Shown: piece after piece, positions 1 through 64,000 of the stretch
Layout: the number at the start of each line of letters is the position of its first letter
Position numbering within the stretch: the stretch's first letter is position 1
Assembly (NCBI RefSeq): GCF_025359345.1
Contig: NZ_JANYGQ010000036.1
Coordinates: 62,001 to 126,000 of the forward strand
Source: Mucilaginibacter sp.
GTDB lineage: Bacteria > Bacteroidota > Bacteroidia > Sphingobacteriales > Sphingobacteriaceae
DNA length: 64,000 nucleotides
Direction of reading: 5' to 3'
Position numbers and translations under genes: made by a program
Notes under the pieces: model-generated
Seen by the model: only the letters and a program-made list of their open reading frames with translations
Told to the model about the DNA's origin: nothing
Database searches by the model: none

Positions 1-54
1 GCGTTATTTACACGACAATAAAATAACAGGCCGCCGATTGACAGCAGTGCTTGA

Positions 55-477
55 TCAAATTAGAAGAGAATGATTGGAGATGTAGATTGGTTGACTAAAA
101 ACAAATGGAGGCCCCGTTGCGCCTGGCCACCTGATAGAATTACCTATAATGGTAGGTATTGGGGCAAACTGCGCAGGTGCGGGTTCAAGTATGGCGAGAT
201 GAACTATTGAAAATTGAAATTCAGGAGATCCGCTAAAATTTTCGTTAACTACATAGGTGCCGTGATGGTAGCAGCAACTACAGTCATCGCCGCACTTTTC
301 ATCGTCTTTATCAGAATCGCCTTTATGGGCATCATCTTCTGCCGTTTCATGGCTTTGTACAATAATACCTAATTTAGAAAATACAAATTCAGTAGTGCAA
401 TGTAGCAAACAACTATAGGTACCTGTTGTCAACAACAAGTAAAAAGCCGTCAAACTAAATACACACAGTCTTCTCAT
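55..477 (-). CDS. Small exported Cys/His-rich protein, end of copper island
   Basis: 140 aa, not matched to a characterised protein. Residues 7-22 are a hydrophobic signal-like segment that ends in an SCLLHC stretch (C23, H26, C27). An acidic linker follows, then a CGDDCSCCYHHG cluster at about 62-73 and a GPPF motif near the C-terminus. The gene at 13700-14095 has the same plan (YLLLTTG, HC, CCxxHGxYVV, APPG), so the two are paralogues that bracket the metal island. Clustered Cys and His suggest periplasmic or membrane-associated copper binding; this is inference. It is the last gene of the minus-strand cluster, 127 nt after the adaptor gene. Bases 1-54 hold nothing I can name. Confidence 0.7.
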   Translation of the reverse strand: MRRLCVFSLTAFYLLLTTGTYSCLLHCTTEFVFSKLGIIVQSHETAEDDAHKGDSDKDDEKCGDDCSCCYHHGTYVVNENFSGSPEFQFSIVHLAILEPAPAQFAPIPTIIGNSIRWPGATGPPFVFSQPIYISNHSLLI

Positions 478-604
478 TAATATGCCTGAAAAAGATTTTT
501 AAATTTTATTATGCCCGTAAAAAATGCCTCGCAGGTTCACGTCTTAAAGGTATTATTTATATCCTAAATTTCACATAATAAATGCAATCTCTTGTTTTAA
601 AAGC

Positions 605-1855
605 TCACATTTTCATGCCCCCCATCTGGTCGTTACCGTTTTTAAAGATAGCTTCACTATTTAAAAGATAAGCCCCGTTTGTTACCACAATATCGCCTGC
701 ATTTAAACCTGAAATGACGGTGATATAATTTTGGTTCCCTTTGCCTTGTTTGATCATCTTTGGCGAGTAGCTTCCGTCTGTGTTTTTTACCCATACTTTA
801 TCGCCGGTCCCATCTGATAGTACGGATGTGACAGGAATAGCCAAAGACCGCTGAGCGCCGGAGGCTAATGAAATATAAGCAAGCATTCCAGGCTTGATCA
901 ACCCTTGTGTGTTTGGTATGCTGATACGGATCAAATCTACTTTTGAGGCATCAGACAATTCAGGGTTGATAAATTCAACTTTCCCTTTTATTACCCGGCC
1001 GCCAAGGTCAGGGAACGAGACACTTACCTGGTCATTTTCTTTATACGTTCCCGCTTCATTCGCATAAAGCTGCGCTTGCACCCATAAACTGGTTAATGCC
1101 TGGGTTTTCAGGATAGCCATGCCTTCTGTTATATAATCGCCCTCATGAACAGCTATTTCACTCACTGTCCCGTTTACCGGGCTTTGAATATTTATGGTTG
1201 CAGAAACTTTTCCGGTAGAAGCCAGGCTCCTGATTTGAGCCTTGGTAATACCCCATAGTTTGAGTTTATTTTCGGCTGCGCCTATTACTTGCTTGTAATC
1301 AACATCCGGATTATTCAATACTTTTTGTTGCTGCACCGCCAGCAGGTATTCTTTCTCTGCTTCCTGCAAATCTTCGCTGTAAATGGAATAAACAGGTTGG
1401 CCAATTGTTATTTTTTCACCCACGGCCCTAACAAAAAGCTGTTGTATCCGTCCTGAAATTCTGGCACTTAGCTGTTCAGCCAGGTTTTCGTTTGTGCTAA
1501 CCGTTCCTGTCAAGGTTTTTTCATTTCCGATATTTTCTTCCCGCACCGTGTCCGTTTCAATACCGGCCAGCCGGATTTGCGATGCCGTCAGCATGATTTT
1601 ATCGCCTGAGGTACCGGCATTAGTACCCGTTATCTCTACTTTGATCAATTTCATACCGCAAATTGGGCAATTACCGTCATGGTCTTCATGTACCTGTGGA
1701 TGCATCGAACAGGTGTAATAGGCTTTGCTTTGTGCCTTTGTTACCGATTGGGGTTTTTGTTTGCAGGCGGTAAACAACGCCGCTAATACTAAAACAAACA
1801 GTATACACTTCCCTGTTATCATAAACTTCAAAATCCTTGTGTGCTTATTTTTCAT
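605..1855 (-). CDS. cusB: CusB-like RND adaptor lipoprotein with heavy-metal-binding domain
   Basis: About 416 aa. Periplasmic adaptor (membrane fusion protein) linking an RND pump to its outer-membrane channel. A signal peptide ends in a lipobox (LFTAC), so it is probably a lipoprotein. A zinc-ribbon-like heavy-metal-binding domain follows (YTCSMHP...CPICGMKL), as in Cu/Ag systems, then the lipoyl/hairpin and beta-barrel adaptor regions and a Met-rich tail (DQMGGMKM). I chose the ATG at 1855, directly before a good signal peptide; an in-frame start at 1882 would add nine residues. It overlaps the end of the preceding adaptor gene, so the two are translationally coupled. It probably delivers Cu(I)/Ag(I) to the CusA pump encoded upstream. 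Confidence 0.9.
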   Translation of the reverse strand: MKNKHTRILKFMITGKCILFVLVLAALFTACKQKPQSVTKAQSKAYYTCSMHPQVHEDHDGNCPICGMKLIKVEITGTNAGTSGDKIMLTASQIRLAGIETDTVREENIGNEKTLTGTVSTNENLAEQLSARISGRIQQLFVRAVGEKITIGQPVYSIYSEDLQEAEKEYLLAVQQQKVLNNPDVDYKQVIGAAENKLKLWGITKAQIRSLASTGKVSATINIQSPVNGTVSEIAVHEGDYITEGMAILKTQALTSLWVQAQLYANEAGTYKENDQVSVSFPDLGGRVIKGKVEFINPELSDASKVDLIRISIPNTQGLIKPGMLAYISLASGAQRSLAIPVTSVLSDGTGDKVWVKNTDGSYSPKMIKQGKGNQNYITVISGLNAGDIVVTNGAYLLNSEAIFKNGNDQMGGMKM

Positions 1856-3014
1856 TTTCCCGGGTTTTAATAAAACTTTCACTATCCGTTAAATATTGGG
1901 CATTTTCTGCCAGGCTATCAGTCACGGCTAAACCTTTGGTAATTTGTATCTCATTCCCGTTTATTATTCCTGTACTCACCTGGCGGGCTTTAAATAACTG
2001 ACCATTTTTAAGCCACACTATTTTTGTTTCCCCTAAATCTAATAATGCCGCCCTTGGTATCCATAAGGCATTTATTTCTCCTGTTTGTATCGTCGCCTTA
2101 ACCAGGGCATTCACTTTTAGGGTATGATCCATATTGTCTATATAAACCCGGATGCTGGTGCTTTTGTCGCCACTCTGCAAAAACGGTTCAATAAAATCGA
2201 CTTTCCCGTTGATTGTTTTACCCGGCATATCTGGTGAGCTGATTTTTACCGGCTGGTTTAGTTTTAAACCGGCAACCGCAGAACGGTCAATTTTGAGAAT
2301 GGCCCATAAATGGTGGGGATTAACTACATTAAATACAGCTTGTCCTTTTTCTATATACATACCCTCCTTAATTAATAAAGGAAGATTATCGGTGAAATTT
2401 TGGTCGGGCCTGACAGCTGTACTGCCGGGCATCTGGCTATGCGCCACATCATGAACATGGCCATCATAGGGGCTGTAAACCGGTAAACTATTGAATGGCT
2501 TGCCGGTTTTTACAACCTTGTCCACTTGCTTGGCCGACATGCCCAACAGCAACAATTTTTGCCTTGCTGCATTAACCAGGCTTGTTTCCTGGGCTGAGTT
2601 TCTGTTGAGATAAATGAGGTCCTGTTGTGCAGTAACCATATCGGGGCTATAAACGTCAAAAATACGTTCCCCCCTGTGTATCTCCTGGAACGCATATTTA
2701 ATGTACAATTTTTCAATTCGTCCTGAAAAGCGGGCCGCAATATTATTAAAAGTACGCGTATCAAAATCAAGGTATCCCTCCGCAGGAATGGTTGTCTGCA
2801 CGGCCTTTTGTTTTGGCACAATGGCGTTTACCGTTGATATAACTGAGGAATTGACTGGTTGTAAAACTGTACTTAAACCAATATTTGCATCCGCTGGGCT
2901 GCCCGGTTTTGTAACTCCCCCCTTCTTTGTATGGTCGGAACAAGCAGCGAACAGCATTCCGCTTAACCAAAAGGCGAATAGTATTGTTTTAGTATTGTTC
3001 ATTTTCCTTTTCAT
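1845..3014 (-). CDS. cusB: Second CusB-like RND adaptor lipoprotein, no metal-binding domain
   Basis: About 389 aa. An efflux RND periplasmic adaptor with a lipobox signal (LFAAC) and the adaptor core, but without the CxxCGM metal domain seen in its downstream neighbour. Start: ATG at 3014 or 3002; the longer frame to 3092 would prefix residues lying inside the TolC-like gene and lacks a signal, so I rejected it. The gene overlaps the 3' end of the channel gene. Two adaptor genes per Cus operon is a pattern I recall from Bacteroidota; the division of labour between them is not visible here. Minus-strand order is pump, channel, adaptor 1, adaptor 2. Confidence 0.88.
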   Translation of the reverse strand: MKRKMNNTKTILFAFWLSGMLFAACSDHTKKGGVTKPGSPADANIGLSTVLQPVNSSVISTVNAIVPKQKAVQTTIPAEGYLDFDTRTFNNIAARFSGRIEKLYIKYAFQEIHRGERIFDVYSPDMVTAQQDLIYLNRNSAQETSLVNAARQKLLLLGMSAKQVDKVVKTGKPFNSLPVYSPYDGHVHDVAHSQMPGSTAVRPDQNFTDNLPLLIKEGMYIEKGQAVFNVVNPHHLWAILKIDRSAVAGLKLNQPVKISSPDMPGKTINGKVDFIEPFLQSGDKSTSIRVYIDNMDHTLKVNALVKATIQTGEINALWIPRAALLDLGETKIVWLKNGQLFKARQVSTGIINGNEIQITKGLAVTDSLAENAQYLTDSESFIKTRENEK

Positions 3015-4218
3015 AAGCTGCCTGTAATAATAAAAGTTCCTGTAAACGGTCAAAGGCCGCCATCCTTGCCATTTGCAGGTCTTTAATGGCATTCAATACC
3101 GATGGCAGATCACCTGTATTCTGATCATAAGCCTGCAGCGAAGTTTTATAACTATTTTGTAAAGCAGGAATAATGTTTTGCTGATAGTTGTTGATCTGCC
3201 TGGTTTTGCTGTTCATACCTGTTCTCAGGCCGGTCAGCTGGCCTGCTGCCTGGTTCAGTATGTCGAGCCTCTTTTGCTGTAACTCTTGCACTTCATATTG
3301 GATGCCTTTAAGATTGGCTTTATATTCCTTAGAGGCCCAGGGAACAATTGGTATCGTAACTGAGGCCATAAGGACGTATTGATTAGCCATCCCCCCGTAA
3401 CTAAACATATGCGCTGCCTGGATACCAAAATCCGGTTTTCGCTTGCTGTATTCTATTTGGGAATTTAATTGCTGTAGTTCAATACTTCGGCTTACCCCTT
3501 TAATATCACTTCGGGTGGCTACAAGTGTCACAGTATCGGTGATACTGTTTTCGTAATTTTTTACATCAATAATGGTATCCACCGTAAAGGCCGTTTGCTT
3601 ATCATTGTTCATCAGGGTATTCAGCATAATATTATTTTGACTGACCTCGTTTTTCAGTTGCTCATCTGTATTATCCAGTTCAAACAGTTCGGCTTTGGCC
3701 TTATAAATATTACTTAACTTTTCTTTGCCATAGGTTAAGCGGATATTGGCATCTTTAAGCATGTACTCCAGTAGCCCCCGTGTATTTCCAAGCAGGGCCA
3801 GCTTCTTTTCCAGTATCACCCGTTCGTAATAGTATTGTTTAGCCTGGGCGATGAGCTGGTTTTTCAGATAACCTTTATCGGCTGCCGTCACTTTCGACAT
3901 GCCTTTCATGTAATCTTCCTTTGCCCGGAGTTTTGCCGGGTTCGTGAACATTTGCTCCGCCTGGATCATAAACGACCCTCCATTCGGATTAACCCGGTAA
4001 GGGGTCTGGTACTGCCCCGCGCTGATCTTTGGCGCGTCCAGGCTTTTTGCCCCGGCGGCATAAGCATCCTGTGCACTGATCTTCGCATCGTAAGCCTGCA
4101 ATGCCGGATTATTCGCAACGCGGTGTAAAACACTGTCTAACGACAAATGCTGCGCTTTTACCGACAGGCCGGCAAAACAGGCAAGCGTTATGGCTATAAT
4201 TTGATATTTCGTTTTCAT
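2989..4218 (-). CDS. cusC: TolC-family outer-membrane channel of the Cus efflux system
   Basis: 409 aa with a cleavable signal peptide (ends near SVKAQ). The body is long alpha-helical and Gln/Asn/Ala-rich with two repeated halves, as in outer membrane efflux proteins (OEP/TolC). It forms the outer-membrane exit duct for the RND pump. It begins 2 nt after the stop of the pump gene, so both are on one transcript, and its 3' end overlaps the next adaptor. Length is typical of Bacteroidota TolC-like proteins. Metal specificity is inferred only from neighbours carrying CxxCGM domains and the CopB ATPase. Confidence 0.9.
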   Translation of the reverse strand: MKTKYQIIAITLACFAGLSVKAQHLSLDSVLHRVANNPALQAYDAKISAQDAYAAGAKSLDAPKISAGQYQTPYRVNPNGGSFMIQAEQMFTNPAKLRAKEDYMKGMSKVTAADKGYLKNQLIAQAKQYYYERVILEKKLALLGNTRGLLEYMLKDANIRLTYGKEKLSNIYKAKAELFELDNTDEQLKNEVSQNNIMLNTLMNNDKQTAFTVDTIIDVKNYENSITDTVTLVATRSDIKGVSRSIELQQLNSQIEYSKRKPDFGIQAAHMFSYGGMANQYVLMASVTIPIVPWASKEYKANLKGIQYEVQELQQKRLDILNQAAGQLTGLRTGMNSKTRQINNYQQNIIPALQNSYKTSLQAYDQNTGDLPSVLNAIKDLQMARMAAFDRLQELLLLQAAYEKENEQY

Positions 4219-4220
4219 GG

Positions 4221-6116
4221 TTATTGCTCCTTTACATCCAATACTTCAAGCTTGCCATACTTCTTTAGTTCATATTCCTTCACCATTAAAAAAATCAGTG
4301 GGGTAACCAGTAAAATATGGGTGGAAGATGTTAATACCCCGCCAATCATCGGCAATACAATTGGCTGCATCACGTCGCTGCCCGTACCGGTGGACCATAG
4401 GATGGGTACCAGCCCGAACAAGGCTACGCAAACCGTCATTAGTTTTGGCCTTAGTCTTTTTACAGCACCGTTCATTACATATTCATGCAGGTCAGCACGG
4501 GTAATGTTCTCTCTGGAGTTGCCTTTAAGGGCTACTAATTGCTGCATCGCATCGTTCAGGTATATCACCATTACTATTCCTGTTTCTACAGCAATGCCAA
4601 ACAGGGCTATAAACCCAACCGCAACTGCTACAGATAAATGCACGCCAAAAAAATACACCATGTACGCGCCGCCTATCAATGCAAATGGAATACTGATGAG
4701 GCTGAAAAATGCCTCGCGGACAGACCGGAACGCGAAATACAAACAGGCGAAAATGATGACCAATACAATTGGCAAAACCAGTTTCAGGGTATGCTCGGCG
4801 CGGATCAGGTTCTCATATTGGCCGCTCCATTCAATAAAATAGCCTTTGGGCAAAGTTTTAACCATGTTGTTTAACCGTTTCTGCGCCTCGTCAACAGTAC
4901 TGCCCAAATCCCGGTCGCGTACATTGAACAATACCGTGCCCCGCAATAAGGCATTTTCTGATTGTATCATAGCCGGGCCATCACTGATTTGGATATCCGC
5001 AACCGATGATAATGGAATTGGCCCGTTATTACTTGTTTGTACCAGTGTGCGTTTTATAGCGTCCAGGTTGTTGCGGTAATCCTGTGCAAGGCGCAGATTC
5101 ACACTAAATCTCCTGCGCCCTTCAATGGTTGGGGTGAGGTTCATCCCACCGAGTGCACTTTCAACAACCTCGTTCACATCATCCACACTCAGGCCGTAAC
5201 GGCCAATGGCATCCTTGTTCACTTTAATATCCAAATACTTTCCACCGGTGATCGGGTCAACGTAGATGTCTTTTACACCCGCAATGCCCTGCAGCGCCTT
5301 TTTCATTTGGGTGGATAATGCAGCAATGGTGTCCAGGTTTTGCCCGTAAACCTTTAAACCTACATCGGTACGGATACCTGTCGAAAGCATATTGATACGA
5401 TTGATGATAGGCTGTGTCCAGCCGTTAACTACGCCGGGTATTTGTAGTTTGGCGTTTAACTCATTAATAATATCTTCCTTTTTAATGCCTTTTCGCCATT
5501 CGTCTTTGGGCTTTAACAAAATGATTGTTTCCACCATGTTGATTGGCGAATTATCGGTAGCGGTATTTGCTCGTCCTGCTTTACCCAATACGTTTTTTAC
5601 TTCGGGCAGGCTTTTAATTATCCTGTCCTGTACCTGTAATATCTGCTTGGCTTCTGAATTGGAAACATCGGGCAGGGTAACCGGCATAAACAAGATTGTT
5701 CCTTCATCTAAAGGCGGCATAAACTCCGTACCCAGGCTTAGTAATAACGGTACACTGGTTACTAAAGCAAGTATGTTAATACCTATAGTGGTTTTCCGCC
5801 AGGTCATGCACCAGTTTAATACCGGGTGATATACCTTTTGCAGTACCCGGTTCAGGGGGTTATGGTTGTCAGTTCGCAATTTACCTTTCAGAAAAAAGGA
5901 AATGAGCACCGGCGCCAGCGTTACCGCAAGGATAGCGTCAATAGCGAGGATGAAAGATTTTGTCCAGGCTAACGGGCCAAACAATTTACCTTCCTGGCCT
6001 TCCAGTAAAAATACGGGCAGGAATGAAGCAACAATAATGAGAGTGGAGAAAAAAACGCCACGCCCTACCTGCTTGCAGGAGGCTTCTATAATTTTGATTC
6101 TTTCTGCTGTGGTCAT
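4221..6116 (-). CDS. cusA: CusA/CzcA heavy-metal RND pump, C-terminal part (split gene)
   Basis: 631 aa, the second half of a pump normally about 1040 aa. It begins at the cytoplasmic stretch TAERIKIIEASCKQVGRG that follows TM4, then carries TM5-6, the second periplasmic porter loop, and TM7-12. The last block includes a GIAVETGIVM segment with the conserved membrane Glu. The ATG overlaps the stop of the first half in an ATGA, so re-initiation by terminating ribosomes is possible. Adding one A to either A5 run just upstream (plus-strand T5 runs 6119-6123 and 6125-6129) fuses both halves into one frame. I read this as a single gene with a frameshift, a sequencing error, or a recoded or split pump. 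Stop codon lies 2 nt before the TolC-like gene. Confidence 0.9.
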   Translation of the reverse strand: MTTAERIKIIEASCKQVGRGVFFSTLIIVASFLPVFLLEGQEGKLFGPLAWTKSFILAIDAILAVTLAPVLISFFLKGKLRTDNHNPLNRVLQKVYHPVLNWCMTWRKTTIGINILALVTSVPLLLSLGTEFMPPLDEGTILFMPVTLPDVSNSEAKQILQVQDRIIKSLPEVKNVLGKAGRANTATDNSPINMVETIILLKPKDEWRKGIKKEDIINELNAKLQIPGVVNGWTQPIINRINMLSTGIRTDVGLKVYGQNLDTIAALSTQMKKALQGIAGVKDIYVDPITGGKYLDIKVNKDAIGRYGLSVDDVNEVVESALGGMNLTPTIEGRRRFSVNLRLAQDYRNNLDAIKRTLVQTSNNGPIPLSSVADIQISDGPAMIQSENALLRGTVLFNVRDRDLGSTVDEAQKRLNNMVKTLPKGYFIEWSGQYENLIRAEHTLKLVLPIVLVIIFACLYFAFRSVREAFFSLISIPFALIGGAYMVYFFGVHLSVAVAVGFIALFGIAVETGIVMVIYLNDAMQQLVALKGNSRENITRADLHEYVMNGAVKRLRPKLMTVCVALFGLVPILWSTGTGSDVMQPIVLPMIGGVLTSSTHILLVTPLIFLMVKEYELKKYGKLEVLDVKEQ

Positions 6117-7387
6117 GATTTTTCTTTTTCTTGCGCAATAGCCAGGTTGCGGTGTGAGTTTTCGACCATTACGATGCCGTTATCCACAATAACGCCAATG
6201 GCCAGGGCGATACCGGTTAATGACATGATGTTGGAACTGATGCCAAAGGCATTAAGCAAAATGAAACTGGTAGCTATAGTGATGGGTATTTGTATGATGA
6301 TACTCAATGCGCTTCGCAAACTGAATAGAAACAGGATAACAATAATTGAAACGGTTATCATCTCCTCGATGAGGGTATGCTTAACCGAACCAATGGCATT
6401 TTCTATCAGCTCACTCCGGTCGTATGCTATCTTGAATTTAACTCCGGGTGGGAAACCTTTCTCTATGTCGGCCATTTTATCTTTTACCGCATGGATCACC
6501 CTATCGGCATTTTCTCCGTAGCGCATAACAACAATGCCACCAACGGCTTCCCCTTCGCCGTTCTGGTCAAATATGCCCAGGCGCAGGTCGCCACCCATTT
6601 GAACGGTCGCGATATCTTTTATCATTACCGGAATGGTGTTGATAACGCCGACAGGGATATTCTCCACGTCCTGCAAATTTTTGATATAGCCCAGGCCCCG
6701 AACAATGTAACCGGTACCGTTCATTTCAAACTTGCGGCCCCCTACATCGTTATTATTGCTTTTTACAGCCTTAAGCACCTGCGATAAGGGTATGTTATAA
6801 TAGTTGAGTTTATGCGGATCGATGCTGATCTGGTACTGTTTTTCAAAACCGCCGAATGAAGCTACTTCGCTAACCCCCGGTACTGTTTGCAAACCTAATT
6901 TCACATACCAGTCCTGTAAAGCTCGTTGTTCGCCCAGGTCAAGGCCTTTGGCATCCAGCGTATACCATAAAATATGCCCTACGCCGGTACCATCAGGCCC
7001 TAATGTTGGAGTAATGCCTTCGGGCAGTAAACGCTGCGCATAGTTCAGCCTTTCCAATACACGGCTTCGCGCCCAATAAACATCGGCTTTATCATCAAAT
7101 ACGATATAAACAAAGCTCATTCCGAACATAGAGGTGGCCCGGATGGACTTTACTTTTGGGATACCCTGAAGGTTGCTCACCAATGGGTAGGTAACCTGGT
7201 CCTCCATAATCTGGGGGCTGCGGCCCTGCCATTCGGTGAAAACGATCACCTGGTTCTCCGACAAGTCGGGAATGGCATCAATGGAGTTTTGCTTAACCGA
7301 ATAGGCACCCCATGCAAAAAGAATCGTTGCGATCAGCAATACGATATACCTGTTTTTCAGCGACAGGGAAATAAGTTGATTAATCAT
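6113..7387 (-). CDS. cusA: CusA/CzcA heavy-metal RND pump, N-terminal part (split gene)
   Basis: 424 aa from the ATG at 7387; a GTG at 7411 would add eight residues before the usual MINQLI-type start. Contains TM1, the first periplasmic porter loop, and TM2-4. The TM4 segment has the proton-relay Asp (AIGVIVDNGIVMVENSH). The frame stops at AQEKEKS, where family members continue without interruption into the loop encoded by the next frame. The combined length of the halves (about 1055 aa) equals a full inner-membrane pump, so little or nothing is missing apart from the frame. Proton-driven export of Cu(I)/Ag(I) or another divalent metal is the family role. Confidence 0.9.
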   Translation of the reverse strand: MINQLISLSLKNRYIVLLIATILFAWGAYSVKQNSIDAIPDLSENQVIVFTEWQGRSPQIMEDQVTYPLVSNLQGIPKVKSIRATSMFGMSFVYIVFDDKADVYWARSRVLERLNYAQRLLPEGITPTLGPDGTGVGHILWYTLDAKGLDLGEQRALQDWYVKLGLQTVPGVSEVASFGGFEKQYQISIDPHKLNYYNIPLSQVLKAVKSNNNDVGGRKFEMNGTGYIVRGLGYIKNLQDVENIPVGVINTIPVMIKDIATVQMGGDLRLGIFDQNGEGEAVGGIVVMRYGENADRVIHAVKDKMADIEKGFPPGVKFKIAYDRSELIENAIGSVKHTLIEEMITVSIIVILFLFSLRSALSIIIQIPITIATSFILLNAFGISSNIMSLTGIALAIGVIVDNGIVMVENSHRNLAIAQEKEKS

Positions 7388-7440
7388 TTTAAAGGTTTTA
7401 TTCGACCCCACTTTAAGCGGGGCCGAAATGAATTACATCT

Positions 7441-7680
7441 TTATTTTCCTGCCGGTTTCTTTTTGGCATCGGTCTTTTTAACAAGCGTCATACCACACTT
7501 TGGGCATTTCCCGGGTTTGTTGCTGATTACTTCAGGATGCATGGTACAGGTGTACTGAACCCTTGCCGGTTTAACCTTTTTTGTCTTAGTGGTGTCTGCT
7601 AACGCGATTGTTGAATGAGCAGCAAAAACGCTTGTAGCAGCGAATAGGATGGCAACTGCCATCGGCATTATTTTTTTCAT
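7441..7680 (-). CDS. Small exported heavy-metal-binding protein
   Basis: 79 aa: a signal peptide (hydrophobic residues 5-20, AxA-like site near 28), a Lys-rich linker, and a single heavy-metal-binding domain with YTCTMHPEV and CPKCGMTL. The same domain sits at the N-terminus of the adaptor at 605-1855. It lies 53 nt before the pump gene. A periplasmic metallochaperone feeding the pump, analogous in position to CusF though not in fold, is a reasonable inference. The sequence ends in a basic Lys-rich tail. Confidence 0.85.
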   Translation of the reverse strand: MKKIMPMAVAILFAATSVFAAHSTIALADTTKTKKVKPARVQYTCTMHPEVISNKPGKCPKCGMTLVKKTDAKKKPAGK

Positions 7681-7801
7681 CTATTTAAAATTGAAAATCG
7701 ATAATAACACGGGCAAGCCCAATGCGTGAATAATGAATTAAGATGGATTACAAGGGATAATATAGCCTGATACAGAAAGTAAGGCTAGTGGAGAATACAG
7801 G

Positions 7802-8170
7802 TCAGATCCTGTAAGTGCAGTTTAAAGTATAGATAGGTATCGTTGGATTCCCCGGCGGGGCGTTCGCCTGGTAATTGGTGTGAAGTGTTTGTTCTGTTGG
7901 AGAATTAACGGCGATGCCGTAAGCCGGAGTCGGTAACAGTGCCGGTGTAGACTGGGCTAAAACAGTAGTTTTCGCCATAACGTGCCCGTCCCTTATCTTG
8001 AAACTCTTGCTTTCATGCTTGCAGCAATTGCCCTTATCGGTATGATCTGCCGAAGCAAGGGTCAGCGTCACCGAAGCGAGTTTACCGCAGCAATAAAAAC
8101 GGTTTACCCCTATACCCGCAATGGATAAAAGGTAAACTGCCGTTAATAAGATGAGCGCGGTGTGTTTCAT
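7802..8170 (-). CDS. HYC_CC_PP-like small exported protein
   Basis: 122 aa. A hydrophobic N-terminus (residues 5-22) is followed by NRFYCCGKL at about 24-31, NCCKHES at 48-54, a KIRDGH segment, and an APPG motif near 104-107. This layout (aromatic-Cys after the signal, a CC pair, then PP) fits the Bacteroidota family I know as HYC_CC_PP proteins, often found beside copper genes; no function is established to my knowledge. It sits between the Met-rich protein and the small metal-binding protein and is probably co-transcribed. A Cu-binding role is suggested by Cys content and neighbours only. Confidence 0.75.
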   Translation of the reverse strand: MKHTALILLTAVYLLSIAGIGVNRFYCCGKLASVTLTLASADHTDKGNCCKHESKSFKIRDGHVMAKTTVLAQSTPALLPTPAYGIAVNSPTEQTLHTNYQANAPPGNPTIPIYTLNCTYRI

Positions 8171-8235
8171 GCGTCTAAATTACTGATTTTATATTCAAAT
8201 GTCCCGCATTTGTCCATACGGGGCATAAAAACAGG

Positions 8236-8592
8236 TCACATTTTCATGGTGTCTTTCATCATCATGCCCTTTTTCATGGACATTTTCATCAACTTACCAT
8301 CCATCATTATGCATTGACCCTCTTTCAGCATCATGGTTTTACCGTCCTTCATTTTGACGGTACCATCTGTCATCACCATCGTTCCGTTGGTCATGGTCAT
8401 TGTTTTGGTCATAGGCATTTTTTTACCGTGTCTCACGGTCATCATTTTGCCGTTCATCATCATTGCTGAGTGATTCATTTTGTGCATAGACATGTGCGAT
8501 ATCTTATGCATTGATGTGTCGGCCATTTTGGTTTGTGCCATTGCGCTACAACTTAGTGCAACTGCAGTTAAGGCGATCAGAATTTTTTTCAT
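8236..8592 (-). CDS. Met-rich exported protein, DUF6799-like repeats
   Basis: 118 aa of which 31 are Met (26%). A signal peptide ends near SAMAQ. A His/Met segment follows (SMHKMNHSAMMM), then repeated hairpin-like units around NGxMxxxxG, TDGTVKMKDGK and LKEGQCIMMDGK, resembling the DUF6799 domain of Bacteroidota. Met and His clusters in the periplasm are typical ligands for Cu(I)/Ag(I), so a metal sponge or chaperone is likely but inferred. It lies 78 nt after the CopB ATPase gene, inside the same-strand cluster. Confidence 0.8.
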   Translation of the reverse strand: MKKILIALTAVALSCSAMAQTKMADTSMHKISHMSMHKMNHSAMMMNGKMMTVRHGKKMPMTKTMTMTNGTMVMTDGTVKMKDGKTMMLKEGQCIMMDGKLMKMSMKKGMMMKDTMKM

Positions 8593-8670
8593 GTTTTTAA
8601 CTTTTTGGTAGATATTATTTAGAGCACACTAATCGAGCCACGTTTCGGTATATTGAGAAACTAAATCAGA

Positions 8671-10698
8671 TTAAGTTTTAACTTTCAGCATACTGGCATT
8701 AATTGCAACAACCACGGTGCTAACCGTCATTAATGCCGCCCCCACGGCCGGGCTTAATACGATGCCCTGGTTAAAAAGGACTCCCGCTGCCAATGGTAAT
8801 GCAATCACGTTATAACCCGTTGCCCAAACCAGGTTCTGGATCATTTTTCGATAGGTGGCTTTACCAAATAATATTAAGCTTACAATATCCTTGGGATTGC
8901 TGTTCACTAAAACAATACCGGCGGTTGCTGCAGCAATATCACTGCCTGAGCCAACCGCAATGCCAATATCAGCTTGTGCCAGCGCCGGTGCATCATTCAC
9001 ACCGTCGCCGGTCATGGCTACAAATTCGCCCTTTTTCTGTAATGCCTTTATCTCCTTTAATTTTTGATCTGGTAATACTTCTGCGATATAACTATCCATC
9101 CCCAAAGTTTTACTTACGCTTGCCGCTACTTTATTGTTATCGCCGGTAAGCAAAATAGATTTGATGTTTTCCTCCTTTAAAGTTTTAATAGCTTCTGTCG
9201 ATTCGGGACGTATTTTATCAGACAACGCAATATATCCGGCCAGTTTTTTATCAATTATTACAAAAACAACCGTTTCTGTGTCATCGGCGGTAAAGTCATC
9301 AGGAATGGTGATCTTGTTTTCTTTTAAATAGCCCGGACTAACAACCAATACTTTTTTACCTTCTACCGTTGCTTCTACACCTTTACCTGTTATGGCATTA
9401 AAATTTTCGGTTGCCGGTATTTTGATAGCTGAGTCTTTTACTTTTTGCAGGATACCTGTCGCAATTGGATGTTCTGATTTTTGCTCCAGCGCCGATGCCA
9501 AACGAATAATTTCATTTTCCTTTAAGTCCTTTTGGAGTGAAACTATTTTTGAAACCTCAAATTTTCCCACCGTTAATGTACCCGTCTTATCAAATACAAT
9601 CGTGGTGATTTTTCTGGAATTTTCAAATGCATTCCTTTTTTTGATCAGTAATCCATTTTTTGCAGACAGGGCGGTTGATTTGGCAACAACTAATGGCACT
9701 GCCAGCCCCAATGCATGCGGACAGCAAATCACAATAACGGTTACCATTCTTTCCATCGCAAAGGACAAGGGATGCCCGGTTAAAAACCAAAAGAGGAAAG
9801 TTGAAATACCAGTCACCAGGGCTATAATGGTTAACCATTTTGCTGCCGTATCCGCCAGTAACTGCGTTTGTGATTTTGATTTTTGCGCGTCATCCACCAA
9901 TTTGACCACCTGCGAGAGGTAAGACTCTTTTGCAGGATGAGATACGGTAACCTTAAAGGAGCCATTGCCATTGATGGACCCAGCAATTACTTTATCTCCT
10001 TTAATCTTATGCACCGGTTTTGATTCACCGGTTAGCATAGATTCATTGAGATAACTTTCGCCCTCCAGTATAATTCCGTCGGCGGCTACCTTTTCACCTG
10101 GTTTCACCAGGATAATATCATTCGTTTTTAAAGTCTGCGTTTTTACATCATGCACCATATCCGGCATCACCATGTGGGCGTCGGCAGGCATCAGCTTTAC
10201 TAATAACTCCAGTTCGTTCGATGCCCCCATTACCGAACGCATTTCTATCCAATGCCCCAGCAGCATAATTAATATCAGCGTAGCCAGTTCCCAAAAGAAA
10301 TCCATCCCTTTCAACCCGAAAACGATAGCCACGCTGTAGCTGTAAGCTACTGTTATGGCAAATCCTATCAGGAACATCATACCCGGATTTTTAGCCCTTA
10401 CCTCGCTTGCCAGCCCGGTTAAAAATGGCCAACCACCATAAATAAATACCACCGAAGACAGGGCAAACAAAATGTAGGATGAACCTGTAAATTGCCAGTT
10501 AACGCCCATAAAATGCTGTATCATGGTCGACAACATCATGATAGGAATAGTGAGCGCCAGCACCACGTAAAACCGCTTTTTAAAATCAGCTATCATCATG
10601 GCATGATGATCATGCTCTGACATACCCTGATGTGGATCGTTGCCGTGGTGCATCTTACTGTGATCCATGCCGCCAGGCATTTTGTTCATTTCCATCAT
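8671..10698 (-). CDS. copB: Copper-translocating P-type ATPase, CopB type
   Basis: 675 aa P1B ATPase. The N-terminus has no CxxC metal domain; instead it is His/Met-rich (MDHSKMHHG...HDHHAMM, residues 10-34). Eight-helix P1B topology is expected. The ion-binding TM motif is CCPHALG at about residue 326, the CPH signature of CopB-type (P1B-3) pumps, and the phosphorylated Asp is in DKTGTLT at about 371. Actuator GES and hinge MTGDGVNDAP motifs are present. It exports copper from the cytoplasm across the inner membrane. Starts 9 nt after the stop of the multicopper oxidase gene, so periplasmic oxidation and export are co-expressed. Start at 10698 has a second ATG at 10695. Confidence 0.95.
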   Translation of the reverse strand: MMEMNKMPGGMDHSKMHHGNDPHQGMSEHDHHAMMIADFKKRFYVVLALTIPIMMLSTMIQHFMGVNWQFTGSSYILFALSSVVFIYGGWPFLTGLASEVRAKNPGMMFLIGFAITVAYSYSVAIVFGLKGMDFFWELATLILIMLLGHWIEMRSVMGASNELELLVKLMPADAHMVMPDMVHDVKTQTLKTNDIILVKPGEKVAADGIILEGESYLNESMLTGESKPVHKIKGDKVIAGSINGNGSFKVTVSHPAKESYLSQVVKLVDDAQKSKSQTQLLADTAAKWLTIIALVTGISTFLFWFLTGHPLSFAMERMVTVIVICCPHALGLAVPLVVAKSTALSAKNGLLIKKRNAFENSRKITTIVFDKTGTLTVGKFEVSKIVSLQKDLKENEIIRLASALEQKSEHPIATGILQKVKDSAIKIPATENFNAITGKGVEATVEGKKVLVVSPGYLKENKITIPDDFTADDTETVVFVIIDKKLAGYIALSDKIRPESTEAIKTLKEENIKSILLTGDNNKVAASVSKTLGMDSYIAEVLPDQKLKEIKALQKKGEFVAMTGDGVNDAPALAQADIGIAVGSGSDIAAATAGIVLVNSNPKDIVSLILFGKATYRKMIQNLVWATGYNVIALPLAAGVLFNQGIVLSPAVGAALMTVSTVVVAINASMLKVKT

Positions 10699-10707
10699 TC
10701 TGCTTTT

Positions 10708-12969
10708 TTAATAGGTCAATGTCAATCCTCCACCCAGGCCCATATCACTATCATAATGACTGGATACCGAAAAATACTTCGTAACAATATACCTGAAACC
10801 CGCAGTGTATTCTTTGTCGGTATTGCCCATTACCGTAAACCTTAGCCGGCTGGTGAGCGGTATATCCTCCCGGCCCAGTTGAAACCTTAATTTACCATTG
10901 CCATCAATCCTTGCATCGGCAACAAACAGCATGGGCAGGGTGTAAGCCAGGCCGACTACCGCGGTATGGCGGTTGTTTTTATTGCTCACCTGGCCAAACA
11001 GGTTCTTTTCCTGCCCTGTGGCTTTCTTATAGTGATAATCAAACCCGGCATAACCATACAGCCATTGCATCTGGCCAAAATAACGGCCAATCATGGTTTC
11101 ACTTTCATAGCCTTTGGTGTCTTTAATCCCCAGGTGCCACATGGTCCATAATTTCCAGCGTGTATTTGCAAAGCTTAAATTGCCATCGCTGCCATTGCTT
11201 TCCAGGCCAACTTTAGCCATCGGGTAAAAACGCCGGTCATCAGCATAAACCTTTTTAATAGCGTCTGCCGGGTCGGGTAGTTCGGGGTTTGGTGGGGAGT
11301 TTTCGTAACTAAAAATGCGGCCCATTCCGCTCATCATGTGGTATAAAATATGGCAATGGAAAAACCAGTCGCCGCTTTCGGTAGCTGCAAATTCTATGGT
11401 GTCGGTTTCCATCGGCATTATATCCAATGTGTTTTTCAAAGGAGAATAGTCGCCCTGTCCGTTCAGTACCCTGAAATAGTGCCCGTGCAGGTGCATGGGG
11501 TGCCGCATCATGGTATTGTTATACAGGATAATTCGCACATTTTCACCCTTCTTGATCAATATTTTATCCGATTCGGAAACGGTTTTATTGTTGATGGTCC
11601 AAACATAACGGTTCATGTTCCCGGTAAGGTTAAAATGCAGCAGTTTAACCGGTCCGGCAGGTAGGGTTGTAGGCTTTACCGCCTTTAACATGCCATAGTT
11701 TAAAGTAACCATGCCGCCAGTGCTTCCCATATCCATGCCCGGCATATCCGCCATTTTTTTATCCGGTGCGACTGTGTCCTTTTTCGTTGCATCATCGCTC
11801 ATTTCCGGGTACATCACTGTATTCATGTCCATCACCTGGTTGGTCATCACCATGCCATCCATCTTTTTCATGTTGCCGTCTGCACCCATCATGCCGTTCA
11901 TCATTTGCATACCTTCAAAGTATTTTAAATGCGGCAGGAGCTTGGCCTTAATTTGCGTCCCGCTGCCCAGCCATAACGAAGTTGATTTGGTACGGTCTTC
12001 AGCGGTAGCCAAAAACTCAAAGCTGCCATCGTGGGGTATGGTAACTACCACATCATAGGTTTCGGCGGTGGCGATAATCAACCGGTCAACAGGCACAGGC
12101 TGTACATCTTCTCCATCGTTGGCCACTACGGTAATTTTGCCGCCGGCATAATTAAGCCAGAAGTAAGTTGATGAGCCACCATTCACGATTCGCAACCTCA
12201 CCTTGTCGCCTTTTTTAAATTGCGGCGCATGGTTAACCGCCTTACCATTGCTAAAAAAGCGGTCGTAGTACACATCGCTTACATCCATCGCCACCATTCT
12301 TTTCCACTCGTTGGTCAGCTTGGTTTTAAAATGACCTTCGGCTATCGCTTCCGCGTAATTTTGCGTGCTGCCTTTACGTATTGCGTACCAATCGGTTTGG
12401 TTATGCAGCGAACGTTCTACCTCGTCGGGGTTCTCATCTGTCCAGTCGCTTAGCAGCAGGGTGTATTCTTTTTGCGCGGCATCGTGTTTTGGATGAATAA
12501 CAAATGCGCCATACATGCCGCTTTGCTGCTGTGTCATGGTATGCGAGTGGTACCAGTAAGTACCATGCTGCACCAGCGGAAACTTGTAGAAATGTGTTTC
12601 GCCAGGCCCGATCGGGGCAGTAGTGAGGTATGAAACACCATCGTAGCGGTTGGGCAATATCAGCCCATGCCAGTGGATGGAGGTTTCCATCATCATTTCG
12701 TTATGTACATAAATCTCGGCAGTATCGCCTTCGGTAAATTCAAGCGCCGGAGCAGGTATGCTCCCATTTATTACCATGGCAGGCCTCGCTTTGCCGGTAT
12801 AGTTTACTGTAGAATCGCCGATATACAGGTGATAAATTTCGCGATTACCAATTTTGGTGTAAAAGGGTTTGCGCGGTTCTTTACTATCCATCTTCATATC
12901 CATCATATGCTGGGCATTAGCAGAAACAGACAGCAAGAAGATAACGGGTAACAGCAGGTATCTTTTCAT
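10708..12969 (-). CDS. copA: Multicopper oxidase (CopA/PcoA type) with C-terminal barrel-like extension
   Basis: 753 aa. Signal peptide ends SANAQ. Three cupredoxin domains carry the four copper motifs: HWHG (about 99), WYHSH (about 141), HPMHLHGH (about 490) and HCHILYHMMSGM (about 538), giving T1, T2 and T3 sites. A Met/His-rich insert (about 345-425) resembles the Met-rich loops of PcoA/CueO that bind Cu(I). After about residue 585 comes an aromatic, alternating stretch (WKLWTMWHLG, QMQWLYGYAGFDYHY, final FSVSSHYD...GGGLTLTY) that looks like a short outer-membrane beta-barrel of PcoB/CopB type ending in an aromatic residue. PcoA and PcoB are usually separate genes. Probable role: periplasmic Cu(I) oxidation and sequestration at the outer membrane. 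Confidence 0.92.
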   Translation of the reverse strand: MKRYLLLPVIFLLSVSANAQHMMDMKMDSKEPRKPFYTKIGNREIYHLYIGDSTVNYTGKARPAMVINGSIPAPALEFTEGDTAEIYVHNEMMMETSIHWHGLILPNRYDGVSYLTTAPIGPGETHFYKFPLVQHGTYWYHSHTMTQQQSGMYGAFVIHPKHDAAQKEYTLLLSDWTDENPDEVERSLHNQTDWYAIRKGSTQNYAEAIAEGHFKTKLTNEWKRMVAMDVSDVYYDRFFSNGKAVNHAPQFKKGDKVRLRIVNGGSSTYFWLNYAGGKITVVANDGEDVQPVPVDRLIIATAETYDVVVTIPHDGSFEFLATAEDRTKSTSLWLGSGTQIKAKLLPHLKYFEGMQMMNGMMGADGNMKKMDGMVMTNQVMDMNTVMYPEMSDDATKKDTVAPDKKMADMPGMDMGSTGGMVTLNYGMLKAVKPTTLPAGPVKLLHFNLTGNMNRYVWTINNKTVSESDKILIKKGENVRIILYNNTMMRHPMHLHGHYFRVLNGQGDYSPLKNTLDIMPMETDTIEFAATESGDWFFHCHILYHMMSGMGRIFSYENSPPNPELPDPADAIKKVYADDRRFYPMAKVGLESNGSDGNLSFANTRWKLWTMWHLGIKDTKGYESETMIGRYFGQMQWLYGYAGFDYHYKKATGQEKNLFGQVSNKNNRHTAVVGLAYTLPMLFVADARIDGNGKLRFQLGREDIPLTSRLRFTVMGNTDKEYTAGFRYIVTKYFSVSSHYDSDMGLGGGLTLTY

Positions 12970-13013
12970 ATCAAAATAAGCTGCCGGACCAATGCCGGCA
13001 GCGCTTAAATAAT

Positions 13014-13529
13014 TTATTTCGTTGCCGGGCTCAGCGTTTCAGTAACCTTGCCACAGGTTAGCATTTGTTTGCCGTAGTAAGGATTCTTAATCTCGCTGGT
13101 CTCGCTCAACCAGGTAGCTTTTTTCATTGGGCAATACTGCTCATAAATTACCGCGGTATTCATTTTTAAACCCTTTACCAATTCGTAGAGATTTTTTGAG
13201 AGACTGGTAAAATACTCCCGCTGATGATCAAGCGCGCTGCTCTCGCGTATATGCCTGCCGTCGAATTGCAATTTGGTTGAGTAACTCATCCAAAGATTAT
13301 GCTGGTCGGCAGTAAACTTATCCATTGGCACTGCGGTAATGGCTGCAAGTAAAGCTTTGGCACTGGCTTGCGCCAGGTTATTATTATCGGCTGTAAGTGC
13401 ATTTTTAACCCCGTAATAGGCGGTTACCACATTATTAACCGCAGTACTAGTTGTAACAGCCTGCGCCTTTATTTGTGTCGACGATGTTAAAACAATTAAG
13501 GCTATAATTAACGATTTTATATTTTTCAT
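13014..13529 (-). CDS. DUF3347 domain exported protein of the copper cluster
   Basis: 171 aa. Signal peptide ends near IKAQA. The remaining helical domain (VVTAYYGVKNAL, a LAQASAKALLAAI segment, then a C-terminal YCPMKKATWL region) matches the DUF3347 family found with copper and RND operons of Bacteroidota; in adaptor proteins of this phylum the same domain is sometimes fused at the end. The YCPM motif may bind metal. It is the first gene before the multicopper oxidase (44-nt gap), and the 170 nt upstream of it hold a palindrome at 13557-13575, so it may head the main copper transcript. Confidence 0.85.
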   Translation of the reverse strand: MKNIKSLIIALIVLTSSTQIKAQAVTTSTAVNNVVTAYYGVKNALTADNNNLAQASAKALLAAITAVPMDKFTADQHNLWMSYSTKLQFDGRHIRESSALDHQREYFTSLSKNLYELVKGLKMNTAVIYEQYCPMKKATWLSETSEIKNPYYGKQMLTCGKVTETLSPATK

Positions 13530-13556
13530 GATTTTGTTTAATGTTCAGCAATCTGT

Positions 13557-13575
13557 TGGTTTAAGTATTAAACCA
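13557..13575. promoter_or_regulatory. Palindrome upstream of the copper operon, possible operator
   Basis: TGGTTTAA, three bases, TTAAACCA: a perfect 8+8 palindrome 28 nt before the DUF3347 start codon. Placement suits an operator or a promoter-proximal element. No regulator for the copper genes is visible in the window. The AT content makes chance occurrence possible. Confidence 0.3.
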
Positions 13576-13699
13576 GCTGCTTACAACCGTATTTAAGCGG
13601 TCGCAAATCGTGTTTTTAACAGAAAGTATTATTTAATAATTAAAGCTACTATAATTTAGACAATAGAATGTCGTGGCCGTAAATACAGCAAAGCTTAAA

Positions 13700-14095
13700 T
13701 CAGATTTGAAGGGAACGTAATTGGATGGACAAGGACTTGCCCGATTTGCCGGGAGGTGCTTTGGTGTCGGCCCAGCAATAATTAGTTAACTGCAGTTTGG
13801 TCGTAAAAAGCCCTTCTGGTACAACAAATGCAATTAATACCGGCGTGGGCGAAAACTGGTAGTCGAAGCCCGGTTTAAGATTTTCTTTAACCACATATGC
13901 GCCGTGCTGTTTGCAACAGTCACAGCCTGAGCCATTGGTACAATGTTTTTTAGACTGATGGTCGTGGTTATGCGCCATAGCCATGGCCGGTTTTTTAACC
14001 ATGCTTTCGGCAGCGCAGTGCACAATACAAACAAACATCCCTGTTGTAAGTAACAGGTAAAATGCTGCCATACTGAAAACCGCTGCCTTTTTCAT
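13700..14095 (-). CDS. Small exported Cys/His-rich protein, start of copper island
   Basis: 131 aa from the ATG at 14095 (a TTG at 14104 would add three residues). Hydrophobic residues 5-25 end in VCIVHC; a His-rich stretch follows (AHNHDHQSKKHC), then SGCDCCKQHGAYVV at about 56-69 and an APPG motif near 114. It is a paralogue of the protein at 55-477, sharing YLLLTTG, HC, CCxxHGxYVV and PP in the same order. Function unknown; the Cys/His clusters suggest copper binding. Separated by 170 nt from the DUF3347 gene, so it may have its own promoter or lead the operon. Confidence 0.75.
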   Translation of the reverse strand: MKKAAVFSMAAFYLLLTTGMFVCIVHCAAESMVKKPAMAMAHNHDHQSKKHCTNGSGCDCCKQHGAYVVKENLKPGFDYQFSPTPVLIAFVVPEGLFTTKLQLTNYCWADTKAPPGKSGKSLSIQLRSLQI

Positions 14096-14270
14096 TAATA
14101 ACAAAGTTATAGTTTATACAGAGAAATGTTTTATACAATTATGGTTTAATGTTATAAAATTACGCAAAGGCGATATAAACCCAGGGATAATGGTTTTGTC
14201 GCCATTTGACAGAACGCTCGATAAAGCTTCAGTTTGCCGAATTATTTATTGAACAGGGGCACAGGTTAAG

Positions 14271-15953
14271 TTACCGGGTCTCAATTACCAGCACCGTCTC
14301 CTTCTTTGTATCAAGGGATAAATCACCTATTTTAATAGATCCACGCAAAACTGTATATCCGGCAAGCGTTTTATATTGCCTTGTTGAAGGATCAAATTGT
14401 TTTACCAATGCACCTTTGTCTTTAAACGCAAACGATACCGGCGATACGATCTTTTCGCCAGTATTATTAAGCAGGTACACAAAGTATTTATTGCCGCATT
14501 GTACACCGTGGCTTTCAATCCGGTCGGTAGTTACTGCAAATTGCTCAAAGCTTCCGTTTCCTGCTTTTAACATTTCGTCGCTTATCTGGCGTACGCCGTT
14601 AAAATAGGGCGTCATTTTCCGGGTGTCAAACAACTCCCACCACCAGGTCATGGGAAGCAATGGCGTAGGGCTGAAAAGGCCGTACCAAAGTCCGCGCTTG
14701 TAATCATAGTCTTCATCTTTGCCATATTTCGGGTCGTCGTCCTCCCACCTGAAGCCAAACTCGCCTACCACGTATGGCTTGCCAAAAGTTTGGATATAAT
14801 CGGGGTATATAGCCGGGATTTTTTCGGTGTGTTTGTAAATATGTTTCTGGTTAAAATCGATATAAGCAACGGAGTTCATACCCATAATATCCCGGTGCGA
14901 TACGCTGGTGGTAACCATATGACGATTAGGGTCGATATCTTTCAAATACCGGCTCATCTCATCGTGCCATTGGGTAATTGCTGCGTGTGGAATTAAGATA
15001 CTGTCGGCCCCGTTGAAAGCGGCATTGTCAACCTCGTTAAAAAATTCAAATGCAGCAATGCTGGTGCTGTATCCCCAGCGGGCCACCACATAACGCAGCT
15101 TGTTTTTGTATTTATCGCGGGCGCCGCGCAGGGTGAAAAACTCAGTGGGCGTTTTTGCCGGGCCGCCGTTTACCACATTGTAGGGGCTGTTTTTCCAGCC
15201 GCCGCCCTCCATCAGGTGGCCGTGCCAGTCCATCGTTAGCATAAAATACAGGTGCAGCGAATCTGTAAGGTTTACCAGTTCATCCATGCGTTTGATGGCA
15301 CCCGGGTTAAAGTATTCGGTTGTATTGCCGTATCGTTTCGTTGAATTTACCTTTTGCCATTCCAGCGGCATGTTCCAATAGCACATCCAGGTGCGGAAAA
15401 AGTTAGCGCCGTTTTTCGCTAGCGTTGGCAGCAAATAATCATAAGTCCATTTTGGGTTTTCGAACGCGCGCGACTCCCAGCCAACGTTTTCACCAATGCC
15501 CCTAAAAAGTTGCCCGTTATCAAATTTGAAAGTCCATAAGGAGTTTTTGTGTAAGAAACCCGGCTTTAAAGAGGCAACGGCAATAAAGCCACCGGATGCA
15601 GATTCAACCGCGCCCGTTTTGTTTTGAACCCTGAAGTGATAAACATATTTTCCGGCTTCCTGCGGCGCAAACCGGGCTCTCCAAACCGAGGCAGTTGTAT
15701 CGCCACCTTCAAAGTAACAGGGCAACGCAACGGGTTTGCCCGATGGCGAGATAAGCAACATATCAAGTGTTATATCCTTCTGGTTATATGGATTGCTATA
15801 CAGCGCAGTGGGCTTTATTTCCCATTCTGCTTTTTCATATTGCTTTACGGTTTTATTTAATAGCCCGTACCCGTTTATTTTCGGCTGCGCTATGCCGGCA
15901 AAATCAGCTAATATCAACAGAAAAAAGCCTGGGATAATTTTAAGTGCTTTCAT
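14271..15953 (-). CDS. DUF5060-containing clan-A glycoside hydrolase-like protein
   Basis: About 560 aa from the ATG at 15953, which gives a clean signal peptide (IIPGFFLLILADFAGIAQ); the longer frame starts with TTG. An N-terminal beta-sandwich of DUF5060 type (about 25-120, ending YVYHFRVQN) precedes a TIM-barrel-like region with WMCYWN, MTMDWHGH, FEFFNEVDN (putative Asn-Glu acid/base) and VVGEFGFRW (putative nucleophile Glu), the two-glutamate arrangement of clan GH-A. The substrate is not evident. Probably periplasmic or exported. Single gene: neighbours on either side have unrelated functions and gaps above 90 nt. Confidence 0.8.
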   Translation of the reverse strand: MKALKIIPGFFLLILADFAGIAQPKINGYGLLNKTVKQYEKAEWEIKPTALYSNPYNQKDITLDMLLISPSGKPVALPCYFEGGDTTASVWRARFAPQEAGKYVYHFRVQNKTGAVESASGGFIAVASLKPGFLHKNSLWTFKFDNGQLFRGIGENVGWESRAFENPKWTYDYLLPTLAKNGANFFRTWMCYWNMPLEWQKVNSTKRYGNTTEYFNPGAIKRMDELVNLTDSLHLYFMLTMDWHGHLMEGGGWKNSPYNVVNGGPAKTPTEFFTLRGARDKYKNKLRYVVARWGYSTSIAAFEFFNEVDNAAFNGADSILIPHAAITQWHDEMSRYLKDIDPNRHMVTTSVSHRDIMGMNSVAYIDFNQKHIYKHTEKIPAIYPDYIQTFGKPYVVGEFGFRWEDDDPKYGKDEDYDYKRGLWYGLFSPTPLLPMTWWWELFDTRKMTPYFNGVRQISDEMLKAGNGSFEQFAVTTDRIESHGVQCGNKYFVYLLNNTGEKIVSPVSFAFKDKGALVKQFDPSTRQYKTLAGYTVLRGSIKIGDLSLDTKKETVLVIETR

Positions 15954-16047
15954 TAGTGCCCTAAAATTATGAATAAAAAAGTTCGTGCGCACCACCGGCA
16001 ATAAATTGTAACAATAGTGTACAAGCCAGGCCCTCAGCTGGCCTTAT

Positions 16048-16980
16048 TTACAAGTCATCTTTGCTTTCGCCAACCCTCACGTAAGTAAAGTCGTACGAAG
16101 TTGTCCAGGTTTTGCCGTTATCGGCCGAGGTTTCGTTAAACTGCTTTACGGTGCCGTCGCTTTGGTTGTAGAAAATAAATCGGCCTATCAGTTTTTGGTT
16201 TTGCGGGCCGGTGGTTTCAAAGGTGAAACGCATGGCGCCGTCCTTATATTCGCCATTTACAAACTCCTGTACGCCGCCGCCGGCCCACGATTGTTTCCAT
16301 TTGCCGGTAACCGGGTCGATAAAATTGATGCTTTTGCCATTGTTGGCTGCGTTACTCGATGTCCAGTTCTCCAAAATGGCACAGCCCCCGGCAATTCGCT
16401 GTATTACGCTATGCCCTGCCACAATCTTCGTCCCGGTTACGTATACCTTCCATTCCCCAACCCAAAAATCAAACTCACGGGCCTGTTTGTTAACCATACA
16501 AGGATCGGCATTGTTAAAAACGGCAGTACGTAATTCTTTGAAACGTGGAGTGCTCCTTATTCTATCGAAGTCCTTTAAATTATCCAGTTCGGTAAACTGC
16601 ACGTAGCCATTAGCCCGGGCGCTATCAATGCTTGCATAGGCAAGCTCTGGTTTATTTTGCAATGCGTTTAGCCGCGCCATACGCGAGTAAATGGAAGCTT
16701 TAAGCGGCGGTCCTGCCTTTAATGTCAACGCTTTATGATAACCCATTAGAGCCGTTTCGTAGTCGCCTGTATTGTAATACGAAAAGGCCATCCTGTTCCA
16801 CCAAATGGCATTTTTCGAGGTGTCATTCACCAGGTTTTTATAGGCGATCCTGGCGTGCGCATAGTCCCCGGCTAAAAACAGGGAATCAGCGGTTTTAACC
16901 TGTGGCGATTGAGCAATGGCCGTTAAGATAATGCCGGGCGTAAAAATTGCCAGTACAAAAATGGTAAGTGCTTTAAACAT
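16048..16980 (-). CDS. TPR plus DUF1579-like exported protein
   Basis: 310 aa. Signal peptide ends near ILTAIAQS. Residues about 28-120 form tetratricopeptide repeats (DYAHARIAYKNL, DYETALMGYHKAL). From about 170 there is a lipocalin-like or DUF1579-like domain with DFWVGEWKVY, the GG-containing QRIAGGCAILENW, and repeated beta strands up to the end. Such domains are usually hypothetical; ligand and partner are unknown. It stands alone between the glycosidase-like gene and an AraC regulator on the same strand. Confidence 0.8.
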   Translation of the reverse strand: MFKALTIFVLAIFTPGIILTAIAQSPQVKTADSLFLAGDYAHARIAYKNLVNDTSKNAIWWNRMAFSYYNTGDYETALMGYHKALTLKAGPPLKASIYSRMARLNALQNKPELAYASIDSARANGYVQFTELDNLKDFDRIRSTPRFKELRTAVFNNADPCMVNKQAREFDFWVGEWKVYVTGTKIVAGHSVIQRIAGGCAILENWTSSNAANNGKSINFIDPVTGKWKQSWAGGGVQEFVNGEYKDGAMRFTFETTGPQNQKLIGRFIFYNQSDGTVKQFNETSADNGKTWTTSYDFTYVRVGESKDDL

Positions 16981-17038
16981 AAGGACGGGTTTAAATAAAT
17001 ATTGTTCAAGCGTAATATTACCGGATTTGCCGGCGCTT

Positions 17039-17992
17039 TTACGTGCTAAAAATGACTTTTTTTGTCTTGCTTAAGCGATAACTTTCAGGGGAACATCCAT
17101 AAACTTTTTTGAACAACCTGCAAAACGAACTGACATCGGCATAGCCTGTGTCAAAACAAACTTCGGATATGGGTATTTGAGTGTTAATCAACAAACGGGC
17201 TGCAACCGATATTCGCTTGTTTATTAAATACTGGTAAGGGGTTTGCCCGAAGTATAGTTTAAAATTGCGTAACAGGTAGGCGCTGTTTAAACAGGATATT
17301 TGGCCCAATTTTTCAAGCGTCACATCGTCAACGTAGCACGATTCGATATAGTCCTTTGCATAGTGTAGGCGTTTGTGTAATTCTTTTTGGGTTGATAGTT
17401 TAACCGCTTTAACTTTTTTTACTTCATTTAAAATATGCTGCTGCGAAAACATAAGATTCTGAAGCAATTGGTAATAGCTTTCTGAAATCTCGCCCCTGTT
17501 TTCCCCAAAGTTTTTAGCCAGGGCCCTTAACCCGGCTATGTTATTCCTCAAATCGCCGCTATGGCGATAAAGCGTCTCAACAAATTCGCACGACCCGCCG
17601 CCGATGAAACCCGGGTCATCAATCAGTTTCGTATCTGCATAAAGGCTGCTTTTAACCTGGTTAACAAAAGCGCCGGTAAAGTTTACGGTAAAAGATTCTA
17701 CTGTTTTTTTAGCGGCTATAAAGCTCGAATAATATTGCCCTTCATTACAAATAAAATAGGCGTCATCAGTAACCGCATAATACCTGTCGCTAATTTTATA
17801 CGTCTCAGTGCCGCCAAAGGCGCATTTTATCGAAAGGCAGCCCCAATGCTCTGTGTATGAAACGTCAGATGAGTGGGCATTTATTATGACATTTGATCGC
17901 CTGAAAGTTTCGTTATATGCATCAATATCAAAACCCGGGGTATCAAAACGGGGGAACTTATCAATCAAAGCAAAATTATTTGCTACTGGCAT
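17039..17992 (-). CDS. AraC-family transcriptional regulator
   Basis: 317 aa. The N-terminal two thirds is an AraC-type sensory domain I cannot assign to a ligand. Residues about 215-315 are the double helix-turn-helix DNA-binding domain, with LEKLGQISCLNSAYLLRNFK and the family signature around FCRLFKKVYGCSPESYR. ATG at 17992. It lies 58 nt from the TPR gene and could control it or the glycosidase-like gene; this is inference from position alone. Confidence 0.93.
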   Translation of the reverse strand: MPVANNFALIDKFPRFDTPGFDIDAYNETFRRSNVIINAHSSDVSYTEHWGCLSIKCAFGGTETYKISDRYYAVTDDAYFICNEGQYYSSFIAAKKTVESFTVNFTGAFVNQVKSSLYADTKLIDDPGFIGGGSCEFVETLYRHSGDLRNNIAGLRALAKNFGENRGEISESYYQLLQNLMFSQQHILNEVKKVKAVKLSTQKELHKRLHYAKDYIESCYVDDVTLEKLGQISCLNSAYLLRNFKLYFGQTPYQYLINKRISVAARLLINTQIPISEVCFDTGYADVSSFCRLFKKVYGCSPESYRLSKTKKVIFST

Positions 17993-18138
17993 AAATAGGA
18001 CAATTAAAAAGGTGTTATCAAATATAATATTTATGTAGTTGTTAGGATGTGCTTAACCTGCCCTGAAAATTCTTATATTAATAGGAAAACATTTGTTTTT
18101 CTAAAATAGATTGTATAGCTTCACATATCTCTTAGCCA

Positions 18139-18507
18139 ATGAACAACGACACCCGGAAAATCATTATTTTCGATGATGATGAGGACATCCTTTCTATTTG
18201 CAGTTTTATTTTAGAAGAACAGGGATGGGCAGTGAATGCCTACGCTGATTGCAATAATATTGTCGAAAAGGTATCGGCAATTATGCCGGATGTAATCCTT
18301 ATGGACAACTGGATCCCTGACGACGGGGGCATTATCGCCACGCAAAAACTTAAGCAAAACGAAACGCTTAAAAACATCCCCATTATTTATTTTTCGGCTA
18401 ACAGCGATATTGAACTGCTGGCGAATCATGCCGGTGCAGAAACCTACCTTGCCAAGCCATTCGACCTGGAAGAGCTGGAGCGGGTTATTAACTCGGTGTT
18501 AGTATAA
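18139..18507 (+). CDS. Single-domain response regulator
   Basis: 122 aa, receiver domain only. Acidic pocket D12-D14, phospho-acceptor D56 (VILMDNWIPDDGG), Ser in IIYFSAN and conserved Lys in YLAKPFDLEEL. With no output domain it probably acts by protein interaction or phosphotransfer, like CheY/Spo0F-type proteins. No kinase is adjacent. It converges on the large receptor gene and shares a terminator with it. Confidence 0.93.
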   Translation: MNNDTRKIIIFDDDEDILSICSFILEEQGWAVNAYADCNNIVEKVSAIMPDVILMDNWIPDDGGIIATQKLKQNETLKNIPIIYFSANSDIELLANHAGAETYLAKPFDLEELERVINSVLV

Positions 18508-18529
18508 AGTTTAAAATATCCATATAAGA

Positions 18530-18565
18530 AAAAAAGCTTCCCTGTTTATGCAAGGAAGCTTTTTT
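18530..18565. terminator. Bidirectional terminator between converging genes
   Basis: Inverted repeat: A6-GCTTCC at 18530-18541 and GGAAGC-T6 at 18554-18565 with a 12-nt loop. The A and T runs give a U-tract in both directions, matching convergent genes ending at 18507 (+) and 18570 (-). Confidence 0.9.
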
Positions 18566-18569
18566 GTTG

Positions 18570-21500
18570 CTATTGAGGGCCACCGCCGGGAAGGCCACCC
18601 GGACCGCCGCCGTCACCGCGGTTACCACCGCCGCCACCATCTCGTCTAAACCCGCGCGAAGACGGGTCGCCCATTGGCGATTTGCCGGCGAATTTTTGTA
18701 GCCGTAACGTAAATGTTGCCAGGAAATAACGCGACAGCCTGTTAACCTGTGTTTGGGTAATTGAACTTGCCGTAGTTGTTGACGAAAACCCGGTGTTTTG
18801 ATTAAATAAATCGAACGCCGAAACGCGGATGGTACCGCGATGATCTTTCATAAACCTGCGCTCAAGGTAAATGTTTAACACGTTGGGGTTGGCAATGGCC
18901 ACGTTCGACGTATATCCATAGTTGGAAATATGCGAAAAGTCATAGCTAAATGTCCAGTCGCCAAAATAGTTTTTGCCGTTAATGCCAGATGACCATGCGC
19001 GGATATTTGATACGCCTTCAGTAAGTGAGTTGGATATCGAATTTTGTGTTCTGTTTATGCTGTAGTTGGTGAACACCTGGGCATCAATATGGTTGGTAAT
19101 ATCAACGCGGAAAGATAAACCCGGTGTAACCTGCAGGTTTTTGGCAATGTTTTTCTGCGTGTCAAAAACGCCGCTGGTGTCAACACTGGTTAAGTAGCCT
19201 ATATTGTTGGCATAAGTAAGCGTTCCGTTAAGGTTTAACGAAAACTTACGATTGTCCCATGGCTTTGAATAAGTAGCCCGGCCCTGGATGCTATAGAATC
19301 CGCTGGCGTTGGTATATGTTGTTAAAATAGTGTTCTGAAACCTTGGGTCGCGGGCGTAAACCCGCGGGAATGTTATACTGTTGGTAACCACAGCGTTTTG
19401 CGTGGTTTGCAAATTTGCCGACACAAAGAATACGTCGCCTGTAGCAAAGCTGAAATTGTTATACCTGATCTGGAAGTTATTGGTAAACTGCGGTTTTAGG
19501 TTAGGATTACCCTCGGTTGGATATAGGGCATTTGAAAAATCAACAACCGGCTGCAGTTGCGTAAAACTTGGCTGACTGCTCGATCCGTTGTAAAGTACCG
19601 TAAATGCTTTGCTGCGCGAAAAATTGTAAACAAAACGGGCTGACGGGATTACGTTAAATGTCGACACGTGGGTTGACAAGCCGGTTTGCGGCGAATAGCC
19701 ATCCAAAACTGATGGCAGCACACCTATGCCCAATACGTAGTTATATTTCTTTTCGCTAAAGCGGAAGTTTAAGCCAACGCGGTTGGTTGTAAAGTTGTAA
19801 TTGTAACGTGTACTTAGGGCGCTGTCGTTCCTGAAAGCGACGTTTGCCTGGTCGAACAAAGTATCTGTTTCCTTATCGTTATTGGTGTTTGAGCGGCTAA
19901 ACGTGTAGTTTAATTCCAGGTACGAACGCTTGCCCAGTGGTTCGAGGTACGAGAAACCTACGTTATAGCTTGTTGTGCGACTGGTAACATTAATAACCTG
20001 GTTTGCCGGAGCAGTTGGCGCACCGGTAGTGAAGTTATACAGTGGATTTTGGAACGAATAATTATGCCCTGAATTGATGCTTGCGGTAATACTTAAATTA
20101 CGCCTGCCTTTAATACGGCGATTGTATAAGGCAGTAAGTCCAAAGGTGGGCGCCTGCGAGTCGCCGGTAGTTGTTGATGTGTAAGCCGAGCTTACCGAAC
20201 CATTCCGCACAAAATTAACGTTTTCAGCATCATTGGTGTTGGTGCCCGCGTATGTAAAATTAGGCGTTACCTTTAAATAGTTAACCGTATCCGGCTTGTA
20301 TTCCATGTTCCAGTTAAACCGGTGGTTTATATTCTGGTCTTTTTCGTTGCTGCTTTGGTTTTGGGTTGATGGGTTTGTTGGCGATGTATTTTGCTGTAAA
20401 ATATTGTTGATGGTGTTAGTAGTGTTATCAGCAAAGCTATAGCTGCCATATACTGAAAGGTGCTTCCCCCACTGATCGCGAAAGTTTAAACCTATCAAGT
20501 GCGCATTGGTAATACCGTTGGCACTGGTAATAAGGCTGCCGTTGGCATTCCCGCCGCCACGGCCAGCATTACCCCGTCCGCCGCCGCCGCCAAATCCACC
20601 GCCGCCACCACCACCGGTGCTGCCGAACGAAAACGTGTTAACGTTGGTATTGTTAATGCTTCCTAATACGGCGATTTGTTGGTCGCCATTAAACCTGAAA
20701 GCATTTAAGGATGTTAAAAAGCGGTTTTGATTGGTTACCCCCTGATCTTTAGGTAACAAATCGCGGCCATCGCCGGCTGTGGCCTGGCCAAAATATCCGT
20801 AGTTCTTGTCTTTACGTACGGTTATGTTCATTATTTTATCAGGGTCGCCGGTTTTAACTCCTGTAAGGTTAGCCTGGTCACCATAATCATCAATCATCTG
20901 GATGTTGTCGACCACATCGGCAGGCAGGTTTTTCAATGCACTCTGCACATCGCCGCCCATAAAGTCCTTGCCGTTAATCCTCACTTTAGTAACCTGTTTG
21001 CCCTGTGTGCTTACGTTGCCATTTATGTCAACATCAACACCGGGCAGCTTTTTTACCAGGTCTTCAACAGGTGCATTTTCGCGCACTTTATAGGCGCTGG
21101 CCTGGTATTGAACAGTATCCTCCTTTAACGTTACGGGTATAACGCCAACTATGGTTACCTCGTTCAGCATTTTCGACTCCGATTTTAACACAATCGTACC
21201 CAGATCTGCAGCGGTAGGGGTGTTATCTAAAGTGTAACGCCTTTTAAATAGCTTGTATCCAATATAACTTACCGTAACCGTTATTTTGGTACCCTTTATA
21301 TTCTGGAAAACGAATTTTCCGTTTACATCAGCAATTGATATGGTGCTGTCGCCTTTGTCTGACACTAACTTCACGCTGGCCGATGGCACCGATAGTTTGG
21401 TGGTGTCAACCACGATACCATGTACTTCGCGGCCCGTTTGCGCGTATGAGGACGTTAGGGTAAAAAGAGCAATTGCAACGGCAAGTATTATCGATTTCAT
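18570..21500 (-). CDS. TonB-dependent receptor / outer-membrane beta-barrel protein
   Basis: 976 aa. Signal peptide (ends SSYAQ), then a carboxypeptidase regulatory-like domain (about 22-110, GIVVDTTKLSVPSASVKL), a plug-like region (APVEDLVKKLPGVDVDINGNVSTQGK) and a long barrel of the OMP_b-brl_3 type. An extracellular loop near 290-320 and the C-terminus are unusually Gly-rich. Family members are outer-membrane importers or barrel proteins of unknown substrate. There is no SusD-like partner next to it, so it is not a classic SusCD pair. Shares a terminator with the receiver gene at 18139-18507. Confidence 0.92.
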   Translation of the reverse strand: MKSIILAVAIALFTLTSSYAQTGREVHGIVVDTTKLSVPSASVKLVSDKGDSTISIADVNGKFVFQNIKGTKITVTVSYIGYKLFKRRYTLDNTPTAADLGTIVLKSESKMLNEVTIVGVIPVTLKEDTVQYQASAYKVRENAPVEDLVKKLPGVDVDINGNVSTQGKQVTKVRINGKDFMGGDVQSALKNLPADVVDNIQMIDDYGDQANLTGVKTGDPDKIMNITVRKDKNYGYFGQATAGDGRDLLPKDQGVTNQNRFLTSLNAFRFNGDQQIAVLGSINNTNVNTFSFGSTGGGGGGGFGGGGGRGNAGRGGGNANGSLITSANGITNAHLIGLNFRDQWGKHLSVYGSYSFADNTTNTINNILQQNTSPTNPSTQNQSSNEKDQNINHRFNWNMEYKPDTVNYLKVTPNFTYAGTNTNDAENVNFVRNGSVSSAYTSTTTGDSQAPTFGLTALYNRRIKGRRNLSITASINSGHNYSFQNPLYNFTTGAPTAPANQVINVTSRTTSYNVGFSYLEPLGKRSYLELNYTFSRSNTNNDKETDTLFDQANVAFRNDSALSTRYNYNFTTNRVGLNFRFSEKKYNYVLGIGVLPSVLDGYSPQTGLSTHVSTFNVIPSARFVYNFSRSKAFTVLYNGSSSQPSFTQLQPVVDFSNALYPTEGNPNLKPQFTNNFQIRYNNFSFATGDVFFVSANLQTTQNAVVTNSITFPRVYARDPRFQNTILTTYTNASGFYSIQGRATYSKPWDNRKFSLNLNGTLTYANNIGYLTSVDTSGVFDTQKNIAKNLQVTPGLSFRVDITNHIDAQVFTNYSINRTQNSISNSLTEGVSNIRAWSSGINGKNYFGDWTFSYDFSHISNYGYTSNVAIANPNVLNIYLERRFMKDHRGTIRVSAFDLFNQNTGFSSTTTASSITQTQVNRLSRYFLATFTLRLQKFAGKSPMGDPSSRGFRRDGGGGGNRGDGGGPGGLPGGGPQ

Positions 21501-21628
21501 TTTGTTTTTGATGTACTGCAGGGGTTAATACTATTTAATAATATGCTTAATGACACAAATCGAATGCAAATGTTCAACAAAAACCGTTAAATATTTAATA
21601 ATCATATCATTGTTACATATAAACAGAA

Positions 21629-21654
21629 AAAGCCCCCTGGTTAAAGGAGGCTTT
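21629..21654 (-). terminator. Terminator after the collagen-like gene
   Basis: Ten-base arms AAAGCCCCCT and AGGAGGCTTT with one internal mismatch and a 6-nt loop. On the minus strand the stem is followed by a T-rich run, 44 nt past the stop of the collagen-like gene. Confidence 0.8.
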
Positions 21655-21697
21655 AATATTTAGAAAGAATATAAATTAAATACTATTGTGTTAGCTA

Positions 21698-22630
21698 TTA
21701 GTTAGATAAGTGAAGCGCTGCTGCTACCTCGTTGAAGTTCCTGATGTTTAGGTTTGGATTGGTAGCATTTAACGTTGTTATAGCTGTTCCGGGGATAACC
21801 ACCACCCTGAAGTCGATACCGCTTGATTGGGTAAAGTTTGCTTTCAGGTCGATATAACCGACACCATAATCGTTAAAGGTAATAGAGTGACCTGCCTCAG
21901 AGTATGGTAAAGCATACCAGCCTGAACTTGACCCTGTATTACGCAGGTAAACCAACACGGTTCCCTGGTCAACAATAGCCTGGGTAATTGCAGGGATGGT
22001 AAATTTGGTAAGGCCGGCAACTACAACGCCTTTGTTTACCAACAGGAAGTTTTGAACGTTGGCATTTCCCGGGTCACCTTTATCGCCTTTTGGTCCTTGC
22101 GGGCCAGTTGCGCCTGTAGCTCCTGTGGCACCAGTTGCTCCTTTAGCGCCCGTTGCACCTGTGGCGCCAGTTGCACCAGTTGCACCGGCAGCACCGGTAT
22201 CACCTTTAGGGCCTTGTGCACCAGTTGCTCCAGTTTGGCCGGTAGCGCCAGTTGCACCTATCGGCCCTTGAGGACCAATTGGGCCTTGTGCACCCGTGGC
22301 ACCAGTAGCGCCTGTTGCACCAGTCGCCCCGGTGGCGCCTTGAGCACCTTGAGCGCCATCCTTACCGTTTGCTCCTGTTGCGCCAGTTGCTCCCTGGGCA
22401 CCAGTTGCGCCGGTATCTCCTTTAGGGCCTTGCGGTCCAACCGGTCCGCCGGCTGGGCCAGCGGGGCCTTGTGGTCCAGCAGCACCTGTTGCACCTGTAG
22501 CGCCTTGTGCGCCGGTTGCTCCTGCAGCGCCAGTTGCACCAGCCGGTCCTGCCGTTTTATCCTTTTTACAAGCGGTAACGCTTAAAAGGAATATGAATGC
22601 AATGGGTAGTAAAAGTCTAAGTGGTTTCAT
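21698..22630 (-). CDS. Collagen-like repeat lipoprotein
   Basis: 310 aa. Lipoprotein signal ([10 protein letters not shown]). Residues about 27-190 are Gly-X-Y triplets, mostly GAT, GAQ, GPQ and GPK, with essentially one break (AGGPVG). The C-terminal 115 residues form a globular domain ([20 protein letters not shown] onwards) of a type often found in Bacteroidota collagen-like lipoproteins. The triplet region should form a surface-anchored triple-helical stalk; this is a family-based expectation. The repetitive DNA produces long but meaningless frames on both strands. Its start lies 87 nt from two DnaA-box matches. Confidence 0.9.
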
Positions 22631-22716
22631 AATTTCGGGTAATTTTTTTTGTTTATCGGTGCTTTTTACGGCGTGGGTTTCAAATAAGTTACATTAATTG
22701 CTTGGTAAAAGAAAAG

Positions 22717-22744
22717 TTATTCACAAGTCTATTAATTATCCACA
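22717..22744 (+). promoter_or_regulatory. Two consensus DnaA boxes
   Basis: TTATTCACA at 22717-22725 and TTATCCACA at 22736-22744, both exact matches to TTATNCACA, in the same orientation 19 nt apart in an AT-rich intergenic region between divergent genes. Either a DnaA-responsive control region or part of a replication-related site. Two boxes are too few for a typical oriC and no dnaA, dnaN or gyrB is in the window. Confidence 0.5.
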
Positions 22745-22845
22745 ATTAATGCTCCTGCTTTCCCCCAACAATTGTTTATAAGTAATGCAATGCAGGGGTA
22801 ACAATATGGCACGATTTTCGTTTAAAGAACACTAAACATTAACCT

Positions 22846-23112
22846 ATGGCTAACATTAATGCAAACCTGCACTCAAAAGTGCACAAGTGGATCGACGCGA
22901 TCGGGTTCCGGCTTAACGGCTCGCAAACCAATAAAAACAACATTACCACTAATCATTATTTTTTTGAAACGTTCAATTTTTTTGAGCGGTCTAAAAATAA
23001 CGATATGAAAAATTCAAAGTTTTTATGTTTCGACGCTTATGGCGAGAAAATAAACGTTAGATCACTGCTCGACCTGCAGACGGCATTTTTCGAGAATATC
23101 AGTCAGCTGTGA
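22846..23112 (+). CDS. Hypothetical 88-aa protein
   Basis: Not recognised. 88 aa, soluble, with Asn-rich and Phe-rich stretches (TNHYFFETFNFFERS) and a C-terminal LLDLQTAFFENI helix. Starts MANINANL at an ATG downstream of a 215-nt intergenic region with DnaA boxes, and is followed after about 75 nt by a strong bidirectional terminator, which supports a real transcription unit. No signal peptide or membrane segment. Confidence 0.5.
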   Translation: MANINANLHSKVHKWIDAIGFRLNGSQTNKNNITTNHYFFETFNFFERSKNNDMKNSKFLCFDAYGEKINVRSLLDLQTAFFENISQL

Positions 23113-23187
23113 TTTAGAGATTAGGTTGATGTTAGCCATGCTCTACAATTAATAAAAATATATACTGTATTTATTTGTATACGAAAT

Positions 23188-23225
23188 AAAAGAGTCCCGT
23201 ACTGTAAAACAGACGGGACTCTTTT
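23188..23225. terminator. Bidirectional terminator
   Basis: Thirteen-base perfect arms AAAAGAGTCCCGT (23188-23200) and ACGGGACTCTTTT (23213-23225), with a further CTGT/ACAG pairing inside the loop. Serves the converging genes ending at 23112 (+) and 23266 (-). Confidence 0.92.
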
Positions 23226-23265
23226 ATTGCTGAAAAATCCAGTGTATCAGCTGATTAGTATGCAA

Positions 23266-25863
23266 TTAATAATTTTCCAAATCGTTTTTAACTATATCAT
23301 CTGCTATTCCACGGCCTGCTGCTGGTATATTTACTATCGGCCTGGTTGGGTTTAATGTTTCCTTTATCCTTGCCTGCAAATCAACATAATGAGCGGTTGT
23401 AATTGCATCGCCGCCTTTTGGCAGTTTTGCCTGTATCATTTTCAATTCGGCACGCACCATCGGGCGAATATCCGACAGGGTCATGTTAATGGGTGTTAAG
23501 CCAAAATTTGCCATGGCACTTGCCGGAAAGCCGGGTATACCCCTGAAATCGTCGTTCAACAGGCTTTTTAGATCTTCGATGTATGCCCTTTGCAGGTTAC
23601 GTTTAAACGCGTCAGGGCGGCCGGCTGTAAAAATGCCATCGCGCAGATCATTAAATAAATCAGCTACCGAATAAGCCTTGCTCCCGTTCCTGGTTTCGTT
23701 ATCATACATGCGTGATATCCGTGATTGCGACAGCACGTTTGCAAGCGTATTGGTTTGCACACTTTTAATCCGGTTTAGCATTACACCGTTATCAAATTTT
23801 GATAGCTCCTGGCTTTCAATCAACCACATTGGCGTCGTAAATACTTCTTTGTTAAAAAAAGTTACGGCATCATGCTGTAAGCCTTTGGCAACAAAGTCGT
23901 AAACAGGTCCTTTCTGGTCGTACGTTTTAAAGTTCTCGTTCATACCACCAATGTTTGTTGCAACGTGACCCATATAGCGGCTAAACTGGTTTAAAACCTC
24001 GCCGTATAAACTTTGCAGATCATCGTAGTCTTCGCCAGGCTGATAGGTCCACTTCTCAATGTTCGGTAAAATGCGTTTTAGGTTGGCAATGCCATAAGTG
24101 CTTGCTTTCATGGCGTTATCGCCTAAGTCTTCATTTTGCAGGCGAGGGTCGATGCTTGTTCCCTGGCGGCCGTAATAATAAAGCGGGTTGCCTGCTTTTT
24201 CTTTTGTCCAAACGTCAAGCATTTCTTTTTCCTGTTTAATGCTCTTTTTGCCAGGGAACCATGTATAGCCCCACTTTATTGCCCAAAGGTCGTACTCACC
24301 TATTTGCGGGTACAAATGCGTTACCCCATCGCCTGGCTGGGCAATGTAGTTAAACCGCGCATAATCCATAATTGACGGGGCCGTGCCATGCTTGTCTGTA
24401 AATGCTTTCGAACGAAGCGAATCAACGGGGTAGGCGTAGCTTGAGCCAAAGTTGTGTGGCAGGCCCAGCGTGTGCCCTATTTCGTGCGATGAAACAAAAC
24501 GTATCAGTTCACCCATCTGCTCGTCGGTAAATTTTGCCTTGCGTGCTTCAGGGTTTACTGCGGCAGTTTGTACAAAATACCAATCGCGCAGCAATTGCAT
24601 AACGTTATGGTACCAGCCTACGTGGCTTTCCAGTATTTCGCCGGTACGCGGGTCAGATATATGCGGACCATAAGCATTCTCAACATTAGATGCGAAATAT
24701 CTGATTACGCTGTAACGGGCATCTTCTGTACTAAATTCGGGGTCTTCTTTTGCTGTCGGCGCTGTTTTACCGACAATGGCATTTTTAAAACCAGCGGCCT
24801 CAAATGCTTTTTGCCAGTCGTTTATTCCCTGTATCAGATACGGAACCCATTTTTTTGGTGTTGCAGGATCAATGTAATACACAATTTGCTTCTTTGGCTC
24901 AACCAGTTCCCCGCGGGCATAGGCCGCTTCGTCCTTTGGCTCCAGTTTCCAGCGATGTATGTACGCCGTTACTTCCGATTTTTGGGCATCAGTTCCGTAA
25001 TCCGTTTGGCTTTGTCCAAAATAACCAACCCTTGGGTCCCGCAAACGTGCCTTTGTCGGTGTTTTTGGCAATAATAACATCGATGTATTTAATTCAAATG
25101 TTATCGCTGCGTTGGTATTATCGGTTGGAGATTCGGCGGAGCGATAGGTTTTTAAAGTACGTGCCTCGATATTTATCGGGAAGCTTTTTATAGAATCGAT
25201 GTATGATCGCGAATTGTCAATAGCCGATACCTTATACGCCTTTTTCAATTCGTCAGAGATCCCTATGGCAGCTATATCGCCGTTATAAAAGTCTGTTACG
25301 TCAATTACAACACCGGTTGTGTCTTTATTATAGGCTTTTATGTCAAACGAAGCAAGTACCACATCGAGGTTGGAATTTTTTACGGACTGGTACATATCAG
25401 TTGTGCTGTCGGCCCGTATAGAATAGCTTGGCACACGTATATAAACCTGTTTATCATGGCGTTCCCATTTCCAAACCTGGTCGTTCGCTTCTTCGCCGCC
25501 ATATTGCTGATTGGATACCTTAATATTAGCGGGAGTTTTTGCAAAGCGGGTAACAACCAGCATTTCGCGGTTCAATAATGAATCGGGGATTTCATAATAA
25601 TATTTACCGTCAACTTTATAAGTGTTAAAAAGCCCGTTATCAACTTTGGTTTTTGACGGGATAAGGTCGCCGAATTTTTTGATGCCCTCTTTTTTACCAG
25701 GGCCAATTGTAGCAGTAGCAGTCGAGCCGGCGGCTGTGGAAGTTGTTTTAACGGTTACAGTTTGTGCGGCAGCTTCCTTCTTGGTTTTGCACGAACCTGC
25801 TATTACGGCAATGGTAATAGCAGTTAAGCATAACCACGCGTTTTTACGTAATGGTTTAATCAT
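23266..25863 (-). CDS. Zinc metalloprotease, metzincin type (DUF5117/DUF5118)
   Basis: 865 aa lipoprotein-like protein (signal ends IAGSCKTKK). The N-terminal part fits the DUF5118/DUF5117 families. The catalytic core holds HEIGHTLGLPH at about 457-467, the full metzincin HExxHxxGxxH zinc site, and a following SIMDYARF that provides the Met-turn. The remainder is a large helical C-terminal domain. Family members in Bacteroidota are exported proteases of unknown substrate. A promoter-like sequence (TTG, 18 nt, TATTTTG) lies at 25906-25933. Ends 40 nt from a bidirectional terminator. Confidence 0.93.
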   Translation of the reverse strand: MIKPLRKNAWLCLTAITIAVIAGSCKTKKEAAAQTVTVKTTSTAAGSTATATIGPGKKEGIKKFGDLIPSKTKVDNGLFNTYKVDGKYYYEIPDSLLNREMLVVTRFAKTPANIKVSNQQYGGEEANDQVWKWERHDKQVYIRVPSYSIRADSTTDMYQSVKNSNLDVVLASFDIKAYNKDTTGVVIDVTDFYNGDIAAIGISDELKKAYKVSAIDNSRSYIDSIKSFPINIEARTLKTYRSAESPTDNTNAAITFELNTSMLLLPKTPTKARLRDPRVGYFGQSQTDYGTDAQKSEVTAYIHRWKLEPKDEAAYARGELVEPKKQIVYYIDPATPKKWVPYLIQGINDWQKAFEAAGFKNAIVGKTAPTAKEDPEFSTEDARYSVIRYFASNVENAYGPHISDPRTGEILESHVGWYHNVMQLLRDWYFVQTAAVNPEARKAKFTDEQMGELIRFVSSHEIGHTLGLPHNFGSSYAYPVDSLRSKAFTDKHGTAPSIMDYARFNYIAQPGDGVTHLYPQIGEYDLWAIKWGYTWFPGKKSIKQEKEMLDVWTKEKAGNPLYYYGRQGTSIDPRLQNEDLGDNAMKASTYGIANLKRILPNIEKWTYQPGEDYDDLQSLYGEVLNQFSRYMGHVATNIGGMNENFKTYDQKGPVYDFVAKGLQHDAVTFFNKEVFTTPMWLIESQELSKFDNGVMLNRIKSVQTNTLANVLSQSRISRMYDNETRNGSKAYSVADLFNDLRDGIFTAGRPDAFKRNLQRAYIEDLKSLLNDDFRGIPGFPASAMANFGLTPINMTLSDIRPMVRAELKMIQAKLPKGGDAITTAHYVDLQARIKETLNPTRPIVNIPAAGRGIADDIVKNDLENY

Positions 25864-25905
25864 ATAGTCAATTATTAAATAAGTCAGTTAAAGTGTAAAC
25901 TTATG

Positions 25906-25933
25906 CAAAATACAAACCATTTGGGAATAGCAA
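25906..25933 (-). promoter_or_regulatory. Bacteroidota-type promoter candidate for the metzincin gene
   Basis: On the minus strand TTG, 18-nt spacer, TATTTTG, close to the -33 TTTG / -7 TAnnTTTG pattern of Bacteroidota sigma factor. The -7 element is about 43 nt before the ATG. Sequence-only call. Confidence 0.35.
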
Positions 25934-26011
25934 CATTTTTGTTACAAATATGGGTTTAAAATCACCCCATACGGGGGATGCTTAAATGTCAAAAGCTGAT
26001 TTGATGAAAGA

Positions 26012-27295
26012 TTATATACGGCGCTTTAAGGTTAAAACAACCTCGTCTTTCTTTTTGTCGTGGTAAACCTCCAAAAGCAAGCTGCGGTCATTTTGCGATT
26101 TAAAAAGGTTGTCAATTTGTTCAAGGGTCATGTTTTTAACTGGCTTTAAGTTTATCGCCAGTATTTCGTCATCCTTTTCAAGCCCTATTTCATCAGCGGG
26201 CGAGCCCGGTTCAACCCTGCTGATAACAATGCGGTTTAAATCTTCGCCGGCACCATAGTACTCCAGGCCGCTCATATCGTGTTCAAAAGGGCGGGTAAAA
26301 TCAGGCCCCTGCTTTAAATATACAGCGCTGTCGGGGTAGTCAATTATAACGCTAAACCGCTTAAGAATACCTATACCCAGGTTTCCGTCGCGTTTTACTG
26401 CCAGGCCCTTATATTGGTCGCCCTGCGGAAAGGAGGTAATCACATTGGGTATTTTAAACTTCCCTATGTCGAGCTCTTTTACGCGGCCTAAAAAGCCACT
26501 TACTGGCCCGGTAAGCCCCAGACCCAGGTTGGCTGCGATAAATTTTGATGGAAGGCCATGTTTTACAATAGCGTTTTCAAGCGATAGTGCATGGCCGGCG
26601 CCCAGGTCGAGCACTAGTTTTGCATCCACCTTGCTGCCATCGGTATAGGTAACCTTTGTATGTATATAAGGCTTCCGGTCTTGAACAGTCATTGGTATTT
26701 TTGTCCCCTTTTTATACAGCCGGATATCTTTTGCTTTAGAAACAGAAAGGGTGCTGTCAGAAAATTCAATCTTAACAGCCAGGTTATTAAAAAACTCGTA
26801 GCCCAGCAACCCGTGAATAGGTATACCCGCATAGTTGGAGAGGCCAAAATGGTCGGTCTTTAATATAGCCGCCGCAACATCATAACTTTTCAGGCCGCGA
26901 ATTTGTATGTCTAAGGCAGATGTAACATAGGCTTCGTAAGCCTCGCCGTCGCCAATGCCATTTATTTTTAAGGTACGTTTGTTAACTATGTTTATCGAGT
27001 CGACCAATTTGGGGTCGGTTATCAGCATCAGACCGACGCCGGTGTCTAAAATAAAATTAAAAGGGCCCTTATTATTAATGTTAACCTGGATGACGATCAT
27101 GTCCCTTATCATTTTAAAAGGAACGGTAACATGTTTTCTGTTATCTTTCAAGTCGAAATATTGGGCATTTGCAATTGAATGCCAACAGCAAAGCGACAAC
27201 AGCAGCACAGTAAAATACAACGCGGCTCTAATTTGGATGGCGCGTTTTATGGTATGGAATAGCCTAATCAACAAACGTTTATATTTGGTTATCAA
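26012..27295 (-). CDS. Retropepsin-like aspartyl protease with PDZ domain
   Basis: 427 aa from a TTG at 27295; no in-frame ATG precedes the signal sequence (LYFTVLLLSLCCWHSIANAQ), so a TTG start (27295, 27274 or 27271) is required. Two aspartyl-protease-like halves: FNFILDTGVGLML (classic DTG, about residue 83) and AKLVLDLGAGHAL (DLG in place of DTG, about 230). Residues about 335-425 form a PDZ domain (VEPGSPADEIGLEKDDEI). Predicted periplasmic protease or peptide-binding protein. Whether the second site is active cannot be judged. Divergent from the dacB gene, with 32 nt between starts. Confidence 0.87.
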   Translation of the reverse strand: MITKYKRLLIRLFHTIKRAIQIRAALYFTVLLLSLCCWHSIANAQYFDLKDNRKHVTVPFKMIRDMIVIQVNINNKGPFNFILDTGVGLMLITDPKLVDSINIVNKRTLKINGIGDGEAYEAYVTSALDIQIRGLKSYDVAAAILKTDHFGLSNYAGIPIHGLLGYEFFNNLAVKIEFSDSTLSVSKAKDIRLYKKGTKIPMTVQDRKPYIHTKVTYTDGSKVDAKLVLDLGAGHALSLENAIVKHGLPSKFIAANLGLGLTGPVSGFLGRVKELDIGKFKIPNVITSFPQGDQYKGLAVKRDGNLGIGILKRFSVIIDYPDSAVYLKQGPDFTRPFEHDMSGLEYYGAGEDLNRIVISRVEPGSPADEIGLEKDDEILAINLKPVKNMTLEQIDNLFKSQNDRSLLLEVYHDKKKDEVVLTLKRRI

Positions 27296-27327
27296 ACGTA
27301 CAAATTAATCATATAAAATTAACATCA

Positions 27328-28653
27328 ATGCAGCGGAATGTATTTAAAATAATAACGCTTGGTTTCTGCCTTTTAATGTGTTTTGGCTATAGCTGTGCTG
27401 ATAAAATACGTAAACGACCAATAAAAAGGCAGTTTGCGCATACCCCGGGAACAAGCGGCCATTTTACCGGCTTTGCATTGTACGACCTGGACAATAAGAA
27501 GATGGTGTATGAGCTTAACAGCGATAAATATTTTAACCCGGCATCAAACACCAAGCTGTTTACCTTTTATACCTGTTTGAAGATGCTGGGTGATTCGGTT
27601 CCCGCACTCAAATATATTACCAAAGGCGACTCGCTGATTTTTTGGGGTACAGGCGACCCTTCATTTTTGCATAGCGATTTAAAGGGGGTAAAGGGGTTTG
27701 ATTTTTTAAAGAACAGCGGCAAAAAACTATTCTTTTCGCCCGGTAATTATACCGGTCAGTTTTTTGGACCGGGCTGGGCCTGGGATGATTATAACGACTA
27801 TTACCAAGCCGAAATAAACGAGCTGCCGGTTGAAGATAATGTGGCCCTTATTTATGCCGATAAAAACGATTCGCTGCAAATAAAACCGGCTTACCTGAAG
27901 CGGTATTTAAAATGCGATACACTTTATCGCCCCGCAAAATTCACGGTAAAACGCGACCTTTTAAGCAACACATTTGTGTATCCTTTTATGGCTTTGCCCA
28001 AAAACTTTAAGCAGGAAATCCCCTGGAAAGTAAGTGCCGAACTTACTGTGGAACTATTACAGGACACGCTTAAGCAACCCGTTACTGTGGTACATATGCC
28101 CATCCCCGCAAATGTAAAAACTATTTACGATGCCAATGCCGATTCAGTTTACAGGCGCATGCTGCAGCCAAGCGACAATTTTATTGCCGAGCAGTTGCTG
28201 CTGGTTTGCTCGTCGGCAAAATTCCAGGCACTTAATACCGATTCAGTAATTAATTATTCGAAAGCGACTTTTTTAGATGATTTGCCCGATGCGCCGCAAT
28301 GGGTTGACGGCTCGGGTTTGTCGCGTTATAACCTGTTTACGCCACGCAGTATTGTGGCCCTTTTATGTAAGATCCTTGAAGAGAAGAAAAACGACGACCT
28401 TGTGCATAGTCTCTTCCCTGCAGGTGGCTCAACAGGCAGCATCCGTAAGATTTACAAAACCGAAAACGGGCAACCTTTTGTTTGGGCCAAAACCGGCTCA
28501 TTTTCCAATAATTATAACCAAAGCGGTTACCTCGTTACTAAAAAAGGGAAGAGGTTGGCATTTGCGTTCATGAACAACAATTTCACCCGCACTGTTACCG
28601 AAATAAGGGACGAAATAGTAAGGATAATTACATTTATACACGATGAGTATTAG
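27328..28653 (+). CDS. dacB: D-alanyl-D-alanine carboxypeptidase/endopeptidase (PBP4, S13)
   Basis: 441 aa. N-terminal signal with a Cys at the lipobox-like CFGYSC. Penicillin-binding motifs: SNTK (Ser about 73, Lys 76), SDN near 281 and KTG near 388, in the spacing of family S13. It trims peptidoglycan stem peptides and cleaves crosslinks in the periplasm. The stop codon TAG borders the left arm of an inverted repeat; the convergent BrkB gene ends in the right arm. The nearby VanX-like and alanine dehydrogenase genes make a D-Ala release and use theme plausible. Confidence 0.93.
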   Translation: MQRNVFKIITLGFCLLMCFGYSCADKIRKRPIKRQFAHTPGTSGHFTGFALYDLDNKKMVYELNSDKYFNPASNTKLFTFYTCLKMLGDSVPALKYITKGDSLIFWGTGDPSFLHSDLKGVKGFDFLKNSGKKLFFSPGNYTGQFFGPGWAWDDYNDYYQAEINELPVEDNVALIYADKNDSLQIKPAYLKRYLKCDTLYRPAKFTVKRDLLSNTFVYPFMALPKNFKQEIPWKVSAELTVELLQDTLKQPVTVVHMPIPANVKTIYDANADSVYRRMLQPSDNFIAEQLLLVCSSAKFQALNTDSVINYSKATFLDDLPDAPQWVDGSGLSRYNLFTPRSIVALLCKILEEKKNDDLVHSLFPAGGSTGSIRKIYKTENGQPFVWAKTGSFSNNYNQSGYLVTKKGKRLAFAFMNNNFTRTVTEIRDEIVRIITFIHDEY

Positions 28654-28759
28654 TTCATAGTTGATGGTTCATAGTTCATAGCAGCTGCGCCTGGTAATTT
28701 GAAAGGTAAGGGCCTCTGTCGCTTTTCCGGCCATGAACTATGAACCATCAACTATGAAC
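28653..28759. repeat. Intergenic inverted repeat built from GTTCATAG-like units (element A)
   Basis: 27-nt perfect inverted arms at 28653-28679 and 28733-28759 around a 53-nt core. Each arm contains several tandem variants of GTTCATAG (GTTCATAGTTGATGGTTCAT...). The left arm starts in the stop codon of dacB and the right arm contains the stop codon of the convergent BrkB gene, so the element fills the whole gap. It could fold into a long hairpin in RNA from both directions. A relative lies at 38803-38916. Confidence 0.9.
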
Positions 28760-29756
28760 CCTCCTTCTTCTCCGGTTTCAACGTCCCTTTAAGCTGGGGG
28801 TTTTGGGCCGGCAGAGTGGCTACTTCTTTTAGTACCTCAGTTTGTTGCACACTTACGGCGTAGTCTGCGGGTTCAATATGGCTGCCAATGGCTTCGGCAT
28901 AAACCTGGGTAAACTCGGCGCCTATATACAAAATTGCCGCGGTGTAATATATCCAGACAAGGATAATCAAAATGGATCCTGCAGCCCCGTAAGCAGAACT
29001 TTTTGCGTAATACTGTATATATAAGGTGATAAGCGATTGCCCTACCATAAACAGGATTGCTGTAAAAAAAGCCCCCGAACGCACATCCCTCCACTTGATT
29101 TTTACGTCGGGTAAAAATTTGAATATTATACCAAACAGCACCGAAATAATTATTAGCGTAATACCAAGATTAACCAGGTTTAAAAGCACTGTGGTTAATG
29201 CCGGTAAAAAATGAGTGATCCATTGGCTTACCGCGTTCATTACAACACTTATCACCAACGACACCAGCATTAAGAACCCGAGACTGATAATCAGTGAAAA
29301 AGAAATAAACCGGTTTTGAATAAGTTTAAGCCAACCCTTTTTGGGTTTTGCCTTAACCCGCCATATGATGTTTAGCGAATCCTGTATCTCGATAAAAATA
29401 CTGCTGGCGCCAACAAGTAAGGTTATTATTCCGATAGTTACTGCCGTATTTGATTTGCCGGACAGCTGTAGTTTTGCTAATACATCCTGTATTTGCAGCG
29501 CCGCGTCCTTGCCAACGTAATGTGCGATTTGCGGGTACAATTTGTTTGATGCGGCATCCTGCCCCCAAACCACGCCCGCTATCGAAATAATAAGGATTAG
29601 CAGCGGGGCTATTGAAAAAATGGTATAGTAGGCTAATGACGCGCTTAATTTAAGGCCGTTATCACTGATAAACCCCATAAAGGTAGCCGCCAGTATTTTC
29701 CAGAGCTCTTTTACATACGCTATGCTGAAAACTTTCATGCCTGCTTTAAATGCCAT
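28752..29756 (-). CDS. yihY: YihY/BrkB family membrane protein
   Basis: 334 aa with about six transmembrane helices (first around LSASLAYYTIFSIAPLLILIIS, then IGIITLLVGASSIFIEIQ and others), the layout of the YihY/virulence factor BrkB family once misnamed RNase BN. Function is unclear; it is an inner-membrane protein. The cytoplasmic tail after about 290 is hydrophilic. The last two residues and the TAG stop are encoded by the right arm of element A. Confidence 0.92.
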   Translation of the reverse strand: MAFKAGMKVFSIAYVKELWKILAATFMGFISDNGLKLSASLAYYTIFSIAPLLILIISIAGVVWGQDAASNKLYPQIAHYVGKDAALQIQDVLAKLQLSGKSNTAVTIGIITLLVGASSIFIEIQDSLNIIWRVKAKPKKGWLKLIQNRFISFSLIISLGFLMLVSLVISVVMNAVSQWITHFLPALTTVLLNLVNLGITLIIISVLFGIIFKFLPDVKIKWRDVRSGAFFTAILFMVGQSLITLYIQYYAKSSAYGAAGSILIILVWIYYTAAILYIGAEFTQVYAEAIGSHIEPADYAVSVQQTEVLKEVATLPAQNPQLKGTLKPEKKEGS

Positions 29757-29848
29757 TGTGAATTAAATTCTGTTCCTGTTTATTAACTATTATATACTGA
29801 ATATTTAATAGCCAAAAATGTTTGCCCCGAAATTTTAAATCGTCATTA

Positions 29849-30529
29849 TTAAATTGTTGCGAAGGGGATATCAAGCAGCGGATATTTTGCCCATCCGATA
29901 AAATCATAGTGCCACCATTCCGTGGCAATCACCTTAAACCCGTGGGCCTGCATAACGCCCTTTAGCAACTCGCGGTTGGCTATTTGCAGCGGGGTTAAAT
30001 CGGTGTAATTAGCTGCAGCTTTGCGGCTAAAGCTATCAAAACCAGTTGGCATATCTAACTCTTTTCCCGTTTTTAAGTCGATCACGCTAAGGTCGATAGC
30101 GCAGCCCCGGTTGTGTTTTGAACCTTTACGCGGGTCGGCGACAAAATTGGTATCCGCGGCTATCTCATAAAATTTTTCGGTTATTGAGTAGGGGCGGTAA
30201 CCATCGTATATTTTAAGACCGAGGCCTTTTGCTTTCAATTCGTCCTGCACATCCTTTAACGCCAATACTACCGGCAGCCTGGCAAAAGCCCGTGCCTGCG
30301 GGTACATGCGATGGTGGGTAAAGTTATTGGTGGTTGCGTACCGTATATCAAGCGCAATGCCCGGGATATATTTTTTTATTTCAACCAGCCGGGTTTCCGG
30401 ATTCCGTTTAATATCGGCCGCGTATTTGGTTGGGCCCATTACTTTCGAGCTGTCGATATATTTATAATGCTGACCGAATGCGCTGCTCATGATTAATGTG
30501 AAAATTGCGGACAAAATAATATTTTTCAT
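29849..30529 (-). CDS. vanX: D-Ala-D-Ala dipeptidase (VanX/DdpX-like, M15)
   Basis: About 226 aa from the ATG at 30529, which gives a signal peptide (LSAIFTLIMSSAFGQ); the longer frame reads through the ald gene end. Active-site motifs: GSKHNRGCAIDLS (SxHxxGxAxD zinc ligands) and EWWHYDF (catalytic Glu and His). It hydrolyses D-Ala-D-Ala, here probably in the periplasm. Starts 2 nt after the alanine dehydrogenase stop, a tight operon. In chromosomal settings it is more likely to serve wall-dipeptide recycling than vancomycin resistance, since no vanH or vanA is present. Confidence 0.92.
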   Translation of the reverse strand: MKNIILSAIFTLIMSSAFGQHYKYIDSSKVMGPTKYAADIKRNPETRLVEIKKYIPGIALDIRYATTNNFTHHRMYPQARAFARLPVVLALKDVQDELKAKGLGLKIYDGYRPYSITEKFYEIAADTNFVADPRKGSKHNRGCAIDLSVIDLKTGKELDMPTGFDSFSRKAAANYTDLTPLQIANRELLKGVMQAHGFKVIATEWWHYDFIGWAKYPLLDIPFATI

Positions 30530-30531
30530 AT

Positions 30532-31758
30532 CTAGCGGTGTGAAACAATCAGCAAGTCGAGGTCTTTGCAGGGAATTGAAAAACGCTCGCCGATATGTTT
30601 GTTGGTAAGCTGGCCTTTGTATATATAAACCGCATCGCGCATACCCGATTTTGCCCATATTAAATCTTTTAAACTGCCATGCTCACCTATATCAAGCAGT
30701 ATGGGTGCGAAAATATTGGTAAGGGCATAAGTAGCAGTGCGTGCAACCCGCGACGCGATGTTTGGCACGCAATAATGTATAACATCATGCTTGCGAAAAA
30801 CCGGGTGGGTGTGGTTGGTTACCTCTGATGTTTCAAAACAACCGCCCTGGTCAATACTTACATCAATAATCACCGAGTTTGGTTTCATGCGGCTAACTGT
30901 AGCTTCCGATACAATGCATGGGCTGCGGCCGTCTTCGGCGCGCATGGCGCCTATGGCAACATCGCAAGTGGTAACAGCTTTTTGTAAAACAATTGGTTGT
31001 ACAACTGATGTGAATACTCGCGTACCAATATTGTTTTGCAAGCGGCGCAATTTGTAAATGGACGGGTCGAAAACTTTCACCTCAGCACCGAGCGCAATAG
31101 CCGTTCGCGCAGCATATTCGCCAACCGTTCCGGCACCTAATATCACAATCTCTGTTGGTGGAACACCGGTGATGCCGCCGAGCATTAATCCCTTGCCATC
31201 AAAAACATTGCTCAGGTATTCGCCGGCAATTAGTATAGATGTGGCACCAACAATTTCGCTCATTGCCCGCACCACGCTTAACGAGCCGCCCTCGTCGCGC
31301 AGGTGCTCAAAACAAAGCGCCGTTATTTTTTTGTTGATTAACGCATTTACAGTTTCAGCTTTAAGGGTTGACATTTGCAAGGCTGATATAAGCGTTTGGC
31401 CGGGCTTCATCAATTCGATTTCGGCCAGTGTTGGCGGGGCAATTTTTATAATGAGGTCGGCTTCGTATACTTTTTTAGTATCGTAAACAATATGGGTGCC
31501 TTGCTCACTGTAGTCCTTATCCGAAAAATTGGCGGCCTGTCCGGCATTGCTTTCCAGCATTACCTCGTGACCATTATTTATCAGCAAAGCCACAGATAAT
31601 GGAGTAAGCGGGATCCTGTTTTCCTGGAAAGAAACCTCTTTTGGTATACCTATATAAAGTTTGTTTTTTTTGTTTTTAACCTCCAGCATCGATTCCTGGG
31701 GTTGCATCAACGCTTGTTTGGCAAGGTCCGAAAATCCACTATATTTCCCTAAGCTCAT
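30532..31758 (-). CDS. ald: Alanine dehydrogenase
   Basis: 408 aa. NAD-dependent oxidative deamination of L-alanine to pyruvate and ammonia. The N-terminal domain begins after about 30 residues (IGIPKEVSFQENRIPLTP), with the Rossmann motif VILGAGTVGEYAARTA near 205-220 and CIVSEATVSRMK following. N-terminal extension of about 25 residues compared with the 370-aa enzymes is common in Bacteroidota. Followed by the VanX-like gene 2 nt away, which suggests coupled use of alanine released from peptidoglycan; a racemase would be needed for the D-form. Confidence 0.94.
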   Translation of the reverse strand: MSLGKYSGFSDLAKQALMQPQESMLEVKNKKNKLYIGIPKEVSFQENRIPLTPLSVALLINNGHEVMLESNAGQAANFSDKDYSEQGTHIVYDTKKVYEADLIIKIAPPTLAEIELMKPGQTLISALQMSTLKAETVNALINKKITALCFEHLRDEGGSLSVVRAMSEIVGATSILIAGEYLSNVFDGKGLMLGGITGVPPTEIVILGAGTVGEYAARTAIALGAEVKVFDPSIYKLRRLQNNIGTRVFTSVVQPIVLQKAVTTCDVAIGAMRAEDGRSPCIVSEATVSRMKPNSVIIDVSIDQGGCFETSEVTNHTHPVFRKHDVIHYCVPNIASRVARTATYALTNIFAPILLDIGEHGSLKDLIWAKSGMRDAVYIYKGQLTNKHIGERFSIPCKDLDLLIVSHR

Positions 31759-31811
31759 TGTGTATTATTTTCTGGCTGATGAAGTTAAGCAAAAATCGCT
31801 TTAAGTGTAAA

Positions 31812-32228
31812 TTAAATTTGCTCAATAGTTACCTGCCGCGAATTGTCGGCCTGTACATTTATGGTAACCCGGTTATAATGCACCGGCAATAGATCGGGTA
31901 TTTTTTCGGGCCACTCAATAAAACAGTACGCATCCGAGTAAAAATACTCCTCATAGCCCATATCCAGCGCCTCAGTTTGATTTTTAAGGCGATAGAAATC
32001 AAAATGGTAAATTTTATTTTTCGTGCCGATGTATTCGTTCACAATTGAGAATGTGGGACTGGTAACCGCTTCGGTAGTTCCTAAACATTCACATAGCGAT
32101 TTAATCAGCGTGGTTTTGCCAGCACCCATATCGCCATAAAAAAGAAAAATACGGGAGTTGGTTGCAAATGAAATTATTTCGGATGCAATGGCGGGGAGTT
32201 GAGCAGGGGAAGTGGCGGTTAGATGCAT
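31812..32228 (-). CDS. tsaE: tRNA threonylcarbamoyladenosine biosynthesis ATPase TsaE
   Basis: 138 aa. P-loop GDMGAGKTTLIK at about 33-44, the TSPTFSIVNEY switch and HFDFYRL, CFIEWPEKI motifs of TsaE. It activates the TsaB-TsaD complex for t6A37 modification of ANN-decoding tRNAs in the cytoplasm. Sits between porX and ald, an arrangement I recall as conserved in Bacteroidota. Confidence 0.96.
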   Translation of the reverse strand: MHLTATSPAQLPAIASEIISFATNSRIFLFYGDMGAGKTTLIKSLCECLGTTEAVTSPTFSIVNEYIGTKNKIYHFDFYRLKNQTEALDMGYEEYFYSDAYCFIEWPEKIPDLLPVHYNRVTINVQADNSRQVTIEQI

Positions 32229-32312
32229 AAAATATTACTAACTTTTCATCTGAACCACGACATGTGATCCAGATAAAAAGCAATGGCAAATAGATGCCAA
32301 ATTTAATAAATT

Positions 32313-33866
32313 TTACTTAGGCCCGTACACGGCAATCGGTATCAGCATCTCCTCTAACGAAATACCCCCATGCTGGAATGTCTCGTTATAAAAGTTAACA
32401 AAGTGATTGTAATTGTTTGGGTAAACGAAGTAGCTGTCTTCCTTGGCAAATACAAAGCTGCTGCTTACATGTAGTTTGGGTAGCATGGCATCGTGCGGAT
32501 TACGCACATGGAATACTTCTTTTGGGTTAAAATTTAAATTTTTACCCTGTTTGTAACGCAGGTTAGTATTGGTATTCCTGTCGCCGACAATTTTACTGGG
32601 GTTACGTACCCTTATGGTGCCATGGTCGGTTGTGATAACTACCCGTACTTGTTTCGACGCCAAAAACTTCAGTAAATCAAATAACGGTGAATGCTCAAAC
32701 CACGACAGCGTTAATGAGCGGTAGGCGGCATCGTCGCTGGCCAGCTCGCGTATCATTTGCATATCGGTACGGGCGTGGCTCAGCATATCAACAAAGTTGT
32801 AAACGACCACATTTAGCTCGTTTTGCATCAGGTTGCTTACCGATTCGTTAAGCGCACGACCCTCGTCAATATTTAATATTTTATGATAGGAGTGTTTTAC
32901 GTCCCTTCGCAGAACGCGTTTTATCTGGTCGGTAATGAAATCGCCCTCATACAGGTTTTTGCCACCCTCATCCTCGTCGTTCTGCCACATTTCCGGATAA
33001 CGTTTTTCCATATCCAAAGGCATCAAACCCGAGAATATAGAGTTACGTGCGTATTGGGTAGCTGTTGGTAAAATGCTGTAATAGGCATCTTCCTCTTCCA
33101 GCCTGAAGTATTCGGTTAAAATTGGGTTGATGATTTTAAACTGGTCGTACCGTAAATTATCAATCAGGATAAAAAACACCGGGCCTTTTCCATCCAGCAA
33201 AGGGAAAACCTTCTTTTTAAATAATTGCGATGAATTGGTTGGGGCATTTTCCGGCTCTTTAAGCCAGCGCACATAATTACGTTCAACAAACTTACAGAAC
33301 TGTACATTCGCCTCAGCTTTTTGCAGGGTCAGTATTTCATGCATACCGGCGTCCTCCAGTTTCTCGAGGCTAAGCTCCCAGAATATTAATTTTTTGTATA
33401 CATCAATCCACTCCTGGTAGCTCAGGTTTTCGTTGAGCGTCATGCCGAGGTTGCGGAAATCCTGCTGATAGGCCATGGTGGTTTTTTCGGTAACCAGGCG
33501 CTTGTTTTCAGTAAGTTTTTTTATGGTTAGCTGTATTTGTTTCGGGTTTACCGGCTTAATAAGGTAATCGTCTATTTTTGAGCCTATGGCATCCTCCATC
33601 AAATACTCTTCCTCGTTTTTGGTAATCAAAACAATAGGTACATCGTTATTGATGTTTTTTATCTGCGACAGCGTTTCCAGCCCCGTTAACCCAGGCATAT
33701 TTTCATCCAAAAAAACCAAATCGAAATGGTTATTTTTGAAAGCCTCAACAGCATCGTTGCCATTGGTTACCGTTGTAAGTTTGTAGCCTTTTTCGGTTAA
33801 AAACAATACATGGGGTTTTAAAAGGTCAATTTCGTCATCGGCCCATAATATGGTGGTATCCTGCAT
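32313..33866 (-). CDS. porX: PorX-type response regulator with PglZ domain
   Basis: 517 aa. Receiver domain 1-120 (D10, D11, phospho-acceptor D54 in VFLDENMPG, K104), a helical linker, then a PglZ/alkaline-phosphatase-fold domain from about 205: FFILIDNLRYDQ, ATQYARNSIFSG (nucleophile Thr), YNFVDMLSHARTD, ITTDHGTIRVRNP and HGGISLEEM, the metal ligand set. In known PorX proteins this enzyme and its kinase PorY control type IX secretion. Single gene with a 244-nt upstream region that carries three direct repeats. Role in secretion here is by homology. Confidence 0.93.
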   Translation of the reverse strand: MQDTTILWADDEIDLLKPHVLFLTEKGYKLTTVTNGNDAVEAFKNNHFDLVFLDENMPGLTGLETLSQIKNINNDVPIVLITKNEEEYLMEDAIGSKIDDYLIKPVNPKQIQLTIKKLTENKRLVTEKTTMAYQQDFRNLGMTLNENLSYQEWIDVYKKLIFWELSLEKLEDAGMHEILTLQKAEANVQFCKFVERNYVRWLKEPENAPTNSSQLFKKKVFPLLDGKGPVFFILIDNLRYDQFKIINPILTEYFRLEEEDAYYSILPTATQYARNSIFSGLMPLDMEKRYPEMWQNDEDEGGKNLYEGDFITDQIKRVLRRDVKHSYHKILNIDEGRALNESVSNLMQNELNVVVYNFVDMLSHARTDMQMIRELASDDAAYRSLTLSWFEHSPLFDLLKFLASKQVRVVITTDHGTIRVRNPSKIVGDRNTNTNLRYKQGKNLNFNPKEVFHVRNPHDAMLPKLHVSSSFVFAKEDSYFVYPNNYNHFVNFYNETFQHGGISLEEMLIPIAVYGPK

Positions 33867-33936
33867 GGTATGTATATTTTGACCGGGATTAAAAGATTTT
33901 ACTGATTTAATGGGATTAAGTCAGCTAATCATTGCC

Positions 33937-33986
33937 CAATCGGTGTAATATTTCAATCGGTGAAATCCCCTTGTATTCGGCGAAAT
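33937..33986. promoter_or_regulatory. Three direct repeats upstream of porX
   Basis: CAATCGGTGTAAT (33937-33949), CAATCGGTGAAAT (33954-33966) and TATTCGGCGAAAT (33974-33986), spaced 17 and 20 nt, about 70-120 nt upstream of the porX start. Looks like a tandem binding site for a regulator. The rest of 33867-34110 holds no gene I can support. Confidence 0.4.
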
Positions 33987-34110
33987 CAGAACTTTAATAA
34001 CCGCAAAGCACGGGTTTTGTTATTAATTATTAAAGGTATTAACATAAATTAACAAATAGACGACACTGCTATTACCTTTATTTAACATTTTTGCACAGCT
34101 TATATCCAAA

Positions 34111-35343
34111 TTGAATAAAAAGAAAATAATCAACGACCCGGTTTACGGTTTTATCAGCATTCCAACGGAACTGATATTCGATCTTATTGAACACCCCTAT
34201 TTTCAGCGGCTGCGCTATATTAAGCAGGTGGGGATGACGCATTTGGTTTATCCCGGCGCGCTGCATACCCGTTTTCATCATGCCTTGGGGGCAATGCATT
34301 TAATGAGTATGGCCATTGAAACATTGCGCAATAAGGGCCATGCCATCAGCGATGAAGAAGAGGAAGCGGTTACTATAGCCATATTATTGCATGATATTGG
34401 CCACGGCCCGTTTTCGCACGCGCTGGAAGAAAGCATAGTTGAACAAATTTCGCACGAGGATATTTCAACTCTGATTATGCAAAGGCTTAACCGCCAGTTT
34501 AACGGTCAGCTAAGCATGGCTATCGAAATATTTGAGGATAAATACCCGCGACGCTTTTTGCATCAGCTGGTATCGAGCCAGCTGGATATGGACAGGATGG
34601 ATTACCTTAACCGGGACAGTTTTTTTACCGGCGTGTCCGAAGGCGTTATCAGTTCCGACCGTATCATTAAGATGCTCAACGTTGTTGACGATGCGATTGT
34701 GGTCGAAGAAAAGGGCATTTATTCAATCGAAAAGTTCCTCATCGCACGTCGCCTTATGTACTGGCAGGTTTACCTGCATAAAACAGTGATTGCCGCCGAG
34801 CAGTTGCTGGTAAAAATATTAAAACGCAGCCGCGAACTGGCTCTGCAGGGGGAAGAGGTTTTTACAACACCGGCATTGAGCATGTTTTTAAAGAAACCGG
34901 TAAGCCGTGAGGCATTTATGCGCGAAGATCATTACCTGGAAACTTTCGCCAGTCTTGACGATACTGATATTATGGCAGCTGTAAAAATATGGGCTACGCA
35001 CAAAGATTTTGTATTGTCGAAATTGTGTACCGACCTTGTTCAGCGCGATTTATATAAGGTTGATATCACCAACGAACCGCCTCACGCGGCATTTGTAAGC
35101 AGCTTGATACAAAAAGCTATTAAAAAATACAATATCAGCGAGCACGAAGCATCATACTTCGTTTTTACGGATTCCATCCGCAATAAAGCGTACCGCTCCG
35201 ACGATGGAAATATCTGCATCCTGATGAAGGACGGCTCGATAAAAGATATTACCCAAGCCAGCGATAATTCCAACCTCGAAGCGCTGGCAAAAACGGTGAA
35301 GAAGTATATTGTTTGCTATAAAAAAGAATTGGTGAACGGTTGA
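34111..35343 (+). CDS. HD-domain phosphohydrolase
   Basis: 410 aa. N-terminal IINDPVYGFISIP motif, then the HD domain: HTRFHHALGAMHL (first His pair), ILLHDIGHGPFSHALEE (HD) and a later DMDRMDYLNRDS segment. This is the dGTPase-like HD family (YdhJ-type) of Bacteroidota; substrate unknown. Start is TTG at 34111, directly before the conserved N-terminal block and with no in-frame ATG nearby. It heads the lipid A gene run by position, but a structured intergenic element separates it from lpxD. Confidence 0.9.
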   Translation: MNKKKIINDPVYGFISIPTELIFDLIEHPYFQRLRYIKQVGMTHLVYPGALHTRFHHALGAMHLMSMAIETLRNKGHAISDEEEEAVTIAILLHDIGHGPFSHALEESIVEQISHEDISTLIMQRLNRQFNGQLSMAIEIFEDKYPRRFLHQLVSSQLDMDRMDYLNRDSFFTGVSEGVISSDRIIKMLNVVDDAIVVEEKGIYSIEKFLIARRLMYWQVYLHKTVIAAEQLLVKILKRSRELALQGEEVFTTPALSMFLKKPVSREAFMREDHYLETFASLDDTDIMAAVKIWATHKDFVLSKLCTDLVQRDLYKVDITNEPPHAAFVSSLIQKAIKKYNISEHEASYFVFTDSIRNKAYRSDDGNICILMKDGSIKDITQASDNSNLEALAKTVKKYIVCYKKELVNG

Positions 35344-35439
35344 TTAGGTTAGACTAAGTTGATTAGTTGTAGCTGAAAACCCATCACAATGAGGGTTTTC
35401 AGCCAAATTGAACACCCGCATAATCAACCAAATCAACTA
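35338..35439. repeat. Intergenic inverted element with GTTGATT units (element D)
   Basis: Left arm 35338-35369 has several GTTGATTA-like units and contains the TGA stop of the HD gene; right arm 35421-35439 is the imperfect complement (TAATCAACCAAATCAACTA). Inside lies a perfect 11-bp hairpin, GCTGAAAACCC (35372-35382) and GGGTTTTCAGC (35393-35403), which could act as a terminator although no long U-tract follows. Same arm-core-arm plan as elements A and B, but a different unit sequence. Confidence 0.6.
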
Positions 35440-35440
35440 C

Positions 35441-35471
35441 TTGCTTGCTTGAATATTAACACATAAATTTG
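35441..35471 (+). promoter_or_regulatory. Promoter candidate for lpxD, leaderless
   Basis: TTG (35441-35443), 20-nt spacer, TAAATTTG (35464-35471), which matches TAnnTTTG exactly. The element ends 4 nt before the lpxD ATG, so a transcript starting a few bases downstream would have almost no leader. Confidence 0.4.
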
Positions 35472-35475
35472 CCGG

Positions 35476-36516
35476 ATGCAATTTACCGCACAGCAACTAG
35501 CTTTAATGCTTAATGGAACAGTTGAAGGTGATTCCTCAGTGCAGGTAAATCAACTGGGGAAAATAGAAGAGGCCCAGGCAGGCTCACTCTCATTTTTGGC
35601 TAATCCCAAATACGAGCAATACCTTTATACCACCGGAGCCTCAATTGTTATTGTAAATAACGACCAGGCGCTTGCCGAGCCGGTTAATACTACACTTATC
35701 CGTGTGGAGAACGCTTACATGGCTATATCCATGCTGCTTGATGTATATAACAAGCTGAAGCTCGATAAATCAGGCATTGAACAACCCAGCTTTATCCACC
35801 CATCGGCAAAGCTCGGCGAGAATGTTTATGTAGGGGCATTTGCCTATATAGGGCCAAACGTAACTATAGGTAACAATTGCAAAATATACCCGCAAACTTA
35901 TATTGCAGATGATGTGGTACTGGCAGATAATGTTACCTTGTTTGCAGGTGTAAAAGTTTATTTTGATTGCAAAATAGGGAACAATGTCATCATCCATTCC
36001 GGTACCATTATCGGCGCCGATGGTTTTGGCTTTGCGCCGGTTGGCGACGGCACCTACAGCAAAATACCGCAGATAGGGAATGTAGTTATCGAAGATGATG
36101 TTGAAATAGGCTCAAACACCACTATCGACAGGGCAACAATGGGCTCCACCATTATCCGCAAAGGGGTAAAGCTCGATAACCTGATACAGGTGGCCCACAA
36201 TGTGGAAATCATGAGCAACACGGTAGTGGCGGCACAAACCGGTATTTCAGGCAGTACCAAGGTTGGCGAAAATTGCATTATCGGCGGGCAGGTTGGCATT
36301 GTTGGTCATATCAGCATTGCAAAAGGCACGCAGGTACAGGCGCAATCGGGGATAAGCCGCACGCTGGCCGAAGAAAATAAAAAATGGATGGGCTCACCGG
36401 CGCAGCCATACGCCAATCACATGCGATCGCAAATTGTAATAAATCGCCTGCCTGAGTTGGAAAAGAAAGTTAACGAGCTTGAAAAAATAATAGCAGAACT
36501 TAGGAAAAGTCACTAG
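35476..36516 (+). CDS. lpxD: UDP-3-O-acylglucosamine N-acyltransferase LpxD
   Basis: 346 aa. N-terminal uridine-binding domain (1-105, SLSFLANPKYEQYL), then left-handed beta-helix hexapeptide repeats, with the catalytic-type VAHNVEIMSN His and a C-terminal helix (LPELEKKVNELEKII). Third step of lipid A synthesis: adds the N-linked hydroxyacyl chain from acyl-ACP. Same-strand order lpxD, lpxC/fabZ, lpxA. The TAG stop begins the C-type repeat. Confidence 0.97.
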   Translation: MQFTAQQLALMLNGTVEGDSSVQVNQLGKIEEAQAGSLSFLANPKYEQYLYTTGASIVIVNNDQALAEPVNTTLIRVENAYMAISMLLDVYNKLKLDKSGIEQPSFIHPSAKLGENVYVGAFAYIGPNVTIGNNCKIYPQTYIADDVVLADNVTLFAGVKVYFDCKIGNNVIIHSGTIIGADGFGFAPVGDGTYSKIPQIGNVVIEDDVEIGSNTTIDRATMGSTIIRKGVKLDNLIQVAHNVEIMSNTVVAAQTGISGSTKVGENCIIGGQVGIVGHISIAKGTQVQAQSGISRTLAEENKKWMGSPAQPYANHMRSQIVINRLPELEKKVNELEKIIAELRKSH

Positions 36517-36595
36517 GTCATTGAATCATTGTTCATAGGCTGTTTAATAGTAATATGCCAGGGCTAATGACCGAATGACTTAATGACCGAATGAC
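36516..36595. repeat. Intergenic inverted element with AATGACC units (element C)
   Basis: Right arm holds two exact 15-nt copies of TAATGACCGAATGAC (36565-36579, 36581-36595). The left arm GGTCATTGAATCATTG (36516-36531) is the complement of 36573-36588 at 13 of 16 positions. The left arm starts on the last base of the lpxD stop codon. Arm-core-arm plan as in element D. Confidence 0.6.
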
Positions 36596-36604
36596 AAATA
36601 TAAG

Positions 36605-38017
36605 ATGAACGTAAAACAAAAAACTATTAAAGCACCGGTTTCGGTTTCGGGTACCGGTTTACATACCGGGCAAAGTGTTACGCTTACTTTTAACCCTGCC
36701 CCCGAAAATCACGGCTATAAGTTCAGGCGGGTTGATTTGGAAGGGTCGCCGATAATTGATGCCGATTGCGACAACGTTACTGATACTTCGCGCGGTACTA
36801 CTATTACGCAAAATGGTGCCAGCGTTAGCACTATCGAGCACGTACTTGCCGCATTGGTTGGGCTTGAGGTAGATAACGTGCTGATAGATATGGATGCCCA
36901 GGAAACCCCGATAATGGATGGCAGCTCGATTCAGTTTGTTGATGCCATCAAAGATATGGGGCTTGTTGAACAGGAAGCCGACCGTGAATATTACCACATT
37001 CCCTATAACATACATTACTCAGAACCCGATCGTAAGGTTGAAATGGTGGCCATGCCTTTGGATGATGATTACCGCTTTACCTGCATGGTCGACTATAACT
37101 CGCAGGTACTGGGTAGCCAGCATGCCAGTATATCAACCATTGCTGAATTTAACAAAGAAATTGCATCATGCCGCACTTTCTGCTTTTTACATGAGCTGGA
37201 AATGCTGTTACAGCACAACCTGATAAAAGGAGGTGACCTAAACAATGCCATTGTAGTGGTTGACAAGGAAGTTGATGAAGAGGAATTGGCACACCTGGCA
37301 AGGGTATTTAATCGTAAAGACATAAAGGTTGCCCCGCAGGGTATATTGAATAATATTGAGCTTCGTCACCAAAACGAGCCGGCAAGGCACAAGTTGCTGG
37401 ATATGATTGGCGATTTGGCGCTGGTTGGGGTTCCGCTGCGCGGGCATATTATGGCGGCAAGGCCGGGACATGCCGCAAACGTGGCGTTTGCTAAAAAGAT
37501 AAAGTCGTTAATTAAAAAGGAACGCAGCCGCAAGCATATAAAAATTTACGACCCGAACGCTAAACCGGTGTATGATACCGTTGATATCATGAAAATATTG
37601 CCGCACAGGCAGCCGATGTTAATGATAGACAAGATACTTGATTTAACAAAGAGCCACGTGGTGGGGTTGAAAAATGTAACCATGAACGAGGATATATTCC
37701 GCGGGCATTTTCCGGGTACGCCGCTGTTCCCCGGGGTGTTACAGATTGAGGCGATGGCACAAACGGGTGGTATATTGGTGCTGAATACTGTGCCCGACCC
37801 GGAAAATTATATTACCTTGTTCCTGAAAATAGAAAATGCACGGTTTAAATCGCCGGTAGTACCCGGTGATACAATTATATTTCATTGCAATTTAATAGCA
37901 CCGATAAGGCGCGGAATTGCACAAATGAAGGGAATAGGCATGGTTGGCGAGCGTGTGGTTGTTGAGGCCGAATTAATGGCGCAAATAGTTAAAAAAACAA
38001 AAACTGAAGAAGCATGA
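36605..38017 (+). CDS. lpxC/fabZ: Bifunctional LpxC deacetylase / FabZ dehydratase
   Basis: 470 aa fusion. Residues 1-310 are LpxC: STIEHVLAAL (zinc His), HKLLDMIGDLALVG (His and Asp ligands) and GHIMAARPGH. Residues about 325-465 are FabZ: HRQPMLMIDKI, GHFPGTPLFPGVLQIEAMAQTGG with the His/Glu pair. The first half commits to lipid A; the second supplies acyl-ACP and competes for the same hydroxyacyl pool, so fusion fixes their ratio. Such fusions are typical of Bacteroidota. Stop overlaps the lpxA ATG by 4 nt. Confidence 0.98.
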   Translation: MNVKQKTIKAPVSVSGTGLHTGQSVTLTFNPAPENHGYKFRRVDLEGSPIIDADCDNVTDTSRGTTITQNGASVSTIEHVLAALVGLEVDNVLIDMDAQETPIMDGSSIQFVDAIKDMGLVEQEADREYYHIPYNIHYSEPDRKVEMVAMPLDDDYRFTCMVDYNSQVLGSQHASISTIAEFNKEIASCRTFCFLHELEMLLQHNLIKGGDLNNAIVVVDKEVDEEELAHLARVFNRKDIKVAPQGILNNIELRHQNEPARHKLLDMIGDLALVGVPLRGHIMAARPGHAANVAFAKKIKSLIKKERSRKHIKIYDPNAKPVYDTVDIMKILPHRQPMLMIDKILDLTKSHVVGLKNVTMNEDIFRGHFPGTPLFPGVLQIEAMAQTGGILVLNTVPDPENYITLFLKIENARFKSPVVPGDTIIFHCNLIAPIRRGIAQMKGIGMVGERVVVEAELMAQIVKKTKTEEA

Positions 38018-38799
38018 TTCAGCCTTTAGCATACATACATCCACAGGCTAAAATAGCCGATAATGTGGTAATTGAGCCATTTGTTACCATACACAAGGAT
38101 GTTGAAATTGGCGAAGGCACATGGGTGGGTTCAAACAGTACCATTATGGATGGTGCCCGGATAGGAAAAAACTGCCGGATTTTTCCGGGTGCTGTTATCT
38201 CCGCACCGCCGCAGGATTTAAAATATAAAGGTGAACAAAGTACCGTTTCGGTAGGCGATAATACGGTTATCCGCGAATGCGTAACCCTTAACCGCGGAAC
38301 AGCGCTCGATAAAAACACTACTACCATCGGCAGTAACTGCCTGTTAATGGCTTACGTGCACGTAGCGCACGACTGTGTGATTGGCGATAATGTTATTATT
38401 GCAAACTCGGTACAACTGGCTGGTCATATAAACGTATACGATTATGCATTCATAGGCGGTACATCTGCCGTACACCAATTTGTTGAGATTGGTGCACACA
38501 GCATGATATCCGGCGGTTCGCTGGTACGTAAAGACGTCCCGCCCTACACCAAGGCTGGTCGCGAACCATTATCTTATATCGGTATAAATTCAGTAGGCCT
38601 GCGCCGCCGCGGTTTTTCGGCGGCAACCATCAACGAGATACAGGAAATTTATCGTATCATTTTCCTTAAAAAGTATAACATGACCAAAGCCCTTGATATC
38701 ATCGAGGCCGAATTTAACCCAACTATTGAGCGCGACGAGATCATTAACTTTGTGCAAAACTCACAACGGGGCATAATGAAGGGGTTTGGGAATTCTTAA
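38014..38799 (+). CDS. lpxA: UDP-GlcNAc acyltransferase LpxA
   Basis: 261 aa beta-helix acyltransferase, first step of lipid A synthesis. Hexapeptide repeats from residue 5; catalytic-type His in YVHVAHDCVIGDN (about 120); C-terminal helical domain from about 190 (GLRRRGFSAATINEI). Overlaps the LpxC/FabZ stop in ATGA, so translation is coupled. Followed by element B. Confidence 0.97.
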   Translation: MIQPLAYIHPQAKIADNVVIEPFVTIHKDVEIGEGTWVGSNSTIMDGARIGKNCRIFPGAVISAPPQDLKYKGEQSTVSVGDNTVIRECVTLNRGTALDKNTTTIGSNCLLMAYVHVAHDCVIGDNVIIANSVQLAGHINVYDYAFIGGTSAVHQFVEIGAHSMISGGSLVRKDVPPYTKAGREPLSYIGINSVGLRRRGFSAATINEIQEIYRIIFLKKYNMTKALDIIEAEFNPTIERDEIINFVQNSQRGIMKGFGNS

Positions 38800-38802
38800 G
38801 AA

Positions 38803-38916
38803 GTTCATAGTTGACGGTTCATAGTTCATGGTGGCTTCGCTCATCTTTAACTTACCGCCAATAAGCTATCAGCCAAATCGCTTCCGGCTATGAACCATGA
38901 AATATGAACTATGAAC
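38803..38916. repeat. Intergenic inverted element with GTTCATAG units (element B)
   Basis: Left arm 38803-38831 and right arm 38888-38916 are imperfect inverted complements made of GTTCATAG/CTATGAAC units, with a core of about 56 nt that ends TCGCTT-CCGGC, as the core of element A ends TCGCTTTTCCGGCC. The start codon of the ABC ATPase (38911) lies inside the right arm. The lpxA stop is 3 nt before the left arm. Confidence 0.85.
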
Positions 38917-39552
38917 TCAATCTCCATCTCCCTCCAAAACATTGGCCGCCGCTTTAACCGCGACTGGATTTTCCGGGGGGTTGACTATACGTTTACCGGC
39001 ACTAATTCGTATGCTATTCTGGGGCCCAACGGCTCGGGTAAGTCGACTTTGCTGCAGGTTTTAAATGGCAGTTTGGCGCCGTCTGTTGGGAAGCTTAAAT
39101 ACACTTATAACGATGCTGAAGTTGAGGCAGGTGAGGTTTACCAACACCTAAGCCTCGCTGCGCCATATCTTGAACTGATCGAGGAATTTACCCTTAACGA
39201 GGTAATCGATTTCCACTTTAAATTTAAAGGCTATAAAGCAGGGATTGACAAAAATGGGGTGATTGAGTTGCTGGGTATGCAAAGCAGCAGAAACAAAATG
39301 ATACGCTATTTTTCTTCAGGCATGAAGCAGCGGCTTAAACTGGCGCTCGCATTTTGTTCGAATACCCCCATGCTGATGCTTGATGAGCCAACTTCTAACC
39401 TGGATAGCCAAGGGGTCGATTGGTATTTAAGTCTTGTTCAAAAATTTGCAGCTGATAGGTTAACCATCGTCTGCTCAAACCAGCAGCATGAGTATGGATT
39501 TTGTAAAGAACAGTTGAACATATCGGATTACAAGAAAGAGGCTAAAGGCTAA
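38911..39552 (+). CDS. ABC transporter ATP-binding protein
   Basis: 213 aa. Walker A GPNGSGKST (about 38-46), signature-like SSGMKQR, Walker B LMLDEPT. No permease is adjacent, so the transported substrate is unknown. The ATG lies within the right arm of element B, with an in-frame TGA just upstream, so no longer start is possible. The length is short but typical of single ATPase subunits. No Shine-Dalgarno-like sequence is visible. Confidence 0.92.
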   Translation: MNSISISLQNIGRRFNRDWIFRGVDYTFTGTNSYAILGPNGSGKSTLLQVLNGSLAPSVGKLKYTYNDAEVEAGEVYQHLSLAAPYLELIEEFTLNEVIDFHFKFKGYKAGIDKNGVIELLGMQSSRNKMIRYFSSGMKQRLKLALAFCSNTPMLMLDEPTSNLDSQGVDWYLSLVQKFAADRLTIVCSNQQHEYGFCKEQLNISDYKKEAKG

Positions 39553-39575
39553 AGGTTCAAGACGTCAAACCAAAC

Positions 39576-39617
39576 AAAAAAGACTTGCAAAACTTTTAAA
39601 TTTTGCAAGTCTTTTTT
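39576..39617. terminator. Bidirectional terminator
   Basis: Seventeen-base perfect arms, A6-GACTTGCAAAA (39576-39592) and TTTTGCAAGTC-T6 (39601-39617), loop of 8 nt. Serves the converging ABC ATPase and desaturase genes. Confidence 0.95.
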
Positions 39618-39646
39618 ATATCCGGTAAACCTATTACCTCAAAAAG

Positions 39647-40429
39647 CTATAGATATGCTTCTCTCAATCTTATCAGCCGTATCCAGTGCATAAATTTCAT
39701 TACCGGGTAAACCGGGTCGAACTCAAACCACCTGGCGGCAAAGTTGGCGTTGTTGGGGCGCTTGTGGTGGTTGTTCTGGAACAATTCGCCAAGCATAAAG
39801 AAATCAAACGGGGTTGAATTTTTTGATTTGTCGCCATTGTCAAAGTTAGCGTAACCATATTTGTGGCCACACCAGTTAACAATAGCGCCATGAATAGGCC
39901 CCATCATAAAATGGATTGGCAATAGTAAAAACATCCACCAATGAGTAGCGAAAAAAACATAAAATGTCACATATAACAAGCCGAATACAATGCGGGATAA
40001 AATAGTTGAACCCCAGTAATCCAGCAATCTCCACTCAGGATAGTTACCTTTAAATTGTGCTTCCGGTTCTTTTAACCGTTTTTCGTAAAGCTTATAACTC
40101 TGTGCGGTGCGCCACATCATCTGGAAAACGTCGCGGAAAAAATATGGCGAATGCGGATCTTTTTCAGTGTCGCTGAATGCATGATGTTCGCGGTGCATAA
40201 TAGCATAGGCACGCGGGTTTAAAAACGACGATCCCTGGCAAATGAAGGTTAACAGGTGAAAAATCCGTTCGTTAATTTTATGAGTGCTAAACATTTTATG
40301 AGATGCATAACGGTGCAGGAAAAATGTTTGAAAAAATAATGAGAGGAACCAATGGGCCAGGAAAAATATTAGAATAACCACAAGTATATAATATAATTGG
40401 TAATAAATTGTTTTTGTAACCAGCTGCAA
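39647..40429 (-). CDS. Acyl-CoA desaturase (fatty acid desaturase)
   Basis: 260 aa integral membrane di-iron enzyme. Histidine boxes HRYASH, HREHH, and NNHHKRP, plus WCGHKYG, in the spacing of delta-9-type desaturases. Inserts a double bond into acyl chains, controlling membrane fluidity. No in-frame ATG precedes the first His box, so I take the TTG at 40429; the in-frame stop lies 12 codons upstream. Stands alone, followed by a terminator. Confidence 0.9.
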   Translation of the reverse strand: MQLVTKTIYYQLYYILVVILIFFLAHWFLSLFFQTFFLHRYASHKMFSTHKINERIFHLLTFICQGSSFLNPRAYAIMHREHHAFSDTEKDPHSPYFFRDVFQMMWRTAQSYKLYEKRLKEPEAQFKGNYPEWRLLDYWGSTILSRIVFGLLYVTFYVFFATHWWMFLLLPIHFMMGPIHGAIVNWCGHKYGYANFDNGDKSKNSTPFDFFMLGELFQNNHHKRPNNANFAARWFEFDPVYPVMKFMHWIRLIRLREAYL

Positions 40430-40590
40430 AGATACGATTAATATAATTTGACATACATTATATTAGCGTGACCTTCGTCATTAATTACGTAGAAATTGCC
40501 CGGATGGATTTCGGCCAGGCGCGGAGGTCGCTGATCTGCAGTTTTTTGAAAGCGTAAAGTTGAGTAAACAGAATCGTTTTTCTACAGGTC

Positions 40591-40911
40591 TTATGCCTGC
40601 CCCTGGTGGTATTTATAATGCAATTGTTTCAGGGTCTCCTCAGATGCCTCATCGGTTGAAATGCCATAGCCTGATACAAATATTCCCTTTACACCTGCGG
40701 GAGATGCCAGCGCATAAACCGTTGCTTCGTCGCCAGGATCCGACGCGCCTTCGTAGCGGTATAAATCAACTATTTCAAATTCATCGGCAGGGTATTGCTG
40801 TTCGCCTGCTACAAAATGGGTTTCCTTTAAATTTAAATCGAGTGAGAAGCCTTGTTTTTTAAGCTCGTCGATAGCTTCGGTAACGGTGGCGTAATGGAAT
40901 TTTTGTTTCAT
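40591..40911 (-). CDS. Small conserved protein, often labelled PRPP synthetase-like
   Basis: 106 aa. An ATG start, with TVTEAIDELKKQGFSLDLNL, EIVDLYRYEGASDPGDEATVY and GVKGIFVSGYGI motifs. I recognise this Bacteroidota small family; databases sometimes name it phosphoribosylpyrophosphate synthetase, but it lacks any PRPP motif and I would not use that name. Function unknown. It lies 60 nt downstream of the true Prs-like gene on the same strand, which may explain the label. Confidence 0.8.
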   Translation of the reverse strand: MKQKFHYATVTEAIDELKKQGFSLDLNLKETHFVAGEQQYPADEFEIVDLYRYEGASDPGDEATVYALASPAGVKGIFVSGYGISTDEASEETLKQLHYKYHQGQA

Positions 40912-40971
40912 AGCGGTAAGTTTTGATGCGATGTAAAATTAAGCATAAATTTTTACCGCTGCTTATTATTG

Positions 40972-41883
40972 TCAACCAAGTGTTTCGCATATCAGCGTAT
41001 CTAAACTTCTCACGTCAACAAAATCATCCCCGTTCAGGGCTCCGGCATTTACATGTGAATCCGTACAAATAAGTTTTTTAATGACACCGCAGTTTTTTAA
41101 TTTTTGCAACCCATCGTTTACAAATAAGCCGTGGGTTGTTATTACAAAAATATCGGATGCTCCGGCGTCTTTGTAAGTTTTAGCCGCATTGATTATGCTG
41201 CCGCCCGAGCGTATCATGTCATCATAAATTATTACTGTTTTACCGGCTACATCTGCATTTATCGCGCTTACTTCAGTCTGGTCGCCTTTTAAGCGGCGTT
41301 TTAAGATAAACGCCGCATTTACACCCAGTTCATTGGCTAATGATTCAACCCATTTGGCCCTGCCGGCATCGGTACTGGCCATCACAAAATTATCGCCACC
41401 ATATTCAATAGCGGCTTGTATAACAATGCTTTTGCAATAAATATGAACGGGATAAAGTCCGTTTTCAAAGTAGTAAGGAATACCTTCTGAATGAATATCG
41501 AAAAGGTAAACGCGGTTGCCCCTGTTGCTGCGCGGTATGGCCGACAACAGCATAGCCCGGGCCTTCGCTGTAACAATTTCGCCCGGTAAAACGGCCCTTT
41601 CCATTGTGGAGTAGCCGAAATATGGAATAACGAGTGACAATGAACCCGCGCCGTAGCTAACCAATGATGATGCCAGGTCGAACAGCTCAAGCGTCGACTC
41701 ATCGTTCACAGTTCCTCCGATAATCACCACATCCCGGTTGTCAACATTGGTAAGGATACGCTGGTAGCGTTCGCCATCAGTAAAATTATCCGTCTCGAGT
41801 AGGCCTTGCTCAAACTGCCCGCAGGCCATAACTTTTTCCGCAAGGTATTTATATTGCTTTATGTTGAAGAGTATCTTTTTCAT
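40972..41883 (-). CDS. prs: Ribose-phosphate pyrophosphokinase-like (Prs)
   Basis: 303 aa. PRPP-binding loop VIIYDDMIRSGGSI (about 220) and the ATP/ribose region near RAVLPGEIVTAKARA. Makes PRPP from ribose 5-phosphate and ATP. It starts 8 nt after the phosphoribosyltransferase gene, so it supplies the substrate for that enzyme on the same transcript. Sequence is shorter than or diverged from housekeeping Prs (about 310 aa), consistent with a dedicated paralogue. Confidence 0.92.
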   Translation of the reverse strand: MKKILFNIKQYKYLAEKVMACGQFEQGLLETDNFTDGERYQRILTNVDNRDVVIIGGTVNDESTLELFDLASSLVSYGAGSLSLVIPYFGYSTMERAVLPGEIVTAKARAMLLSAIPRSNRGNRVYLFDIHSEGIPYYFENGLYPVHIYCKSIVIQAAIEYGGDNFVMASTDAGRAKWVESLANELGVNAAFILKRRLKGDQTEVSAINADVAGKTVIIYDDMIRSGGSIINAAKTYKDAGASDIFVITTHGLFVNDGLQKLKNCGVIKKLICTDSHVNAGALNGDDFVDVRSLDTLICETLG

Positions 41884-41891
41884 ACAGAATG

Positions 41892-43307
41892 TTACCTGTT
41901 TAAATTGGCCTTCACCTCTTCAAACGTTAATTGTTTTACTATTTCGCCATTTTCAAAAACTGTATGCAGTTCATCCGCAAAGCTTTCATTGCCGGCTTCT
42001 GTAACTGTCCTAAAATCACCGTTAATTTTAACCAGCTTTAACCGGCCGCTTTTGCTCTTTTTAAAACTGGCGGTAATATCGCCATTTGCGTTCATTTCGG
42101 TTGGGATTTTTGATACATTTACCTCTATGCCGTTTATTACGGCGCTGCTGCATTTTAACGCGAAACGCTGCGTATCCCTGTCGACTTTTTGTAATAGCGC
42201 CCCGCCCATCCCCAGTACCAGGTTTTCGGCGCTGATGCTGGCTTGTTTAAGTGCGGCGTAAATTATTTTTATGGATTCATAATTTACACCATCGCCTTGT
42301 ATTACCCTTAATTGGGGCGGCAAGACTTTATAACCTTTTGAGTTTACTGTATAACCGAATTTATTAAAAAGTATTTCGAATATTTCCAGGAGCGTCATCA
42401 CCGGGTCGCCGCTATCCGGGCGGATAACAAGTGTGCCGTCCCTTTTTAGTATCTCTTCTTTAAGGTCTTCACCCCAATACTCTTCACACGCCCTGAAGAT
42501 ATTGTAACTGTCGCTCACGCAGGCTATAATGCCGGTTGGGAAAGTCTTTAATACATGTTTAAATACTTCCAACTCACCCTCCTTACCCAATAGGGTGCAA
42601 ATGCTATGTTCAGTGGCGGGTATACTCAGGCCGTATACTTTTTGCGCATCATAATAATTGATTGCCATTGTCGATCCTGCCAAATTATCGCTGCCGTTAA
42701 AATTTAACAAGTGTGCTGCACCGCCAAGCTTGGCGCTTTCAACACTGCTAACCCCTCGAAAACCGAAATCGTTAAGCACAAAATCGATCCCGGCTTCGGC
42801 GCCATCGGTGGCGGTTTCTGTATAATAGCCGGTAACTATTTTTTTTACCTGGTTGCTTAATGTTGATACGGTGCACGGGTACCAAACCTGCATCAGCAGG
42901 GTTTCTAAGAAATTAGTAAGCCAATAGCATTCCGGATCGGTGTTTTCTATGGTCATTAACACGTTGCCAACGGGCACCCGGGTGCCTTCAGCTACTGCCT
43001 TAATTTTAACCGGCAGCCTGCCCTTGTACTTATCCAAAATGTATTGGAATTTACTTTTATCAAAAACATCGCTGCGACCAAAAACCTGTAATAAGAAACC
43101 TTCAGCCTCATCGAGGTCGGCTTGGGTAAAAGCTTCACCGGCCAGGTATTCTTTCAAAAAATATTGCAGGCCAAAAAATACGGTTTCGTCAAACATACCG
43201 CCCCGGCTTTCAAGGTAGCTGTATATTCCCGTGGTGCCGGGGTAGTATAGTTTATGATGTGCATATTTATAAGCATCGGCCAGCAGGACCAAATTTTCGC
43301 GTTTCAT
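41892..43307 (-). CDS. nadV: Nicotinamide phosphoribosyltransferase (NadV/NAMPT)
   Basis: About 471 aa from the ATG at 43307; the longer frame reads into a non-homologous leader. Converts nicotinamide and PRPP to NMN in NAD salvage. Conserved blocks: DAYKYAHHKLYYPGT, FLETLLMQVWYP, DFGFRGVSSVESAKLGG, SDSYNIFRACEEYWG, VIRPDSGDP (PRPP site) and QGDGVNYESI. Co-transcribed with the Prs-like gene downstream. Immediately upstream lies a truncated Nudix regulator (43312-43443). Confidence 0.95.
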   Translation of the reverse strand: MKRENLVLLADAYKYAHHKLYYPGTTGIYSYLESRGGMFDETVFFGLQYFLKEYLAGEAFTQADLDEAEGFLLQVFGRSDVFDKSKFQYILDKYKGRLPVKIKAVAEGTRVPVGNVLMTIENTDPECYWLTNFLETLLMQVWYPCTVSTLSNQVKKIVTGYYTETATDGAEAGIDFVLNDFGFRGVSSVESAKLGGAAHLLNFNGSDNLAGSTMAINYYDAQKVYGLSIPATEHSICTLLGKEGELEVFKHVLKTFPTGIIACVSDSYNIFRACEEYWGEDLKEEILKRDGTLVIRPDSGDPVMTLLEIFEILFNKFGYTVNSKGYKVLPPQLRVIQGDGVNYESIKIIYAALKQASISAENLVLGMGGALLQKVDRDTQRFALKCSSAVINGIEVNVSKIPTEMNANGDITASFKKSKSGRLKLVKINGDFRTVTEAGNESFADELHTVFENGEIVKQLTFEEVKANLNR

Positions 43308-43311
43308 AATT

Positions 43312-43443
43312 TTATTCAAGTGCCCAACTATTTTTAAAGGGATCGATATTTCGTTTAAAAAGTAACACCGACAGTCCTTCCTTCGAAGTGTATCCAAATA
43401 CAACAGCATCGACGGCTACTTTGATATTTTGAGAAACAGGCAT
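43312..43443 (-). pseudogene. nrtR: Remnant of NrtR-type Nudix regulator, N-terminus only
   Basis: 43 codons: begins MPVSQNIKVAVDAVVFGYTS and ends KRNIDPFKNSWALE followed by stop. The order DAVVFGY ... GLSVLLFKRNIDPFKNSWAL is the start of the NrtR/Nudix-like regulator family, whose next residues should be PGGF and then the Nudix box and winged helix. Here the frame ends 4 nt before the NAMPT ATG, so everything after the WAL motif is deleted. Intact NrtR genes are often next to NAD salvage genes, which they repress. Too short for the usual ORF filters. It could be translated as a leader peptide, but pseudogene is more likely. Confidence 0.75.
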
Positions 43444-43477
43444 ATGCACAAAGGTATTAAATGGCAGTGATTTCACA

Positions 43478-43518
43478 CTTATTGGAAATGCACAATAAGC
43501 GCCATCATATCCAATAAG
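43478..43518. promoter_or_regulatory. CTTATTG/CAATAAG array before the NAD salvage operon
   Basis: CTTATTG at 43478-43484, CAATAAG at 43493-43499 (together a 7+7 palindrome with an 8-nt spacer) and another CAATAAG at 43512-43518. It lies just upstream of the Nudix remnant and the NAMPT-Prs operon on the minus strand, and of the DUF805 frame on the plus strand. Candidate operator, possibly that of the lost NrtR. Confidence 0.35.
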
Positions 43519-43554
43519 ATACTATATTAGCATCTCCGAATCAAAACACCCTTA

Positions 43555-43663
43555 ATGCCTTTAAAACAAAAACTGCCTGTAAGCTACCTGCTATTCACCA
43601 TTAACGGCAGGCTTTCTAGGAGCGCCTACTGGCTGGCATCGATATTTTACTGGTGCACATTTT
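43555..43663 (+). pseudogene. N-terminal half of DUF805 domain, out of frame with the FAD oxidase
   Basis: The frame from the ATG at 43555 reads MPLKQKLPVSYLLFTINGRL and SRSAYWLASIFYWCTF, the start and first TM of a DUF805 domain. The second half of that domain (FWIVIATSIKRLHDSGRSGYW) continues in the next frame from 43664. Removing one T from the T4 run 43660-43663 joins them. I therefore read 43555-45313 as one frameshifted gene. The frame itself runs on to 43761, but only its first part is meaningful. Confidence 0.7.
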
Positions 43664-45313
43664 ATGTATTTGTACAACCTGCTGCAGTTTACTATCGGGC
43701 CGGGGGCAACATTTGTTTTATATCCACTGCTATTCTGGATAGTCATCGCCACTTCAATTAAACGCCTGCACGATTCGGGGCGCTCCGGGTATTGGCTGTT
43801 GGCTGTGCTGGTGCCGGTATTCGGGCCTTTGCTGCTCATTTGCCTGCTCGGTTTTAAAAAAGGTAGTTATACCAATAACTTTTATGGCACTGTGCCTGGA
43901 ACGGCGGCGGATTACCTGAAAAACGACGATGGCAAGGAAATCCCGCATTTAAAAACAGATGAGCGGATTATTGACGATGTAACCAAGCTTAACCCGGTTT
44001 TAGTTTCAAAAGTACACAGGCCGCAAAGCGTTGAGGAGGTTTGCGAAATAGTTAAAACCACCCCTGGCCCTATATCTGTGGGCGGCGGGCGTTTCAGCAT
44101 GGGCGGGCAAACTGCAAGTCCTCAAAGCACGCACATCGATATGCGGAAAATGAACCGGGTGCTTGAGTTTGACAAAACCGCGAAAACCATAACTGTACAA
44201 ACCGGTATCCGCTGGTGTGATATTCAACAATATGTTGACGAACAAAACCTGAGCGTTAAAACCATGCAAACCTACGCCAACTTTACCGTTGGCGGTGCGT
44301 TAAGTGTAAATGCGCACGGGCGTTATATGGGTTTAGGCCCGGTTATTTTATCTGTGTTATGGATTGATGTGGTTTTAGCGGATGGCACTTTAGTACATGC
44401 AAGCCCTACTGAAAATAAAGAAATATTTTATGGTGCCATTGGCGGCTACAACGGCATCGGCATTATTGTGCAGGCCGGGCTGCAATTGGCAGACAATTTG
44501 GCCGTTAAACGCGAGCACGAAAAAATGACCGTAAGCGACTACAAGGATTACTTCTTTATCAACATCCGCCAAAACCCCAAAGCGGTTTTTCACAATGGAG
44601 ATATTTATCCGCCCAAATATAAACGGCTGCGCTCGGTAACGTGGGTCGAGACAAATGAAAAGCCTACGGTTAAAACCCGGTTAATGCCGTTAAAGGAGTC
44701 GTACCCGCTGGAGCGTTATTTTCTATGGTCGTTTACCGAAACACCGCTTGGTAAATGGCGGCGTGAGTTTTTGATTGACCCGTTATTGTTTCGAAGCAAA
44801 AGGATACACTGGCGAAATTATGAGGCCGGTTATGATGTTGCAGAACTGGAGCCGCGCTCGCGTACCGACAGTACGTATGTGCTATTGGAATACTTTGTGC
44901 CGGTTAATAATTTTGAGGAATTTGAAAAAGCAATGGCCGAAATATTTATCCGGCATAATGTAAACGTGCTCAATGTTTCTATCAGGCATGCCAAAGCCGA
45001 CCCGGGATCGTACTTAGCCTGGGCGCGGGAAGAGGTCTTTGCTTTCGTAGTTTATTATAAACAAAGAACAGACGCGGCCTCGAAAGGAGCGGTTGCCGTT
45101 TGGACGCGCGAGTTGGCCGATGCGGTAACTGCTGTAAATGGTGCGTACTATTTGCCTTACCAGGTACATCCAACTACCGAACAGTTTCATAAAGCGTACC
45201 CCAACGCGCATAAACTCTTTGAATTAAAAGCAAAGCTGGACCCGGATTATAAATTCCGGAATATACTTTGGGATACCTATTACAAACCATTAAAACCAAC
45301 CAACAATGAGTAA
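43664..45313 (+). CDS. DUF805-FAD-dependent oxidase (VAO/PCMH family)
   Basis: 549 aa as annotated. Residues 1-75 are the C-terminal DUF805 part with membrane helices and RLHDSGRSGYW; residues about 100-245 are an FAD-binding (PCMH) domain with VGGGRFSMGGQ and GGALSVNAHGRYMG; the rest is the substrate domain of a sugar-lactone-oxidase-like enzyme (AREEVFAFVVYYKQR). A membrane-anchored flavin oxidase of unknown substrate, similar to aldonolactone oxidases. A true start upstream of 43555 is probable because half of the DUF805 lies out of frame. First gene of an operon: overlaps the next by 8 nt. Confidence 0.85.
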   Translation: MYLYNLLQFTIGPGATFVLYPLLFWIVIATSIKRLHDSGRSGYWLLAVLVPVFGPLLLICLLGFKKGSYTNNFYGTVPGTAADYLKNDDGKEIPHLKTDERIIDDVTKLNPVLVSKVHRPQSVEEVCEIVKTTPGPISVGGGRFSMGGQTASPQSTHIDMRKMNRVLEFDKTAKTITVQTGIRWCDIQQYVDEQNLSVKTMQTYANFTVGGALSVNAHGRYMGLGPVILSVLWIDVVLADGTLVHASPTENKEIFYGAIGGYNGIGIIVQAGLQLADNLAVKREHEKMTVSDYKDYFFINIRQNPKAVFHNGDIYPPKYKRLRSVTWVETNEKPTVKTRLMPLKESYPLERYFLWSFTETPLGKWRREFLIDPLLFRSKRIHWRNYEAGYDVAELEPRSRTDSTYVLLEYFVPVNNFEEFEKAMAEIFIRHNVNVLNVSIRHAKADPGSYLAWAREEVFAFVVYYKQRTDAASKGAVAVWTRELADAVTAVNGAYYLPYQVHPTTEQFHKAYPNAHKLFELKAKLDPDYKFRNILWDTYYKPLKPTNNE

Positions 45314-46157
45314 TGCATCAGCATTTAAAGCGGTTTTTAACAACACCAGGTGGAGCGACGATTTTTACCGCTTTTTGCAGGTGGTTTTTCACTTATACCC
45401 TGAAGATAAATTTCACCAGCTAATAAAAGAGGAAACAGCGGCTCATGCAACAGATGAAGAAATTTACACATCGGTGCAAAAAAAACTACCGGGTATAAAA
45501 CCGTTTTTTTCGGAACTTACTTATGCTTTGCCGGCGCTAAAAAAGCAAAAAAAGGAAATCGCGGGGCAGACGCTTTTGCTTTTGGGCGATAAAAAAGAAA
45601 TAAACGGGTATGTAGAGATCGGTTCTACCGGGCGGTATATTAGCAAACTGCGCAAATTGATAAAGGTAACTGAGCCTGTTTATTTATTGAATGATATCGC
45701 GCCGACTAATTCACCGGCCGATATTATGGAACGCGGGCAGTTGGCAAAACTAGGTACATTTATCCATTTGGATTACAGTCCCATTAACGAACAAATTGCG
45801 AACAGCAGCATTGATGTGGTTACCTGCAATATTGGACTGCACCATTGCCCCGTTGCTAAGCTTGACGGCTTTGTAAAATCAATTCACCGCATACTGCGGC
45901 CTGGTGGCTCATTTATCATCCGCGACCACGATGTAAAAACGCCGGAGATGGCCACATTTGTATCGTTGGTACATACTGTATTTAATGCCGGCTTAAACGA
46001 AACGCTTGAGTTCGAGAAAAAGGATTTTAAAAACTTTAAACCTGCCGACGAGTGGGCGGCAATTATAACCAAAGCAGGGTTTAAAGATACTGGTGCGCGG
46101 ATATTGCAGGATAACGATCCCTCAGACAATACATTAATGCTTTTTATCAAAATATGA
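45306..46157 (+). CDS. Class I SAM-dependent methyltransferase
   Basis: 283 aa. SAM-binding region with GYVEIGSTGRYI in the motif I position, followed by SSIDVVTCNIGLHHCP and LRPGGSFIIRDHD, of the ubiE-like class I fold. The motif I glycine pattern (EIGSTGR) is slightly divergent. Overlaps the FAD oxidase by 8 nt and the next gene by 4 nt (ATGA), so the three are co-translated. Substrate unknown; a lipid or small-molecule target is possible, from the membrane-linked neighbours. Confidence 0.88.
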   Translation: MSNASAFKAVFNNTRWSDDFYRFLQVVFHLYPEDKFHQLIKEETAAHATDEEIYTSVQKKLPGIKPFFSELTYALPALKKQKKEIAGQTLLLLGDKKEINGYVEIGSTGRYISKLRKLIKVTEPVYLLNDIAPTNSPADIMERGQLAKLGTFIHLDYSPINEQIANSSIDVVTCNIGLHHCPVAKLDGFVKSIHRILRPGGSFIIRDHDVKTPEMATFVSLVHTVFNAGLNETLEFEKKDFKNFKPADEWAAIITKAGFKDTGARILQDNDPSDNTLMLFIKI

Positions 46158-47251
46158 GGCGGTTGCGAATTTTAACCTGTGTTGCACTGGCACTGGCTTT
46201 TATAACTTTTGTTATAAAAAACCGGCAGCCGGCAACTATTGTGCCCGGTAGGAGCCTGCTGGTTGATAAAGCCTGGCTTAAAACCAACCTGCACCCTTTA
46301 ACCCCACAAAAGAATGTACGCCCGCCCGACCAAACGTTTTTAACCTACCCTGAATGGTTCCTGGTATTTAGCCCGGCCGAGCAGGCCGATTATTTTAAAA
46401 CGCATACCACCACCACGTTCCCTTATATGAAACATATAGACCAGATGTGGAAGGGCTATGACGTGGTTTACGACCAGCTAAAGGGCAACTATAAATTTAA
46501 CACCGGATACCATGTAATGATATTGATTATTGCCGGCAGCACCACGGTTGAATACAGCATAAAATCGTTATATGAAACGGTGGTTGGGCGCGTTACTGAC
46601 CCGCCGGGCGGCCAGTCAGTGACCGATGAGGACCGGTTTAATGCCGGTTATATGAGCAGCTATGTTAAGTTTATTGAAGATACACCATGGTACGAATATG
46701 ATTTTAACAGCCAGCTAAAATCGTTATGGACGAACACATCGTTTTTTGGTCCGCATTTTTTTCGGAAGATGGAACGCAAATATTATCTCACTACCGAGTT
46801 GATGGTTAAAAGCGGCTATGGTTGGTTGATAGGTTTAGGAACAAAATCGGCGTATGAAACAGCTTTGCTCAACACATCCGTAATAACCGATAAACTGCCT
46901 GCTGATCTCGCGAACTTTCCGGAAATTAAAAACATTAAGAAACTGCCGGATGGAACTATTTTGATGGACTTGCCCCGGTATGCCCGATTTAGCCCTGCAG
47001 TAAATAAACTGGCCCAAAGCGGCATCAGCTTCAAAGAAATTGCGGGTAATAATAATGCCATAATGCTTACTGTGCTAACAACTGCACAATTGGCAAACAC
47101 AGCCGATTTTAAGATATTGTTTACGCAGCCGATACAAACCAAAAAGGGCCTAAGCCGCATTGCCCTGGTTACAACCGTGGGAGGGCTAAGCGGCACGGTG
47201 CTTTCGCTCTATAAAAGCAAGGTAAAAATTGAACACATTTATGATTATTGA
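46154..47251 (+). CDS. Membrane-anchored protein of unknown function
   Basis: 365 aa, not recognised. One N-terminal transmembrane helix (residues 8-20), then a soluble region with TYPEWFLVFSP, DQMWKGYDVVYDQL, YSIKSLYETVVG and a C-terminal hydrophobic patch (LVTTVGGLSGTVLSLY). No catalytic signature known to me. It is the last gene of the FAD oxidase-methyltransferase operon, overlapping the methyltransferase by 4 nt, so it is probably a functional partner in the same pathway. Confidence 0.8.
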   Translation: MRRLRILTCVALALAFITFVIKNRQPATIVPGRSLLVDKAWLKTNLHPLTPQKNVRPPDQTFLTYPEWFLVFSPAEQADYFKTHTTTTFPYMKHIDQMWKGYDVVYDQLKGNYKFNTGYHVMILIIAGSTTVEYSIKSLYETVVGRVTDPPGGQSVTDEDRFNAGYMSSYVKFIEDTPWYEYDFNSQLKSLWTNTSFFGPHFFRKMERKYYLTTELMVKSGYGWLIGLGTKSAYETALLNTSVITDKLPADLANFPEIKNIKKLPDGTILMDLPRYARFSPAVNKLAQSGISFKEIAGNNNAIMLTVLTTAQLANTADFKILFTQPIQTKKGLSRIALVTTVGGLSGTVLSLYKSKVKIEHIYDY

Positions 47252-47287
47252 ATTATTGAAGGATCAGCAAGATATTCTTATACGTTG

Positions 47288-47317
47288 TATTTTCATTGCC
47301 AAAAACAAATGAAAATA
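47288..47317. promoter_or_regulatory. Inverted repeat upstream of the sugar dehydrogenase gene
   Basis: TATTTTCATT (47288-47297) and AATGAAAATA (47308-47317), perfect 10+10, loop 10 nt, 35 nt before the start codon. AT-rich; may be an operator or a weak terminator of the preceding operon. Confidence 0.3.
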
Positions 47318-47351
47318 TAACGGGTTTAAAATTAAGCACAACCAATTTATT

Positions 47352-48671
47352 ATGAGCATTAACCGCGGCGCAGTGATAGCGGCCATAGCAGTTATGGTAA
47401 CGGCCGGCTGCACCTTCAATAAGCCCGATCCCTCAAAAGCAGATAACATAGTTACCGATGCCAAACAGCAGGTTAAGCTGCCGCCGCCGTACCAAACAAA
47501 ATCAACCCGGAAATTTTGCGAGGTTATTGGCTGGCCAAAAGGTAAAACGCCCGTTGCGCCGGCGGGATTTAAGGTGAATTTATTTGCAGATGGGCTGAAT
47601 AACCCGCGTAATATTTTGGTTGGAGCCAATGGCGACATTTTTGTGTCTGAAGCCAATACCGAAATATCAGGGATTAAACGCGTCGGTGCTAACATTATCG
47701 GTGCAAGCGCAGCGCAAAACTTTAACAAAAGCGCTAATCGAATTACTTTGCTGCGCGATACCAATGGCGATGGAACCGCAGACGTTAAAAGCACCTTTTT
47801 GGGCGGACTAAACCAACCATACGGCATGCTGATTTTAAACAATTGGTTTTACGTAGCCAATACCGATGCGCTGTGGCGATATCCTTACAAAGCAGGTGAA
47901 ACCCGAATAACCGGTTCCGGCCAAAAGCTACTGGATTTACCTGCGGGAGGGTATAATAATCACTGGACACGTAATTTAAGGGCAAGTAAAGATGGCAGCA
48001 AAGTATACATTTCGGTAGGCTCGGGCACCAACGATGCTGAACATGGCATGGAGATAGAGGCCCGCCGTGCAGACATTTTAGAAGTTGACCCGGAAGGCAA
48101 ACACGAACGTATTTATGCCAGCGGCCTGCGCAATCCAGCCGGAATAGATTTTGTACCTCAAACCCAAGTTTTGTTTACAACTGTAAACGAGCGGGATGAT
48201 TTAGGCGATAACCTGGTACCCGATTATCTGACCAGCGTGAAACAAGGCGGCTTTTATGGCTGGCCTTACGCTTACTTCGGTCAGCATGAGGACCCCGATC
48301 ATGCAGGCGAAAATCCGGAGATGGTAAAAAAATCTATTGTACCTGATTTGGCGCTGGGCTCCCACACAGCATCGTTGGGTTTGGCCTTTTACACCGGTAA
48401 CAAATTCCCGGCAAAATACCGGGGCTGTGCGTTTATTGGCCAGCATGGCTCGTGGAACAGCTCGAAAATAGTGGGCTATAAGGTGGTTTTTGCGCCGTTT
48501 AGCAATGGTAAGCCGACCGGCGCCATCGAAGACTTTTTAACAGGCTTTATTGCGGACCAGGCCAAAGGAAAAGTATACGGTCGTCCGGTAGGGATAGCCG
48601 TGTTGCCGGATGGCTCTGTATTAGTTGCTGATGATACCAGTAATAAAATTTGGCGGGTAGCGATGAAGTAA
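47352..48671 (+). CDS. PQQ-dependent sugar dehydrogenase (sorbosone-type) lipoprotein
   Basis: 439 aa. Lipobox VMVTAGCTF. Six-bladed propeller type: GFKVNLFADGLNNPRNILVGANGDIFVSEA, repeated VFVSEANTE-like blades, YASGLRNPAGIDF and PVGIAVLPDGSVLVADDTSNKIWR. Oxidises a sugar or aldose in the periplasm with PQQ, passing electrons to the chain. The PQQ synthesis genes are not in the window. 100-nt gap after the three-gene operon and its own upstream palindrome suggest separate control. Confidence 0.92.
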   Translation: MSINRGAVIAAIAVMVTAGCTFNKPDPSKADNIVTDAKQQVKLPPPYQTKSTRKFCEVIGWPKGKTPVAPAGFKVNLFADGLNNPRNILVGANGDIFVSEANTEISGIKRVGANIIGASAAQNFNKSANRITLLRDTNGDGTADVKSTFLGGLNQPYGMLILNNWFYVANTDALWRYPYKAGETRITGSGQKLLDLPAGGYNNHWTRNLRASKDGSKVYISVGSGTNDAEHGMEIEARRADILEVDPEGKHERIYASGLRNPAGIDFVPQTQVLFTTVNERDDLGDNLVPDYLTSVKQGGFYGWPYAYFGQHEDPDHAGENPEMVKKSIVPDLALGSHTASLGLAFYTGNKFPAKYRGCAFIGQHGSWNSSKIVGYKVVFAPFSNGKPTGAIEDFLTGFIADQAKGKVYGRPVGIAVLPDGSVLVADDTSNKIWRVAMK

Positions 48672-48695
48672 GGGCGAATTGCATTCCGGCCTTGC

Positions 48696-48799
48696 CATCC
48701 GACAACGGATGAGTTTGACACAAGCAAGCCTGTAAAGCGTTCCATTTTTACACGCGGAACACCCGGAACGCTGTGAAACACGCTGATTATCAGTGTTTC
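48696..48799. terminator. Run of three hairpins after the sugar dehydrogenase gene
   Basis: CATCCG-ACAA-CGGATG (48696-48711); AGCGTTCC and GGAACGCT (48736-48743, 48765-48772); GAAACAC...GTGTTTC (48775-48781, 48793-48799) with CTGA/TCAG inside and a T-rich stretch after. At least the last is a plausible terminator. The remaining sequence to 49089, 418 nt in all from 48672, shows no gene I can support. Confidence 0.5.
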
Positions 48800-49089
48800 T
48801 ATTTTGCGAGTGGCCAAAAGGTTTAAGTGGCGCTGGTAAATTACTAAGACATTAGCCTTATTTCGAACGCTCGCTACTTTAAGAATTTTAACGTCAAATA
48901 ATAAAATGAAAAACATCGGCGTTCGAAGTTTCAATATTCATTATTTGATTTTTTCCTCGGGTTGCCACGGCATGGAATGCTATTCGTCCCTACAAATCAC
49001 CTCATCTCAGCAGCTTATCAAAATCTCGCAGCATACACTCACCCTGTTTTATAATAAATACTCTATTTTTGTTTTCCTGATTACCCCCA

Positions 49090-51156
49090 ATGACTCGACT
49101 CCTGTTTTGCCTTTTTTTTGCTTCTATTTTGGTACATACTGCAAGTGCCCAGCATTTAGCTGATTCGGGCAAAGTGGATACATTAATAATTACCGGGCCG
49201 GTAACAATTCATGGCTATCTGTCGCCGATATTCCTGCCAAATGTACCTGCATCGGTAAGCTATATCGGCAAAGCACAATTAGGCCTGCAGCCTGATAATT
49301 CATTTGTTTCGGTATTAAATACAGTGCCGGGTGTCCGTGCCGAAGAACGCTCGCCGGGCAGCTACCGTTTGTCTATCAGGGGTAGCCTGCTCCGGTCGCC
49401 GTTTGGTATACGCGACGTAAAGATCTATTACGATGAGATACCACTTACCGATGCAGGCGGCAATACCTACCTGAATGCGCTCGACTTTAACAGCATCAAT
49501 CACATCGAGATATTAAAAGGTCCGGACGGCAGTTTATTTGGCGCAAACTCGGGCGGGGTGGTTTTGCTGAACCCGGTTAATTTGTACGATCACAACAATC
49601 ATGTTTCTGTTGGGCTAAACGGCGGTTCGTATGGTTTGCTACATGAAAATGCTGCCATCCAAAATGTAAGCGGCAATTACCAGCTTAATTTAAACCAGGG
49701 CTACGAAACATACCACGGTTACAGGCAGCATAGTGACATGCAGCGGCATTTTATACAAATGGGAAACCGTTGGAAATATAATGATAACGACCAGTTGCGT
49801 GTGCTTGGCTTTTATTCCGATTTAAATTATCAAACGCCCGGCGGCTTAACGCTGGCACAATACCAGGCCAACCCACAATCGGCCAGGCTGGCTACAAAGT
49901 TTACGCCCAGTGCAATCGACCAAAATATCGGCATCACTACAAAAGTACTGCTGGGCGGCGTGGTTAACGAATTGCACATTAGCCACCAGTTGCGCAATGT
50001 GTTGTCGGTTTACGGCACTTATGTTGATTTTTCGAACCCATTTATTACCAATTATGAGCAGCGTTACGAACGAACTTACGGCATGCGTACCTATTTTGAA
50101 TTGAGCAGCGAACCTTTGTCAAACTACTCGTGGAACCTGGATTTGGGACTTGAATGGCAACAAACCAACTCCGACGATAACAACTACGGCAACCGCAAAG
50201 GGGTAAGAGACACAGCACAAACGCTGGATAAGATAAACACCAACCAACATTTCTTCTTCACCCGTTATGCACTTGATTTGTATAACCGTTTCCATATTGA
50301 AGCCGCACTCAGCTTAAACTTTTACGATTACAAATTCAGGAATGTATACCCCAATAACGAAGCTGCGTTTACCAACCGCCATTTTACACCTCAGCTGATG
50401 CCGAGGGTAGCTCTTTCTTATAATTTGACGAAGGATTTTATCTGGCGGGCATCTGTAAGCCGGGGTTATTCGACACCAACCACTGCCGAGATACGACCGA
50501 CGGATAACATCATTAACACCAACCTGCAGGCCGAACATGGATGGAACTATGAAACAGGTTTCCGTATCCGCAATACAGACGAGACGATAGCACTGGATGT
50601 TTCTGCTTTTTACTATGTGTTGAAAAATGCAATTGTGGTGCGGAACAATGCTAATGAAACCACCTATTACATTAATTCCGGTGGTACGCACCAGCCGGGT
50701 GTCGAGTTGTATTTCTCTGATTGGCTGGTACGCCGCAATAGCACCAGCTTTTTACGAGGGCTGCAGTTTAACGAATCGGTAACACTTGATAAATTTACTT
50801 TTACGGGCAATAACGATAGTAACAAGCTTACCGGAGTGCCGCCGCAGGTTGTTATCTCAAGCTTGCAATTCAGGTTCCCGCAAAATACTTATTTGTTTTT
50901 GGAGCATAACTTTACCGGCCGTATCCCGCTTAAAGATGATAACACTGTTTTTGCATCGCAATATAATTTGCTGGAAGCCAAAGCCGGCTGGGCCATTAAG
51001 CTAAACCGCAAAACCAAGCTGGACATATACGCCGGCGCGGGTAATTTATTGAACCAAAAATATAGCCTGGGGAATGATTTAAATGCGGTGGGAAGCCGGT
51101 TTTATAACCCTGCGCCGCCACGCAATTTTTACATTGGTTTTAACGCAGGGTTTTAA
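49090..51156 (+). CDS. TonB-dependent receptor
   Basis: 688 aa. Signal peptide ends TASAQ. Plug domain from about 40 (VSVLNTVPGVRAEERSPGSYRLSIRG, IEILKGPDGSLFGANSGG), then a beta-barrel to a terminal aromatic (PPRNFYIGFNAGF). Lacks the carboxypeptidase-like N-terminus of SusC. Probably imports a siderophore or other large ligand; no substrate gene lies nearby. It is 418 nt after the sugar dehydrogenase, so co-transcription is uncertain. Confidence 0.93.
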   Translation: MTRLLFCLFFASILVHTASAQHLADSGKVDTLIITGPVTIHGYLSPIFLPNVPASVSYIGKAQLGLQPDNSFVSVLNTVPGVRAEERSPGSYRLSIRGSLLRSPFGIRDVKIYYDEIPLTDAGGNTYLNALDFNSINHIEILKGPDGSLFGANSGGVVLLNPVNLYDHNNHVSVGLNGGSYGLLHENAAIQNVSGNYQLNLNQGYETYHGYRQHSDMQRHFIQMGNRWKYNDNDQLRVLGFYSDLNYQTPGGLTLAQYQANPQSARLATKFTPSAIDQNIGITTKVLLGGVVNELHISHQLRNVLSVYGTYVDFSNPFITNYEQRYERTYGMRTYFELSSEPLSNYSWNLDLGLEWQQTNSDDNNYGNRKGVRDTAQTLDKINTNQHFFFTRYALDLYNRFHIEAALSLNFYDYKFRNVYPNNEAAFTNRHFTPQLMPRVALSYNLTKDFIWRASVSRGYSTPTTAEIRPTDNIINTNLQAEHGWNYETGFRIRNTDETIALDVSAFYYVLKNAIVVRNNANETTYYINSGGTHQPGVELYFSDWLVRRNSTSFLRGLQFNESVTLDKFTFTGNNDSNKLTGVPPQVVISSLQFRFPQNTYLFLEHNFTGRIPLKDDNTVFASQYNLLEAKAGWAIKLNRKTKLDIYAGAGNLLNQKYSLGNDLNAVGSRFYNPAPPRNFYIGFNAGF

Positions 51157-51205
51157 AACGGTTCATAACAAAGGCAACCTCACATGCCCATGCTACAATA
51201 TGTTG

Positions 51206-53788
51206 TTAGGGAGTAACAGCCTCTGAAACGTTACCACCACGCCCTTTAGTATCAAAAGCTCGGAACTTTATTACATTTCCATCGTTTGTAACAGCATCGT
51301 TATACGGTTTGCTTTTTTCATCGGGGTCTTTGCCATTGGTGGTATACCTGATAATTAAGCCCGGAAATTGCACATTCGCTGCATCCTTTCCATCCTGTAA
51401 CACAACCCCCGGCTTGGGAACTCGGTAATTATAGCCGCCGTTAAAATAGCTCAACCTGGGCAACTCGCGTTTGCCCAGCACATTTAAAAAGCTCGACCAG
51501 GCAATATTGTACAGCGAATCGCTTTTTGCGGTGTTTTTCTCGGTTGCCCAATCAGGGTCTTTAGCCCAAGCCCGCTCGGCAAAGCCTAACAGGCGGGGCA
51601 GCAGCATATATTCCAAACGTTCGGTGCTTTTTATGTTCTCGCCCCAAACGGCACTCTGGATACCGAGGATATTACTTTTGCCATATTCGGTAAGGCGTTG
51701 TTTGCCAATAAAGATATTACGGTTGAGCGGCAGGCCATCCCTGTCGACCTTTGCGTTTTTAAAATAATCGAACGGAATAAACGAGAAAGGTTTGTCTATA
51801 TCAGAAAACGCACCCCAATAATAGCCCGGCTCATCGAATGATTTGTAGTGCGCCATGTCGAAATACAAATTGGTAACTGGCGTCAATACGGTTTTGTAAC
51901 CGGCATTGGCCAGCTTATAGGCCAAATCCTCGTTGCCGCCACCAAGTGTATTGTTCCATACTTCGGCCTGCAGGTGCTCGGGCATAAAATCGGGATTAGG
52001 AACATAAAAAGGCTGCCCGTCCAGCGCGGTTTTGCGCAGCGCCATTTCTTCCCATCCTGAGAGATAAAGCCCTTTTGCTTTTATCAGCTGGTTAACACGG
52101 CCATAAAAGTAATACCATAAATCGGCGGTGCTTTTTATTTCGGGGTGGGTAGCTTTAAGCGCCAGGTAAGCCGGCGATTTTTCCCAAACATGGGCAGGCA
52201 CTTCATCACCACCCCAGTTAATGGTTTTTAAGGGGACGCCGGCATCTTTGTACATGCTCACAATATCGCCGATAACCGTCTCCACAAAATTATAGGTTGA
52301 TGGCAGCGATACATCAATTACGTTATCTGTCCAGTATTGCGCAGTGCTATATTCCGATTTGTCACCCGGGTCGTACAGTAAATATTTTTCGGCTTCGGCT
52401 TTTTTGCCTTCGGCCATTAGTCGGTCGTACCGTGCATTCATCGATTTGATGGCTGCGCGGGCGTGACCTGGGGCCTCAATTTCGGGCATCACCATAATAT
52501 GCAGCTTATCGGCATATTTTAATATCTCAATAAAATCGGCGCGGGTATAAAAACCGGTGCCTGTTTTGTTATCCAGCTCGCCGCCCGAGCCATGCGATGC
52601 AGGCAGAAAATGCTTGCTATCCAGCGAATGCCCACGACGGCCGCCAACTTCGGTCAATTCGGGCAATGATGGTATTTCCAACCGCCAGCCCTCATCTTCG
52701 GTAAGGTGCATGTGGAACACGTTTATTTTATAAAGCGCCAGCACATCCAGCACCCGGAAGATTTCTTTTTTGGGTTGGAAGTTGCGGCCGACATCCAGCA
52801 TAAACGCGCGGTAGCCAAAGCGGGGCTCGTCTTTTACTTCTACGCAAGGAATTTGGATTGCTCTTTGTATATGAACCCAGGCGGATGGGGGCACTAAAGA
52901 GAAAAAAGATTGAATCCCGTAAAACATGCCGGCTGGAGTGGATGCAATGATAGTGACACCATTTTTTACAATCAGTTCGTACCCTTCCGGACCAATATTT
53001 GCGTCATATTTAAAAATTATCTCTCCATCACCGGGCATGGAGGGGTGACCGGGGTACAGGGGTTTGGTAATGGACAATAGTTTATCCATCTGTTTGCTAC
53101 AGTAATTGACCTCATTATCAAAATTGATTCCAGTTGCTCGGGAGGAAGCGTCAAGTCCTATAACCCACTTTGCATTATCTGTAAGTGTTAAAAAACCTCC
53201 CGTCTCCTTATAGCTCACAGGTGTCGGAAAAATCTTTGTCAGCTGCTGCTCCGGAATATCAGTGATAATTTTATTCTGATCATAAACTATTGCCGGTGTA
53301 ATTAAGCCAGGATAGGTGGGTTTAAAAGGCTTAATAGTAAATGCGCCGGTATTATAACCTTTATCGGGCTGGCTATCCCAAACCACATAAAAACCTTCGG
53401 GGCCATCGGTTATGGTAACTACAGGGTCTTCGTCGATAAACTCTATCCGTACAGACTTGCCAGGTTTTAAGTCGGTAAATGTTGCGGTTGGTGTAAGACT
53501 GAATAAGTCGCCGTTTACAAATTTAATGGTGGCATTGCCCGTAACGGTTTGTTCGGCAATTAAACGCGCGGAATTAAAATACATTTTCCAGCCGGTAGCA
53601 GGGAATGTCGCCTTACCATTGTTGGTGATGGTAATTGCGTTTAGTGCCTGCCCCTTTTTGGGGCTATCGTTTTGCAGCGCCTCCCAGGTAATACTGAGGT
53701 CGCGGGTATTAAACTTTGGCTCGTCAACAGGCTTGGCGGCTACACTTAAGCAAAAGGCTGCCATTACAGCCACAAGAAAATATCGCAT
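51206..53788 (-). CDS. Beta-N-acetylhexosaminidase (GH20)
   Basis: About 860 aa from the ATG at 53788, which gives a clean signal peptide (FLVAVMAAFCLSVAAK); the longer frame has no signal. N-terminal chitobiase-like sandwich domains, GH20b region, then the catalytic barrel with INWGGDEVPAHVW (Asp-Glu at about 524-525), GWEEMALRK and EVWNNTLGGGN. The C-terminal domain (IRYTTNGKDPDEKSKPY) is of the chitobiase C-terminal type. Removes terminal GlcNAc from chitin or glycans in the periplasm or outside. Converges on the TonB gene, 49 nt from its stop. Confidence 0.95.
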   Translation of the reverse strand: MRYFLVAVMAAFCLSVAAKPVDEPKFNTRDLSITWEALQNDSPKKGQALNAITITNNGKATFPATGWKMYFNSARLIAEQTVTGNATIKFVNGDLFSLTPTATFTDLKPGKSVRIEFIDEDPVVTITDGPEGFYVVWDSQPDKGYNTGAFTIKPFKPTYPGLITPAIVYDQNKIITDIPEQQLTKIFPTPVSYKETGGFLTLTDNAKWVIGLDASSRATGINFDNEVNYCSKQMDKLLSITKPLYPGHPSMPGDGEIIFKYDANIGPEGYELIVKNGVTIIASTPAGMFYGIQSFFSLVPPSAWVHIQRAIQIPCVEVKDEPRFGYRAFMLDVGRNFQPKKEIFRVLDVLALYKINVFHMHLTEDEGWRLEIPSLPELTEVGGRRGHSLDSKHFLPASHGSGGELDNKTGTGFYTRADFIEILKYADKLHIMVMPEIEAPGHARAAIKSMNARYDRLMAEGKKAEAEKYLLYDPGDKSEYSTAQYWTDNVIDVSLPSTYNFVETVIGDIVSMYKDAGVPLKTINWGGDEVPAHVWEKSPAYLALKATHPEIKSTADLWYYFYGRVNQLIKAKGLYLSGWEEMALRKTALDGQPFYVPNPDFMPEHLQAEVWNNTLGGGNEDLAYKLANAGYKTVLTPVTNLYFDMAHYKSFDEPGYYWGAFSDIDKPFSFIPFDYFKNAKVDRDGLPLNRNIFIGKQRLTEYGKSNILGIQSAVWGENIKSTERLEYMLLPRLLGFAERAWAKDPDWATEKNTAKSDSLYNIAWSSFLNVLGKRELPRLSYFNGGYNYRVPKPGVVLQDGKDAANVQFPGLIIRYTTNGKDPDEKSKPYNDAVTNDGNVIKFRAFDTKGRGGNVSEAVTP

Positions 53789-53943
53789 ACAAATAAAATT
53801 AGGTTGGATTGAGGTAGTAAATATAAGCGATTTATGAAAAATCCGATACTTTTTAAAATATTTTAAGAAGTGTAAAATCAACAGGTAAATTGCTGAGACT
53901 TAGCCGCTATAACCGACAACCTGCCCTGAAACACCGATAAACC

Positions 53944-54013
53944 CCCTGTTTTGATGTATAAATGGGTAAAAAACAGGGATAAACAGGCAAAAAAGGGTTC
54001 GACGGGTAAAAAA
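53944..54013. promoter_or_regulatory. Hairpin and purine-rich repeats upstream of the GIN gene
   Basis: CCCTGTTTT (53944-53952) pairs with AAAACAGGG (53970-53978), and GGGTAAAAAA occurs twice with further near copies up to about 54013. Region 53789-54136 (348 nt, no gene) otherwise holds a promoter candidate, TTG at 54029-54031 and TAAGTTTT at 54049-54056. Function of the repeats is unknown. Confidence 0.3.
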
Positions 54014-54136
54014 GCTTGTATGTCTACATTGGTGCGCCTGTGGTCTAATAAGTTTTACGGTGTGAAAAAATCGCTGTTCCTTTGGTCATTGAAAACAACG
54101 AACAAACAAAAAATTTAACCGCTAAAACATACAGTC

Positions 54137-54736
54137 ATGAAAACTACAATACTAACCATCGCCCTTTTAACAGCCACTATATTAGGTTTCAACCAATCAG
54201 CAAAAGCAGCAACCGGTAAAACCGAAGGAGCCGCAACCACTACTTTAACCAACGTAAGCAATATCAGCGAAATCGAAATTCGCGGTAATGTTGAGCTTTA
54301 CGTATCAGCCGGTACTGCCGACCAGGTAAAAGTTTACAACAACTACTACTCAAACAATGCATTGGTTCAGGATGACAAAGGCGTGTTGCGCATTGCATCA
54401 TACAGCACACAAAAATTAACCGTTTGGGTTACTGCTAACCAATTGGCAAAATTAAGCGTATATGATAACGCAACTGTAAAATCATTCGGAAAATTATCTG
54501 CCATCAACCTTGACGTCGAACTTTACAACAATGCATCGGCTCAATTAAATATGGATACATTCTCTGCTAACGTTAAAGTTAACGACAATGCAAAAGCTAA
54601 CTTAACCGGCGATGTTAATGAAGGCAGCCTGAAAGCAAACATCACAGCTAACTTAACTACTAAAGATTTAAAAGTTTCGCACCTGGCTAAAACAGCTGAG
54701 GTAAAAAGCGAAGACGTTGAGTTGGCTTTATTATAA
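54137..54736 (+). CDS. GIN-domain (DUF2807) exported protein
   Basis: 199 aa. Signal peptide ends QSAKAA. The rest is a right-handed beta-helix-like repeat of the head-GIN/DUF2807 type: EIEIRGNVELYVSAG, LSVYDNATVKSFGKL, VELYNNASAQLNM, VKVNDNAKANLTG. These Bacteroidota proteins are abundant surface or periplasmic proteins of unknown function. Codon use is strongly AT-ending and uniform, suggesting high expression. Followed by a strong terminator. Confidence 0.9.
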   Translation: MKTTILTIALLTATILGFNQSAKAATGKTEGAATTTLTNVSNISEIEIRGNVELYVSAGTADQVKVYNNYYSNNALVQDDKGVLRIASYSTQKLTVWVTANQLAKLSVYDNATVKSFGKLSAINLDVELYNNASAQLNMDTFSANVKVNDNAKANLTGDVNEGSLKANITANLTTKDLKVSHLAKTAEVKSEDVELALL

Positions 54737-54754
54737 TAGAACCCATCATATAAA

Positions 54755-54792
54755 AGGAAAACCCATTGCGAATGTTTGCAATGGGTTTTCCT
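54755..54792 (+). terminator. Terminator after the GIN gene
   Basis: Fifteen-base perfect arms AGGAAAACCCATTGC (54755-54769) and GCAATGGGTTTTCCT (54778-54792), loop 8 nt, followed by GTTTTT. Nineteen nt past the stop. Confidence 0.95.
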
Positions 54793-54834
54793 GTTTTTGG
54801 CCCATTACAGCTAATTGCACCATCGGTGCAAAAT

Positions 54835-54942
54835 GTCGGTAGAAAAACGGATAAAAAGGGTTTAGCGTGCCGTAGGTACGCAACATTCGCCAGGTGACGT
54901 ACCTACGGCACGCTATAATTTGCATTTTGTTTTTCTACCGAC
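54835..54942. mobile_element. 108-bp MITE-like nested palindrome
   Basis: Outer arms of 14 bp, GTCGGTAGAAAAAC (54835-54848) and its exact complement at 54929-54942. Inner arms of 18 bp, beginning TAGCGTGCCGTAGG (54863-54880) and exactly complementary at 54898-54915, loop 17 nt. No target duplication is obvious. The whole stretch 54737-55156 has no gene: it holds the terminator above, this element and the leader of the AsmA gene. Could be a MITE or a REP-like element. Confidence 0.6.
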
Positions 54943-55156
54943 CTTGAACCCCGCTGGTTTTTTTTTACTGCACGGCTCTTTTTACAGCTCTAATTTCAAC
55001 ACAATAAAAAATAAAAACCCTTACCTCCTGTTACATTAACCTGTCGTTAAATATCTCCCTTCCATCCAAAAATTTCCATATTGTTTAGTTATTTTGCAGT
55101 ACCGAATCCATAGTGGGATTTGTGTCAATCTTTAATTGCCGTCACAATTGATATTT

Positions 55157-58100
55157 ATGAGCCTATCCGCCAAAAAAATCATCTTCAAAACGCTGAAAAT
55201 AACCGGCATTACTATCGGTTCGCTGCTTATACTTTTATTTGCGTTACCCTGGCTGTTCCCGCAAACGGTAAGCAATAAAATAAAGCAATTTGCAAACGGC
55301 AGCATTAACGGCAAGCTGGATTTTTCCAAAACAAGCCTTTCATTTTTCAAGCATTTCCCCAATCTTACACTTACTTTATACGACCTTGACCTGCACGGCA
55401 GCGCACCCTTTGATAAAGACACACTTGTCGCCGCCAAAGAGGTTTCATTCGGGATTGATTTGACTACACTATTTGAAAAAAAGCTGACGATTAACAAAGT
55501 ATTTTTGAGCGATGCTTTTATTAATATTCAGTCGGACACTGCCGGCCATGTGAACTACAACGTTTATAAAGGCAAAGGTAATAACGCAGCCCCAACGGAT
55601 ACCGGCAGCGCGTCATTAGGCATTAACCAGATTTTAATTGAAAACAGCCGGCTGGTTTATAATGATCGCTCGCTGCCCATGAAGTTTGTGGCGCGAGGCA
55701 TAACCTATTCCGGCAAGGGTGATTTGAGCAAAGACGTATTCGATTTGTACACCCACACCGAAATGAAGTCGGTTGATTTTTATTATTTTGACGTGCCGTA
55801 TGTAATCAACAAAACGCTGAATGCCGATTTGGTAACCGAGATAAACACCAAATCGCTTGCGTTCTTTTTCCAGAAAAACGACCTGTTGTTGAATAAGCTG
55901 CCTGTTAATTTTATAGGCAAGTTTGCGTTTTTAAAGACTGGCTACAGTATGGATTTTGCCATAAACTCGCAGGACAGCCGGCTGGAGGATATAGTAAGCG
56001 CGCTGCCTCCAGAATATTTAAAACGTCTGGATAATACTGAAGTAAAAGGCACCGGCAATATTAAACTAAAGTTGGCCGGTCTTTACAACGCAGCAGACAG
56101 TACGCTGCCCAGTTTAAGCCTGAGCATTAAGATACGCAACGGGTATATCAACAATAAAAAAGCCCCGGCGCCTATCAGCAACCTGTACATGGATTTTGAC
56201 ACCCAACTACCCGGGCTTGACCCTGATAGTTTACAGGTTAATTTGGATTCGTTGCACCTTAACATGGGTAAAGATTATTTAAACTCGGTGCTCCACATAA
56301 AAGGCGCGTCAAAACCACTTATTTACGCCAAGCTGAATACCGAGCTCGACCTTGAAAAATGGAACAAGGCATTCGGCATAAAAGCGGTTGATTTAAAAGG
56401 CCGGTTTGCTTTAAACATGCTGGCGCAGGGCAGGTATACCACCGGCATAAAGCGCACGGGTGGTATACATAAAAGGGTTGATACGGTTATTACCAGCGTT
56501 CCAAAATTCAGTGTAAAATCAAACTTTAGCAACGGGTATATTAAATATTCCACCGTACCCGAGGCGGTTAAAAATATCAGCTTTAATATGACTGCCGATT
56601 GCCCGGACAACAATTATGAGCACACCAGTTTCGCTATAAGTAATTTAAATGCCAATGTGCTGGACAATTTTATAAAAGGCCATTTTAAAATGACGGCGGC
56701 ACCCGGCTTCCCAATGGACGCAGCATTGCAGGCTAAATTTAATATGGCAGATATCCGGAAGGTTTACCCTATCGATAGTCTCGGTGTTTCGCTGGCAGGT
56801 AACCTGGCGGCCAATTTGGAAACTAAAGGACAGTACCTGCCCGCTAAAAAAGTATTCCCGGTCACTAAAATTAATATCAACCTGCAAAACGGGCAGATAA
56901 AAACCAAATATTACCCGCACCCAATTGAAAACATACAGGTAAACACCAACGTTGCCAACAGCACAGGCACGCTGGCCGGCATGAAGGTGCTCATCAAACC
57001 GGTATCGTTTATGTTTGAAGGCAAACCTTTTACATTTAGTGCCGATTTAAAAAACTTTGATAACATTAATTATAAAATAAACTCATCAGGAACACTTGAT
57101 GTGGGCAAAATTTACCAGGTGTTTGCAGTTAAAGATTATAATGTACACGGGCTGATAAAAACCAAACTGTCGTTAAACGGCCGGCAGAGCGATGCCGCTG
57201 CAGGTAATTACGCAAAGCTTCATAATTCCGGTTCCATGGATGTGAAAAACGTGGCGGTAACATCAGCGCTGTTCCCCAAACCATTCTTAATTAATAACGG
57301 CCTGTTTAGCTTTAAGGACGACAAGATGATGTTCGATGCTTTTAAAGCCACATATGGTAAATCAATCATCACGCTAAACGGTTCGTTATCGAATGTTATT
57401 GAATATGCTACCAAGCCGGGCTCGGTACTTAAGGGAACCCTAAACTTCGGCAGCCCCGGTATTATTGCCGACGACTTTATGGCCTTTGCCAGCACTTCGC
57501 CCACCCAAAGCGGGCATCCCGGCGCGGCAACATCTGGCGTAATTATGGTGCCTAAAACGCTGGATTTGACCTTTACTGCCGATGTAAAAAGCGTTAAATA
57601 CAACGGCCTCGATATTAAAGATGCCAAAGGACAAATGGCCATTACCAATGGCAACATTGTATTAACGCAAACGGGTTTTACCATTATTGATGCCCCGGTA
57701 ACTATGGATGCGACTTACAGTAGCCAGAGCGAAAAGAAAGCCACGTTCGACTACCATATCAGTGCCAAACAATTCGATATACAAAAGGCATACAAGCAGA
57801 TTAAATTATTCCGCGATATGGCCACTTCGGCCAAAAGCGCGCAGGGTATGGTGTCGCTCGATTATAAGTTAAGCGGGAGGTTAAACAGCAATATGCAACC
57901 AGTTTATCCATCGTTAAAGGGCGGCGGCGTGTTATCAGCCGAAAAAGTGGCTTTCCACGGCTTCAAACTTTTTGGTTCAGTTGCCAAAGAAACCGACCAT
58001 AAAATAGACAGCGGCGACGCCAAAAAAGTGAATATCGAAACCACCATCGCCAACAATATCATCACCATAAAACAAACTAAAATGCGTATGGCCGGCTTCC

Positions 58101-58288
58101 GGTTAAAGTTTTCGGGCCAGGTTAGTTTTGATAATGTGCTGAACCTGCAGTTCAGGCTGGGCCTGCCGCCATTTGGTATTTTCGGTATCCCGATGACGAT
58201 AACCGGCACACAGGCTAACCCTAAAATACGGTTAGGTAAGGCCAAAAAAGATGATGAAATTAAGGAGACAGAGGATAACGGGGAGTAA
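55157..58288 (+). CDS. AsmA-family protein
   Basis: About 1043 aa from the ATG at 55157; a TTG at 55136 would add seven residues. N-terminal transmembrane helix (IGSLLILLFALPWLF), then a very long beta-rich periplasmic region with the AsmA-type start (GKLDFSKTSLSFFKHFPNLTLTL) and C-terminal AsmA-like repeat (FRLKFSGQVSFDNVLNLQFRLGLP). Bridge-like AsmA proteins move phospholipid between membranes in Gram-negative bacteria; role here is by family. The last residues are charged. 89 nt before the receiver gene. Confidence 0.88.
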   Translation: MSLSAKKIIFKTLKITGITIGSLLILLFALPWLFPQTVSNKIKQFANGSINGKLDFSKTSLSFFKHFPNLTLTLYDLDLHGSAPFDKDTLVAAKEVSFGIDLTTLFEKKLTINKVFLSDAFINIQSDTAGHVNYNVYKGKGNNAAPTDTGSASLGINQILIENSRLVYNDRSLPMKFVARGITYSGKGDLSKDVFDLYTHTEMKSVDFYYFDVPYVINKTLNADLVTEINTKSLAFFFQKNDLLLNKLPVNFIGKFAFLKTGYSMDFAINSQDSRLEDIVSALPPEYLKRLDNTEVKGTGNIKLKLAGLYNAADSTLPSLSLSIKIRNGYINNKKAPAPISNLYMDFDTQLPGLDPDSLQVNLDSLHLNMGKDYLNSVLHIKGASKPLIYAKLNTELDLEKWNKAFGIKAVDLKGRFALNMLAQGRYTTGIKRTGGIHKRVDTVITSVPKFSVKSNFSNGYIKYSTVPEAVKNISFNMTADCPDNNYEHTSFAISNLNANVLDNFIKGHFKMTAAPGFPMDAALQAKFNMADIRKVYPIDSLGVSLAGNLAANLETKGQYLPAKKVFPVTKININLQNGQIKTKYYPHPIENIQVNTNVANSTGTLAGMKVLIKPVSFMFEGKPFTFSADLKNFDNINYKINSSGTLDVGKIYQVFAVKDYNVHGLIKTKLSLNGRQSDAAAGNYAKLHNSGSMDVKNVAVTSALFPKPFLINNGLFSFKDDKMMFDAFKATYGKSIITLNGSLSNVIEYATKPGSVLKGTLNFGSPGIIADDFMAFASTSPTQSGHPGAATSGVIMVPKTLDLTFTADVKSVKYNGLDIKDAKGQMAITNGNIVLTQTGFTIIDAPVTMDATYSSQSEKKATFDYHISAKQFDIQKAYKQIKLFRDMATSAKSAQGMVSLDYKLSGRLNSNMQPVYPSLKGGGVLSAEKVAFHGFKLFGSVAKETDHKIDSGDAKKVNIETTIANNIITIKQTKMRMAGFRLKFSGQVSFDNVLNLQFRLGLPPFGIFGIPMTITGTQANPKIRLGKAKKDDEIKETEDNGE

Positions 58289-58330
58289 GCAGCTTTACTT
58301 CAAAACACAGCCGGATATTAGGTACATAAA

Positions 58331-58359
58331 AGTATTATAGTTAACTTAGTATTATAGTT
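58331..58359 (+). promoter_or_regulatory. Direct repeat upstream of a receiver gene
   Basis: AGTATTATAGTT occurs twice, 58331-58342 and 58348-58359, 17 nt apart, ending 19 nt before the receiver ATG. Candidate regulator site. Confidence 0.35.
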
Positions 58360-58378
58360 GTATAATAAGTTAAATAGC

Positions 58379-58843
58379 ATGTCGGCGGATAAAATAACTA
58401 TACTTTATGTAGATGACGAGGAAAACAATTTGTTTTCTTTCAAGGCAACTTTCAGGATTAAATACAATGTTCTTACCGCACTCAGCGGCGATGGTGCCTT
58501 AGCAATATTGGAGAAAACTTTAGTGCATATAATTGTCACCGACCAGCGGATGCCGGGAATGACGGGCGTTGAATTTTTAGAAAAGGTATTGGAAAAATAC
58601 CCCGACCCGATGCGGATTCTTTTAACGGGCTATGCAGATATGGATGCAGTGGTAGATGCGGTTAACAAAGGAAAAATTTTTCATTACCTGGCAAAGCCAT
58701 GGGATGAAGAAGAACTGGATTTAACTATACAATCGGCCTACGCAAAATACCTGGAAAGAGTAGAGTTAAAAGAGACCAATGCAAAGCTCGAAGTATCAAA
58801 TGACCAGTTAGAGTTTTTACTCCGGCAAAAACTTCTTTCCTGA
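58379..58843 (+). CDS. Response regulator, receiver domain
   Basis: About 154 aa from the ATG at 58379. Receiver with D12-D13, phospho-acceptor D55 (IVTDQRMPG), LLTGYAD and AKPWDEEEL. After about 120 a short helix (LERVELKETNAKLEVSNDQ) suggests a coiled coil, perhaps an oligomerisation or kinase-docking tail. Similar to the receiver part of the kinase at 59269-60354 (same NLxxFKAxF, DQRMPG, KPW pattern), so they may be paralogues. Converges with and overlaps the next gene by 27 nt. Confidence 0.9.
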   Translation: MSADKITILYVDDEENNLFSFKATFRIKYNVLTALSGDGALAILEKTLVHIIVTDQRMPGMTGVEFLEKVLEKYPDPMRILLTGYADMDAVVDAVNKGKIFHYLAKPWDEEELDLTIQSAYAKYLERVELKETNAKLEVSNDQLEFLLRQKLLS

Positions 58844-59269
58844 CAGAGCCGTTTTTTCATCAGCCAATCCCATGGTTTTTAATAGCGACAACAGTTTTTC
58901 AATGGTAAAGGGTTTCTCAATAATGCTCCCTACTATCCTTTTATTAAATTCTGTATGTATATCAGCCGGGGCCCTTGTTGACGATAAGATAGATAATATA
59001 ATAACGGTGTAGCAATCCTGTATTTGCGGACTTAATTTTTCAAACGCCTCAATAAATTGAAAGCCGTTCATTAGCGGCATCTGTATATCAAGCAAAATGA
59101 TAGTAGGATTAGGTTTCACGCCCTGCACTTTGATTGTGTCAAGTGCATTGTTGGCATTTTGAAAACATATGATATCCGGATTTTTAAAAGCGCGCTCAAT
59201 AACCTTTTGGATCACAAAGCAATCAAGCTCGCTGTCATCAATAATAATAAATGAAAATTCTTTATCCAT
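58817..59269 (-). CDS. CheY-like response regulator
   Basis: 150 aa receiver, phospho-acceptor D61 (IILLDIQMPLMNGF), D11-D12, KPF in SIIEKPFTIEKL. Lies directly after the receiver-kinase on the minus strand with an ATGA-type one-base overlap (TGATG), so it is its likely phosphorelay partner. No output domain. Its 3' end overlaps the convergent receiver gene by 27 nt. Confidence 0.92.
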   Translation of the reverse strand: MDKEFSFIIIDDSELDCFVIQKVIERAFKNPDIICFQNANNALDTIKVQGVKPNPTIILLDIQMPLMNGFQFIEAFEKLSPQIQDCYTVIILSILSSTRAPADIHTEFNKRIVGSIIEKPFTIEKLLSLLKTMGLADEKTALSGKKFLPE

Positions 59270-60354
59270 CAGATAGAGGGAATTATTATTTTGAATGTTG
59301 TTCCCTTGTGCAGAACAGAGTTAACTTCAATATTACCGCCTAACTTTAGTATTGCACTTTTAACATTGTACAAGCCAAAGCCAGATCCGGCCTCCTGGAA
59401 ATTTGCGCGGTAAAACAAGTCAAATATTTCCCCGATATGGTTTCCCAAAATGCCAATACCTGTGTCTTTTACATAAATTATTGCCTGGTTTTTATGCACC
59501 TCGATACTTACTTCCACAGATTTATTAGTGCTTTTTTTATCCTGGTATTTAAACGCGTTTGATAATAAATTATTAAGAATAAGTCGCAGCGGTACCTCAT
59601 CGCTCCTGAAAACTTCTCTCTGGTCGACGGTTGTGGTAAACGCAATTTTATTTGATTTTGAAATCACCATATACATGGCTTTCAAATCATCTATAATTTT
59701 ATTAAAATCAACGTTGGTTATTTTTAATTCACCCCTTTGTAAACTATAATAATCGTGCATACTTAAAATGTAAGTATCGAGCTTTGTCAACGATTTTCCC
59801 ATCAAAAACAACATCTCCTTTATCTCCTCAATATCGTCAATCTCGCCCGCCAGGTTGATGGCGCCCAACATACCCGAAAGCGGGCCCCTGATGTCGTGAC
59901 TAACGCTATAGGCAAACTTGGTTAATTCGGCATACGCTTTTTGCAGCTCCTCATTTTTAACCATTAGCATTGAGTTGGCCGTATAAAATTTATTGGCCTC
60001 ATCTATCGATGAAAGGATGTCGGCCTCGGCCCATGGTTTTTTAACGTACCTGAATATATTGCCCCTGTTTATAGCTTCAATTATTGATTCAACATCGGTG
60101 TAAGCCGTGAGCAGGATACGTACGGGAAGGGGGTGACTGATCCGGATCTCCTCAAAAAAATCGACCCCGGTTTTACCGGGCATGCGTTGATCGCAAAAAA
60201 TAATTTTAATATCAGGATTATTTTCCAGGTAATTTATTGCCTGTGGAATGTTTACCGCTGTCAGAACATGATAGTCCACCCTAAATGATGCTTTAAAGCC
60301 TATAAGGTTCCCCGGCTCGTCATCTACATACAAAATTTTTATTTTTTCATCCAC
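59269..60354 (-). CDS. Receiver-histidine kinase
   Basis: 361 aa from a GTG at 60354; the nearby ATG at 60350 is out of frame. N-terminal receiver (D55 in FCDQRMPG), a coiled-coil linker, HisKA with SVSHDIRGPL (His about 153), and HATPase with LLSNAFKY and GSGFGLYNV. No membrane segment, so it is a cytoplasmic hybrid kinase whose receiver may regulate its own activity. Preceded by a consensus -7 element TATATTTG. Probably feeds the receiver gene downstream. Confidence 0.93.
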   Translation of the reverse strand: MDEKIKILYVDDEPGNLIGFKASFRVDYHVLTAVNIPQAINYLENNPDIKIIFCDQRMPGKTGVDFFEEIRISHPLPVRILLTAYTDVESIIEAINRGNIFRYVKKPWAEADILSSIDEANKFYTANSMLMVKNEELQKAYAELTKFAYSVSHDIRGPLSGMLGAINLAGEIDDIEEIKEMLFLMGKSLTKLDTYILSMHDYYSLQRGELKITNVDFNKIIDDLKAMYMVISKSNKIAFTTTVDQREVFRSDEVPLRLILNNLLSNAFKYQDKKSTNKSVEVSIEVHKNQAIIYVKDTGIGILGNHIGEIFDLFYRANFQEAGSGFGLYNVKSAILKLGGNIEVNSVLHKGTTFKIIIPSI

Positions 60355-60407
60355 TGTGTTACAGTTTAGGTGATTTACAGGTAAACTAATATAGTTAAAT
60401 TTACAAT

Positions 60408-60434
60408 CAAATATAGGGGTTATACAGGGACAAA
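60408..60434 (-). promoter_or_regulatory. Promoter candidate for the receiver-kinase operon
   Basis: Minus strand TTTG, 15-nt spacer, TATATTTG. The -7 element matches TAnnTTTG exactly, but the spacer is shorter than the usual 19-21 nt. About 54 nt before the GTG. The remaining 209-nt gap 60355-60563 shows no gene. Confidence 0.4.
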
Positions 60435-60563
60435 AAAATGATAAGGCCCGTATAAATAAATGATTTCTGTCAGTATTCGTCTGGTTATCAGGTTTATATC
60501 TTGGTTAATGGTATTAACTGATGTGATGTGAAAATAGCATATGCTTTAACGTGCCATTAATAT

Positions 60564-62702
60564 TTAATGATTTATGGGTATTTGTAAAACAAACGCAGCT
60601 CCTTCGCCCGGTACACTGTCAACACCTATTGTTCCATTATGTTTTTTAATTGTATTATATGCAATTGACATCCCTAAACCAGTACCCTCTCCCACGTCTT
60701 TAGTAGTAAAAAACGGGTCAAATACTCTTTTCTGAGTCTTGTCATCCATGCCCATTCCATTGTCTTTTATGGTGATAAATACATTTTTTTCGTCATGATT
60801 GGTTAAAATGGTTATTTCGCCGCCTTCATTTTCGCCATATTTTTTATGTACCGCATAAACCGCGTTCGAAATTATATTTAAAAACACCTGGTTCATCTTG
60901 CCGGCATAGCATTCTACCTTTGGCAAATCACCATAGTGTTTAATTACCTTTATTTTATTCAGCATGTTATTCGCAATAATCATGGTTGACTCCAGCCCTT
61001 CATTAATATCGGCTTTTTTCAAGTCGTCCTCATCCAGCCGCGAAAATATTTTCAGCCCTTTAACAATTTCGGCAGTACGGGTGGCCCCTTCGTTTATTCC
61101 CTTTACCAAATGTTTTATTTCGTGGGTTAGGTAGTCAAAGTCCAGTTCTTCCTTATATTCTTTTATCTGTTTTTGTTTATCAGCCGGCGAGGAATCAGAT
61201 ATCCCCACATTTTCAATAACCGTAAGTGCCTCCAGCATTATTTCAATATCCCGGTTTAATGGTTTTATGTTCGAGGTAACAAAATTTATTGGGTTATTAA
61301 TTTCGTGTGCTATGCCGGCAGTTAACTGGCCCAGCGAAGCCATTTTTTCCGCCTCCACCAGCTGGCTTTGGGCCTGTTTTAAATCTTCAAGGGTTTGGTT
61401 CAGTTCCTGGTTCGATTCACTTAACGCTGTTGTACGTTCACTTACCTTTAATTCCAATATCACATTTTGTTCCCTTATTATGCGTTCATTTTCCGTGGCG
61501 ATACTTAACGCTTCTGCCTGCGATTCGGCCTTTTCACGTTTTAAAATGTTTATCCTGTCGGCCAAACCAAAGGACAGCAAGGCCATTTCGATTACCGAGG
61601 CGCCCTGCATAGAGTAGCTTGTAAATGTATTATACGGTAAAACCCCATTGTCTTTCAGGGCAAATATGATGGCCCCGATGAGTAAAACTGACCACGAGAA
61701 GAAAACAAACTTCGCCGGCCGGTATCCCTTTCGCATCACAATGGCAGAAACGATCAGGATGCTAAAAGCAAACAAAGTGGTCGATAGCTGCATAAGCTGA
61801 AAGCCAACTTGCACCATGCCGGCAAGTGTAAGCAATAGCGCTGTGGATAACAGGACGATAACTATAATAAGGACCACGTCAAATTTCCTGGCCCGTTGCC
61901 GTGTTGAAAGAAACGATCTGGTAAACAGGGTAGCAGCTATTGCACCGAGGCAAGCAAAAAGTATTACGCTTTTTAGTTCAAACGCGGGGAAGTTCCCCCA
62001 CAAGTATTGGAAGGTAAACCCTTTAATTCCAATCTGGGTAAGGCCAACAGACGCAACGTAAGTAACATAGTACAGGTAGCTTTTATCTTTAACCGTGAAA
62101 AAGATAAAAAGGTTATACAGAAACATAATTAATACCGCGCCTAAAAAGATACCCGACAACTGGTTTTCTTTACTTAGGAATTGCCATAAATCGGTTTTTT
62201 GGTTTATCGATATTGGCAAGATTAATTGCTCAGAGCTTTTAATCCGCAGATAGTAGGTTTTGCTAGTATAATAAGGGACATTAAGGTCGAAAATATAATC
62301 AGGGTGCTGGTATTTGCGGGTATCAAAATTCCTGATCTCACCCATTAAAATCCCCCGGTAATTATTTTGTGCGTCCGGCGCAAAAAACTCCACTTCATCA
62401 AGTATCGGGTAAGCTACATCTAAAAGGAGGTCGGCGTTTTTAGTTTGATTGGTAACCGTAAAGCGTAACCAGGTACTAACTGTGGAAAATCCAAGATTGG
62501 GGACATCTTTATCATATTGTTTGAACCCAGCGGACCGGATTACATCTGCAAAGGTAAGCTCCTGTTTGCTTTGCAATACCGAAATTTGCCTGCCAATCAA
62601 AATCCTCCCGTCCGAATCACGGATGATTACGTCAGCACTCGCCCGGGTATTAACCAACAGGAAAGAAAGACAAATTAATAACCTAAAAAGATGCTTAGCC
62701 AT
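60564..62702 (-). CDS. 7TM-DISM sensor histidine kinase
   Basis: 712 aa. Signal peptide (ends ASAD), an extracellular 7TMR-DISMED2-like sensing domain (about 25-180), seven membrane helices (about 185-400, FLGAVLIMFLYNLFIFF ...), a coiled coil, HisKA with SLGQLTAGIAHEINNPI (His about 465) and HATPase with NIISNAVYAV, DNGMGM and GTGLGMSIAYN. The DISMED domain senses an extracytoplasmic ligand, possibly a carbohydrate. It begins 10 nt after the methyltransferase stop, so the two are co-transcribed. No receiver domain, so it needs a separate regulator such as those at 58.4-59.3 kb. Confidence 0.93.
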   Translation of the reverse strand: MAKHLFRLLICLSFLLVNTRASADVIIRDSDGRILIGRQISVLQSKQELTFADVIRSAGFKQYDKDVPNLGFSTVSTWLRFTVTNQTKNADLLLDVAYPILDEVEFFAPDAQNNYRGILMGEIRNFDTRKYQHPDYIFDLNVPYYTSKTYYLRIKSSEQLILPISINQKTDLWQFLSKENQLSGIFLGAVLIMFLYNLFIFFTVKDKSYLYYVTYVASVGLTQIGIKGFTFQYLWGNFPAFELKSVILFACLGAIAATLFTRSFLSTRQRARKFDVVLIIVIVLLSTALLLTLAGMVQVGFQLMQLSTTLFAFSILIVSAIVMRKGYRPAKFVFFSWSVLLIGAIIFALKDNGVLPYNTFTSYSMQGASVIEMALLSFGLADRINILKREKAESQAEALSIATENERIIREQNVILELKVSERTTALSESNQELNQTLEDLKQAQSQLVEAEKMASLGQLTAGIAHEINNPINFVTSNIKPLNRDIEIMLEALTVIENVGISDSSPADKQKQIKEYKEELDFDYLTHEIKHLVKGINEGATRTAEIVKGLKIFSRLDEDDLKKADINEGLESTMIIANNMLNKIKVIKHYGDLPKVECYAGKMNQVFLNIISNAVYAVHKKYGENEGGEITILTNHDEKNVFITIKDNGMGMDDKTQKRVFDPFFTTKDVGEGTGLGMSIAYNTIKKHNGTIGVDSVPGEGAAFVLQIPINH

Positions 62703-62712
62703 ATGAATTTAC

Positions 62713-63477
62713 CTATTTAATGCATGTTGCCACGACAAGGTTGATAGCGCAGGCGAAATAGTTCCCATCGTCAGCTTTTTGCAAAGCACCGTAAAAAGCC
62801 CTGCCTTCCTGTTCTGCTATATAGCTTTTTTCGGCTGCCTCATTTATCATTTGCTCTATCCTGAAAAGTTCGTTCGCCGTTTTCAAACTATCGGTAATAA
62901 AAGGATGTATTTCAAATTTGATGTTCCTGAAATTATTTTGCTGCAAATAGCTGACGAGTTTTGCGGCCGCAAAACCGTTGTTTATTTTGACATCGGTATA
63001 ATAGGCATTCACTTTCTTTTGTGCCTCCACAAACTCAGTGTAAAAAGACAGGCTGCTCCAGTCGGTTTCAATAATAACTAAAGGGCAGTCCTTTTTTAGT
63101 ATCCGGCTGATTTCACTTATAACTTGCTCCGGATTATTCAGATGCTGTATCACCCGTTCGGTCCTTATCCCCGAAATTGTTTCATCTTCAAAAGGTAAAG
63201 GATAGGCCTCTGATAATATAAAATCAACATTGCTGACTTCTTTTGATTGTTCTTTTGCCTGTTTAAGCATCACTGGGTCGTGGTCGATGCCGATTACTTT
63301 AACATCCTTGCCGGTTATTTTCGCCAGTTCAATAACATCATTCCCTGCCCCGCACCCAAGGTCGATAATGGTTCCGCTATTTATCTTTTCAAAAAAAGTA
63401 TAAGAATGCTCTTTTAAGTTTAGCAACAGCCGTCTTGAATTTTGCAGATAGTTGATATCGTAGTGTTTGTTTGCCAT
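62713..63477 (-). CDS. Class I SAM-dependent methyltransferase next to the kinase
   Basis: About 254 aa from the ATG at 63477; the longer frame reads into the preceding gene. Motif I IIDLGCGAGNDVIEL (about 38-52), GIDHDP (acidic motif II), LPFEDETISGIRTERVIQHL (motif III) and VIIETDW. Typical methyltransferase fold. Substrate unknown. It sits between the truncated GNAT-like gene (20-nt gap) and the kinase (10-nt gap), probably one transcript. Confidence 0.9.
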   Translation of the reverse strand: MANKHYDINYLQNSRRLLLNLKEHSYTFFEKINSGTIIDLGCGAGNDVIELAKITGKDVKVIGIDHDPVMLKQAKEQSKEVSNVDFILSEAYPLPFEDETISGIRTERVIQHLNNPEQVISEISRILKKDCPLVIIETDWSSLSFYTEFVEAQKKVNAYYTDVKINNGFAAAKLVSYLQQNNFRNIKFEIHPFITDSLKTANELFRIEQMINEAAEKSYIAEQEGRAFYGALQKADDGNYFACAINLVVATCIK

Positions 63478-63497
63478 GGTATGATCAAGTAAAGGTA

Positions 63498-64000
63498 TTA
63501 AAAACTGATGCTTTCCTCGTGGATTTCTGATTCTAAAAACGCGCTGTCTGCTGCTTCTATAGTATGGGATAAATCCCACCTGTTAAGATGAGGGATACCG
63601 AGTTCAAAATCTATTGTTATCTCTTTTTTCTTTAATTCATGTATCCTTAAGCTATCGGGATTGGCCCGCATTTGCATTATTGCAAGCCTATCCTCCTCAG
63701 CGGCCAGGCTTAAATCCGAAACATCTTTTAAAATCATGGCTGTTGCAATAAGGTCGAGTTTAGGATAATAAAAGGTTCCGTTGTTACCGATGCTATCTAC
63801 CAGCACCATTCCGCAATTTACAACAGGTTTTACAGTATATGGTGCACATAATGCAAAAAGTGATTGTAAACCTATTTGTGATGAAATTGCTATAAGTGTC
63901 CGTATAAGCAATGGCGTCCCTATTCCATACCCGGCAAGTTCCTGCGAATTCCATAGCCCGCAAATCTCGCCGGTACCTTGTTTCGAAAAATCCCAAACAA
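63498..64000 (-). CDS. GNAT-like acyltransferase, 5' part outside the window
   Basis: Partial: the frame stays open to the window edge and ends at 63498, so the N-terminus is missing. The visible part reads GEICGLWNSQELAGYGIGTPLL, then IRTLIAISSQIGLQSLF and later GNNGTFYYPKLDLIATAMI. The acidic-hydrophobic start, glycine-rich turn, long helix and final strand resemble the acetyl- or acyl-CoA/ACP binding core of GNAT-fold enzymes, including the FeeM/LuxI-like acyl-transferase branch. The assignment is uncertain. The TTG at 63911 would be an internal false start. Confidence 0.45.
   Translation of the reverse strand, partial: VWDFSKQGTGEICGLWNSQELAGYGIGTPLLIRTLIAISSQIGLQSLFALCAPYTVKPVVNCGMVLVDSIGNNGTFYYPKLDLIATAMILKDVSDLSLAAEEDRLAIMQMRANPDSLRIHELKKKEITIDFELGIPHLNRWDLSHTIEAADSAFLESEIHEESISF

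Follow-up and report, generated by a model that had tools for sequence, protein, structure and literature searches.

A short open reading frame with the look of a truncated NAD salvage regulator NrtR lies directly before the gene for nicotinamide phosphoribosyltransferase (NAMPT) in a Mucilaginibacter genome, and raises the question of what became of the regulator and of the pathway that it would have controlled. The frame belongs to a stretch of 64,000 nucleotides (the window) within a 6.9-Mb assembly (G000; 38 contigs, 99.38% complete) from a soil bacterium, and stands in an operon for vitamin B3 recycling. The NrtR family and the NAD salvage operons under its regulation were reportedly described by Rodionov in 2008.

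The first-pass annotation had read the frame as the first 43 residues of an NrtR-type Nudix protein, closed by a stop 4 nt before NAMPT. The frame (Table 1) was confirmed, and so was its kinship by DNA homology, as 144 nt (window 43319-43462) aligned at 95.8% identity with the 5' end of the intact nrtR in Mucilaginibacter flavidus RT5R15 (G016), the nearest relative, whose NAMPT is 97% identical. An intact NrtR orthologue matched the 43 residues at 88% (E=3.5e-17). The remnant is homologous to the nrtR that heads the same operon in relatives, and has the same placing relative to the promoter. A profile search empty of Nudix similarity had been named as a result that would speak against the assignment, and this outcome nearly came about: Pfam returned zero matches at E<=1, and the sole NCBIfam match was NF050029 (NtrR repressor; E=0.032, residues 9-42). 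Profile searches are, however, too weak to decide on 43 residues, and we regard the identity of the remnant as settled by DNA homology. The annotation was also right about what is missing, since the intact G016 protein carries a Nudix domain with its Nudix box (PF00293, residues 9-134) and a winged-helix DNA-binding domain (PF21906, NrtR_WHD, residues 150-211), and the remnant, which stops 5' of the box, carries neither.

Table 1. Features of the locus in the window (G000) and promoter-keeping scars at Mucilaginibacter NAMPT loci.
Feature	Window position	Strand	nrtR start to NAMPT (nt)	Remarks
TAnnTTTG (-7) promoter box	43449..43456	-		TACCTTTG; 5 nt from remnant ATG
nrtR remnant frame	43443-43312	-		ATG, 43 codons, TAA, then AATT; NAMPT ATG at 43307
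NrtR codons 1-42	43318..43443	-		5' of Nudix box; DNA 95.8% and protein 88% matches
Last codon GAA and stop TAA	43312..43317	-		aligned by eye with nadM last codon and stop
NAMPT (NadV), nicotinamide phosphoribosyltransferase	41892..43307	-		471 aa; PF18127 and PF04095
prs, ribose-phosphate diphosphokinase	40972..41883	-		303 aa; TIGR01251, 190 bits vs cut-off 113
Scar, G000			136	43 codons
Scar, G034			165	53 codons; NrtR start joined in frame to NadM tail
Scar, G078			103	30 codons
Scar, G056			262	34 codons
Scar, G002			198	32 codons
Scar, G054			40	13 NrtR codons, out of frame into NAMPT
Scar, G003			121	promoter kept, degenerate nrtR start

A complete nrtR operon, as the annotation had expected for related genomes, does exist in M. 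flavidus, but its order is nrtR, nadM, NAMPT, prs, and the loss of nadM (NMN adenylyltransferase/Nudix) from the window had been overlooked. Relative to the NAMPT ATG, nrtR spans -1659 to -976 and nadM -898 to -8 in G016. The G016 NadM has a NUDIX domain at its C-terminus by profile, matches the bifunctional NMN adenylyltransferase/Nudix models below cut-off, and matches the solved NMN adenylyltransferase 2qjt at 3e-9. Between the nrtR start and NAMPT lie 136 nt in the window vs 1659 in G016; about 1.5 kb is missing, and NrtR codon 42 runs on directly into the tail of nadM in the same frame. Aligned by eye, the 3' side of the junction reads GAA TAA AATT ATG in the window and AAG TAA AACT ATG in G016, with a gap of 4 nt to the NAMPT ATG in both, and the junction itself falls in or adjoins an ACT(T) common to both sides. 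The comparison shows a deletion of ~1.5 kb in an autoregulated nrtR-nadM-NAMPT-prs operon: nrtR kept its promoter and its first 42 codons, nadM only its final codon and stop, and the two coding pieces now form one reading frame that closes 4 nt ahead of NAMPT. We place high confidence in this deletion history, as read from the alignments. Of the 43 residues assigned to NrtR, 42 stand, whereas the final Glu codon and the stop are the end of nadM; on this comparison the remnant is more than an NrtR cut short, namely an in-frame nrtR'-'nadM fusion. The explanation that we favour as a whole, and hold to be probable, joins a promoter-keeping deletion scar with a leaderless mRNA, a loss of ADP-ribose gating, an exit of NMN via PncC and NadD, and a passive stub peptide.

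The species of the window is represented by one assembly, which leaves some room for an assembly or sequencing artefact. The scar nevertheless sits well away from either end of a contig of 468,769 bases, the assembly contains no nadM at all, and six other assemblies carry scars that are comparable but different; an artefact seems to us highly improbable. Searches of G000 for the lost genes were empty: nadM was found nowhere at E<=0.001 or in a second search at 1e-20, and no nrtR orthologue was found elsewhere at E<=1e-65, which also answers the annotation's question about a second full copy. A second nrtR or nadM in this genome was rejected on these searches. Of the 11 NrtR-like matches in G000, one is the remnant and two are short fragments of paralogues (45-48% identity); the others reach at most 43%, and the best-scoring paralogues have counterparts in G016, where the operon is intact. 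Four matches to PF01467 comprised one NadD and three proteins read on inspection as CoaD, RfaE-like and RibF. Because no nrtR orthologue was found elsewhere and the remaining paralogues are distant, the best of them paired in G016, the loss of NrtR repression that the annotation had proposed is likely.

Across the genus, NAMPT was present in 58 of 149 genomes. Fifty-five loci were kept; G033 and G051, whose NAMPT is ~41% identical, and G097, whose NAMPT is cut off by a contig end, were set aside. Intact nadM was found at 43 of the 55 (44 genomes matched, G122 with residues 199-297 only), and nadM was never seen without NAMPT, all 44 nadM genomes being among the 58. The twelve loci without intact nadM were those of G000, G002, G003, G034, G054, G056, G078, G079, G116, G120, G121 and G122. 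Promoter-keeping scars were recognized at seven of the 55 loci (Table 1), those of G054 and G003 by eye rather than by tblastn, with junctions that differ and fall at about NrtR codons 13-42. In a NAMPT tree of 55 rows (without G097, G028 and G067, with G033 and G051), G000 paired with intact G016 (100/100), G034 grouped with intact G066, G124 and G030 (100/99) with G078 adjoining that group (96/83), G056 fell with intact G042 and G048 (92/100), G002 with a group of ten (96/91), and G054 with G003 (100/98). Since the scars are mostly nested among intact sisters and their junctions differ, the tree suggests about six separate deletion events, with G054 and G003 counted as one. The label count on the tree gave four changes for the scars, not beyond shuffles, in a count made only against the rows of other groups that left most rows uncounted; the clustering of deletion endpoints (3.9e-5) used a post hoc cut and assumed single-step uniform endpoints. 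Among the matches listed in a literature search, none concerned NrtR or NadM loss in Mucilaginibacter.

Several single loci showed other arrangements. A nadM piece in G121 was rejected as an in-frame deletion on a recount that revealed stops and a frame change. In G120 (L055), just upstream of NAMPT, no stop separates the first nadM codons from NAMPT, with which they are in frame; they may extend NAMPT by 14 residues, and nrtR is intact. In G028 (L098) nrtR, nadM and prs are still present next to a NAMPT that is broken up over three frames, and G038 has an nrtR orthologue (73%; G038:C2:249900-250577) in a genome with no NAMPT or nadM match.

The losses of the two genes go together. Absence of nrtR was recorded at nine of the 12 nadM-lacking loci (it is kept in G116, G120 and G121), and its presence at 42 of the 43 nadM-intact loci, the 43rd (G069) being cut by a contig end with the last 50 residues seen. 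The association is strong (Fisher p=4.1e-8, 9/3 vs 0/42), in a sample whose loci share ancestry and in which one deletion can take both genes. In the sister genomes G125 and G126, nrtR lies far from nadM-NAMPT (positions 1,823,040 and 4,345,097 in G125), and in G140 it is on another contig; as nrtR was kept in these three genomes though distant, they count against pure linkage.

The seven scars also have their promoter in common. A TAnnTTTG box precedes the nrtR start by 3-5 nt in 47 of 50 starts, by exactly 4 nt in 38, where 0.09 of 50 would be expected from shuffled upstream sequence, and such a box was present in 1 of 38 mechanical window frames of at least 200 aa. Of the remaining starts among the 50 examined, G095 had no box, and those of G033 and G051 received a distance of 13 nt because the start had been set too far in, an ATG being 4 nt from the box by eye. 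The scars keep the box 4-5 nt from the start in 7/7 cases (measured to GTG in G003). In Flavobacterium johnsoniae transcription starts 4-5 nt past this box, according to the available portion of the study (PMC6847099). Because the box adjoins the nrtR start codon, the operon message is probably leaderless, with transcription from the ATG or within 1 nt of it. This would be an unusual and conserved trait: the same portion of the F. johnsoniae study gives leaders of >10 nt for 87% of predicted transcripts with a probable promoter, and the accessible parts of two further reports put leaderless messages at 5.5% in F. psychrophilum (PMC9723704) and 5' UTRs of <10 nt at about 3.7% in Bacteroides thetaiotaomicron (PMC7366714). 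With a leaderless promoter, the NAMPT message would therefore begin with an NrtR stub after any deletion that spares the promoter.

Such a stub could instead be a working leaderless leader, with its translation coupled to that of NAMPT and kept by selection for NAMPT translation. The frames of G000, G034 and G078 would suit this role, being in frame with the nadM stop and ending 3-10 nt before NAMPT, as would the synonymous nature of 5 of the 7 differences between G000 and G016 over the 42 codons. Three in-frame cases in seven are, however, near the one-in-three expectation from chance, the frames of G056, G002 and G003 end 157, 99 and 106 nt upstream, that of G054 overlaps NAMPT out of frame, and scar frames range from 4 to 53 codons. 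We consider a working leader unlikely; since neither length nor sequence is kept between lineages, the stub peptide is probably passive.

The suggestion that operators might remain in the window did not hold up. Resemblance to G016 ends upstream of about -19, and a dyad scan did not separate the loci, nrtR-containing loci having a mean score of 4.26 of 6 (n=42) and scars scoring 4-5 of 6. A TGC-N4-6-GCA palindrome was present in only eight nrtR-containing loci and two scars, and no operator is claimed. Given the different upstream sequence, some other cause may have altered the strength of the promoter. A block of ~3.8 kb (FAD oxidase, methyltransferase and an unknown gene; window about 43463-47297) separates the promoter from a GSDH-type gene, and G016 has no such block. 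The FAD oxidase is also found upstream of nrtR in G075 and G098; the DUF805-FAD oxidase gene of the window (43555-45313, + strand) has a frameshift near 43.66 kb, where the G075 and G098 homologues are open.

Downstream of the remnant, NAMPT and prs both remain, as had been noted at first. The window NAMPT, with NAMPT_N and NAPRTase domains, scored 577 bits against a cut-off of 405 with NF006629 (a model titled nicotinate phosphoribosyltransferase); among solved structures it is closest to vertebrate-type NAMPT (439-453 bits), other NAMPT-family chains scoring 227-257 bits, and by these matches it is a canonical NAMPT (NadV). The PDB matches of prs are ribose-phosphate pyrophosphokinases. With dN/dS between scarred lineages and relatives at 0.02-0.10 (several dS values being saturated), NAMPT is under purifying selection and still in use in the scarred lineages. 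The G000/G016 pair gave 0.101 for NAMPT, where most pairs fell at 0.02-0.06, and 0.031 for prs, and a slight relaxation of constraint on NAMPT is possible there.

This last value could also be taken as a sign of plain decay, in which the cassette is leaving these genomes, nrtR and nadM first and NAMPT-prs to follow. The patchy presence of NAMPT, the split NAMPT of G028, and several loci without prs in the fetched stretch (among the seven scarred loci, those of G054 and G003) would fit such a course. On the other side, NAMPT is intact at all 12 nadM-lacking canonical loci, their dN/dS values are mostly like those of intact pairs, and the promoter is joined to NAMPT in every one of the seven scars, which random decay need not bring about. 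Decay thus strikes us as a doubtful account, and our best reading is of recurrent deletions that bring NAMPT directly under the autoregulated promoter and abolish both the control by ADP-ribose and the making of NAD by NadM.

After such a deletion, NAMPT and prs would no longer be gated by ADP-ribose via NrtR, and NadM would no longer convert NMN to NAD or cleave ADP-ribose. We have moderate confidence in the de-repression of NAMPT. As the deletion also took nadM, the operon by its gene content now ends at NMN, which would be deamidated by PncC to NaMN and enter the NadD-NadE route, or be used by NadD directly. A CinA/PncC gene was found in 145 of 149 genomes (117/117 good ones), G000 included, and the G000 NadD matched TIGR00482 at 180 bits vs a cut-off of 112. 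PncB (PF17767) was detected in 9 of 149 genomes and 1 of 12 nadM-lacking ones (G122), with a model that matches only 5 of 14 control genomes and may miss diverged PncB; NadA was present in 13 of 13 genomes tested. Since CinA/PncC is near universal, PncB rarely found and NadD present, exit through PncC and NadD, or through NadD alone, is probably the route of NMN, again with moderate confidence. Complementarity of the scars with CinA was uninformative, its near-universal presence not discriminating among loci. The scarcity of PncB across the genus may make NAMPT the main entry of nicotinamide where it is present. In the available text on Shewanella oneidensis (PMC3855486), salvage combines NadV with an active PncC and lacks PncA and PncB. 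The window's genome resembles this partly deamidating system in having NAMPT and a CinA/PncC gene and no PncB found by PF17767, but here the pathway is a predicted one and would have arisen through loss of NadM.

A sensor-controlled pathway may in this way have been made always-on repeatedly, with a different end point. More tentatively, the deletions could represent a repeated switch, in which NrtR becomes droppable only once NadM is gone because ungated NAMPT together with NadM is harmful. Promoter-capturing deletions would then take both ADP-ribose-recognising proteins at once, and a gated NAD cycle without deamidation would give way to a constitutive cycle in which NMN is drained via PncC; the leaderless promoter would ease such deletions, and the NAMPT message would begin with the NrtR stub. 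We think this extension possible rather than probable. Altogether, about six events form a natural deletion set that removes an NAD-sensing repressor and an NMN adenylyltransferase together and keeps NAMPT, and the sister species make the purpose of NrtR gating, and the use of NAMPT-made NMN without a dedicated NMN adenylyltransferase, directly testable.

Compared with known NrtR-regulated operons, the intact relatives are alike in that an ADP-ribose-type Nudix regulator with a winged helix (PF00293, PF21906) heads an operon of NadM and NAMPT, whereas the window has neither regulator nor NadM and its promoter is fused to NAMPT-prs. The intact operon also shares the enzyme pair of NARP2-type NadV-NadM salvage in phages, but the operon of the window, without NadM or NadR beside NAMPT, cannot complete NAD itself. 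With NARP1 (Adps-Namat) the window shares Prs-family and NAMPT-family genes side by side. The selectivity clamp of Namat has the motif GSX-Phi-X-Phi-X-Phi-TRD (PMC12774641), while at this GSX..TRD signature the window NAMPT reads GMGGALLQKVDRD and is nearer human-type NAMPT; this motif and the scores against solved structures led us to reject a Namat/Adps reading of NAMPT-prs. The speculative link to phage defence in the first-pass annotation is consequently not supported, NAMPT being canonical with no Namat signature and a NARP2-like route being incomplete without NadM. NAMPT or NAMPT-prs loci of bacteria cannot be taken for complete systems of NAD reconstitution.

Outside Mucilaginibacter, the nrtR-nadM-NAMPT order is kept in 11 fetched loci, from Desertivirga, eight Chitinophaga, a Kapaibacterium and an Ignavibacteria. 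Phage salvage pairs NadV with NadM in the accessible portion of PMC9503650, and on viral contigs a NadM-like match was found within about 1.1 kb upstream at 14 of 24 NAMPT loci. One 416-kb viral contig (L206) encodes NrtR-like (44%), NadM-like (33%) and NAMPT (47%) proteins, all oriented alike, and this phage salvage cassette may come with a regulator of its own.
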